From Bacilli bacterium (lineage in GTDB: Bacteria > Bacillota_I > Bacilli_A > RFN20 > CAG-826): a stretch of DNA of 37,277 bases. Positions 1 through 37,277 of this stretch are shown one piece after another; positions within the stretch are counted from its first letter, which is position 1, and each line of letters begins with the position of its first letter. The DNA is taken from assembly GCA_017470115.1 (NCBI GenBank), contig JAFUEZ010000018.1, positions 1-37,277 of the forward strand, read 5' to 3'. A program made the translations under genes and the position numbers. The notes below the pieces were generated by a model. That model saw only the letters and a list, made by a program, of their open reading frames with translations, was not told the origin of the DNA and searched no databases.

Positions 1-39
1 CTTTATTAAAAACTGGGCAAAACTATAGTCAATCTATCT

Positions 40-59
40 CTGATTAGTGCTTAAATCAG
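40..59. repeat. small inverted repeat upstream of plsY
   Basis: CTGATT (40-45) and AATCAG (54-59) form a 6-bp inverted repeat around an 8-nt loop, about 45 nt upstream of the plsY promoter. There is no T-run, so it is not a clear terminator. It could be an operator or the tail of a neighbouring transcript. No other feature is visible in 1-100. Confidence 0.3.
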
Positions 60-101
60 TGAATATTTTAAAACTTTATCTTTGATATAGTCTTTTCGTC
101 G

Positions 102-130
102 TGGACTTTAAGAAAAAAATACTTGATAAT
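102..130 (+). promoter_or_regulatory. plsY promoter, leaderless type
   Basis: TGGACT (102-107) is a 4/6 match to the -35 consensus. A 17-bp spacer separates it from GATAAT (125-130). Counting seven bases from the -10 box puts the transcription start at 137-138, where the ATG of plsY lies at 138. No Shine-Dalgarno sequence is possible in such a transcript. Confidence 0.5.
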
Positions 131-137
131 TGTAGGT

Positions 138-887
138 ATGATTATATTTAAGATTTTAATTTTAGTAGGTTGTTTATTAGTAGGATATTTTGCGGGAAGT
201 ATTCCTAGTGGCGTTTTGATTGGTAAATACATTTACCATATAGATCCGCGTGAAACTGGTAGCCATAATACTGGTGGAACAAATGTTGGAAGGACGATGG
301 GACATAAAGCAGGTGTTATAACAATTTTGCTTGATATGTTCAAAATAATAATTCCTTTCTTAGCCGCATGGGCATTATTCACATTCTGCACTCCAGTAGT
401 TGAATTTATGAGCGATGGTGATTATTCAATCAATGCATTCGGACAAGGCAATACTTTATGTGAGTTAGCTTATTATCTTGTTGCCACTGGTGGCTTATTC
501 GGACATAGTTACAGTTTATTTCTTAAATTTAAAGGCGGAAAACTTGTTGCTTGCTATAGTGGATTCGCACTTGCAACATCATGGACTGCTTTACCAATAT
601 TTGCTCCAATATTCTTTATTACATTAAAGATTAAAAAATACGTTTCATTATCATCACTTGTGATGTGTGGAGCATTCGCTGTATTCTCTTGGGTCTTGTA
701 TGTCTTATTTATATTCTTTGGACCTGAGGTTCCTGGATGGTTTATGTTTACTCAATATGGACCTCATGCATGTATCTATTATCCAATCGTTGTTACTTTG
801 AGTTACGCTTTAATGGTCCGGAAACACAGAGCAAATCTTGGAAGAATTAAAGACGGAACTGAAAGTAAGATTAAATGGATGAAATAA
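138..887 (+). CDS. plsY: acyl-phosphate:glycerol-3-phosphate acyltransferase PlsY
   Basis: Membrane enzyme that transfers an acyl group from acyl-phosphate to glycerol-3-phosphate, the first step of phospholipid synthesis. Family motifs are visible: GSIPSG after the first membrane helix (about residues 20-25), the conserved G-TN--R--G segment (about 41-55), and GHSYSLFLKFKGGK (about 122-135), with Leu in place of the usual Gly after KGGK. At about 249 residues it is longer than the usual 190-220; extra hydrophobic loop sequence surrounds the third and fourth helices. An upstream in-frame TTG at 123 is less likely, because the -10 box overlaps it and the ATG at 138 matches the usual short PlsY N-terminus. 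Its Arg in the TN--R motif is encoded by AGG, showing AGG is read as Arg here. Confidence 0.9.
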   Translation: MIIFKILILVGCLLVGYFAGSIPSGVLIGKYIYHIDPRETGSHNTGGTNVGRTMGHKAGVITILLDMFKIIIPFLAAWALFTFCTPVVEFMSDGDYSINAFGQGNTLCELAYYLVATGGLFGHSYSLFLKFKGGKLVACYSGFALATSWTALPIFAPIFFITLKIKKYVSLSSLVMCGAFAVFSWVLYVLFIFFGPEVPGWFMFTQYGPHACIYYPIVVTLSYALMVRKHRANLGRIKDGTESKIKWMK

Positions 888-892
888 GCAAT

Positions 893-925
893 TAGTAGTT
901 TTCTAGTAGTTTTCTAGTAGTTTTA
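893..925 (+). repeat. 11-bp tandem TAGTA repeat, locus 1
   Basis: Three consecutive 11-bp units, TAGTAGTTTTC twice and TAGTAGTTTTA once, start five bases after the plsY stop codon. The same 11-bp spaced TAGTA word, in the sense orientation of the preceding gene, recurs at 13776-13813, 17758-17806 and 29106-29132. The T-tracts recur once per helical turn. Confidence 0.85.
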
Positions 926-931
926 TAAAAG

Positions 932-960
932 TGTGGAAAACTCAAAAACACTTTTCCACA
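932..960 (+). other. hairpin downstream of plsY
   Basis: TGTGGAAAA (932-940) and TTTTCCACA (952-960) form a perfect 9-bp stem with an 11-nt loop, immediately before the T-run terminator at 965-992. It may add to termination or protect the plsY mRNA 3' end. Confidence 0.5.
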
Positions 961-964
961 AATA

Positions 965-992
965 AAAAAAGAGCGATTGTTATCGCTTTTTT
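965..992 (+). terminator. intrinsic terminator of plsY
   Basis: AGCGAT (972-977), loop TGTT, ATCGCT (982-987), followed by a run of Ts. The A-run on the 5' side makes the structure nearly symmetric, so it could also stop transcription arriving on the minus strand. Confidence 0.8.
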
Positions 993-1049
993 AATTGACA
1001 AAATTTGAAATCGCCTAATTTTGACCATTTTTTTCCACTATTACAATAG

Positions 1050-1083
1050 ACAAAATAAAAATCTGCACTACTCATGCAGATTT
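1050..1083 (-). terminator. terminator of the rpmG-efp-yneF operon
   Basis: AAATCTGCA (1059-1067) and TGCAGATTT (1075-1083) form a 9-bp stem with a 7-nt loop. Read on the minus strand it is followed by TTTTTATTTTG. It lies 20 nt downstream of the YneF-like stop codon. Confidence 0.75.
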
Positions 1084-1103
1084 ATAATTGTTTTTTTAAA
1101 TTT

Positions 1104-1319
1104 TTATTTGTTCTTATTAACGCTATTCATGATTTGTCTGATTTGAGCTTCACTAGGTTTTCTACCCATTTGTTGATACATTGCTCTAATCATTTTTTCG
1201 TTAATTGGTGGATTCTTTTCTAATTGTTTTTTGAAGAAGAATCTAGCGCCAAAGAATCCTGCTACTGCTCCAACTACAAGCGCTAATAAGCACCAGAGTA
1301 ATACGCTCCACCACTCCAT
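1104..1319 (-). CDS. UPF0154 (YneF-like) small membrane protein
   Basis: A 71-residue protein with one N-terminal membrane helix (about residues 5-28, Gly- and Phe-rich, ending GARFFFKKQL). The soluble tail PPINEKMIRAMYQQMGRKPSEAQ is the signature of the YneF/UPF0154 family found across Bacilli and Mollicutes. The molecular role of the family is not established. It starts 12 nt after the efp stop with a weak AGG ribosome site and is the last gene of the rpmG-MBL-efp operon, followed by an intrinsic terminator. Confidence 0.85.
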   Translation of the reverse strand: MEWWSVLLWCLLALVVGAVAGFFGARFFFKKQLEKNPPINEKMIRAMYQQMGRKPSEAQIRQIMNSVNKNK

Positions 1320-1331
1320 TACTAATACCTA

Positions 1332-1886
1332 TTAAGCTCTTCCGTCGTAATCGCCAGTATCTGTTCTGACTAAGACAGTATCGCCTTCGTTGATGAATAA
1401 TGGAACTCTAACAGTGTGTCCTGTTTCAAGTGTTGCATTCTTCATAGCTTTGTTAACTGTATCACCTCTAACTGCTGGTTCACATTCTGTAATTACTAAT
1501 GCTACTTTTGCAGGGAGATTAATACCAAGAATTTCATCTTCATATGTAACAACTTCGATTTCTAAGTTTTCTTTTAAGAATTTGCTTTCCCATTGAAGTC
1601 TAACTGAAGGGATTTCGACTTGTTCATATGTTTCATTATCCATAAATACAAAAGCATCGCCTGTATTATAAAGAAAATTCATCTTCTTCTTTTCTAATCT
1701 GATTGTTTCAACTTGGTAACCACTATTTGCACTCATATCGGTGATGGCACCAGTTCTAACGTTTTTAACTTTTAACTTAGCAACCATTTTTCTCATAGCA
1801 GTTTTGTTAAGCAAAATATCCATAACTTGATATAAATTGCCATCTTCTGTGAAATAATTGCCTGGTCTTAATTCTGTTACGTTCAT
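1332..1886 (-). CDS. efp: translation elongation factor P
   Basis: EF-P relieves ribosome stalling at consecutive prolines by binding between the P and E sites. The 184-residue length and all three domains fit: an N-terminal KOW-like domain, a central OB domain with the FMDNETYEQ signature (about residues 80-88), and a C-terminal OB domain with KNATLETGHTVRVPLFINEGD (about 147-168). The loop that normally carries the modified KPGKG motif reads NKTAMRK (residues 27-33), as I recall for mycoplasmal EF-P, so the lysine modified in B. subtilis is absent. The ATG directly follows the TAA of the preceding gene, whose last codons (GGA GGA AGA) supply the Shine-Dalgarno sequence. Confidence 0.95.
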   Translation of the reverse strand: MNVTELRPGNYFTEDGNLYQVMDILLNKTAMRKMVAKLKVKNVRTGAITDMSANSGYQVETIRLEKKKMNFLYNTGDAFVFMDNETYEQVEIPSVRLQWESKFLKENLEIEVVTYEDEILGINLPAKVALVITECEPAVRGDTVNKAMKNATLETGHTVRVPLFINEGDTVLVRTDTGDYDGRA

Positions 1887-2525
1887 TTATCTTCCTCCGT
1901 TCATAAAATAATTTGTTTTTATTTCGTGTTCTAATGTAGTTTGTTCACCATGTCCTGGATAAACTATTAGTTTTGGATCTAAATTCTTTAAAATATTGAG
2001 ACTTCCTTCAACTTGTTTTTGCTTTCCTCCTGGTAAATCGGTTCTTCCAATACTTCCTTTGAACAATGTATCTCCTGTAAAGAGTGCATTTTCTTTTTCG
2101 TATAAGAAGCAAACGCTACCTTGAGTGTGAAATGGTGTTTCAATTACTTTGAAGAATAGTCCATTTCCGAAATTAATTTCATCTTGATCATCAAGTAAAT
2201 ATCTATTTTGTGATTTTACTATGACTTGTTCTTCTTCTAGACCATTTAGTCTAGGATTTTCTAAGAGTTCGTTATCTTTTTCATCGATAAATATCGTGCA
2301 ATTATACTCCTCTAAGAATTTATTAATTCCTCTAATATGATCGAAATGACCATGTGTGAGAAGAATTCCAGAACATGAAGTATGGTTTTCTTTAATATAT
2401 TTGATAACTCTATCTTGTGTTGTTCCTAAATCTATAACTACGCAAGGGCCATTTTTAATGCCAACTACATATGTGTTGGCACTAAATTCATATCTATCGT
2501 TATCAAATCGAAAGACTTTAATCAT
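1887..2525 (-). CDS. metallo-beta-lactamase-fold hydrolase (glyoxalase II-like)
   Basis: A 212-residue metallo-beta-lactamase fold protein related to hydroxyacylglutathione hydrolase. Metal-ligand motifs are in order: THGHFDH (about residues 57-63), the His in ETPFHTQGS (about 133), the Asp in FTGDTLF (about 151) and the His in YPGHGE (about 192). The sequence after the GD motif (KGSIGRTDLPGG) is typical of small GloB-like or YcbL-like enzymes in Firmicutes. The substrate cannot be read from the sequence; thioesters of low-molecular-weight thiols are the usual guess. It sits between rpmG and efp in one transcription unit, and its stop codon abuts the efp start. Confidence 0.85.
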   Translation of the reverse strand: MIKVFRFDNDRYEFSANTYVVGIKNGPCVVIDLGTTQDRVIKYIKENHTSCSGILLTHGHFDHIRGINKFLEEYNCTIFIDEKDNELLENPRLNGLEEEQVIVKSQNRYLLDDQDEINFGNGLFFKVIETPFHTQGSVCFLYEKENALFTGDTLFKGSIGRTDLPGGKQKQVEGSLNILKNLDPKLIVYPGHGEQTTLEHEIKTNYFMNGGR

Positions 2526-2533
2526 TTCTTAGA

Positions 2534-2683
2534 TTATTTCTTTTCTTTGAAAACTTGTACTTTTTGACAACGTGGACAATATTTTTTCTTTTCTAATCTG
2601 TCAGGATTGTTCTTTTTGTTCTTTGATGTGATGTATTGTTCTTCACCACAAACTGTGCATTTTAAGATAATGTTATCACGCAT
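2534..2683 (-). CDS. rpmG: 50S ribosomal protein L33
   Basis: A 49-residue zinc-type L33, starting [20 protein letters not shown] and containing the conserved [18 protein letters not shown]. Zinc ligands are Cys9, Cys12, Cys36 and Cys39. It has a strong AAGGAG ribosome site, unlike the divergent ispG, which has none. It is the first gene of the operon with the MBL hydrolase, efp and the YneF-like gene. Confidence 0.95.
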
Positions 2684-2710
2684 ATTCAATACTCCTTCTA
2701 ATCGTGGTCA

Positions 2711-2719
2711 ATTTTACCA
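2711..2719 (-). promoter_or_regulatory. rpmG extended -10 promoter
   Basis: On the minus strand this reads TGGTAAAAT, an extended -10 (TGn followed by TAAAAT). The predicted start site is near 2704, giving a 21-nt leader that contains AAGGAG. No good -35 is visible. Confidence 0.5.
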
Positions 2720-2760
2720 TAAAAACATTATGGTTTCTATATTTTTTAACAAAGTTAAGT

Positions 2761-2766
2761 TATAAT
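2761..2766 (+). promoter_or_regulatory. ispG -10 box, leaderless
   Basis: A perfect TATAAT at 2761-2766. Seven bases downstream is 2773, the A of the ispG ATG, so the transcript is predicted to begin at the start codon. No Shine-Dalgarno sequence precedes the ATG and the -35 region is weak. Confidence 0.65.
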
Positions 2767-2772
2767 ATTTAC

Positions 2773-3828
2773 ATGAATTTGAGAGAAAAGACAAAACAAT
2801 TTAAAATTGGCAATAAAATTATCGGTGGTAATAATAAAATTTTGATCCAATCGATGTGCGACATTAAGACTTCTAATGTTGCTGAAGTTGCAAAACAAAT
2901 CAACGAATGCGAAGCTCTTGGCGCAGATTTAATGAGAGTGAGCGTTTTTGATGAGGAAGATGCAAAAGCAATTAAAGAAATTAAAAAGTTAATCCATATT
3001 CCACTTGTCGCTGATATTCATTTTGATTATAGACTTGGAATATTAGCTATGGAAAATGGCGCTGATAAAATTAGAATTAATCCTGGAAACATTGGCAAAC
3101 GTGAAAATTTAGAAAGAATAATCGAAGTTGCTAAAAAATATAATGTTCCAATTAGAATCGGAGTAAATAAAGGTAGCTTGGAGAAAGATTTGCAAGATAA
3201 TAGCGAACTTTCTGAGGCTGATAAGCTTGTAGAAAGTGCACTTCGTCATATTAAGATTTTTGAAGAATATAATTTTAAAAATATAGTAATTAGCGTCAAA
3301 GCTTCAAATCCACTTGTTACATTGGATGCTTATAGATTGATAGCTAAAAAATGCGATTATCCATTACATATTGGTGTTACAGAAAGCGGATATGATGAAA
3401 TTGGAATAATTCGCTCTGTTTCGGCTCTTGCACCATTAATTCTAGAAGGAATCGGATCAACTATTAGAATATCTTTAACGCATAATCCTCAAAAAGAGGT
3501 CAAAACTTGTGTTAGATTGCTTCATGATTTAGGTTTATATCCAAATTATCCAACAATTATAAGTTGTCCAACTTGTGGTAGATGTCAAGTTCACGATACC
3601 GCTTCTCTTGCTGATCAAACTTTAAATTATTTAATTGAACATAAAAAATACATAACTGTCGCAATTATGGGATGTATTGTTAATGGCGTTGGTGAAGGCA
3701 AAAACGCTGATATCGGTTTGGCTGGTGGAAAAGATACATTTATTCTATTCAAAAAAGGTGAAATTATTAAAAATGTGTCTCAACAAGATGCATTAAAAGA
3801 ATTATTTAAAGAAATAGACAAGTTTTAA
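2773..3828 (+). CDS. ispG: 4-hydroxy-3-methylbut-2-en-1-yl diphosphate synthase IspG
   Basis: Penultimate enzyme of the MEP isoprenoid pathway, converting cyclic MEcPP to HMBPP with a [4Fe-4S] cluster. At about 351 residues it is of normal bacterial length. An N-terminal TIM barrel (VADIHFDYRL, RINPGNIG, GVTESG) is followed by the reductase-like domain. The cluster ligands are intact: SCPTCGR (Cys265 and Cys268), then MGCIVNGVGE (Cys301 and Glu308). The usual Pro in NGPGE is Val here. The ATG at 2773 is preferred over an upstream in-frame GTG at 2704, because the -10 box lies between them and homology begins at the ATG. It converges with nfo over a shared palindromic terminator. The next enzyme, IspH, is represented in this window only by a cysteine-less relative. 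Confidence 0.95.
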   Translation: MNLREKTKQFKIGNKIIGGNNKILIQSMCDIKTSNVAEVAKQINECEALGADLMRVSVFDEEDAKAIKEIKKLIHIPLVADIHFDYRLGILAMENGADKIRINPGNIGKRENLERIIEVAKKYNVPIRIGVNKGSLEKDLQDNSELSEADKLVESALRHIKIFEEYNFKNIVISVKASNPLVTLDAYRLIAKKCDYPLHIGVTESGYDEIGIIRSVSALAPLILEGIGSTIRISLTHNPQKEVKTCVRLLHDLGLYPNYPTIISCPTCGRCQVHDTASLADQTLNYLIEHKKYITVAIMGCIVNGVGEGKNADIGLAGGKDTFILFKKGEIIKNVSQQDALKELFKEIDKF

Positions 3829-3841
3829 AACTTGTCTATTT
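3812..3841. terminator. bidirectional terminator shared by ispG and nfo
   Basis: A perfect 30-bp palindrome, each arm AAATAGACAAGTTTT or its complement. It contains the ispG TAA (3826-3828) and the nfo TAG (3836-3838) within the stem. On the plus strand it ends in TATTTTTCT, giving a T-run for ispG. The last codons of both convergent genes double as terminator arms. Confidence 0.85.
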
Positions 3842-4711
3842 TTCTATATCAAACCATTTTCCGGTTCTTAACATTTCTATTTCTTGTTTATAAGGCGAGA
3901 ATTCACCAATCCAAGGTGTTTCAAGTATTTTTGGAATATCAATTAATCTTTTATTATGTGCAAATTGATATAAAGTATTAAAACCGATTGTACCTTTACC
4001 TAAATTTGCGTGCCTATCTTTTCTAGAACCTCTAATACTTTTTGAGTCGTTTAAATGAATAACTTTTAAATAATTTAGACCAATAACTCTATCAAATTCA
4101 TCTAAAAGAGCATCACTATTAGAAAGATCATACCCTGCATCATTTATATGGCAGGTGTCTAGACAAACTCCAATTCTACTTTGATTTTTCACATGTTTAA
4201 CTATATAAGAAATTTCTTCAAAAGTTGTTCCTACTTCGCTTCCTTTCCCTGCCATAGTTTCAATGCAAATAATTACATCGTTATCGCAATTTTCAATTGT
4301 TCTATTTAATCCATCAACAATATAATCTAAAGCTTCTTCAACAGGATAAGATAATCTCATTCCTGGATGCAATACAAGTAATTTACAACCAAAAGCAGCA
4401 CATCTATTAATTTCTGATGTTAAAAGTTCGATTGAAAATTCTTCTTTTTCTTTTGATGTTCTATTTGCAAGGTTGATTAAATAAGGTGCATGACAAACTA
4501 GTTTATCTAAATCAAAATTATTCTCTTTTAATAATTTTATCGCCTCTTCGATTTTGCAATTTTCAATAGGTGTTCTTTTTGTATTTTGGGGAGCACCTGT
4601 ATAAAACATGAGAGTTGTCGCATTATTTTCTAAGGATTCTAAAACACTTCCAAGATAAAAATCTGGAGCTTTCATTGATACATGTGAACCAATTAAGAAT
4701 TTATCTTCCAT
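3836..4711 (-). CDS. nfo: deoxyribonuclease IV (apurinic endonuclease)
   Basis: Zinc-dependent AP endonuclease of base excision repair, 291 residues, a TIM barrel of the usual length. Family signatures are visible: IGSHVSMKAP near the N-terminus, VCHAPYLINLAN (about residues 73-84), LVLHPGM, IETMAGKGSEVG (about 150-161), VCLDTCHINDAGYD (about 184-197), IHLNDSK and DRHANLGKG (about 235-243), which hold the metal-binding His, Glu and Asp residues. It overlaps the end of cshB by 11 nt. The cshB-nfo pairing and the facing ispG match the order seen in B. subtilis. Confidence 0.95.
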   Translation of the reverse strand: MEDKFLIGSHVSMKAPDFYLGSVLESLENNATTLMFYTGAPQNTKRTPIENCKIEEAIKLLKENNFDLDKLVCHAPYLINLANRTSKEKEEFSIELLTSEINRCAAFGCKLLVLHPGMRLSYPVEEALDYIVDGLNRTIENCDNDVIICIETMAGKGSEVGTTFEEISYIVKHVKNQSRIGVCLDTCHINDAGYDLSNSDALLDEFDRVIGLNYLKVIHLNDSKSIRGSRKDRHANLGKGTIGFNTLYQFAHNKRLIDIPKILETPWIGEFSPYKQEIEMLRTGKWFDIEK

Positions 4712-6068
4712 TGCTCTTCTTGCTTTCTTCTATATATCTTTCGACTCTTTGTCGTCTTATATCTTTTTTAATAGATTCACGTTTATGTTTATTTTTGACT
4801 TTTTGAATTTCTTGTTTAACTTTTTTCTTATAGCCAGGTTTGACTTTTTTACTCTTATTTATGGCTTTGACTTTTCTAATTTCTGTTTCAAGTTCTGTAT
4901 TTAGTTCTTTTTTGTGTTTCTTTTCTTTATTTGGAGCCTTATCATCGACAAAATCACCGTTAGCATATTTTAAATATTTAACTTCAAGACCTTGTTTTAA
5001 TAGTTTGGTTGGCAAATCTAAAGAATCATAATCATAGAATACATATGATTGGCCAGTTTTATAATTTCTACCAGTTCTTCCTGCTCTATGGTAATAATAT
5101 TCAAGATTATTTGGCAAATTAATGCTTAAAACATCTGAAACATTTTCAATATCTAATCCTCTTGATGCTAAATCGGAGCAAACAACAACTCTAAATTCAT
5201 CATTTTTAATTCTTCTAAGCATTGATTTTCTTTCTCTTGCTTCAAGAGCGCCACTAATAATTCCAGATTTAATCTTATTTGAGTTCAAGAAATTATAAAT
5301 TTCTTCGACTTCTTTTTTAGTGCTTGCAAATACTAATAAGAAATATGGTTTTTTAAGCTCGATAAATTTTAATAACAATTGTTTTTTATCTTGATGCTTT
5401 GTATTTATAAAATAATGAGTAACTGTTTTAGCTGTGTAATTTTGCTCGTTATTTGTCAAAACATAATCTGGAGAAATATATTTTTTCAAAAACATCTCTA
5501 CCTTTTTTGAAATTGTTGCACTATAAACTTCTATTTGAATGTTTCTATTAATTTTTTCCAAGATTCCATCGATGGTATCAAAGAATCCTTCATCTAAAAG
5601 CATATCGGCTTCATCTAAAACAAATGTTCTTATTGAATCAAGGTTTACTTCAGTTTCAGACAAAAGTCCTTTTAATTTACCTGGGGTTGCAATTAATATC
5701 TCACATCCGTTAGAAAAAGACTTAATGTCCTTCAAATTATCTTCACCACTAACAAATAATTTTATCGATAGTTCTCTATATTTTTCGCTTTTAGCAATTT
5801 CCATTGCAAAAGAATATATTTGACGTGCTAATTCTCTTGATGGAGATAAAATAATTGCCTGTAGTTGCTTGTTAATTTGAATTTGATTGAAAATAGGTAT
5901 TAAGAAAGAATGTGTCTTACCTGTGCCGGTTTCGCTTCTGACAATAATATTTTCATACCTTAAAGCTTTAGGTATTACAATTTGTTGTACCTCTGTTGCT
6001 TCAACATAACCTTTACTAGCGAGAATTTCGACTAATTGACTATCTAAATTAAATGCATTAAATTTCAT
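4701..6068 (-). CDS. cshB: DEAD-box ATP-dependent RNA helicase CshB
   Basis: DEAD-box RNA helicase acting in RNA remodelling or ribosome assembly. Motifs in order: Q motif (TEVQQIVIPKAL), motif I (SETGTGKT), PSRELA, TPGKL, DEAD in VLDEADMLLDEG, SAT in YSATIS, then SDLASRGLDI and HRAGRTGR in the second RecA domain. A Lys/Glu-rich basic tail of about 80 residues follows, typical of CshB. I start it at the ATG at 6068; an upstream in-frame ATG would add 12 unrelated residues and overlaps the promoter. The gene lies back to back with the IspH-like gene, with which it shares a 58-bp divergent promoter region, and it is translationally linked to nfo. Confidence 0.93.
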   Translation of the reverse strand: MKFNAFNLDSQLVEILASKGYVEATEVQQIVIPKALRYENIIVRSETGTGKTHSFLIPIFNQIQINKQLQAIILSPSRELARQIYSFAMEIAKSEKYRELSIKLFVSGEDNLKDIKSFSNGCEILIATPGKLKGLLSETEVNLDSIRTFVLDEADMLLDEGFFDTIDGILEKINRNIQIEVYSATISKKVEMFLKKYISPDYVLTNNEQNYTAKTVTHYFINTKHQDKKQLLLKFIELKKPYFLLVFASTKKEVEEIYNFLNSNKIKSGIISGALEARERKSMLRRIKNDEFRVVVCSDLASRGLDIENVSDVLSINLPNNLEYYYHRAGRTGRNYKTGQSYVFYDYDSLDLPTKLLKQGLEVKYLKYANGDFVDDKAPNKEKKHKKELNTELETEIRKVKAINKSKKVKPGYKKKVKQEIQKVKNKHKRESIKKDIRRQRVERYIEESKKSNGR

Positions 6069-6075
6069 GCTTGTA

Positions 6076-6081
6076 ATTTTA
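6076..6081 (-). promoter_or_regulatory. cshB -10 box, leaderless
   Basis: On the minus strand TAAAAT ends seven bases before 6069, giving a predicted leader of about one nucleotide before the ATG at 6068. The overlapping TATAAA would give about three. No Shine-Dalgarno sequence is present. Confidence 0.5.
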
Positions 6082-6110
6082 TATAATTTCAGTGCATTTT
6101 TCATTAAAAA

Positions 6111-6119
6111 TGTTAGAAT
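6111..6119 (+). promoter_or_regulatory. IspH-like gene extended -10, leaderless
   Basis: TGTTAGAAT is an extended -10 (TGn plus TAGAAT, 6114-6119). The predicted start site is 6126-6127, at the ATG (6127). There is no ribosome site. The divergent cshB -10 lies only about 30 bp away, so the two promoters probably compete. Confidence 0.6.
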
Positions 6120-6126
6120 TAATGAT

Positions 6127-7020
6127 ATGGAAACGAAAATATTAGAGCCAGTTGGCTATTCAAAAGCTTTAGAAAATTTATTAAACATAGCAAAAAACGT
6201 TAGAAAAGAATACCCTAATGATCAAATTGTCTTATTAGGTGGTCTTTTAAATGCTGAAAGCGTAAAAAAAGAATTAAGCGATTTAAATATTAGAATTGTT
6301 GATATTCCTTTTGAAGGCTTTGTAGATTATGTAAATAATGCAGATTTTGATACATTCTTTTTGACTTCTCCTTATGGAGTCGATAAGAAAGTCATCAAAG
6401 CTTTAAAGAAACGTAAAATTAGATATATTGAAACGACTTCTGATTTAGTTAAAGGCAAGATTAACTTTATAAATAAATATGGAAGACATCATAGAATCAT
6501 TTATGTATGTAACTTAAATACAGTTGAAGCAAATTATATTTTTAAAACTGCTAAACATCCTGTTATTTTCTACGATGTCAATAATTCATCTTTAGCAAAT
6601 CAAGTCATTACAGAACAAACCTCTAAGCTTAATAGACCAAGTACTTATATCTTATATCAAAGCGAACTTGCTGGAACAAATTTTGATACGTCTTTAGAAT
6701 ACTTAAAGGCTATACTTCCATATGCAACAATTGCTGAAGACGTAAGCGATGAAAATGCAGCAAAGAAAAATGAACTTTTGGATATTTTGGATGAAGAAAA
6801 TGACATTATTATTTTCGCAATGAATACATCTAAAAGAGATGAATATCTACTAGATTACTACCATTTATCTACTAAAAAAGTACTATATGCTGTTATTAAG
6901 GACGTAAATGAAGCTATGAACGTTAATATTCAAAATAAAAAAAGAGCCATCATTATTACCGATGGATCTCTTAGTAAAGAATCAATTGTGAATATTAGTT
7001 TTTACTTTACTTACAAATAA
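6127..7020 (+). CDS. IspH-like protein lacking all Fe-S cysteines
   Basis: A 297-residue protein aligning by eye along the whole of IspH (HMBPP reductase), in the syntenic ispH position between nif3 and cshB. Retained framework: EPVGYSKA for the PRGFCAG region, LTSPYGV for FSAHGV (79-85), IETTSDLVKGKI for DATCPLVTKVH (101-112), YVCNLNTVEAN for IGHAGHPEVEG, AMNTSKRDEYLL for the SSNSNRL segment (231-242) and AIIITDGSLSKESIV for the C-terminal AGAS segment (274-288). The three cluster cysteines become Ser12, Ser105 and about Val206. The catalytic His positions become Leu/Asn, Tyr83 and Asn. The only Cys is Cys128. It cannot carry the IspH cluster, so reductase activity is very unlikely. The ATG at 6127 is favoured over one at 6067 by the -10 box and by homology. 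Confidence 0.8.
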   Translation: METKILEPVGYSKALENLLNIAKNVRKEYPNDQIVLLGGLLNAESVKKELSDLNIRIVDIPFEGFVDYVNNADFDTFFLTSPYGVDKKVIKALKKRKIRYIETTSDLVKGKINFINKYGRHHRIIYVCNLNTVEANYIFKTAKHPVIFYDVNNSSLANQVITEQTSKLNRPSTYILYQSELAGTNFDTSLEYLKAILPYATIAEDVSDENAAKKNELLDILDEENDIIIFAMNTSKRDEYLLDYYHLSTKKVLYAVIKDVNEAMNVNIQNKKRAIIITDGSLSKESIVNISFYFTYK

Positions 7021-7789
7021 GTTTAGGCAATTTTTCTTGATAAACACAAATCACATTCAAGCTGCTATCAATCGATAGCAGTATTTTTTTGAATTGTTTC
7101 ATAAATATCTGTTCTACTTCATGTGGAACATCTAAAAAGTTGTAATTATATATACAAATATCTCTTCTAGCGTAATGTGGAATGTCACCGCTAATAAAAA
7201 TATCGTATCCTTCTTCTTTAGCGACTTTCCGCGCTCTTGAACCTCCGCCACCAACAATAGCTACAGTTTCTATGATTTCTTTTCCGCTATTAATCAAATG
7301 AGCGTAATCAAGGTCAAGTTTTTCTATTGCATATTTCGAAAAATCTTCTGCTTTCATTGGTTTAGGTAATCTTCCGCCTCTTGCCATAGGATAATTTTCA
7401 AGTGGTTTTATATCTTCTAAGCAAAGAGCTTCAGTTAAAGCGTCATTCATTCCATCTTTACAGGTATCAAAATTAGTATGCAAACTAAAAACAGGAATGT
7501 TTAGTTCTTCCATTTTGAGAAATAATTTATTTTTTTCTTCATCGTTTGACAAAACATCTCTTCTTTTCCCATATATAAAAGGATGATGAGTGATGACTAA
7601 ATCGATTTTGTCTAATAAGTTTTCGTTTTCCATATATTCAAAAACAAATCTATCAAAATCTAATGCCAATAAAATATTATTTGTTTCATCATGAAATTTT
7701 GCAACTTGTAGCCCAGGATAATCGTATTCTGCAGCTGACTTTTTAGGAAATTTCTTACCTAATCTTGAAATTAATGATCTTGTATTCAT
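7007..7789 (-). CDS. Nif3-like dinuclear metal protein (DUF34)
   Basis: A 260-residue member of the Nif3/YqfO/YbgI family, annotated elsewhere as GTP cyclohydrolase 1 type 2, although the true role is unsettled. Metal-ligand motifs are present: VITHHPFIYGKR (about residues 64-75), LHTNFDTCKDGMNDAL (about 97-112), VAIVGGGGSRAR, and in the last third GDIPHYARR and VPHEVEQIF, giving the His and Glu pair. It overlaps trmK by 4 nt (ATGA) and converges with the IspH-like gene, overlapping it by 14 nt. The trmK-nif3 pairing matches yqfN-yqfO in B. subtilis. Confidence 0.9.
   Translation of the reverse strand: MNTRSLISRLGKKFPKKSAAEYDYPGLQVAKFHDETNNILLALDFDRFVFEYMENENLLDKIDLVITHHPFIYGKRRDVLSNDEEKNKLFLKMEELNIPVFSLHTNFDTCKDGMNDALTEALCLEDIKPLENYPMARGGRLPKPMKAEDFSKYAIEKLDLDYAHLINSGKEIIETVAIVGGGGSRARKVAKEEGYDIFISGDIPHYARRDICIYNYNFLDVPHEVEQIFMKQFKKILLSIDSSLNVICVYQEKLPKLICK
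7062..7090 (+). terminator. terminator of the IspH-like gene, inside nif3
   Basis: CTGCTATC (7062-7069), loop AATC, GATAGCAG (7074-7081), then TATTTTTTT. This is a strong plus-strand intrinsic terminator 42 nt past the IspH-like stop codon. It lies entirely within the 3' coding region of nif3 on the opposite strand. Confidence 0.85.
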
Positions 7790-8445
7790 AGCAATTCCTC
7801 TAATTCTTTTATCTCGCTTTTTAGCTTTAAAGCCTTTTCGTTTGTAGAAGGTATTTTATCGATTATTGTCATCTTTTGACTAATTTCATTTCTTATGAAA
7901 TCTTTAAACATATTATCTTTACGCTTGATATTAAGAGGGCCATAAGCTAATTCTGCTTTAGTATATTCTCTTTTTACATTATCTTTTTTAAATCTTATTA
8001 ATTGATAATATATTGAATCTTCATAAATAATCTTTTCTTCATCAATAATAAAACCTAAAGAAATAAAATATGGTCTTACTTTTTGAAAACTAGTATGTGA
8101 ATCAATAATGAAATAATCAATATTATCGATTGATTGCTTTGATTCTTCTATTATTTTTTGAATCGTCTCAAAACCCATCCCAGCAATAATAATTGTCTTG
8201 TAATCGCTTGGAACTTTTTGCAAGCCATCTGATAATGAAACATCGACATTATTAATTTTGTTTTCTTTTAAGTTGTTTTCAAGGTTTTTAAAAGGAGCGA
8301 GTTTATTCTCCACTCCTAGTAATTTGGATTTAAAACCTTTATTTCTTAGAGAAATCAAAACATAGCCATGATCGCTTCCGATATCAGCAATATTGTTGTC
8401 TTCAACAACTAAATCAACTATATTTTGAAGTCTATTTGAAATCAT
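7786..8445 (-). CDS. trmK: tRNA (adenine(22)-N(1))-methyltransferase TrmK
   Basis: SAM-dependent methyltransferase for m1A22 in tRNA, 219 residues. The Rossmann motif IADIGSDHGYVLISL (about residues 20-34) and motif IV IIIAGMGFETIQKII (about 85-99) are diagnostic of TrmK (COG2384). The C-terminal part is a helical coiled-coil-like region ending in KALKLKSEIKELEELL. It starts 2 nt after the sigA stop and ends in an ATGA overlap with nif3. Its TGA stop is one of several supporting the standard genetic code. Confidence 0.92.
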   Translation of the reverse strand: MISNRLQNIVDLVVEDNNIADIGSDHGYVLISLRNKGFKSKLLGVENKLAPFKNLENNLKENKINNVDVSLSDGLQKVPSDYKTIIIAGMGFETIQKIIEESKQSIDNIDYFIIDSHTSFQKVRPYFISLGFIIDEEKIIYEDSIYYQLIRFKKDNVKREYTKAELAYGPLNIKRKDNMFKDFIRNEISQKMTIIDKIPSTNEKALKLKSEIKELEELL

Positions 8446-8447
8446 AA

Positions 8448-9701
8448 TTAATGATAATCGTCGAGTTTTTTAGTTCTCGTTGGATGTCTTAGTTTTCTAA
8501 TTGCCTTAGCTTCAATTTGTCTGATTCTTTCACGAGTAACATTAAATTCTTTACCAACTTCTTCAAGAGTTCTTGGTCTATTATCATCTAAACCATATCT
8601 TAATCTTAAAACTCTTTCCTCTCTATCAGTTAAATCATTCATAACACTATAAAGAGCATCTCTAATCATAGATTGAGTTGTGTAATCTGTTGGTGAAATA
8701 CTATCTTTATCTTCAACAAAATCTCCTAAATGTGAATCATCTTCTTCACCAATTGGACTTTCAAGAGAAACAGGTTCAAGAGCAAGACTGCTAATTTCTC
8801 TAATTCTTTCTGGTGTTAAAGAACCATCCATTCTTTCTGAGATTTCTTCTGCAGTTGGATCTCTACCTAATTCTTGTGTTAATTGACGATGGACTCTAGT
8901 GATTTTGTTAATTGTTTCGACCATATGAACAGGGATTCTTATGGTTCTAGCTTGATCTGCAATAGCTCTAGTGATAGCTTGACGAATCCACCATGTTGCG
9001 TATGTCGAGAATTTGAATCCTTTTGTGTAATCAAATTTATCAACAGCTTTCATTAAACCGAGGTTTCCTTCTTCGATTAAATCCAAGAATTGCATACCTC
9101 TACCAATATAGTGTTTAGCAATTGAAACAACTAATCTTAAATTTGCGTTGATGAGTTCATGTTTAGCGCTTTCGTCACCAGCAACAATTCTTTTTGCAAG
9201 TTCTTGTTCTTCTTGTGGTTTTAAAAGTTGATGCCTACCAATTTCTTTTAAGTAGAGTTTTACTGAGTCATTAACTTTAACATCAACTGTTTCAAGGTTG
9301 TCGTAGTCAATATTAAGTTCTTCTGATTCGCTATAAGCGCCTTCATCATCGTCAAAATCGTTGTCCATGAAATCTTCAGACATATCTTCTGGCATGTCCA
9401 TATCATCTAATTCTTGATCTTCACCACCAGCGATTTCATATCCTAATTTTTTGAAGTGCTCAATTACTTTTTCACTATCTTCATCAGAGATGTCTAAATA
9501 TGAGGTAGCATCTAAAAATTCATCAATATCAAAAACTTTTGTTTGTTTTCCTTTAGTTTCAAACTCTTTAACAATTTTATCTAATGATTTATATTGATCA
9601 TCATCATCTTCATCATCGATATTAATAGTTTCTTCTTGTTCATCTGAATCAAATTCATCATCTAATTCTTCAACATCTTTAGTTTTCTTTGGTCTGGCCA
9701 T
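8448..9701 (-). CDS. sigA: RNA polymerase primary sigma factor
   Basis: A 417-residue primary sigma-70. After an acidic N-terminal half (about residues 1-140, many Asp/Glu and little else conserved) come region 1.2 ([21 protein letters not shown]), region 2 ([35 protein letters not shown], which recognises the -10 box), region 3 and region 4 ([13 protein letters not shown], then the helix-turn-helix [23 protein letters not shown]). The dnaG-sigA order is classical for the macromolecular synthesis operon. The sigA ribosome site AAGGAGGTAA contains the final codons and TAA stop of dnaG, so the two are translationally linked. Confidence 0.97.
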
Positions 9702-9706
9702 AAATG

Positions 9707-11575
9707 TTACCTCCTTTTATCGTTTTCTCTTAACGTAATTTTCTTTTTTGCGCTTTTATCTTTTAACATTTGAGCTTTTTCAACATCGCTTTTGCCGGTT
9801 GTTGATTTCTCATATTCTTGCTTACTTCGCAGATAAGCTTTTTCTTTTTGTATAGTTTCAATTAACTCGTTCATTCCTTCTTGAGAATAAGGCCCGTATG
9901 AATTTTTCTTGCCTATCACATTAGAAATTGTATTAGTTAATTTGTCTTTATCTTTTGCGCTACAACTATCTTGAGAAATGTAATTTATCAAATTAGCTGG
10001 GCTATATTCGCTTTCTTGAGTTAAAGTTTGAATATATTCAGCAATTAATGATGCAATTTCGAAATAAGTTGAATTCGTTAAATAACCTAAATTTTTCTCG
10101 TAAATATTAAACGCTTCACGATTTTCAAGAATATAGTTTAGTACTAGTTCTTCAGCCTCACCTAATCTAGTTTTTTTAGTGTATCTTTCAACGAAATTAT
10201 CTTTCTTATCGCTTTGGTTGTTTATTTCAGATATATCTTCTTCTCGCTTTGCGCTTTTTGAGTTCTTTTTGCGATAGTTTTCAATATAATTTTGCAAGGT
10301 TGGCTTTGTATAACCTGTTTTAGCAACAATTCTATTTAGCATTTCTTCTATATCTAAAGCATCAGCTAAACTAATCATGTATGGCAATAAACTATTTACA
10401 AAACTCTTCTTCCCATCAACTGATGATAAATTGAATTCAGTTGAATAAAAATTAATTAACCATTCGCCCTTTGTAATCAAATTACCTAAATATTCACGTA
10501 ATTTTTCAGGTCCATATTTATTTAAGATTTCATCGCTATCTTTTCCTTCAAAGGTGACATCATTATTTACAAGTTTGTATCTAATTCCTGCATCTTCAAG
10601 CAATGGGATAATTTTTTCAATATTTTTTTGACCTGGTCGATCTAAATCTAAGCAGACTCTAACTTCACATTTTAGATATCTTAATAATTGAATATTTTCT
10701 TTAGTTAACGCTGTTCCCATTAAGGCAATTGCGCTTTTTATCCCTGCTCTATAGCATGCGATTACATCCATAAAGCCTTCAAGCAAATATACATAACCAA
10801 CTTTTCTTGATTCACTTATAGCGTTGAAATAGTTATAAAGAATTGTTGATTTATTAAATAGCTTTGTGTCACTTGTATTGACATATTTTGCAATGGATGT
10901 GTCGTTTTCTTTGTATTTTCTGCAACTGAATCCGACAACTTTATTTTCTTTATCACGAATTGCAAATGCAATACGACCAGCATTAACGTCCTTATAAGGT
11001 GTTTTTGATAAATCAAGGAGTCCAGAATCACTAATCGATTGTAGTGAGAATTTTTTATTAACTAAGTATTTAATTAAGTTTTCACCATTAGATTGAGCAC
11101 AACCGATATTAAAATACTTAATTGTTTCATCGTCTAATCCACGATTATGCAAATAATTCAAAGCTTCAACGCCATCATCAGATTGAAATAGGCTTGTTTT
11201 ATAGAAATTTTCTGTTTCGCTTAAAACATCATATAAAACTGCTATTTTAGGATCTATTTTTCTTGTAGGAGTTAAATTTGCTAAATCTTCGCTATGATAG
11301 CCAATAATGTCTGCAGTTTTCTTAACAGCTTCTGTGAACGAACAATGTTCAATTTTTTGAACGAATGTAATAGCGTTTCCACCTTCACCACAAGCGAAGC
11401 ATTTATAAATACCTTTATCTTGATTTATGGAGAAATTTCCTAAACTTTTGTCATCATGAAAAGGACATAATGCAGCGTAATTTTTGCCCTTACGTTCAAC
11501 TTTTATATAATGTGAAATTACTTCGACTATATTCACATTTTTTAGTATTTCATTTGATATTTCAATGATTGTCAT
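9707..11575 (-). CDS. dnaG: DNA primase DnaG
   Basis: Synthesises RNA primers at the replication fork. At 622 residues it is of normal length. The N-terminal CHC2 zinc domain has CPFHDDKS (about residues 37-44) and CFACGEGGN (about 59-67). The usual TPSF segment is SLGNFS here. The TOPRIM core has the catalytic Glu in [15 protein letters not shown] (about 265-279) and the Asp pair in CLDLDRPG (about 314-321). The C-terminal region (about 440-622) is helical and would bind the replicative helicase. Its ATG overlaps the glyS TGA as ATGA. Confidence 0.95.
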
Positions 11576-12945
11576 CTATAGAACGTTTTCTCCAATAGGT
11601 AATCTTTTAAATCTTCGATTTTAATTCTAACTTGTTCCATGGTATCACGGTCTCTAACTGTAACAGAATGGTCTTCACGAGTTTCAAAGTCAATTGTTAC
11701 GCAATATGGTGTACCAATTTCATCATTTCTACGATATCTTTTTCCGATTGAGCCTGTAGTATCCATGTTTACTCTAATATATGGGATTAAATCGTTAAAA
11801 ATTTGAGTTGCATCATCAATTAATTGTTTGCTTAATGGAAGAATACTTGCTTTATAAGGTGCTAAGAATGGTTTTAAATGCATAATTTTTCTAACATCAC
11901 CTTTTTCAAGTTCTTCTTCGTCGTAAGCATCTGCTACAACCATCAAGAATAAACGATCTAAGCCTAATGATGGCTCAATGCAATAAGGAATATATTTTTC
12001 ATTAGTATCAGGATCAAGATAATCTAGAGATTCACCACTATATTCTTGATGTCTTTTTAAATCGTAGTCAGTTCTATCAGCAATTCCCCAGATTTCGCCC
12101 CATCCAAATGGGAATTTATATTCAATATCTGTAGTTGCTTTTGAATAGAAAGCTAATTCTTCTGGTTCATGATCTCTAAATCTTAAGTTTTCTTCTTTAA
12201 TACCTAAAGATTCAACAAATTTAATTGAATAATCTTTCCAGTATTTGAACCATTCAAGATCTTCACCTGGTTTACAGAAGAATTCTAACTCCATTTGTGT
12301 AAATTCACGTGTTCTAAAGATGAAATTCCCTGGAGTAATTTCGTTTCTAAATGATTTACCGACATTAGCAATCCCTAGAGGGAGTTTTCTTCTTGTAGCT
12401 CTTTGAACGTTTTTAAAGTTAACAAATACGCCTTGAGCGGTTTCTGGTCTTAAATAAACTGTACTTTTGCTATCTTCAGTAACGCCAATATGTGTTTTGA
12501 ACATCATATTGAATTGTCTGACATCAGTAAATTGACTCTTCCCACAGCTTGGGCAAACGACATTGTTATCTTTGATAAATTGACTCATTTGTTCGAGAGT
12601 CATCGCATTTGTGTCGACCTCAGGGAATTGTTCGTTGATTAAATCATCTGCTCTATGTCTAGCATGGCAATGCTTACAATCAATAAGAGGATCATTAAAT
12701 GTTGAAACATGTCCAGTAGCTTCCCAAACTCTAGGATTCATTAATATACTTGCATCAATACCAACGTTTGTTGGGCTTTCATTAACGAATTTTTTCCACC
12801 ATAGTTCTTTTAAATTGTTCTTTAATTCACTACCCAAAGGACCATAATCCCACGAATTTGATAATCCACCATAAATTTGTGAACCTTGGAAAACATATCC
12901 TGTTGTTTGTAAATGAGTTACAATTGTTTCAAATTTCTTATCCAT
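11572..12945 (-). CDS. glyS: glycine--tRNA ligase (homodimeric class II type)
   Basis: Charges tRNA-Gly. This is the alpha2 type, about 457 residues, as in Mollicutes and many Bacilli, rather than the alpha2beta2 GlyQS. Class II motifs are visible: [20 protein letters not shown] near the N-terminus, motif 2 in [28 protein letters not shown] (about residues 199-226), and motif 3 in [12 protein letters not shown] (about 321-332). Cys pairs [13 protein letters not shown] and CPSCGKSQF look like a zinc-binding insertion. An in-frame GTG at 12960 would add five residues, but those codons hold the GTGGAGG ribosome site for the ATG at 12945, which I take as the start. Confidence 0.95.
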
Positions 12946-12971
12946 TTTGAAAGCCTCCACGAAATAAAAAA

Positions 12972-12992
12972 ATAAATATCATCGATATTTAT
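12972..12992 (-). promoter_or_regulatory. leader hairpin with U-run upstream of glyS
   Basis: A perfect 9-bp stem (ATAAATATC and its complement) with a 3-nt loop, followed on the minus strand by seven Ts. It lies between the glyS promoter and the ribosome site, so it is in the glyS leader and could stop recO read-through or attenuate glyS itself. The stem has only one G-C pair. The leader of about 50 nt is too short for a T-box. Confidence 0.5.
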
Positions 12993-13002
12993 GCCGTATA
13001 AT

Positions 13003-13031
13003 ATTAAACGTTTAAATTACTTACTTGTCAA
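13003..13031 (-). promoter_or_regulatory. glyS internal promoter overlapping the recO stop
   Basis: Minus strand: TTGACA (13026-13031), a 17-bp spacer, TTTAAT (13003-13008). The predicted start site is near 12996. The recO stop codon TGA (13028-13030) is inside the -35 hexamer. Confidence 0.7.
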
Positions 13032-13753
13032 CCCATTATGAGTGTATTTTCTAAATATTTTAAATATGTTAGAGAATCAATTTCAATAGAATTGTAATAA
13101 GCTATAAAATTGCAAAGAATTTCGATTAAATGGTTATTTGTTTTTGCATTATGAGGTTCCAAAATGAAATCATTTTGAGAAAATTTAAACAATTTGTATA
13201 TTATTTCCACTTCACTTTTATCTAGTGAAATAGTCGCTTCTTCATTAAAGTTATTTTTACTTACTAGTCTTCCGTTTGAAAAATCAAGCCCGAAAGCATC
13301 TTCATATTGATCAACATTTATGCCATATCCAATAATTTTTATCAAATTAGCTATATAAGCTAATGTAACAGTTGATAAGTCTACATGATTGTTTATTTCG
13401 TTTAAACTTTCGTTTAATAGTGAATAAAATCTATTTGTTATATCTGGAGAATAAGTCTTTTTGAATAGTTCTTCCATCATGGAATAATATAAAAGCGAAT
13501 AATTATCATTGTGAAATGCTAATAAATTATTATCAATGGCGGCATCTCTTAATTTGAAATATTTGTACCCTCCTTGGTACACTTCGAATTTTCCACGTGT
13601 AAAGATAGGCAAATAATTCGAATATTTAGAGTTAGGTTTATACGCTCCTCTTACCCAAATAGGAAATACATTGTCTTCAGTCAAAATATCTATAATTGCA
13701 TCGTAATCTTTGTATTTAGAGCAATTAATTACGATTCCATAAACCTCTTTCAT
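13028..13753 (-). CDS. recO: DNA repair protein RecO
   Basis: Recombination mediator that helps load RecA in the RecFOR pathway. The 241-residue protein starts MKEVYGIVINCSKYKDYDAI, matching the RecO N-terminal OB fold (about residues 1-80), followed by a helical domain. The zinc-binding cysteines many bacterial RecO proteins carry in the C-terminal part are absent: the segment GLDFSNGRLVSKNNF stands where the Cys pairs would be. It begins 7 nt after the era stop, matching the conserved era-recO-gly synteny. Its stop is TGA. Confidence 0.9.
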   Translation of the reverse strand: MKEVYGIVINCSKYKDYDAIIDILTEDNVFPIWVRGAYKPNSKYSNYLPIFTRGKFEVYQGGYKYFKLRDAAIDNNLLAFHNDNYSLLYYSMMEELFKKTYSPDITNRFYSLLNESLNEINNHVDLSTVTLAYIANLIKIIGYGINVDQYEDAFGLDFSNGRLVSKNNFNEEATISLDKSEVEIIYKLFKFSQNDFILEPHNAKTNNHLIEILCNFIAYYNSIEIDSLTYLKYLENTLIMG

Positions 13754-13760
13754 AGATCAA

Positions 13761-14630
13761 TTAAAGGCCTAAATCTACTAAAAATCTACTAGAATTCCTC
13801 CAATTTTCTACTACTTGGACAATTAATTGCAAATTTACATGTTTTCCAAGCATTTTCTCGATGTCTTGTCTTGCTAGTGTTCCAATGCGTTTAATCATCT
13901 TGCCTTTAGCACCAATTACGATGCCTTTTTGGCTTTCTTTTTCGACAATAATCTTAGCAAAAATATTTATTGGGAATTCATCTGTGTTTATTAATTCGCA
14001 TTTTACCGTTGAACTATGAGGCACCTCTTCTTTTAAAAGAAGCAACATCTTTTCTCTAATGATTTCTTGCACCCTAAAAGAAAGATCCTTATCAGTCGTT
14101 GTTGTTACATCATAATATTGTGGACCTTCTTCTAGATGATTTTTAATTTTGCTTATCAATTCTTCAATACCAAAGCCATCTAATCCGCAAGTTTCAAGAA
14201 CTTCAATTGGATTGTAATGGTCGATATATCTTTTCTTTAAGTCATTAATTAATTCGATATTTGTTTCATCAATTTTATTGAATACAATCATTAGATTGCA
14301 ATCAAATTTTAAGTGTTCAAAAAGATATTCATCACCTTCATTGAACTCTTTAGAAGCATCGACAACAAATACAGCTAAATCACAATCTCTAATTGAGGAA
14401 TATGATTGCTTATCCATTTTTATTCCTAATTCACTTTTTGGTTTATGAATTCCAGGAGTGTCAACAAAAACAATTTGGCAATCTTCGCTATTATAAATTC
14501 CTTGAATAGAATTTCTAGTTGTTTGTGATTTTGGCGTAACAATCGATATTTTTTTGCCAATGATTCTATTTAATATGGTAGATTTTCCAACATTTGATCT
14601 ACCAACTAATGCAACAAATCCGCTTTTCAT
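13761..14630 (-). CDS. era: GTPase Era
   Basis: Essential GTPase that binds the 3' end of 16S rRNA during 30S assembly, 289 residues. G1 GRSNVGKST (about residues 10-18), G3 DTPGIHKP (about 58-65) and G4 NKID (about 117-120) are present. The C-terminal KH domain has VIGAKGKMIKRIG (about 236-248) and ends in WRNSSRFLVDLGL. The last codons carry two 11-bp TAGTA repeat units, with a third in phase 22 bp further inside. The start codon overlaps the cdd TGA as ATGA. Confidence 0.95.
   Translation of the reverse strand: MKSGFVALVGRSNVGKSTILNRIIGKKISIVTPKSQTTRNSIQGIYNSEDCQIVFVDTPGIHKPKSELGIKMDKQSYSSIRDCDLAVFVVDASKEFNEGDEYLFEHLKFDCNLMIVFNKIDETNIELINDLKKRYIDHYNPIEVLETCGLDGFGIEELISKIKNHLEEGPQYYDVTTTTDKDLSFRVQEIIREKMLLLLKEEVPHSSTVKCELINTDEFPINIFAKIIVEKESQKGIVIGAKGKMIKRIGTLARQDIEKMLGKHVNLQLIVQVVENWRNSSRFLVDLGL
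13776..13813 (-). repeat. 11-bp phased TAGTA repeat, locus 2 (in the era 3' end)
   Basis: On the minus strand TAGTA words occur at 13776-13780, 13787-13791 and 13809-13813, in phase at 11, 11 and 22 bp. They lie within the last codons of era. The residues fit the usual Era C-terminal pattern, so these could be coding coincidence or a repeat that has been accommodated. Confidence 0.45.
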
Positions 14631-15031
14631 GACTTTAATTCGGATGCATCAAATGCATATGGCAATAAATCTTTAATTCTAGTTTCTTTTATATCGCCTT
14701 TTAAATTTGCTAAATATATATGAGTATCTTCTGGTAACAATTCAGCCAAAACTTGCCTACAAGCTCCACATGGTGAGCAAGGAACACTAGTATCAGCAAC
14801 TATTGCTATTGCAGAAATATCTTCCTTTTTAATTCCGTGGCAATAAGCATTATATGTGGCATTTCTTTCACCACACATTGTTACTGGAAAAGATGCATTT
14901 TCAATATTTGCACCTAAAAAGATACGACCATCTTTTGTTAGCAAAGCTGAACCAACTTTAAATTTTGAATATGGTGAATATGAAAAGTCTCTTGCTTTAA
15001 TAGCTTCTTTAATTAACTCTTCTTTTGTCAT
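14627..15031 (-). CDS. cdd: cytidine deaminase
   Basis: Zinc-dependent deaminase converting (deoxy)cytidine to (deoxy)uridine in pyrimidine salvage, 134 residues. Active-site motifs: NIENASFPVTMCGERNA (about residues 41-57), which carries the first zinc Cys and the catalytic Glu, and PCSPCGACRQVLAEL (about 83-97) with the other two Cys ligands. The N-terminal SYSPYSKFKVGSALLTKDG is typical. It directly follows ybeY and overlaps era by ATGA, matching the ybeY-cdd-era order common in Bacilli. With deoC nearby, it makes deoxynucleoside salvage likely. Confidence 0.95.
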   Translation of the reverse strand: MTKEELIKEAIKARDFSYSPYSKFKVGSALLTKDGRIFLGANIENASFPVTMCGERNATYNAYCHGIKKEDISAIAIVADTSVPCSPCGACRQVLAELLPEDTHIYLANLKGDIKETRIKDLLPYAFDASELKS

Positions 15032-15481
15032 CTAAAGCTCTCCTTCAAGTATTTTTTCCTGCAATGGGAACATTATATCTTCATCTTCTTTAGTCATGTG
15101 ATCATACCCTAAAAGATGCAATAATCCATGAACAAATAAGAAACATAACTCTCTTTTAAGAGAATTATCATAGGTTTTGCGATTTTCATCGGCTACATCG
15201 TAGCAAATATAGATTTCTCCTAAATCTAAAGGAACATCATCTCCAATTATTATCTCATTTTTATCATCTAAAAATGCGAAACTGATTACATCAGTTGGTC
15301 TATCTATATTTCTATAAGTTTTGTTTAAATAATGAATTTGTTCTTTCGAGACAAAAGTCACGCTCATAATAGCGTTTTCGCTTATTTTTAGCATACTTAA
15401 CGTCTTTTTCAGCAATTTATTATACAAAGGCTCATATTCAGAGACGTCATTTTCAATTTCAGAGTTAAAATCTAATTCCAT
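15032..15481 (-). CDS. ybeY: endoribonuclease YbeY
   Basis: Zinc-dependent endoribonuclease involved in 16S rRNA maturation and ribosome quality control, 149 residues. The diagnostic metal site is ELCFLFVHGLLHLLGYDH (about residues 114-131), an H-GxLH-xxGYDH motif. DRPTDVISFAF (about 60-70) is the other family signature. It is the first gene of the ybeY-cdd-era-recO unit and appears to have a leaderless promoter. In most relatives phoH lies directly upstream; here that slot holds the C39 peptidase-like gene. Confidence 0.95.
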   Translation of the reverse strand: MELDFNSEIENDVSEYEPLYNKLLKKTLSMLKISENAIMSVTFVSKEQIHYLNKTYRNIDRPTDVISFAFLDDKNEIIIGDDVPLDLGEIYICYDVADENRKTYDNSLKRELCFLFVHGLLHLLGYDHMTKEDEDIMFPLQEKILEGEL

Positions 15482-15488
15482 GTGAGTT

Positions 15489-15497
15489 ATTTTAACA
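15489..15497 (-). promoter_or_regulatory. ybeY extended -10, leaderless
   Basis: Minus strand TGTTAAAAT: an extended -10 with hexamer TAAAAT at 15489-15494. The predicted start site is 15482, one base before the ATG at 15481. No ribosome site precedes the gene. Confidence 0.65.
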
Positions 15498-15562
15498 TTT
15501 AAATATTAATATTTAAAGATTCCAATAGTTTTGGATTAGACTTGTGCTTAACTAAAATGTGG

Positions 15563-16762
15563 TTAATTGATATTACAGTAATATCTATATAAGCAAGTAA
15601 AGGATGTGTATTCAGATGTCTTTAAGTATAATTCAGTGAGTTTTGAGGCGTTATCAGCCATGTAATAATAAAACACTGCATGAAACAATAAGAAATTTAA
15701 ACTAATTTCATTAGTAAATGCACAATAAAGCAAGCAAACACATGCAGTAAGGAAAATAATAAAATATTGTTTAAAGTTTTTAAAACTGACGAGATCATAT
15801 GCTTGTTTTTGTACTTTACTTATTCCATTTATAAAATTTTGTCCAACGCAACTACTATTTTCAAAAATTCTATTTTCTGAATATTCTATATTTCTTTCTT
15901 TTGCGTTGAACAGTTTAACTTCAATTAAATCAAGCAAAACAGCAAATGCACATATTAAAAGCACATTAATGATATTTAAATAACTATTAATACCAAGGAT
16001 TGTAACACCAAAAAGAATGATAATAATCGAGTTTATCATCTGAATTGGCCTACCTAAAACCATTGTCTTAAAATGATTCATTTTCAAGTATTTTTCTCTG
16101 AAATTATTGTTATTTCCGCTAAATGCCTTTTCTAAAATTATTTGATCAAAATGTTTCATTCCGGTTATTAAAAGTCTTTTATAAACAAACTCACAGATGG
16201 CAAACGCGGTTAATAAAAGTAACGGAATATAGAAATTATATTCTTTATTTATAAAGAAAAGACCTGACATTAAGAATAAAGAACTTAAAATTTGAAATAT
16301 AAATATCGGTAATCTAAATCTCCAAGGAATTGGATTTTGAATTTTTGGCTTAAAGTCTGATTTTTTGACTTCTAGAACTTGAATGATTTCGCCATTCCAA
16401 ACTTCAAATAGTTCATCTTTATTAATCCAATAGATTCCGATTGCTGGATCATATACTTTCAACTTATCTTTTTTTGCTTTTTTGACTAAAATCATATGCA
16501 ATTTTCTATCTTGTTTAATGTTAATTAAGACAGGATAGTTTAATTCGCTGAAAATTAAGTCCCTATTATTGAATCGATATGCGCCTAATATTACGCCTTC
16601 TTCGCTAGCTTTTTTTATAATATCCGCAAGAGAATACGAAATATCAGTATCATTTTGAGGATAATATAGAAATTTTTTCGATTTATATACGTTTGCTAAA
16701 AGCATTTTTAAACATGCAAACGCACAATCTTTTGTTCCAATCTGTTTTACGAAATATTCCAT
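15563..16762 (-). CDS. C39 peptidase domain fused to six membrane helices, no ATPase
   Basis: A 399-residue protein resembling the first two thirds of a bacteriocin-type ABC transporter. The N-terminal C39 domain (about residues 1-135) has the catalytic Cys13 in KQIGTKDCAFACLKM, His89 in DRKLHMILV and Asp105 in KVYDPAIG, so the leader-peptidase triad looks intact. About six hydrophobic helices follow (approximately 151-171, 178-198, 243-260, 262-282, 331-350 and 353-370). The protein then ends without any Walker A, signature or Walker B sequence, and only 81 bp separate it from ybeY. No precursor peptide gene is visible nearby. The ATG at 16762 is chosen because AAAGGAG precedes it; an earlier ATG at 16777 lies upstream of that site. 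Confidence 0.8.
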   Translation of the reverse strand: MEYFVKQIGTKDCAFACLKMLLANVYKSKKFLYYPQNDTDISYSLADIIKKASEEGVILGAYRFNNRDLIFSELNYPVLINIKQDRKLHMILVKKAKKDKLKVYDPAIGIYWINKDELFEVWNGEIIQVLEVKKSDFKPKIQNPIPWRFRLPIFIFQILSSLFLMSGLFFINKEYNFYIPLLLLTAFAICEFVYKRLLITGMKHFDQIILEKAFSGNNNNFREKYLKMNHFKTMVLGRPIQMINSIIIILFGVTILGINSYLNIINVLLICAFAVLLDLIEVKLFNAKERNIEYSENRIFENSSCVGQNFINGISKVQKQAYDLVSFKNFKQYFIIFLTACVCLLYCAFTNEISLNFLLFHAVFYYYMADNASKLTELYLKTSEYTSFTCLYRYYCNIN

Positions 16763-16798
16763 AAAAACTCCTTTCATATAATATAAAGAGTTTGAAAA

Positions 16799-16811
16799 CG
16801 GAATTTTTCCG
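16799..16811. repeat. small hairpin upstream of the C39 gene
   Basis: CGGAA, loop TTT, TTCCG: a 5-bp stem about 37 nt upstream of the C39 gene start. It could be an operator or part of a leader; the promoter here is not clear. Confidence 0.25.
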
Positions 16812-16840
16812 AAAAATTTTCAAAAATTCAAAAAAAGTAT

Positions 16841-16863
16841 AAAAAAAATCGTCTCACGACGAT
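16841..16863 (-). terminator. rpsU terminator
   Basis: ATCGTC (16848-16853), 4-nt loop, GACGAT (16858-16863). On the minus strand the stem is followed by eight Ts. It begins 6 nt downstream of the rpsU stop. Confidence 0.9.
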
Positions 16864-16868
16864 CTTTC

Positions 16869-17042
16869 TTATCTATATTTCTTTCTTGCGTTTTCGCTTT
16901 TAAGCTTTCTTTTGAGATTTTTCTTTAAGAATTCTTCTCTTCTTCTGCATTCTTGAATGGTTCCAGCTTTATTGACTTGTCTTTTAAATCTTCTTAAAGC
17001 TTCATCAAGACTTTCGCCTTCTCTAACAACTACTTTAGACAC
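16869..17042 (-). CDS. rpsU: 30S ribosomal protein S21
   Basis: A 57-residue S21 starting [20 protein letters not shown] and containing the conserved [18 protein letters not shown], ending in a basic tail [14 protein letters not shown]. The start codon is GTG, preceded by an optimal GGAGGTGA ribosome site at a 6-nt spacing. S21 acts in initiation on the 30S platform. It forms its own transcription unit with a good promoter and a strong terminator. In B. subtilis rpsU also lies just after mtaB (yqeV) and before the phoH-ybeY region. Confidence 0.97.
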
Positions 17043-17075
17043 TTCAACTCACCTCCATTCTTTAAATACCGACAT

Positions 17076-17104
17076 ATTTTAATATAATAGAATTCTACTT
17101 TCAA
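17076..17104 (-). promoter_or_regulatory. rpsU promoter
   Basis: Minus strand: TTGAAA (17099-17104), a 17-bp spacer, TAAAAT (17076-17081). The predicted start site is near 17069, giving a leader of about 27 nt with GGAGGTGA. The -35 lies in the loop of the hairpin that follows deoC. Confidence 0.75.
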
Positions 17105-17110
17105 GTAGAA
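17093..17110 (-). other. hairpin immediately downstream of deoC
   Basis: TTCTACTT, two-base centre, AAGTAGAA: an 8-bp stem starting 2 nt after the deoC stop. No T-run follows on the minus strand. It overlaps the rpsU -35, so it may be a weak terminator or an mRNA end-stabilising element. Confidence 0.4.
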
Positions 17111-17112
17111 AG

Positions 17113-17748
17113 TTACATTAATGCTGAACCTTTGCTTGTTCCGATTCTTGTTGCTCCTGCTTCGACCATATCAAGTAAATCTTGATGTGTTCTTACACCA
17201 CCAGAAGCTTTAACACCCATCTCTTTTCCAACAGTTTTCCTCATTAAGGCGACATCTTCAGCTTTTGCACCCCATTTTGAGAATCCAGTACTAGTTTTGA
17301 CAAAATCAGCACCTGCTTTTTTGGCTAATTCACACGCTCTAACTTTTTCTTCGTCAGTTAATAAGCATGTTTCAATAATGACTTTTAAAGTATGTTTGCC
17401 ACAAGTTTCCTTAATTTTCTTAATCTCATTAAGAACATAATCATCTTTTTTGTCTTTAAGAGCTGAAACATTGATAACCATATCAACTTCATCAGCGCCT
17501 TTTGCTAATGCATCTGCAGCTTCAAATACTTTTGCTTCAGTTGTCATACTTCCAAGAGGGAAGCCAATAACAGTGCAAACCAAAACATCTGATCCGGATA
17601 AAGCTTTCTTTGCGACAGGAATAAACCAAGGGTTAATACATACTGATTTGAAATCGTATGCTTTACTTTCTTCACATAAAGCTAAAATTTCTTGCTCAGT
17701 TGCGTCTGCTTTTAACAAAGTGTTATCAATTAATTTATTGTATTCCAT
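17113..17748 (-). CDS. deoC: deoxyribose-phosphate aldolase
   Basis: Cleaves 2-deoxyribose-5-phosphate to glyceraldehyde-3-phosphate and acetaldehyde, feeding nucleoside sugars into glycolysis. The 211 residues form a class I TIM-barrel aldolase. The start [33 protein letters not shown] (about 88-99), the Schiff-base Lys in [10 protein letters not shown] (about 148-157) and [13 protein letters not shown] (about 173-185) are all typical. A GGAG ribosome site precedes the ATG. The leader consists almost entirely of 11-bp TAGTA repeats, the last of which runs into the ribosome site. No classical deo repressor site was recognised. Confidence 0.95.
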
Positions 17749-17757
17749 ATGTACTCC

Positions 17758-17806
17758 TACTAATTTAATACTAAAAATCTACTAATTTTATACTAATTAT
17801 TTACTT
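17758..17806 (-). repeat. 11-bp tandem TAGTA repeat, locus 3 (deoC leader)
   Basis: On the minus strand TAGTA occurs at exactly 11-bp steps (plus-strand TACTA at 17758, 17769, 17780 and 17791), with a fifth near-copy (TACTT) at 17802. Spacer bases are nearly all A/T. The array fills the space between rpmF and deoC, and its last unit is joined to the deoC GGAG ribosome site. Confidence 0.85.
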
Positions 17807-17823
17807 TTCATGTTTTTTGCTAT

Positions 17824-17858
17824 AAAAAACAAAAATCACGCATTTTGTTGCGTGATTT
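17824..17858 (-). terminator. rpmF terminator
   Basis: Minus strand: AAATCACGCA, 6-nt loop, TGCGTGATTT, followed by TTGTTTTTT. The 5' arm begins within the rpmF stop codon. A strong intrinsic terminator. Confidence 0.9.
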
Positions 17859-18030
17859 ATTTCTTAACAACTTGTTTACCGTCGTAATAGCCACATTTTG
17901 GGCAAACTGTATGAGCTTTAACTAATGCTCCACAGTGTGAACAAACGCTTGCGCCTTCGATTGATAATTTATAATGAGTTCTTCTCATTCTTTTAGTTGT
18001 TTTACTAGTTCTTCTGAATGGTACAGCCAT
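17857..18030 (-). CDS. rpmF: 50S ribosomal protein L32
   Basis: A 57-residue L32 starting [20 protein letters not shown], with the zinc ribbon CSHCG (about residues 30-34) and CPKCGYY (about 43-49), ending GKQVVKK. All four zinc cysteines are present. An AGGAGAT ribosome site precedes the ATG. It is a single-gene unit with a near-consensus promoter and a strong terminator. Confidence 0.97.
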
Positions 18031-18052
18031 AATAATCTCCTAACAATTGAAT

Positions 18053-18081
18053 ATTATACTCGCATGATAATTTCAATTCAA
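18053..18081 (-). promoter_or_regulatory. rpmF promoter
   Basis: Minus strand: TTGAAT (18076-18081), a 17-bp spacer, TATAAT (18053-18058). The predicted start site is near 18046, giving a leader of about 16 nt with AGGAGAT. Confidence 0.8.
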
Positions 18082-18152
18082 CAATTTTTTGATATTTTTT
18101 AAATTATGTAAAATTATGTGATAACCATCGATAAATAATTTTTTTGACATTG

Positions 18153-19445
18153 TCAAATTTTAATACAATTTTCTTTCGTGAAAACAATTTTTTTAACTTT
18201 GTTTTTTAAATTTTGATCAGTTTTAATATAGGCTTGTAAATAATTCGATGAATGTCCTTTAAAACCTTGAAGTTTTTCATCGTATTCTTCAAATAAGAAT
18301 TCAATTTGTTTGCCATAAAACTTGGCATAATACTCTTCTTCTAATTCATCTGACAATTTTAAGAGTCGATGCACACGATCTTTTTTGATTTTAGGATCTA
18401 CCTGATCAGAAAGTTTTGAGGCAACTGTTCCTTCTCTTGAAGAGAATGGAAAAACATGAATTTTGGAAAAATGAATCTCTTTACATGTTTGATAACTTTC
18501 AAGAAAGTCATCTTCATTTTCTCCAGGAAAACCAACAATCACGTCTGTAGTAATTGATATATCAGGTCTTATAGTCCTAATTTTAAACACCTTCTCTTTA
18601 AATTCTGGTAAATCATATTTCCTATTCATTGCTTTAATCACTTTTTTTGATCCGCTTTGTAATGGAATATGTAAATGGTTAGCAAAATTGTCAAATTGTT
18701 TTAGTAATTCAAGAAATTTGTCATCAATTAAGCTCGTCTCAAGAGAAGAAATTCTAAGCCTATATAAATTATCAAATTTAGATAAAATCATCTCTAAAAG
18801 GTCGCTTAATGTGATTTTGTTATCAAAATCTAATCCATAACTTGCCATATCTACACCAGTTAAGATGATTTCTTTATATCCGTTATTAATTAAATCTTCA
18901 ATTTCAGAAAGAATATCGCTTGGCAATCTGCTTCTTGATCTACCTCTAATATAAGGAATCAAACAATATGAACAAAAATTATCACAACCATCTTGTATTT
19001 TTACATAAGCTCTAGTATTTGAAATGTATTTAGAAATATTCATTCTCTCATATACTCTACTTGTCTTATTGTCTTCGTGAACTATGATAGTTTCTTTATT
19101 TTTTAAAAATTCTTGAATATAATCGTAAATTTTCGTTCTATTTGAAGTTCCTAAAACAATATTTGCACCAAGTTCATTCGCAATGTAATTATATTTGTAT
19201 TGACTATAGCAACCCATTACTACAAGAATTGCATTAGGATATTGTTTTCTATATTTTTTTATTAACTTTTTGTCTTTTGAAACGCTAGTTTCGGTAACGG
19301 CACATGTATTTACGACAATAATGTCTGGAAAGCTGTCTAGTCGAGGATCAAATAACTTATATCCATTAGCAAAAAAAGTATTAGCTAATGCTTCTACTTC
19401 ATAACTATTTACTTTACATCCCAAAAAATCTATCAAGAACGTCAT
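18153..19445 (-). CDS. mtaB: tRNA t6A37 methylthiotransferase MtaB
   Basis: Radical SAM enzyme that adds a methylthio group to t6A37 of tRNAs decoding ANN codons. About 430 residues. The N-terminal UPF0004 domain contributes cluster Cys residues in DFLGCKVNSYEVEAL, VVNTCAVTE and VVMGCYSQY. The radical SAM motif is DGCDNFCSYCLIPYIRGRSRSR (about residues 150-171), and a TRAM-like domain lies at the C-terminus. MtaB, rather than MiaB or RimO, is supported by the GCKVN start and the dnaJ-rsmE-mtaB synteny. The start at 19445 forms an ATGA overlap with the preceding gene; an earlier ATG at 19466 would lie inside it. Confidence 0.92.
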   Translation of the reverse strand: MTFLIDFLGCKVNSYEVEALANTFFANGYKLFDPRLDSFPDIIVVNTCAVTETSVSKDKKLIKKYRKQYPNAILVVMGCYSQYKYNYIANELGANIVLGTSNRTKIYDYIQEFLKNKETIIVHEDNKTSRVYERMNISKYISNTRAYVKIQDGCDNFCSYCLIPYIRGRSRSRLPSDILSEIEDLINNGYKEIILTGVDMASYGLDFDNKITLSDLLEMILSKFDNLYRLRISSLETSLIDDKFLELLKQFDNFANHLHIPLQSGSKKVIKAMNRKYDLPEFKEKVFKIRTIRPDISITTDVIVGFPGENEDDFLESYQTCKEIHFSKIHVFPFSSREGTVASKLSDQVDPKIKKDRVHRLLKLSDELEEEYYAKFYGKQIEFLFEEYDEKLQGFKGHSSNYLQAYIKTDQNLKNKVKKIVFTKENCIKI

Positions 19446-20209
19446 AATATACCTTTTGATTTGCAAATTTTGCTAAACAATAGATAACTTATAAAGTTAT
19501 TTTTATATAAAATATTGATAAAATCATTCATTTCGTTATTAAAATAGGCTTCTACTAGAGGTTTGATTCTTTCAATAATATTCTTTTTATTTGGAGTCTT
19601 AATAAATCTATCAAATAAATAAATGACATTATCTAGTGAACCTTGATTATTAATAATCAAAATCTCGTTAAATTCTGGATGATAGTATGCAGCGCATGTA
19701 TCATCTTCTGAAATCTTTATTAAGTCAGTAAACTCTGAATCAAATAAATAAATATTGTATGTGTTAAAAGGGTTTATTACAAAAGTATCAAACTTCTTTT
19801 TAAGTTGAAAATACGGATAATCACGCATTTTTTCATGATCTTTATAATAAACATAATTAGTTTGTGTGTTAAAAAATGGAATATAAATATTAACATCCTC
19901 AAAATTTATATAGATTAAGTCTTTTATACATTCATCAAAATGTTTTGAAAAATCTTCAGGAGTTTGATTGAATTCTTCATTTTTACTTGATTCATCAAAT
20001 ACTTTATCAAGTTCTTCTTTGTTGATTATAGATTTAATGATTATGTTTGCTTTTATAACATCAAAATCATTATCTATTTCAAGATAATCAAAAAAACTTT
20101 GATTCATTTTGAGCAATCCCTTGAATTTATTAAAGAATTTTAACTCTGATGAATTAAGAAAATATGATTTGTTTCGATATTTTTCTAAAATTTTGAAAAT
20201 TTGTCCCAT
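19442..20209 (-). CDS. hypothetical protein between rsmE and mtaB
   Basis: I do not recognise this 255-residue protein. It has no membrane helix, signal peptide or Cys-based metal site. It is rich in Asn, Asp, Phe, Tyr, Ile and Lys. The first half looks helical (EKYRNKSYFLNSSELKFFNKFKGLL). The middle has alternating hydrophobic strands (YIPFFNTQTNYVYY, FDTFVINPFNTYNIYLFDSEF, EILIINNQG), and the C-terminus is helical. It starts 2 nt after the rsmE stop and ends in an ATGA overlap with mtaB, so it is co-translated with two RNA-modification enzymes. In B. subtilis rsmE and mtaB are adjacent, so this is an insertion specific to this lineage. Confidence 0.75.
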   Translation of the reverse strand: MGQIFKILEKYRNKSYFLNSSELKFFNKFKGLLKMNQSFFDYLEIDNDFDVIKANIIIKSIINKEELDKVFDESSKNEEFNQTPEDFSKHFDECIKDLIYINFEDVNIYIPFFNTQTNYVYYKDHEKMRDYPYFQLKKKFDTFVINPFNTYNIYLFDSEFTDLIKISEDDTCAAYYHPEFNEILIINNQGSLDNVIYLFDRFIKTPNKKNIIERIKPLVEAYFNNEMNDFINILYKNNFISYLLFSKICKSKGIL

Positions 20210-20211
20210 AT

Positions 20212-20928
20212 TTATCTATCCATATAAAACGATAATAAAGAAAGTATATACAAACAAGCAGTTTCGCTTCTTAGAATTCTTTTTCCAAGGGTAATTTCTT
20301 GATAATCGTTGTTTAAAGCTAATTCTACCTCTTCTTTTGTAAGTCCACCTTCAGCACCAATTATAACATTTACTGTTTTTCCTTGCGCATTCTCAATCAA
20401 TTTATTTAAATCGTTAAGTGTATTTGTAGAATTCTCATAAGCGATAAGTGAAATATCTGCTTTATAATTAACTATTTCTTTAAATGTGATTACATCTTCA
20501 AGCTTTAATAGCTTCGTTCTTTTAGATTGTTCGCTAGCTTCTTTAATTATTTTATTAAATCTTTCGAGTTTCTTAGCTTTATTTTCGTTAGTGATTTTTG
20601 CAATTGATCTTGTGCTATTAATCAAAACGATTTCATTTACACCTAATTCAACTGATTTTTGAATAACTAAATCAGTCTTTTCACCTTTTGGCAAGCAATA
20701 TAAAAGTCTAATGTAGCCATTTAGTTCGTGGTTTTCTTCTTTTTTATCTAAAATTTCATATTCAAAAGGTGATAAAGATGAAATTTTACATAAAAGAATA
20801 TCTCCATCTAAATTGAGTTCAAAAGTGTCTCCGACTCTCATTCTCATGACTTTTTTGATATGAAAAATATCATCTTCACTAATGATGATATTTTTAAATT
20901 TGTCAGTTGTAGCGAAATATCTTTGCAT
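20212..20928 (-). CDS. rsmE: 16S rRNA (uracil(1498)-N(3))-methyltransferase
   Basis: SPOUT-class methyltransferase for m3U1498 in 16S rRNA, 238 residues. The N-terminal PUA-like domain starts MQRYFATTDKFKN and contains HIKKVMRMRVGDTFEL (about residues 24-39). The C-terminal knot has PKGEKTDLVIQKSVELGV (about 81-98), the SAM-binding IGAEGGLTKEEVELAL (about 193-208) and LGKRILRSETACLYILSLL (about 215-233). It is tightly packed between the TM2 gene and the hypothetical gene (2-nt gaps). The usual upstream partner prmA is absent from this location. Confidence 0.93.
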   Translation of the reverse strand: MQRYFATTDKFKNIIISEDDIFHIKKVMRMRVGDTFELNLDGDILLCKISSLSPFEYEILDKKEENHELNGYIRLLYCLPKGEKTDLVIQKSVELGVNEIVLINSTRSIAKITNENKAKKLERFNKIIKEASEQSKRTKLLKLEDVITFKEIVNYKADISLIAYENSTNTLNDLNKLIENAQGKTVNVIIGAEGGLTKEEVELALNNDYQEITLGKRILRSETACLYILSLLSFYMDR

Positions 20929-20930
20929 AA

Positions 20931-21380
20931 TTATTTAAGCAAAACTCCATTTGCATCTTTTCTATCTTTTGTAAAAATCAAAATAATAGAATTAACAAAA
21001 TAAACGATAAATATCGCAAAAAATGGGAATAATAATGACCATAAAAGTCCTATTTTATCGCCTAAAAAATATAGAGTTAAAGATGAAATAGCGTGCATTG
21101 AAACATTAATTAATAATCTAATTAATCCAATTTTTTTGAATCCAATATAAAATAAGTCAGCAGAAAAATAACCTAAAAACATACATAATAAGATGTTAAT
21201 GATTTTCTTATGCTCCTTGTATGTAGGTTTCTTTTCTTCTTCGGGAAGAGTTTGAATAAATTGAGTAATATCAACCGTTTCGTTATCAACTCCTTCTAAA
21301 GGCTTTTTTTCACCGCAAAAAGGACAAATATCTTTGTCTAATTTTGTTATGCTTTCACCACAGAACTTACATTTAGGCAT
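20931..21380 (-). CDS. zinc-ribbon and TM2-domain membrane protein
   Basis: About 149 residues. The N-terminus is a double-CxxC zinc ribbon (CKFCGES and CPFCGEKK, about residues 4-23). A short linker leads to a TM2 domain beginning about residue 60, with the signature FLGYFSADLFYIGFKKIGLIRLL, followed by two further hydrophobic stretches. TM2 proteins are small integral membrane proteins without an agreed function. The ATG at 21380 is preferred because AGAGGAG lies 8 nt upstream; an in-frame TTG at 21401 would put that site inside the gene. It lies between dnaJ and rsmE, probably read from the hrcA operon, although TATATT-like sequence upstream could be a local promoter. Confidence 0.8.
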   Translation of the reverse strand: MPKCKFCGESITKLDKDICPFCGEKKPLEGVDNETVDITQFIQTLPEEEKKPTYKEHKKIINILLCMFLGYFSADLFYIGFKKIGLIRLLINVSMHAISSLTLYFLGDKIGLLWSLLFPFFAIFIVYFVNSIILIFTKDRKDANGVLLK

Positions 21381-21419
21381 TTCTATTTCTCCTCTTTGCA
21401 AATAATATAATACTTTTAA

Positions 21420-22574
21420 TTATTTTTTGAACGCTTTTTTGAATTTTTCAAAGAAACTTTCACTATTTTTTGATGCAGCTTTGTAATTTTCAAGAGCTGT
21501 TTTTTGTTCTTTGCTTAAACGTGTTGGAATTTTAATGCTGATGTGAACATATTCATCACCATAGCCATTGCCTCTTAAATCCTTAACACCTTTATTTTTA
21601 ATTGCTAAGACATCATTTGGCTGTGTACCAGCTGGTATTTTAAGTTCTTCTTCTCCGTAAACTGTTGGAACTTTTAATGTTGCGCCTAAGCAAGCATCAA
21701 CAAAATCTACAGGGATTTCAATATGAATATTGTTTCCTTCGCGCTCGAAACTGCTGTGTTTTGCGACAATTACTTCTAAGTATAAATCGCCGTTATCACC
21801 ACCATTAATGCCTCTTTCGCCTTTGCCAGCAACTCTAATTTGCTGACCGCTTTGAATTCCTGCAGGAATCTTGACATCAATGTTCTTTTTGATCCTCTTA
21901 TAACCTTTTCCACCACAATCTGGACAACTTGTTTTGATCTTTTTGCCAGTTCCACCACAAGTTGGACATGCAGATTCGGTTTGAATTGATCCAAATATTG
22001 ATCTTTGTTGTGTAATTACTCTACCTGAGCCACCACAATAAGAACATTTATCGTATTCAGTGCCATTTAATGCTCCAGTTCCTTTACATGAATTACATTT
22101 TTCATCATAAGTTAAAGGAATTGTAACGGTTGTTCCATTAACAGCGTCCATGAAATTGATTTTAATTCTCATCAAAGTGTCGCTACCACGATATGAACCG
22201 TTTGAACTTCTTCTTGATGAGCCGCCACCAAATCCAAATGCTCCGCCAAACATTCTATTTAATATATCGTTTAAGTCACCAAAATTGCCACCATTGAAGT
22301 TAAATCCTTCGAAACCACTACCACTAAATGGGTTAGCACCACCAGCACTTTGATCAAAGGCTGCGTGACCAAATTGATCATATGTTTGACGTTTTTGTTC
22401 ATCGCTTAAAACAGAGAACGCTTCTGTACATTCTTTAAATTTTTCAGCATCTCCTGTCTCTTTGTTATCTGGGTGATACTTCTTAGCAAGTTGTCTATAA
22501 GCCTTTTTAATCTCGTCTTGGCTAGCGGTTTTGGCAACACCTAAAACCTCATAATAATCGCGTTTATTTGCCAT
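21420..22574 (-). CDS. dnaJ: chaperone DnaJ
   Basis: Hsp40 co-chaperone that delivers substrates to DnaK and stimulates its ATPase, 384 residues. The J domain has the HPD motif (KKYHPDNKE, about residues 31-39). A Gly/Phe-rich linker (about 75-122) precedes the zinc domain with four CxxCxGxG repeats: [24 protein letters not shown] and CPDCGGKG. The C-terminal substrate-binding domains follow. A clear AAGGAG site precedes the start. It follows dnaK after a strong hairpin that may reduce its expression relative to dnaK. Confidence 0.97.
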
Positions 22575-22599
22575 AATCGCAATCTCCTTTATAACTTAA

Positions 22600-22625
22600 A
22601 GGGAGGCTGATTTAACAGCTTCCCT
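22600..22625 (-). other. hairpin between dnaK and dnaJ
   Basis: AGGGAGGCTG and CAGCTTCCCT form a 10-bp stem with one G-T pair and a 6-nt loop. On the minus strand only TTTAAG follows, so it is at best a partial terminator. It is probably a processing or attenuation element setting the dnaK:dnaJ ratio. Confidence 0.6.
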
Positions 22626-22643
22626 AATTTCTTTTACTTAGAT

Positions 22644-24503
<1,860 letters not shown>

Positions 24504-24526
24504 TTAAATCCTCCTAATAGATTAAT

Positions 24527-25081
24527 TTATTCTTCTTTTTGTTGATTATCATCAGCATTTTCTTCTTTTTGTTCTGGGTGTTTTGTAACGATTACCATGG
24601 AAGCTCTAATTAAATGATCATAAAGTTTATAACCTTTTAATTGCACTTGTTTGATAATTCCCTCTTCACCCTCATCTTCTACAGTTCCAACAGCATGCAT
24701 TGTAGATTCATCGAATTTATCGCCAACTGTTGGTTCAATAGTATTGATTCCTTCGTTTTCAAGGACTTGAAGCAATTGTTTATAAACAAATTCAAATCCT
24801 TTTAAGTAATTAGCAGTTTCTGGATTAGTAGGTTGAATTTTAAATGCGATATCAAATGCATCTAGAACACCAAGCAAACTATCAGCGAAATCTTCTAATC
24901 TATATTTAATAGCTTCTCTATGATCTCTTTCGATTTCTTTTCTTAGATTAGCCATATCAGCATATGCTTTGTAATATTGGTTTTTCCAATATTCCATATC
25001 AGTATTTGCTTTATATAATTTTTCCTCTAATTCAGAAGTTTCTGGGATCTTTTCTTCATTTTTTTCTTCATTTTTCTTCAT
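24527..25081 (-). CDS. grpE: nucleotide exchange factor GrpE
   Basis: Homodimeric nucleotide exchange factor for DnaK, 184 residues. After a charged N-terminus comes the long dimeric coiled coil (YKANTDMEYWKNQYYKAYADMANLRKE region, about residues 23-60). The C-terminal beta domain has the signature GDKFDESTMHAVGTVEDE (about 121-138) and VQLKGYKLYDHLIRASMVIV (about 147-166). Its first codons overlap the tail of the reading frame that continues past the hrcA stop. The ribosome site AGAGGTC lies inside that tail. Confidence 0.95.
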   Translation of the reverse strand: MKKNEEKNEEKIPETSELEEKLYKANTDMEYWKNQYYKAYADMANLRKEIERDHREAIKYRLEDFADSLLGVLDAFDIAFKIQPTNPETANYLKGFEFVYKQLLQVLENEGINTIEPTVGDKFDESTMHAVGTVEDEGEEGIIKQVQLKGYKLYDHLIRASMVIVTKHPEQKEENADDNQQKEE

Positions 25082-25217
25082 CTTTTAAGACCTCTTTTTT
25101 AACGTTTTGCTTACTTAAGTGATCGATAATTTGTTGAGCTACATAATCAAGATTATTCATGACTTTTGCATAATCCATTCTACGATGTCCAACAATCGCC
25201 ATTTTTCCTAGATCTCT
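25068..25217 (-). pseudogene. hrcA: hrcA 3' portion beyond the in-frame TGA
   Basis: Directly after the TGA at 25218-25220 the same frame stays open for 49 codons: RDLGKMAIVGHRRMDYAKV, then a helical tail ending DEEK and a second TGA at 25068-25070. This matches the conserved HrcA C-terminus (the IGxxRMDYxKV motif), with P-T changed to H-R. The combined length of 345 codons equals that of a normal HrcA. This stretch is either the stranded end of a nonsense-mutated gene or is reached by read-through. An internal ATG at 25202 has no convincing ribosome site. Confidence 0.8.
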
Positions 25218-26105
25218 TCAAACAACATTAAACGTATGAGAAATGACACTAACATCATCAAATTCATCATCAAAATCACCAATTAATAAGTTTGATTTGT
25301 TTTTTTCTAACATATCAGCGATATAATCAGGATTTTCGAATAATTCAAATAATTTCTTTAATTCGCTTGCATCACTTTCAAACTCAGGTTGATTGAGCAA
25401 TTTATCTTTTCCATAGAATTCACTTCTACCTTTAGAGAATTCATAGAAAGTATTAAGTAAGACATTGTATACATAAGCATAATTTGTCATGTAGTCAGAA
25501 AGAACAGGTTTAATTACTTGAAGTTTTTCAACAAGTTCGTTTACTTTTGTTCCAGTTAATCTACTATTTAACACTTCCATACATTTCTTTAAATCTTGAA
25601 CATTTGTATCTTCTCCAAGAACAAATGTTTTATTTTCGACATAACCTTTATCGGTAATAAAGATAGCTGTGCATGTTTTATTGTTTAACGGAACAATTTG
25701 AACGTTAACAAGTCTTTCATCAGTAGCACCTGGACCTAAGACTGCACTTGCTAGATTGGTCATATTACTCAAAACTTCGCAGCTTTTACCTAAAATGTCT
25801 TCAACAGATGAAGATGAATCAAAGATAGTTTTCAATTCGTGTTTAATTTTTTCATCAACTGTATTGTCACGAAGGTTTTCAATATAGTATTTGTAACCTT
25901 TAGTAGATGGGATTCTTCCACTTGATGTATGAGTTTTTTCAAGTAAACCATCTTTTTCAAGTTGGTTCATCTCATTACGAATTGTTGCGCTAGAAATATT
26001 AAGATCATATTTATTTAAAAGATAATGACTTCCAACAGGTTGAGCTGTTTTAATGAAATCTTCTACAATTAATTTTAAAATCTTATCTTTTCTTGTAAGA
26101 GACAT
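25218..26105 (-). CDS. hrcA: heat-shock repressor HrcA, interrupted by an in-frame TGA
   Basis: Repressor that binds CIRCE and controls the hrcA-grpE-dnaK-dnaJ operon. The first 295 residues are normal: an N-terminal winged helix (QPVGSHYLLNKYDLNISSATIRNEMNQLEKDGLLEKTHTSSGRIPS, about residues 27-72), then the GAF-like domain with its inserted dimerisation region. It stops at TGA (25218-25220) just before the family's conserved C-terminal motif, which continues in frame downstream. The start at 26105 follows GAAAGGGG; an ORF start at 26132 would lie inside the CIRCE element. If the stop is real and not read through, the repressor lacks its last 50 residues and the core of its regulatory domain may not fold. 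Confidence 0.85.
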   Translation of the reverse strand: MSLTRKDKILKLIVEDFIKTAQPVGSHYLLNKYDLNISSATIRNEMNQLEKDGLLEKTHTSSGRIPSTKGYKYYIENLRDNTVDEKIKHELKTIFDSSSSVEDILGKSCEVLSNMTNLASAVLGPGATDERLVNVQIVPLNNKTCTAIFITDKGYVENKTFVLGEDTNVQDLKKCMEVLNSRLTGTKVNELVEKLQVIKPVLSDYMTNYAYVYNVLLNTFYEFSKGRSEFYGKDKLLNQPEFESDASELKKLFELFENPDYIADMLEKNKSNLLIGDFDDEFDDVSVISHTFNVV

Positions 26106-26119
26106 TTTTTGACCCCTTT

Positions 26120-26146
26120 CTAGCACTCTCATTTTTCAAGTGCTAA
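26120..26146 (-). promoter_or_regulatory. CIRCE operator, start-proximal copy
   Basis: Minus strand: TTAGCACTT, 9-nt spacer, GAGTGCTAG, close to the CIRCE consensus TTAGCACTC-N9-GAGTGCTAA. It overlaps the predicted transcription start (about 26144) and the 5' leader of hrcA. This is the binding site for HrcA. Confidence 0.95.
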
Positions 26147-26150
26147 CTAC

Positions 26151-26178
26151 ATTATAGACATTAAATTAGCACTGTCAA
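26151..26178 (-). promoter_or_regulatory. hrcA operon sigma-A promoter
   Basis: Minus strand: consensus TTGACA (26173-26178), a 16-bp spacer, consensus TATAAT (26151-26156). The -35 lies inside the upstream CIRCE, and the start site falls in the downstream CIRCE. Confidence 0.93.
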
Positions 26179-26192
26179 CAAAAAAGTGCTAA
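26166..26192 (-). promoter_or_regulatory. CIRCE operator, upstream copy
   Basis: Minus strand: TTAGCACTT, 9-nt spacer, CAGTGCTAA. One base in each arm differs from consensus, at the innermost positions. The -35 TTGACA is partly inside it. It lies 7 nt from the hemW stop. With the second copy it brackets the promoter. Confidence 0.9.
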
Positions 26193-26198
26193 AAAATT

Positions 26199-27302
26199 TT
26201 ATAAAAGTTTTTCTAAGACTAAATTTAGGGTCAAAAGTCCATAATTAGTGCATTTAACTATGTTATTTTCTATATTTATTGCTTCAACAGAGCTAAAAAA
26301 ATTTATTTCATCTTTATAATCTTTTAAGAAATTCTTATTAAATTTTGCATTATATTCATTAATGTTAAAACCATCTGCTAGTCTTAAATTGCAAATTAAA
26401 TAATATTTTCTTTCATCTTCAAGAGTGAGAATTTCTTCTTCTTTTTCTCTTAATCCTTTTATATATTTAGATAAATTTCCAGAATTTTTATATCTAATAT
26501 TTGATACATATCCACTAGCGCCAATTCCAATAGCATAATACTTTTCGTTTTTCCAATAAGTCAAATTGTGGCGACTTTCATAACCAGGTTTAGCAAAATT
26601 TGAAACTTCATAACGTTTAAAGCCGTGTTCTTCTAAAAACTTTAGGATATAGTTATACATTTTTGCTGATTTATCACTAGAAATTTCCTTTATTCCTTTA
26701 TTATAAAATTCAGTATTTTTCTCAACTTGAAGGGAATATAAAGAAACATGATTGATATCTAAATTTATAAATTTATTTAAATCTTCTTTTACATCTTCGA
26801 TTGTTTGTTTTGGAAGTCCATAAATAAAATCGACATTTATATTTTTAATGTATTTTTTTGCTAAATTAATGAGTTCAAAATAATCGATACTATAGTCTCG
26901 ATCTAAAGTTTTAAGTAAACTCTTTTTAAATGTTTGCAATCCAATTGATATACGATTAACTTTATATTTTTTAAAGATTTTTAGTTTGTTTTCATTTAAA
27001 GATTCTGGATTACACTCGATTGTAAATTCGGCGTTATTATCTTTAATTTTAGATAAATTGGAAAGTAAAATTTCGAGATAACCATCGCTTAAAATCGATG
27101 GAGTTCCTCCGCCAATATAAATAGTATTAAATTTAAAATCATTATTAATAAAAAAAGAAATATCCTTTAGTAGTTCCTTCATGTAAGATTCAATAAATTT
27201 CGGATTTTCAAGAACCTTAATAAAGTCACAATAAGGACATATCTTCTTACAAAATGGTATATGGACGTATAAACTTTTGACTGAAAAATCTATAAGTTCC
27301 AT
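26199..27302 (-). CDS. hemW: radical SAM protein HemW (HemN-like)
   Basis: Radical SAM protein of the HemW family, a haem-binding chaperone related to coproporphyrinogen dehydrogenase. 367 residues. The cluster motif is HIPFCKKICPYCDF (about residues 15-28), followed by IYIGGGTPS (about 62-70), the family ISIGLQTF (about 117-124) and FIYGLPKQTIEDV (about 159-171). The Cys after CPYC that distinguishes true HemN is replaced by Asp-Phe, which favours HemW. The lepA-hemW-hrcA order is conserved in Bacilli. It starts 3 nt after the small membrane protein gene. Confidence 0.9.
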   Translation of the reverse strand: MELIDFSVKSLYVHIPFCKKICPYCDFIKVLENPKFIESYMKELLKDISFFINNDFKFNTIYIGGGTPSILSDGYLEILLSNLSKIKDNNAEFTIECNPESLNENKLKIFKKYKVNRISIGLQTFKKSLLKTLDRDYSIDYFELINLAKKYIKNINVDFIYGLPKQTIEDVKEDLNKFINLDINHVSLYSLQVEKNTEFYNKGIKEISSDKSAKMYNYILKFLEEHGFKRYEVSNFAKPGYESRHNLTYWKNEKYYAIGIGASGYVSNIRYKNSGNLSKYIKGLREKEEEILTLEDERKYYLICNLRLADGFNINEYNAKFNKNFLKDYKDEINFFSSVEAINIENNIVKCTNYGLLTLNLVLEKLL

Positions 27303-27305
27303 GAT

Positions 27306-27551
27306 CTACTTAATATCTTCTTCAACTTCTTTAGCCGATTCTTCAAATTGATTTAAATCTGACTCGTCTTCAACTGTTTCAAGAATGTTATTTAATTTTT
27401 CTTCAGCTATTTTTTGCTCATCAATTTCAGGTTTTTCCTCTTTTTTAGTAATGAAAAACTTTCTAATTAAGAAAATTAATAATGCGAGCAAACCAAACAT
27501 TAATACAATTAATAAAAACCAAACTGCTGGATTTGAGAAAAATTCTTTCAT
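27306..27551 (-). CDS. small single-span membrane protein
   Basis: An 81-residue protein, unrecognised. One hydrophobic helix (VWFLLIVLMFGLLALLIFLI, about residues 10-29), then a basic patch (RKFFITKKEEK) and a strongly acidic tail that could form a coiled coil. The positive patch suggests the tail is cytoplasmic. It sits between the Fic-like gene and hemW, with short gaps on both sides, and is probably cotranscribed with both. Confidence 0.7.
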   Translation of the reverse strand: MKEFFSNPAVWFLLIVLMFGLLALLIFLIRKFFITKKEEKPEIDEQKIAEEKLNNILETVEDESDLNQFEESAKEVEEDIK

Positions 27552-27563
27552 AAATCTGATCTC

Positions 27564-29045
27564 CTACTTTTTAACAGGCATATAGATAAATTTGTTCTTA
27601 TATGGTTCTTTTTTATAATATCCAAGTAAGACTAAATTATCCATACTGCTTCTTGCTGTTTCATATGCACAACCAACTTCTTTTTTGAATTGAGCAATTG
27701 TATAGCACATACCAATTGTACAGTGTCTTGCATAGAAGAAAGCTTGAGCTCTTGATAAATTAGGATTCATTTCTAATAAATGTTCTTCAAGTTTAGCTGC
27801 TTCAGCTTCGCTTAATCCTGTAGGAACATTACTGATTGCAATATTTTGATTAAAATTAACATTTTGTGCGCCAACCATCGTATTTTGTACTGGTTTAACA
27901 TATACATTTTCAACAGGTTCTTCGACAGGTTGTGGAACTGGTTGAGGTTCTTCTTTAACTGGCTCTTCAACAGGAGTTTCACGAACAAATTCTTGAACTA
28001 CTGGTTGTTGAGGAACTGGTTGAGGTTGAGGTCTACTATTTTCAATAGGCGTGTCAGCTTGATACATATCTTTTTTAACTGCTTCTCTTTGAGAAACAAC
28101 GATATCATCGCTTAATTCACTTAATGAATTTTCAATATTCTTCATCACGTAATCTAAAAGATAAGTTAAGTCTAAAGAACGTTGACATTCTGTAATAATC
28201 TTTTCAAGTTCACTCTTATTTTCAAGTAAAACTTCAAAATTTAAATAAGGAACAATTGAATCAAATCCATTACTTGCTAAAACCTTTTTAAGCATAAGGA
28301 TTGAGATTTCTTCGCTATAGCTCTCAAATGGTTTCACATAATATGTGTAATAGAAAGCACAAACTGCCTTAACAAAAAGTTGAACATCACTATAATTTAT
28401 GAAATTTATGAGTTGTTCTACTGATTTTTCAATGGCATTAACAGGAACACCAATATATGTAGGATTTACTTGATATTGAGCATATCTGACTGTTTCTTTC
28501 GATCTATAATACTCAGTTAAGTCATCTGTTCCCATCAAGATTGAATAGAAATCTCCTAATGTGTTTTCGTCGATATTGCTTAAGTAATTATGTTTAATTT
28601 CGTTTAAGCAATGAGTGTATTTTTGAAGAATCATTAAAGCTGGAGGTAATAAAATTGAGGTATTTTTTGAGATGGTATCAATAGTTGTAAGTTCAACATT
28701 AATGCCATAAACTCTAGCAATTGAAGACAACACTTCTCTTGAATTCTTTAAATCGAAATATTCTGTTGCTCCATTCATTTGAAGTTTGGAATAATCAAGA
28801 ACAAGCTTTGTAAGTTTTCTTTCAATTGAAGATACTCTTTCAGTAATTTTCGGAGTTAAACAAATTGAATATTTTGATCCTGTAACATGTGGTAATGATA
28901 AGGATTGTGAAAAGTTACTTCTATATTGAAGAATATTAGTCCAAATGCCATCAATTAAAGATGTTTTTAACTCTTTTCTGACATCATCTTGAGTGGCGTA
29001 AATTTCGTTACTAAATTTTGAAGCTAATTCTAAATTACTGCTCAT
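27564..29045 (-). CDS. Fic-domain protein with degenerate catalytic motif and C-terminal winged helix
   Basis: 493 residues. Residues about 150-270 follow the Fic fold: the pre-helix NTLGDFYSILMGTDDLTEYYR, then YAQYQVNPTYIGVPVNAIEKSVEQLINFIN, then KAVCAFYYTYYVKPFESYSEEISILMLKKVLA. The usual catalytic HPFxxGNGRxxR reads KPFESYSEEISI (238-249): His is Lys, and the Gly-Asn-Gly-Arg nucleotide-binding residues are gone. A Pro/Gln/Val/Glu-rich linker follows (about 333-388). A winged helix lies at the C-terminus (FKKEVGCAYETARSSMDNLVLLGYY), as in full-length Fic regulators. AMPylation seems impossible; a structural or DNA-binding role is more likely. It has its own promoter and a GGAGG site. Confidence 0.7.
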   Translation of the reverse strand: MSSNLELASKFSNEIYATQDDVRKELKTSLIDGIWTNILQYRSNFSQSLSLPHVTGSKYSICLTPKITERVSSIERKLTKLVLDYSKLQMNGATEYFDLKNSREVLSSIARVYGINVELTTIDTISKNTSILLPPALMILQKYTHCLNEIKHNYLSNIDENTLGDFYSILMGTDDLTEYYRSKETVRYAQYQVNPTYIGVPVNAIEKSVEQLINFINYSDVQLFVKAVCAFYYTYYVKPFESYSEEISILMLKKVLASNGFDSIVPYLNFEVLLENKSELEKIITECQRSLDLTYLLDYVMKNIENSLSELSDDIVVSQREAVKKDMYQADTPIENSRPQPQPVPQQPVVQEFVRETPVEEPVKEEPQPVPQPVEEPVENVYVKPVQNTMVGAQNVNFNQNIAISNVPTGLSEAEAAKLEEHLLEMNPNLSRAQAFFYARHCTIGMCYTIAQFKKEVGCAYETARSSMDNLVLLGYYKKEPYKNKFIYMPVKK

Positions 29046-29068
29046 ATTAAAAGCCTCCGCATATAAAA

Positions 29069-29097
29069 ATTATAAAATAATGTGTGTATTTTTTAAA
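29069..29097 (-). promoter_or_regulatory. promoter of the Fic-like gene
   Basis: Minus strand: TTTAAA (about 29092-29097, 4/6 to consensus), a 17-bp spacer, TATAAT (29069-29074). GGAGG lies about 10 nt before the ATG. The promoter sits just downstream of the TAGTA array. Confidence 0.6.
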
Positions 29098-29105
29098 TAT
29101 AAAAT

Positions 29106-29132
29106 TACTAGAAAACTACTAAAAAATTACTA
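29106..29132 (-). repeat. 11-bp tandem TAGTA repeat, locus 4 (after lepA)
   Basis: Plus-strand TACTA at 29106, 29117 and 29128, i.e. TAGTA on the minus strand at exactly 11-bp steps. One unit is GTTTTCTAGTA, the same sequence phase as the plsY array. The array begins 5 bases past the lepA TAG stop and precedes the promoter of the Fic-like gene. Confidence 0.85.
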
Positions 29133-29137
29133 ATTTT

Positions 29138-30952
29138 CTAATTTTCGTCTTCATCAATGGAAAGAATAGTCATAAATGCTTCTTGTGGAACATCGACTGC
29201 TCCGATTGATTTCATTCTCTTCTTTCCTTCTTTTTGTTTCTCTAAAAGTTTCTTTTTTCTTGTGATATCGCCGCCATAACACTTAGCAAGAACATCTTTT
29301 CTAACTGCTTTAATGTCGCAACGAGCAATAATTTTCCCATTAATCGCAGCTTGAACAGGGATCTCAAATTGTTGTCTTGGAATAACTGTTTTTAGTTTTG
29401 AAACCATCTTTTGACCTTTATTAAATGCAGATGGTTTATAGACAATGCTAGATAGAGCATCAACTGGATGTCCGTTAAGCAAAATATCCATTTTAGCAAG
29501 ATTACTTTCTCTATAATCTGCAAATTCGTAATCAAAACTTGCATAGCCTTTTGTATACGATTTTAATTTGTCAAAAAAGTTGAAAATAATTTCATTTAAA
29601 GGAATGTCATAAGTTAAAATCATACGAGTATCATCGAAATATTCTAAGTTTTTATGAATACCTCTTTTTTCTCTACAAAGCTCCATAATATCACCTAAAT
29701 AATCTTTAGGTGTCATGATTTGAGCTGTGACAAATGGTTCTTCTATTTTCTTTATCAAAGTTGGTTCTGGCATTTTGCTTGGATTATCAAGCATGATGAT
29801 ACTTCCGTCAGTTAAATAGATTTTATAAATAACACTTGGGGCAGTTAAAATTAAATCTAAATTAAATTCACGTTCAAGTCTTTCTTGAACAACATCCATA
29901 TGTAATAAACCTAAGAAACCGCATCTAAAACCAAAGCCTAAAGCTTGTGATGTCTCGGCTTCCCATTTTAAGCTTGCATCGTTAAGCGATAATTTGCCTA
30001 AAGCATCCTTCAGATCTTCATATTTTTTGCTATCTGATGGATAAATACCACAATAAACCATCGGATTTATCTTTCTATAGCCTGGCAAAGGCAATAAAGC
30101 AGGATTATCTCTTAAAGTTATTGTGTCACCGACACCAACATCGTGAATATCTTTAATTTGTGCGCAAAGATATCCGACCTCTCCACATAAGAGTTCATCA
30201 ACTGGCATTTCTTTTGGCGTTCTTATTCCTAATTCTGTGACTAAAAAATCACAATTCGTTTTCATAAAATGGATTGTATCGCCAACTTTAACGTGCCCTT
30301 CTTTAACTCTAATTAAAACAACTACTCCTCTATAACTATCGTAGTAACTATCAAAAATTAAAGCTTTTAAAGGTGCATCATTATCTCCTCCTGGAGCAGG
30401 AATTGTGGATACTATTTTTTCTAATACTTCTCTAATATTTTCACCTGTTTTTGCACTAACTAAAACTGATTCATCACCATCTAAACCTATACGAGTAGTA
30501 ATTTCTTCTTTAACCATCGCAACATTTGCACTTGGAAGATCGATTTTATTAATAACAGGTACAATTGTTAAATCGTTATCAACTGCTAAATACATGTTAG
30601 CGAGTGTTTGAGCTTCAACTCCTTGAGTAGCATCAACAACTAAAACAGCACCTTCACAAGCTGCTAATGATCTTGATACTTCATATGTAAAATCTACATG
30701 CCCAGGAGTGTCGATTAAGTTTAAAATGTACTCATTTCCATCAAGAGCAGTATAACTTACAGTTACAGCATTTAACTTAATTGTGATACCTCTTTCACGC
30801 TCTAAATCCATAGAATCTAGTAACTGAGCTTTCATTTCTCTTAGTTCTACTGCTTTAGTCAATTCTAAAATACGATCACATAAAGTTGATTTACCATGAT
30901 CTATATGAGCTATAACGCTAAAATTTCTAATTCGTGATTGATCGTATTTCAT
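29138..30952 (-). CDS. lepA: elongation factor 4 (LepA)
   Basis: Ribosome-associated translational GTPase, 604 residues. G1 is [11 protein letters not shown] (about residues 15-25), G2 [10 protein letters not shown]3 DTPGHVDF (about 81-88) and G4 INKIDLP (about 134-140). The LepA-specific C-terminal domain has [36 protein letters not shown] and [24 protein letters not shown] (about 561-584). It has its own promoter with a 3-nt leader and no ribosome site, so it appears leaderless. Its stop codon adjoins an 11-bp TAGTA array. Confidence 0.97.
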
Positions 30953-30961
30953 AACTTTAAA

Positions 30962-30970
30962 AGTATATCA
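30962..30970 (-). promoter_or_regulatory. lepA extended -10, near-leaderless
   Basis: Minus strand TGATATACT: extended -10 with hexamer TATACT (30962-30967). The predicted start site is 30955, leaving three bases before the ATG at 30952. Confidence 0.6.
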
Positions 30971-30971
30971 T

Positions 30972-33317
30972 TTATTGCTTTTTATAAAAAATATTTAATT
31001 CATTTTCTAAATCATATGCATTCTTTATCAATGTAAAATTGTCCCACTTGCTTGTGAATATCTTTTTATAGTTTGAATGCGTATATCTTGAATCGATTAA
31101 AAGTACTGCTCCTTTATCGCTTTCAGTTCTAATTACTCTTCCTATAGCTTGCATTACTTTGCAAATTCCTGGATTCACATATGCATATTCAAAACCATTA
31201 CCATATTTTTCTTCAAAATAATCCTTAATTAAGTTATTTTCAAAACTTATACTAGGCATTCCAACGCCTATAACTATTGCACCAATTAATCTATCCCCAA
31301 CCAAATCGATTCCTTCTGAGAATGTTCCTCCAACTACACAGACTCCAACCTTAGTTTCTAAAGGATTTTCAATAAAATTATCCAAAAATTCTTTTTTAGA
31401 ATCGTTAGTCATTCTCTTTTCTTGAAAAATGAATCTATCATCAGCGATATATGTCCTTTTTAATAGATTTAAATACTCAAATGATGGAACATAAATCATG
31501 TAATTTCCAGTTCTAAAATTAATAAAAGTATTTATCTCTGCTTTAATCTCAGAATACGATAACAATCGATCTTTATATTTAAGTGATAGCGTATTGTTAA
31601 CTAATATTTTTAAATTATTTTTATCAAATGATGACTCTAAAGAAATGTTTTTAAAATTATCTCTACCAAATATTGATTTCATATAGTATTCGATAGGTTT
31701 TAAAGTTGCGCTAAATCCAACCATTCCTTCTAAATTAAGTAAGCGCTGATTTAAAAATGGTGCAGGGTTCAAACACATAATCGATAAAGAAATTCCTTTT
31801 TCCTCAAGTTTCAGTATGATTTTAAATTCATCATTTAAAAATTCATATATCCTTAAAAACTTATAACTTTCAAGAGAGAAAGCATCTACTTCATCACTTT
31901 TAAAATAAGGATTCAATTGTTCATATTTTTTTAAATCTTTATCAAAGCTTTGTAGTGAAAAAATAAATTCTTCATCTAAATTTTCAATTACAAATTCATT
32001 TTGTGCGCTAAAGTCAAAATCTTCAAACGTTTTAAAATGTTTCTTTAAAGATGTTAAATCTTTTCTTAGCCTTTTATCTGCGACTTCTTTTAATGTTTTT
32101 GACATCTCAATAAATTGAGAACTAAATAAAGTGACGTTAAACATTTCACGACCACGATCAACCATATTATGAATTTCATCAATCAAAGCAAACATCCTAT
32201 ATTGACGGTCAGGAGCTTCAAAAAAGCGTTTTAAAGCAGCAATTGGGTGAAAAACATAGTTATAATCACAAACTATATAATCTGCATAACTAGAAATATC
32301 TAGCGAGAATTCAAATGGGCAAATCCTATATTTTTTTGAATAGTCTTTTATTACTTTTGTCGTTATTACATATTCACTTCTTAAGATATCTTTTAAAGCG
32401 ACGCCAATTTTATCGTAATATCCTTCTGCTAAAGAACAATCTAAAGGATTACAGTTTTTTGATCCGTGATGTGGGCACATTTTTTCTTTTGCGATTATTT
32501 CAACTGCCTTTATTTTTGCCCCACTATCATATAATTTATTTAGCGCATTAATTGAATTTATAAAGCCTGAATTTTTTGATGTTAAATAAAAGATTTTTTC
32601 GATTTGATTCTTACGTAAAGGCTCTAAAGTTGGATACAAAACAGACATTGTCTTTCCAATTCCCGTACTTGCTTCAACAAAATAATAATCATGATCTTTA
32701 ATTGCACTAGTTACAGCGTCCATAATTTCTTTTTGACCAGATCTTTGATATGGGAAAGGAAAGGGAAAATCTTTTAGGCTCTTTGTACGCTCTTTTTCGA
32801 TATCAATTAGAACATTTTTAAAATCTAAATATACACGAAAATAATCGTGTATTTTAGATAATAATTCATCTTCAGATAGGTAATATTTTTTAAATAATTT
32901 CTCACCATCATTTTGACTAATATAAGTAAGTTGAATACCAATATCTTTCAATTCTTTTTCTTTTAAATAAATGTAAGCGTAGCAAATCGCTTGACCTAAA
33001 TGCCACAATTCATTCTTTTCGTAAAATTCATTTAAATCAATATTTGTAGTTTTGATTTCTTCAATAACGTAGTGGTCATCGCTTTCTTTAAAAATGCCAT
33101 CACATCTTCCTTGAAGAGTTATTACGTAATCGCCATAAATAAACGAATAAGAAAGAGGCACTTCTTTTAAATAAAAACCGCTTTGAGCTGACTGATAAAT
33201 ACTATGAAGGCGTGTTCCTTCTTGCATTGTCGTAGAATTAAAAACTCGTGTATCAATATCACCTTTTCTTAACACGAAATCTACTAACTCATGGACACTT
33301 AAAATTATCTTAATCAT
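30972..33317 (-). CDS. PD-(D/E)XK nuclease fused to an XPD/DinG-family Fe-S helicase
   Basis: 781 residues. The N-terminal region (about 1-170) has a RecB-like nuclease core: Asp73 in GRCDGIF, Glu87 and Lys89 in IEEIKTT, and QAICYAY (109-115) as the QxxxY motif. The helicase follows: Walker A ASTGIGKT (216-223), an Fe-S domain with Cys281, Cys289, Cys294 and Cys333, a DEIH box (380-383), GFSATLKP, then GVCVVGGTFSEGIDLVGD and QAIGRVIRTESDKG in the second motor domain. It should be a 5'-3' DNA helicase with an attached exonuclease or endonuclease, for repair. It overlaps fmt by 4 nt (ATGA). Similar fusions occur in Firmicutes; I did not assign a gene symbol. Confidence 0.85.
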   Translation of the reverse strand: MIKIILSVHELVDFVLRKGDIDTRVFNSTTMQEGTRLHSIYQSAQSGFYLKEVPLSYSFIYGDYVITLQGRCDGIFKESDDHYVIEEIKTTNIDLNEFYEKNELWHLGQAICYAYIYLKEKELKDIGIQLTYISQNDGEKLFKKYYLSEDELLSKIHDYFRVYLDFKNVLIDIEKERTKSLKDFPFPFPYQRSGQKEIMDAVTSAIKDHDYYFVEASTGIGKTMSVLYPTLEPLRKNQIEKIFYLTSKNSGFINSINALNKLYDSGAKIKAVEIIAKEKMCPHHGSKNCNPLDCSLAEGYYDKIGVALKDILRSEYVITTKVIKDYSKKYRICPFEFSLDISSYADYIVCDYNYVFHPIAALKRFFEAPDRQYRMFALIDEIHNMVDRGREMFNVTLFSSQFIEMSKTLKEVADKRLRKDLTSLKKHFKTFEDFDFSAQNEFVIENLDEEFIFSLQSFDKDLKKYEQLNPYFKSDEVDAFSLESYKFLRIYEFLNDEFKIILKLEEKGISLSIMCLNPAPFLNQRLLNLEGMVGFSATLKPIEYYMKSIFGRDNFKNISLESSFDKNNLKILVNNTLSLKYKDRLLSYSEIKAEINTFINFRTGNYMIYVPSFEYLNLLKRTYIADDRFIFQEKRMTNDSKKEFLDNFIENPLETKVGVCVVGGTFSEGIDLVGDRLIGAIVIGVGMPSISFENNLIKDYFEEKYGNGFEYAYVNPGICKVMQAIGRVIRTESDKGAVLLIDSRYTHSNYKKIFTSKWDNFTLIKNAYDLENELNIFYKKQ

Positions 33318-34255
33318 TCTACAATTTGATTAACTTTAAAATATTCTCTATTGCCATTATAGAAATCTTTTATACTTACAGGTTTCTTCCCTGGTTTTTG
33401 TAAACATTTTATAGACACTATTCCATCTTTTGTTTCGATAAAAAGACCATTCTTATCGTACATTTTTACTTTTCCAGGAACTGCGTTTTCGGCATTGATT
33501 ATTTCAGCTTCAAATACTTTGATTTTCTCATTTTTATATACAAAATAAGCACCTGGCTCAATTGTTAATGCTCTAATTTTGTTAACAATATTTTTTGCTG
33601 AATCAGTGAAGAAAATTTGTTGATCTTCTTCGTTAATTTTCTTAGTAAAGGTTGCTTTAGAGGCATCTTGTTTTTCGCCAATGTAGCCATCATTAATAAT
33701 TGAATCAATTCCTTTATCAAAAGCTTCAAAAGCTGCATCTGAAATCTTGTTTTTTAAAGAATCAAAATTATCTTTAGAATCAATTTTTATAACTTCTTTA
33801 TAAAACATGTTACCTGCATCCATTTCATGGACCATTTCCATTAAAGTGACGCCAGTTTCCTCATCTCCATTCATTAAAGCAGCTTGTATAGGACTTGCAC
33901 CTCTATATTTAGGAAGTAAAGATCCATGTAAATTTAACGCTTTAATTTTAGGCAAAGCTAAAACTGAATCTGGAATAAGTTGTCCATAAGCCATCGTCAA
34001 AAGAATGTCAGGAGATAATTTTTCAATTTCTTCATAGATATCTTTTATTTTTAAAGGCTGATACACTTCTATTCCATATTTTTGAGCAACACATTTTACA
34101 GGTGTTGGAGTTAGAATGTGCTTCCTGCCAACCTCTTTATCAGGTTGAGAAATAACGGCAATAATGGTGTATTTTGCCTCTATTAATTTTTCTAAAACTT
34201 TGGAACTAATATCAGGTGTTCCAAGATATAAAATTTTTAAATCTTTTTTGTTCAT
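33314..34255 (-). CDS. fmt: methionyl-tRNA formyltransferase
   Basis: Formylates initiator Met-tRNA, about 313 residues. The N-terminal formyltransferase fold has LKILYLGTPDISSKVLEKL, SQPDKEVGRKHILTPTPVK (about residues 40-58), and the catalytic segment ALNLHGSLLPKYRGASPIQAALMNGDEETGVTLMEMVHEMDAG (about 108-150) with Asn, His and Asp in place. The C-terminal OB-like domain follows. An in-frame GTG at 34273 could be an alternative start: GATAAA lies upstream such that the transcript could begin at that GTG. The ATG at 34255, preceded by AGGG, gives a more typical N-terminus. It is co-translated with the helicase gene and diverges from rpsT. Confidence 0.93.
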   Translation of the reverse strand: MNKKDLKILYLGTPDISSKVLEKLIEAKYTIIAVISQPDKEVGRKHILTPTPVKCVAQKYGIEVYQPLKIKDIYEEIEKLSPDILLTMAYGQLIPDSVLALPKIKALNLHGSLLPKYRGASPIQAALMNGDEETGVTLMEMVHEMDAGNMFYKEVIKIDSKDNFDSLKNKISDAAFEAFDKGIDSIINDGYIGEKQDASKATFTKKINEEDQQIFFTDSAKNIVNKIRALTIEPGAYFVYKNEKIKVFEAEIINAENAVPGKVKMYDKNGLFIETKDGIVSIKCLQKPGKKPVSIKDFYNGNREYFKVNQIVE

Positions 34256-34294
34256 AAACTGCCCTAAATTCACAATAATTTTATCAATTTATAG

Positions 34295-34324
34295 TTGCTT
34301 TTACTATTCTTTTTATGATATTAT
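34295..34324 (+). promoter_or_regulatory. rpsT promoter
   Basis: TTGCTT (34295-34300), an 18-bp spacer, TATTAT (34319-34324) with TG at the extended position. The predicted start site is near 34331, giving a leader of about 23 nt with AGAGAGGTAG before the ATG at 34354. Confidence 0.7.
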
Positions 34325-34353
34325 TTCAAGCGTATCGAGAGAGGTAGATAAAT

Positions 34354-34620
34354 ATGGCAAATATTAAACAACAAAAGAAAAGAGTCCTTACAAACGAAAA
34401 AGCTAGATTAAGAAACGTTTCTTATAAATCAAAACTTAGAACAGCTGTTAAAGCCGTTAGAGTTGCTGTTGCCGCTGGCGATTTAGAAAAAGCCACTGCT
34501 GCTTTAAACAAAGCATTCTCAATTATTGATAGAGCAGTTGTTAAAGGCATCGAACCAAAAGGAACAGCAAAAAGACAAAAATCAAATCTTCAAAACCTTG
34601 TCAACGGTTTAAAGAAATAA
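34354..34620 (+). CDS. rpsT: 30S ribosomal protein S20
   Basis: An 88-residue S20, very basic and mostly helical, starting MANIKQQKKRVLTNEKARLRN. It has the typical KSKLRTAVKAVRVAVAAGDLEKATAALNKAFSIIDRAVVKGI and ends AKRQKSNLQNLVNGLKK. It is one of the few plus-strand genes, a single-gene unit with its own promoter, ribosome site and terminator. holA converges on it, which is the usual arrangement in Bacilli. Confidence 0.97.
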   Translation: MANIKQQKKRVLTNEKARLRNVSYKSKLRTAVKAVRVAVAAGDLEKATAALNKAFSIIDRAVVKGIEPKGTAKRQKSNLQNLVNGLKK

Positions 34621-34647
34621 GATTTAATCTTTTAATTTATAAGTATT

Positions 34648-34675
34648 AACTTAGCGATTGCTAAGTTTTTATTTT
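34648..34675 (+). terminator. rpsT terminator
   Basis: AACTTAGC (34648-34655), loop GATT, GCTAAGTT (34660-34667), then TTTATTTT. A good intrinsic terminator on the plus strand. On the minus strand the T-run is poor, so holA may read through or end weakly here. Confidence 0.85.
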
Positions 34676-34677
34676 GC

Positions 34678-35634
34678 CTAAAATTCGGTCAAGAAGATTT
34701 CAAAAGCGTAGAATCTATCTACTAAGCTATGTTTAATTTTATAATCAAGGTCATAAAGTACATCTAAATTCTTCTTGAGTCTTGCTTCTTTAACCTTTTT
34801 TAAATTCTTAGTGCACATATAAACTTTACCTGAAGAAAATCCGGTAATTTTAGCGATTTCATCGTTACTTTTTCCAAGTTTTATTAGATTAGATACATTT
34901 AAAAGAGAAATTATCGATGAACTAATTAAATTAATTAAAGTCACTGGTTCAGCACCTTTAAGCCTTAAATCTCTATAAACTTTTATAGCTTTTTCTTTAT
35001 TGCCATCAATAAGATTATTTAAAATTGCAAAAATATCATCCTCTAATTCTGCTGAACATATTTCATAAACATCTTCTATTGTGATGTTATTTCCTTTATA
35101 AAGAATCAATTTGTTAGCTTCGTTAATAAAAACATTAAGATCTTCTTTCGCTCTATTAACCAATTCTTCTTTAGCCTCATCGCTAATTATAATATTTCTT
35201 TTTTTAAAATAATCGCTTACAAATATTGGCCAATCAGCTTTTGTGATTTCTTTAAATTCTAATATTTTACCTGAGTTTCTTGCGTACTTAACTATTTCAT
35301 TATCAACATCAAGTTTTTTAGCATTAAGTGTGAATATAATCGAATTTTCGTTGCTTCCAAAATTAATTGAATTAACTAGTTCAGCATATTCTTTTTTGTC
35401 AAAAAACTTATTTTTAGGATTCTTTTCTTCTAAAAAATAAGCGTTGCTAGCAAGAATAATTTTAGTATCACCTGTTAATGACATTTGATCAAATTCATCA
35501 ACAAGATAGCCTATATTATTCTCATTCATATCAATTTTTGTAATATTATCTGTATCATTAAAACTATCACGAATGATTTTTTTAATACGGTTTTTAATTT
35601 GTAAATCTTGATTGCCAAATAATATATAAATCAT
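34678..35634 (-). CDS. holA: DNA polymerase III subunit delta
   Basis: Clamp-loader subunit that opens the sliding clamp, 318 residues. It starts MIYILFGNQDLQIKNRIKKI and follows the HolA pattern of a degenerate AAA+ domain without Walker motifs, a helical lid (KADWPIFVSDYFKKRNIIISDEA) and a C-terminal collar domain (DIFAILNNLIDGNKEKAIKVYRDLRLKGAEPVTLINLI, about residues 202-239). It follows comEC after 17 nt, in which an extended -10 box sits, placing the transcription start exactly at the ATG. The comEC-holA-rpsT neighbourhood supports the assignment. Confidence 0.93.
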   Translation of the reverse strand: MIYILFGNQDLQIKNRIKKIIRDSFNDTDNITKIDMNENNIGYLVDEFDQMSLTGDTKIILASNAYFLEEKNPKNKFFDKKEYAELVNSINFGSNENSIIFTLNAKKLDVDNEIVKYARNSGKILEFKEITKADWPIFVSDYFKKRNIIISDEAKEELVNRAKEDLNVFINEANKLILYKGNNITIEDVYEICSAELEDDIFAILNNLIDGNKEKAIKVYRDLRLKGAEPVTLINLISSSIISLLNVSNLIKLGKSNDEIAKITGFSSGKVYMCTKNLKKVKEARLKKNLDVLYDLDYKIKHSLVDRFYAFEIFLTEF

Positions 35635-35640
35635 GTTTAC

Positions 35641-35649
35641 ATTTTACCA
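35641..35649 (-). promoter_or_regulatory. holA extended -10, leaderless
   Basis: Minus strand TGGTAAAAT, identical to the rpmG extended -10. Hexamer TAAAAT (35641-35646) puts the start at 35634, the A of the holA ATG. The clearest leaderless case in the window. Confidence 0.7.
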
Positions 35650-35651
35650 TG

Positions 35652-37277
35652 TTATAGGAAAAATTTATATTTAATTGTCCCTTCTAAATCAGTTCTTCTA
35701 ATCGTTACATTATATCTATTTAATACATTTATTGTTTCTTTATCAGGATGCCCATAAGAATTGTTTTTACCACAGCTTATAATCGCTTCTTTTGGCGTAA
35801 TTGTCTTAATAAATTCATCTAGAGAGCTAGTTTTTGATCCATGATGTCCAACTTTTAAGTAATCTATATCTAACGATGGATAATTATTAATAATAGCTTT
35901 TTCTATTGTTTTTGGTGCATCACCCATAAAAAGAAATGAGCAATTTGCTATATTTGCATATAAAACTAGTGATTTACTATTTTCATCATCGAATAAATAA
36001 TCGTAAGTATTTAAATTTCTAATATAAATTTCTTCGCTTTGATATTCCTCACAATTGTTATAATCAAAGATCTTATCAACCATGAAATATTTTTTTAAAC
36101 TGTTTAATGCGTAATAATGGTCTGTATCATAATGAGAAATATAAACCTTATCGATTTTATAAATCTTATTTTTTCTAAAATAAGGTATCAAATTTTCTGT
36201 TGCTAAGTCATGATATAAAGATCCTCCTGTATCAATTAAAATGTTTTCGCCTTTTAAGCGTAAAAGACAAGCGTCACCCTGCCCTATGTTAATGAAAGAA
36301 ACTTCAACGCTATTAAGTCTTTCAAAAGGTATAAAATGTGTTAATGCTAATATTGATAGGAGATAAAATGTAGACAGTTTACACTTTAAATTATTCACTT
36401 CTGCAAAATATAGAAAGATGATAACCATCGCAAAATATAATACTGTTGTGAACTGATTTAATGGTGGCCCGTTTATATTTAAAGCATGAAAATTTATAAA
36501 AGATAATGCATCGTAACTCTTATTTATTAAAAATTCCATAAAACTAAACTTAAGCATGAATAATGAGGGATAAATGATCAATACAATAAATTTGATCAAT
36601 GGAGAAAAACATATATTTAAAATTAGATTTATGAGATTTATTGAATGATTTAATGTCAAATTAAATGGAATTAAAATTAAAAACACAATGCACGCACTAA
36701 CAAGCTTTCGAAATATTTTCCTTTTTTGTCTTAATAGCGTTGATGAAAAATATAGTAAGAACGATATACTCATTCCAATTTGCATTGAAACTTCTTCTAA
36801 CGCAAATTTATTAAGAAGCAAGATAATTAAATATATGATTGATTTAGTTTCTAATTCGTTTAGAGAAAGATTTTTCCTCTCGATGATTAATCTTAAGGTT
36901 TTTCCTAAAAAGATTCTTAGAAATGTTATATTAAACAAATTTAATGAAAACCATGGTAAAAATAAAATATATGTAATGTACTTCTCTCTTCCCTTTTTTA
37001 TAAATTTAGATAGAAGATCATTAATAAGTTTATATACACCATTTATATGAATTCCGGATAAAGAAATAAGAATAAATGAACCAGAATTTCTAAGTTCTTT
37101 TATTAACGAATCTCCGTAATCAACATCTCCAAAAAGTAAACTTTTGACTAAAGTTTTTGAAGCATCGCTTTGATATAAATCTAATATTTTGTTCTTTATC
37201 TCTAAAGAATTTATAGGGAAATTGAATTTATGCACGAGATTATTGATAAAGATCTGTCGATTTATACCTCTACTAGC
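35652..37277 (-). CDS. comEC: ComEC/Rec2-family DNA uptake channel, 5' end outside the window
   Basis: Inner-membrane channel for single-stranded DNA uptake during competence. The reading frame stays open to the window edge, so the N-terminus is missing; a GTG at 37235 is just an internal codon. The Competence domain core is KSLLFGDVDYGDSLIKELRNSGSFILISLSGIHINGVY, followed by many membrane helices. The C-terminal metallo-beta-lactamase domain has VSFINIGQGDACLLRL, DTGG, SHYDTDHYYALN, FLFMGDAP, VGHHGSKTSS and YGHPDKETINVL, so metal ligands are retained. About 542 residues are visible. Other competence genes are not in the window. Confidence 0.92.
   Translation of the reverse strand, partial: ASRGINRQIFINNLVHKFNFPINSLEIKNKILDLYQSDASKTLVKSLLFGDVDYGDSLIKELRNSGSFILISLSGIHINGVYKLINDLLSKFIKKGREKYITYILFLPWFSLNLFNITFLRIFLGKTLRLIIERKNLSLNELETKSIIYLIILLLNKFALEEVSMQIGMSISFLLYFSSTLLRQKRKIFRKLVSACIVFLILIPFNLTLNHSINLINLILNICFSPLIKFIVLIIYPSLFMLKFSFMEFLINKSYDALSFINFHALNINGPPLNQFTTVLYFAMVIIFLYFAEVNNLKCKLSTFYLLSILALTHFIPFERLNSVEVSFINIGQGDACLLRLKGENILIDTGGSLYHDLATENLIPYFRKNKIYKIDKVYISHYDTDHYYALNSLKKYFMVDKIFDYNNCEEYQSEEIYIRNLNTYDYLFDDENSKSLVLYANIANCSFLFMGDAPKTIEKAIINNYPSLDIDYLKVGHHGSKTSSLDEFIKTITPKEAIISCGKNNSYGHPDKETINVLNRYNVTIRRTDLEGTIKYKFFL

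Follow-up and report, generated by a model that had tools for sequence, protein, structure and literature searches.

Which protein stands at an ispH locus when the residues that make IspH an enzyme are missing from it? The window, by which we mean the whole stretch of 37,277 nucleotides analyzed here, carries on its forward strand a gene (6127..7020, stop included) that the initial annotation had described as an IspH homologue deprived of its Fe-S cysteines and catalytic histidines. The frame is indeed open, and its product of 297 residues, which we call pseudo-IspH, contains a single cysteine. The start is a methionine at 6127 that is common to the orthologues, the longest ATG-initiated frame beginning at 6067.

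The gene was found, as had been noted, between two conserved neighbors, a cshB-type DEAD-box helicase gene (4701..6104) and nif3 (DUF34; 7007..7789), both on the reverse strand. Pseudo-IspH and nif3 are convergent and share 14 bases at their 3' ends. The surroundings further include ispG, an AP endonuclease gene, trmK, rpoD and dnaG. The ispG (GcpE) gene (2704..3828, forward strand), which encodes the MEP-pathway enzyme that precedes IspH, is intact as claimed (PF04551, 440 bits). In four congeneric genomes (G017, G018, G009 and G004; loci L072, L074, L092 and L093) two sigma-70-like genes lie in or near the cluster, both resembling the rpoD of the window. The promoter that had been proposed for pseudo-IspH found no support in a consensus scan, in which 7 candidates compared with 7.7 expected from shuffles, the level of chance. 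The terminator fared better: a consensus scan of the region recovered 2 terminator-like hairpins against 0.4 expected, and one of them lies downstream of pseudo-IspH on the same strand (7061..7082). This hairpin, the only one of the gene, falls within the coding region of nif3, antisense to it. Neither tRNA genes nor members of Rfam families were found in the window.

Homology to IspH is established at the level of profiles. Pseudo-IspH scores 45.7 bits against the Pfam LYTB profile (PF02401; gathering cut-off 24.5), covering nearly the whole of it, and the profile is matched by all nine full-length members of the family. Alignment of the family with true IspHs by hhalign extended over 285 columns (E = 4.2e-36, probability 99.9). 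With the equivalog model TIGR00216 pseudo-IspH reaches only 35.2 bits, far under the cut-off of 187.85. Genes of this kind clear the Pfam cut-off and could consequently be misnamed as working HMBPP reductases.

Predicted structures agree with the profiles. AlphaFold models had a pLDDT of 84 for the window protein (with four models weaker) and of 91 for one orthologue (with all five models good), and both have the three-lobed IspH fold. Foldseek searches with the two models ranked IspH structures first (E = 6e-12 for the window protein and 4e-13 for the orthologue), and Z scores to 4N7B rose to 18.8 and 21.5, respectively, whereas the unrelated chains that followed scored 7.3 and 7.7. The match to IspH in profile and in structure that the initial annotation had called for was thus obtained. 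The rmsd between model and IspH is 4.5-6.0 over about 270 residues, and lobe movement or model error may lie behind these values. Structural matches to helicase, SirB and Dph2 were set aside at Z values below 8, such as Rossmann-like arrangements commonly give, as were weak matches to deoxyhypusine synthase, HAD, radical-SAM and trpE, seen in only one or two family members.

What the family has exchanged is best seen by comparing its nine full-length orthologues with 31 true IspHs (E. coli numbering is used for IspH). Six positions that are identical in all 31 enzymes carry another residue, always the same one, in all nine orthologues. The three cluster cysteines are serines, namely Ser12 for Cys12 (6160..6162), Ser105 for Cys96 (6439..6441) and Ser207 for Cys197, the last opening an invariant SDEN motif (residues 207-210; 6745..6756). 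The three histidines are replaced by Asn42 for His41 (6250..6252), by Tyr83 for His74 and by Thr132 for His124 (6520..6522). Tyr83 belongs to a second invariant motif, TSPYG (residues 80-84; 6364..6378), which ends in Gly84, the counterpart of the conserved Gly75. By-eye assignments made beforehand had Ser12, Ser105 and Tyr83 right, whereas they had left Leu or Asn open for His41, had placed the third cysteine at about Val206 instead of Ser207 and had given an asparagine instead of Thr132 for His124.

Other positions of the active site were kept. Glu134 (6526..6528) is the catalytic Glu126, found throughout the family and in every true IspH. Gln178 retains Gln166 and is followed by Ser179 in place of Thr167 and by Glu180 in place of Thr168 (6658..6666), the last of these positions being acidic in 9/9 members. 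Ser281 retains Ser269 within a DGS motif (residues 279-281; 6961..6969). Gly75, Glu126, Gln166 and Ser269 are the retained set, and TSPYG, SDEN, DGS and YYHL (residues 244-247; 6856..6867) are the new invariant motifs. The SxN loop that binds diphosphate in IspH (225-227) was not recovered; where the local alignment is less sure, its columns hold Lys or Ser, a variable residue, and Asp or Thr, with Asp238 (6838..6840; Asp in 8/9) approximately at Asn227. The cysteines had not simply moved elsewhere, an explanation that had to be considered for the whole family, since none of its alignment columns holds a conserved cysteine and Cys9 is confined to a subgroup of five species (G001, G010, G012, G016 and G025).

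An intact ispG raised the question of how the pathway ends, and the initial annotation had offered either a second, true IspH or HMBPP as the end product. Searching the genome of the window (1.41 Mb, 96% complete) with PF02401, as had been advised, returned two loci, pseudo-IspH and G000:C2:25349-26185. The latter encodes a true IspH of 286 residues (214 bits) with three cysteines and all active-site histidines, in the gene order dxs-ispH-uppS and unlinked to pseudo-IspH. The last step of the MEP pathway thus has a normal enzyme, and HMBPP as end product is rejected.

Several observations concern this pathway in the genus at large. UppS (PF01255) was found only in the ten carriers of pseudo-IspH (in the window's genome within the operon on G000:C2, locus L081) and in none of the other congeners. 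Among non-carriers only G005 and G007 have a DXS over the PF13292 cut-off, most being without it, yet Dxr, IspG and IspH are retained in nearly all of them; G006 (94% complete) has Dxr and, by profile search, neither IspG nor IspH. The genome of the window holds two DXS-like genes (G000:C2:27226-27909 and G000:C23:242093-242812), in both of which the DXP_synthase_N match is interrupted, with positions of about 195-230 missing. A search of the genus for Mur ligases (PF08245) yielded nothing apart from a fragment in G001 (80% complete, 4% contamination), and judging from this gene content the carriers, despite having kept UppS, appear to lack a wall.

The distribution of pseudo-IspH is narrow. 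Ten of the 26 genomes of the genus carry it, in one case split into two halves that lie at contig ends, and the dxs-linked IspH is present in every one of the ten. Non-carrier congeners with readable loci have a single IspH, a normal one, encoded next to cshB on the nif3/trmK side, and the same arrangement recurs in several further genera of the family. A pattern scan of 84,980 species returned nine loci, which belong to nine of the same ten genomes, and a profile search of 279 genomes across the order separated full-length carriers (at least 446 bits) from true IspHs (at most 121 bits); neither scan revealed the protein outside the ten species. Viral contigs scanned with true IspH yielded nothing. 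In another family of the same order, G088 also has two IspH homologues (C45 and C55), one of them lower-scoring (120 bits).

In a species tree of ten genes the carriers form a single clade within the genus, and in the IspH tree the pseudo-IspHs likewise form one clade (100/100), on a long stem of 1.35. The pseudo-IspH clade attaches to the locus IspHs of G005, G017 and G020; this placement is moderately supported, at 95/55 in a first tree that included four poorly extracted rows (O_G079, O_G028, O_G062 and O_G067) and 68 in a later one that, like the AU tests, was built without them. Conservation of gene order is stronger evidence than tree placement, and because of it pseudo-IspH is most likely the native ispH altered in place by descent. 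The earlier description of a pseudoenzyme that had replaced ispH thus holds for the pseudoenzyme, the locus and its retention, and most likely not for an incoming replacement. In the tree, the dxs-linked IspHs fall among IspHs of other genera, and in some of these genera ispH likewise neighbors uppS. Their gain by transfer is plausible, with an old paralogue as the alternative: a single clade of all IspHs of the genus was not rejected by the AU test (p-AU = 0.44), and a clade uniting pseudo-IspH with the dxs-linked IspH was merely disfavored (p-AU = 0.096). Arrival of the second IspH and change of the locus copy fall on one branch.

Pseudo-IspH is under strong purifying selection. In three close pairs dN/dS was 0.036, 0.090 and 0.144, rough values given that dS approaches or exceeds 0.9 in two of the pairs, and true IspH in the same pairs gave higher values (0.079, 0.258 and 0.214). 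About 59 alignment columns are invariant in a family whose members share 40-51% identity. The ten orthologues and the dN/dS values that had been asked for bear out the retention of the gene under selection. With its catalytic residues lost, its frame open, purifying selection acting across species and an active paralogue present, pseudo-IspH is, as read from its sequence, a pseudoenzyme.

Where selection has acted within the molecule may point to what is retained. Pocket statements made here derive from alignment and secondary structure rather than from superposition. Out of 14 published active-site positions of IspH (PMC8837944), 10 are invariant in the family, compared with 54 of 277 aligned columns (p = 2e-5). 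When secondary structure was predicted, strand-to-helix loops, which in IspH face the cavity, were 40% invariant and loops of the other side 10% (p = 9e-5). Both p-values treat columns as independent and are indications only. The old diphosphate loop (residues 232-237) contains no invariant residue, and the YYHL motif and a C-terminal YFxY are invariant outside the cavity loops. By this alignment, invariant residues are gathered in the loops of the old active site, that of the diphosphate excepted.

These patterns suggest a chronology. The dxs-linked IspH would have been present first, making the ispH of the locus redundant and free to change. Along the one long stem branch the cluster and diphosphate sites would then have been exchanged for a fixed new set of residues (Ser12, Asn42, Tyr83, Ser105, Thr132, Glu180, Ser207-Asp-Glu-Asn and Asp279) that would surround the retained Glu134, Gln178 and Ser281. 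The resulting three-lobed protein, devoid of a metal cluster, would close around a small polar ligand bound in the former cavity and could serve as a sensor, a regulator, or an enzyme without redox chemistry. We accordingly lean, by a little, toward a pseudo-IspH that lacks a cluster, retains a pocket and acts either by binding or as a non-redox enzyme. An isoprenoid diphosphate is an improbable ligand, given that the histidines which bind phosphate and the SxN loop have disappeared and that acidic residues now occupy their positions; binding of such diphosphates, which the initial annotation had envisaged, is weakened by the dismantling of this set. Alternatively, the demands of folding or of a protein partner could explain why the pocket is invariant. 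The wider proposal, that in one clade the IspH fold passed from a [4Fe-4S] reductase to a new family of cluster-free proteins with a new and specific non-diphosphate ligand or reaction, the native gene having first been made redundant by an operon-borne IspH, appears to us evenly poised.

A regulatory role within the pathway is a possible, if less probable, account. Pseudo-IspH would bind the dxs-linked IspH, IspG or DXS, or would sense HMBPP or IPP, and would tune flux in the manner of the prozyme of trypanosomes, a catalytically dead S-adenosylmethionine decarboxylase paralogue that activates its partner (PMC5201418, PMC6221367). Retention of the substrate-site residues Glu134, Gln178 and Ser281 is compatible with such sensing, although the site has lost its diphosphate-holding histidines and SxN residues and has become partly acidic. 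Pseudo-IspH and the dxs-ispH-uppS operon also occur in precisely the same ten species, but this co-occurrence represents one evolutionary event and carries little weight, and the gene itself is unlinked to the operon.

We regard as unlikely that the IspH scaffold has become a structural or interface module in which the former pocket would be only a folding core and YYHL perhaps a contact for other proteins. The invariance of YYHL and of the C-terminal YFxY, both away from the loops that form the cavity, fits this idea. Invariance is, however, focused on those cavity loops and on polar residues, as is more usual for ligand sites than for cores.

Much less credible is a protein still resembling IspH in its chemistry, with serine oxygens holding an Fe-S cluster or iron and with some HMBPP reductase or other redox activity. 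The three cysteines were replaced specifically by serine in every member, and the catalytic glutamate was kept. Note however that all three histidines were lost as well, that mutants of His124 in the E. coli enzyme have very low activity (PMC8837944), that in M. tuberculosis mutation of the cluster residues is reported to have abolished complementation (PMC4550268), and that every carrier has a true IspH. Finally, a decaying gene or an assembly artefact, to which the stem branch of 1.35 might point, is hardly tenable against ten separately assembled genomes without internal stops (one split only by contig ends), dN/dS of 0.04-0.14 in close pairs and the many invariant columns.

A search of open-access papers found no IspH pseudoenzyme, and we know of no IspH-fold protein that lacks its cluster. 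A single genus displays the state before (a normal IspH at the locus), the redundancy (the dxs-linked IspH) and the state after, in which six positions were switched and then frozen. It would therefore offer a clean natural case of an essential Fe-S enzyme being retooled. Compared with the IspH enzymes of E. coli (3KE8), P. falciparum (4N7B) and A. aeolicus (3DNF), pseudo-IspH shares full-length homology, the predicted three-lobed fold, the chromosomal locus of ispH in its family, and the residues Glu126, Gln166, Ser269 and Gly75. Unlike them it has no cluster cysteines, no active-site histidines and no conserved diphosphate loop, is acidic at the position of Thr168, carries TSPYG, SDEN, YYHL and DGS, and falls far under the TIGR00216 cut-off.

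Two further systems invite comparison. LytB1 of M. tuberculosis is reported to be likewise a second IspH homologue beside a working IspH, one that is not genetically redundant with it and does not replace the essential enzyme (PMC4550268); it differs in having kept all critical residues, seven or more of which are lost in pseudo-IspH. The trypanosome prozyme (PMC5201418, PMC6221367) belongs to another fold and pathway, and the partner of pseudo-IspH is only putative; the two are nevertheless alike in that each would represent a catalytically dead paralogue kept by selection beside a live enzyme.
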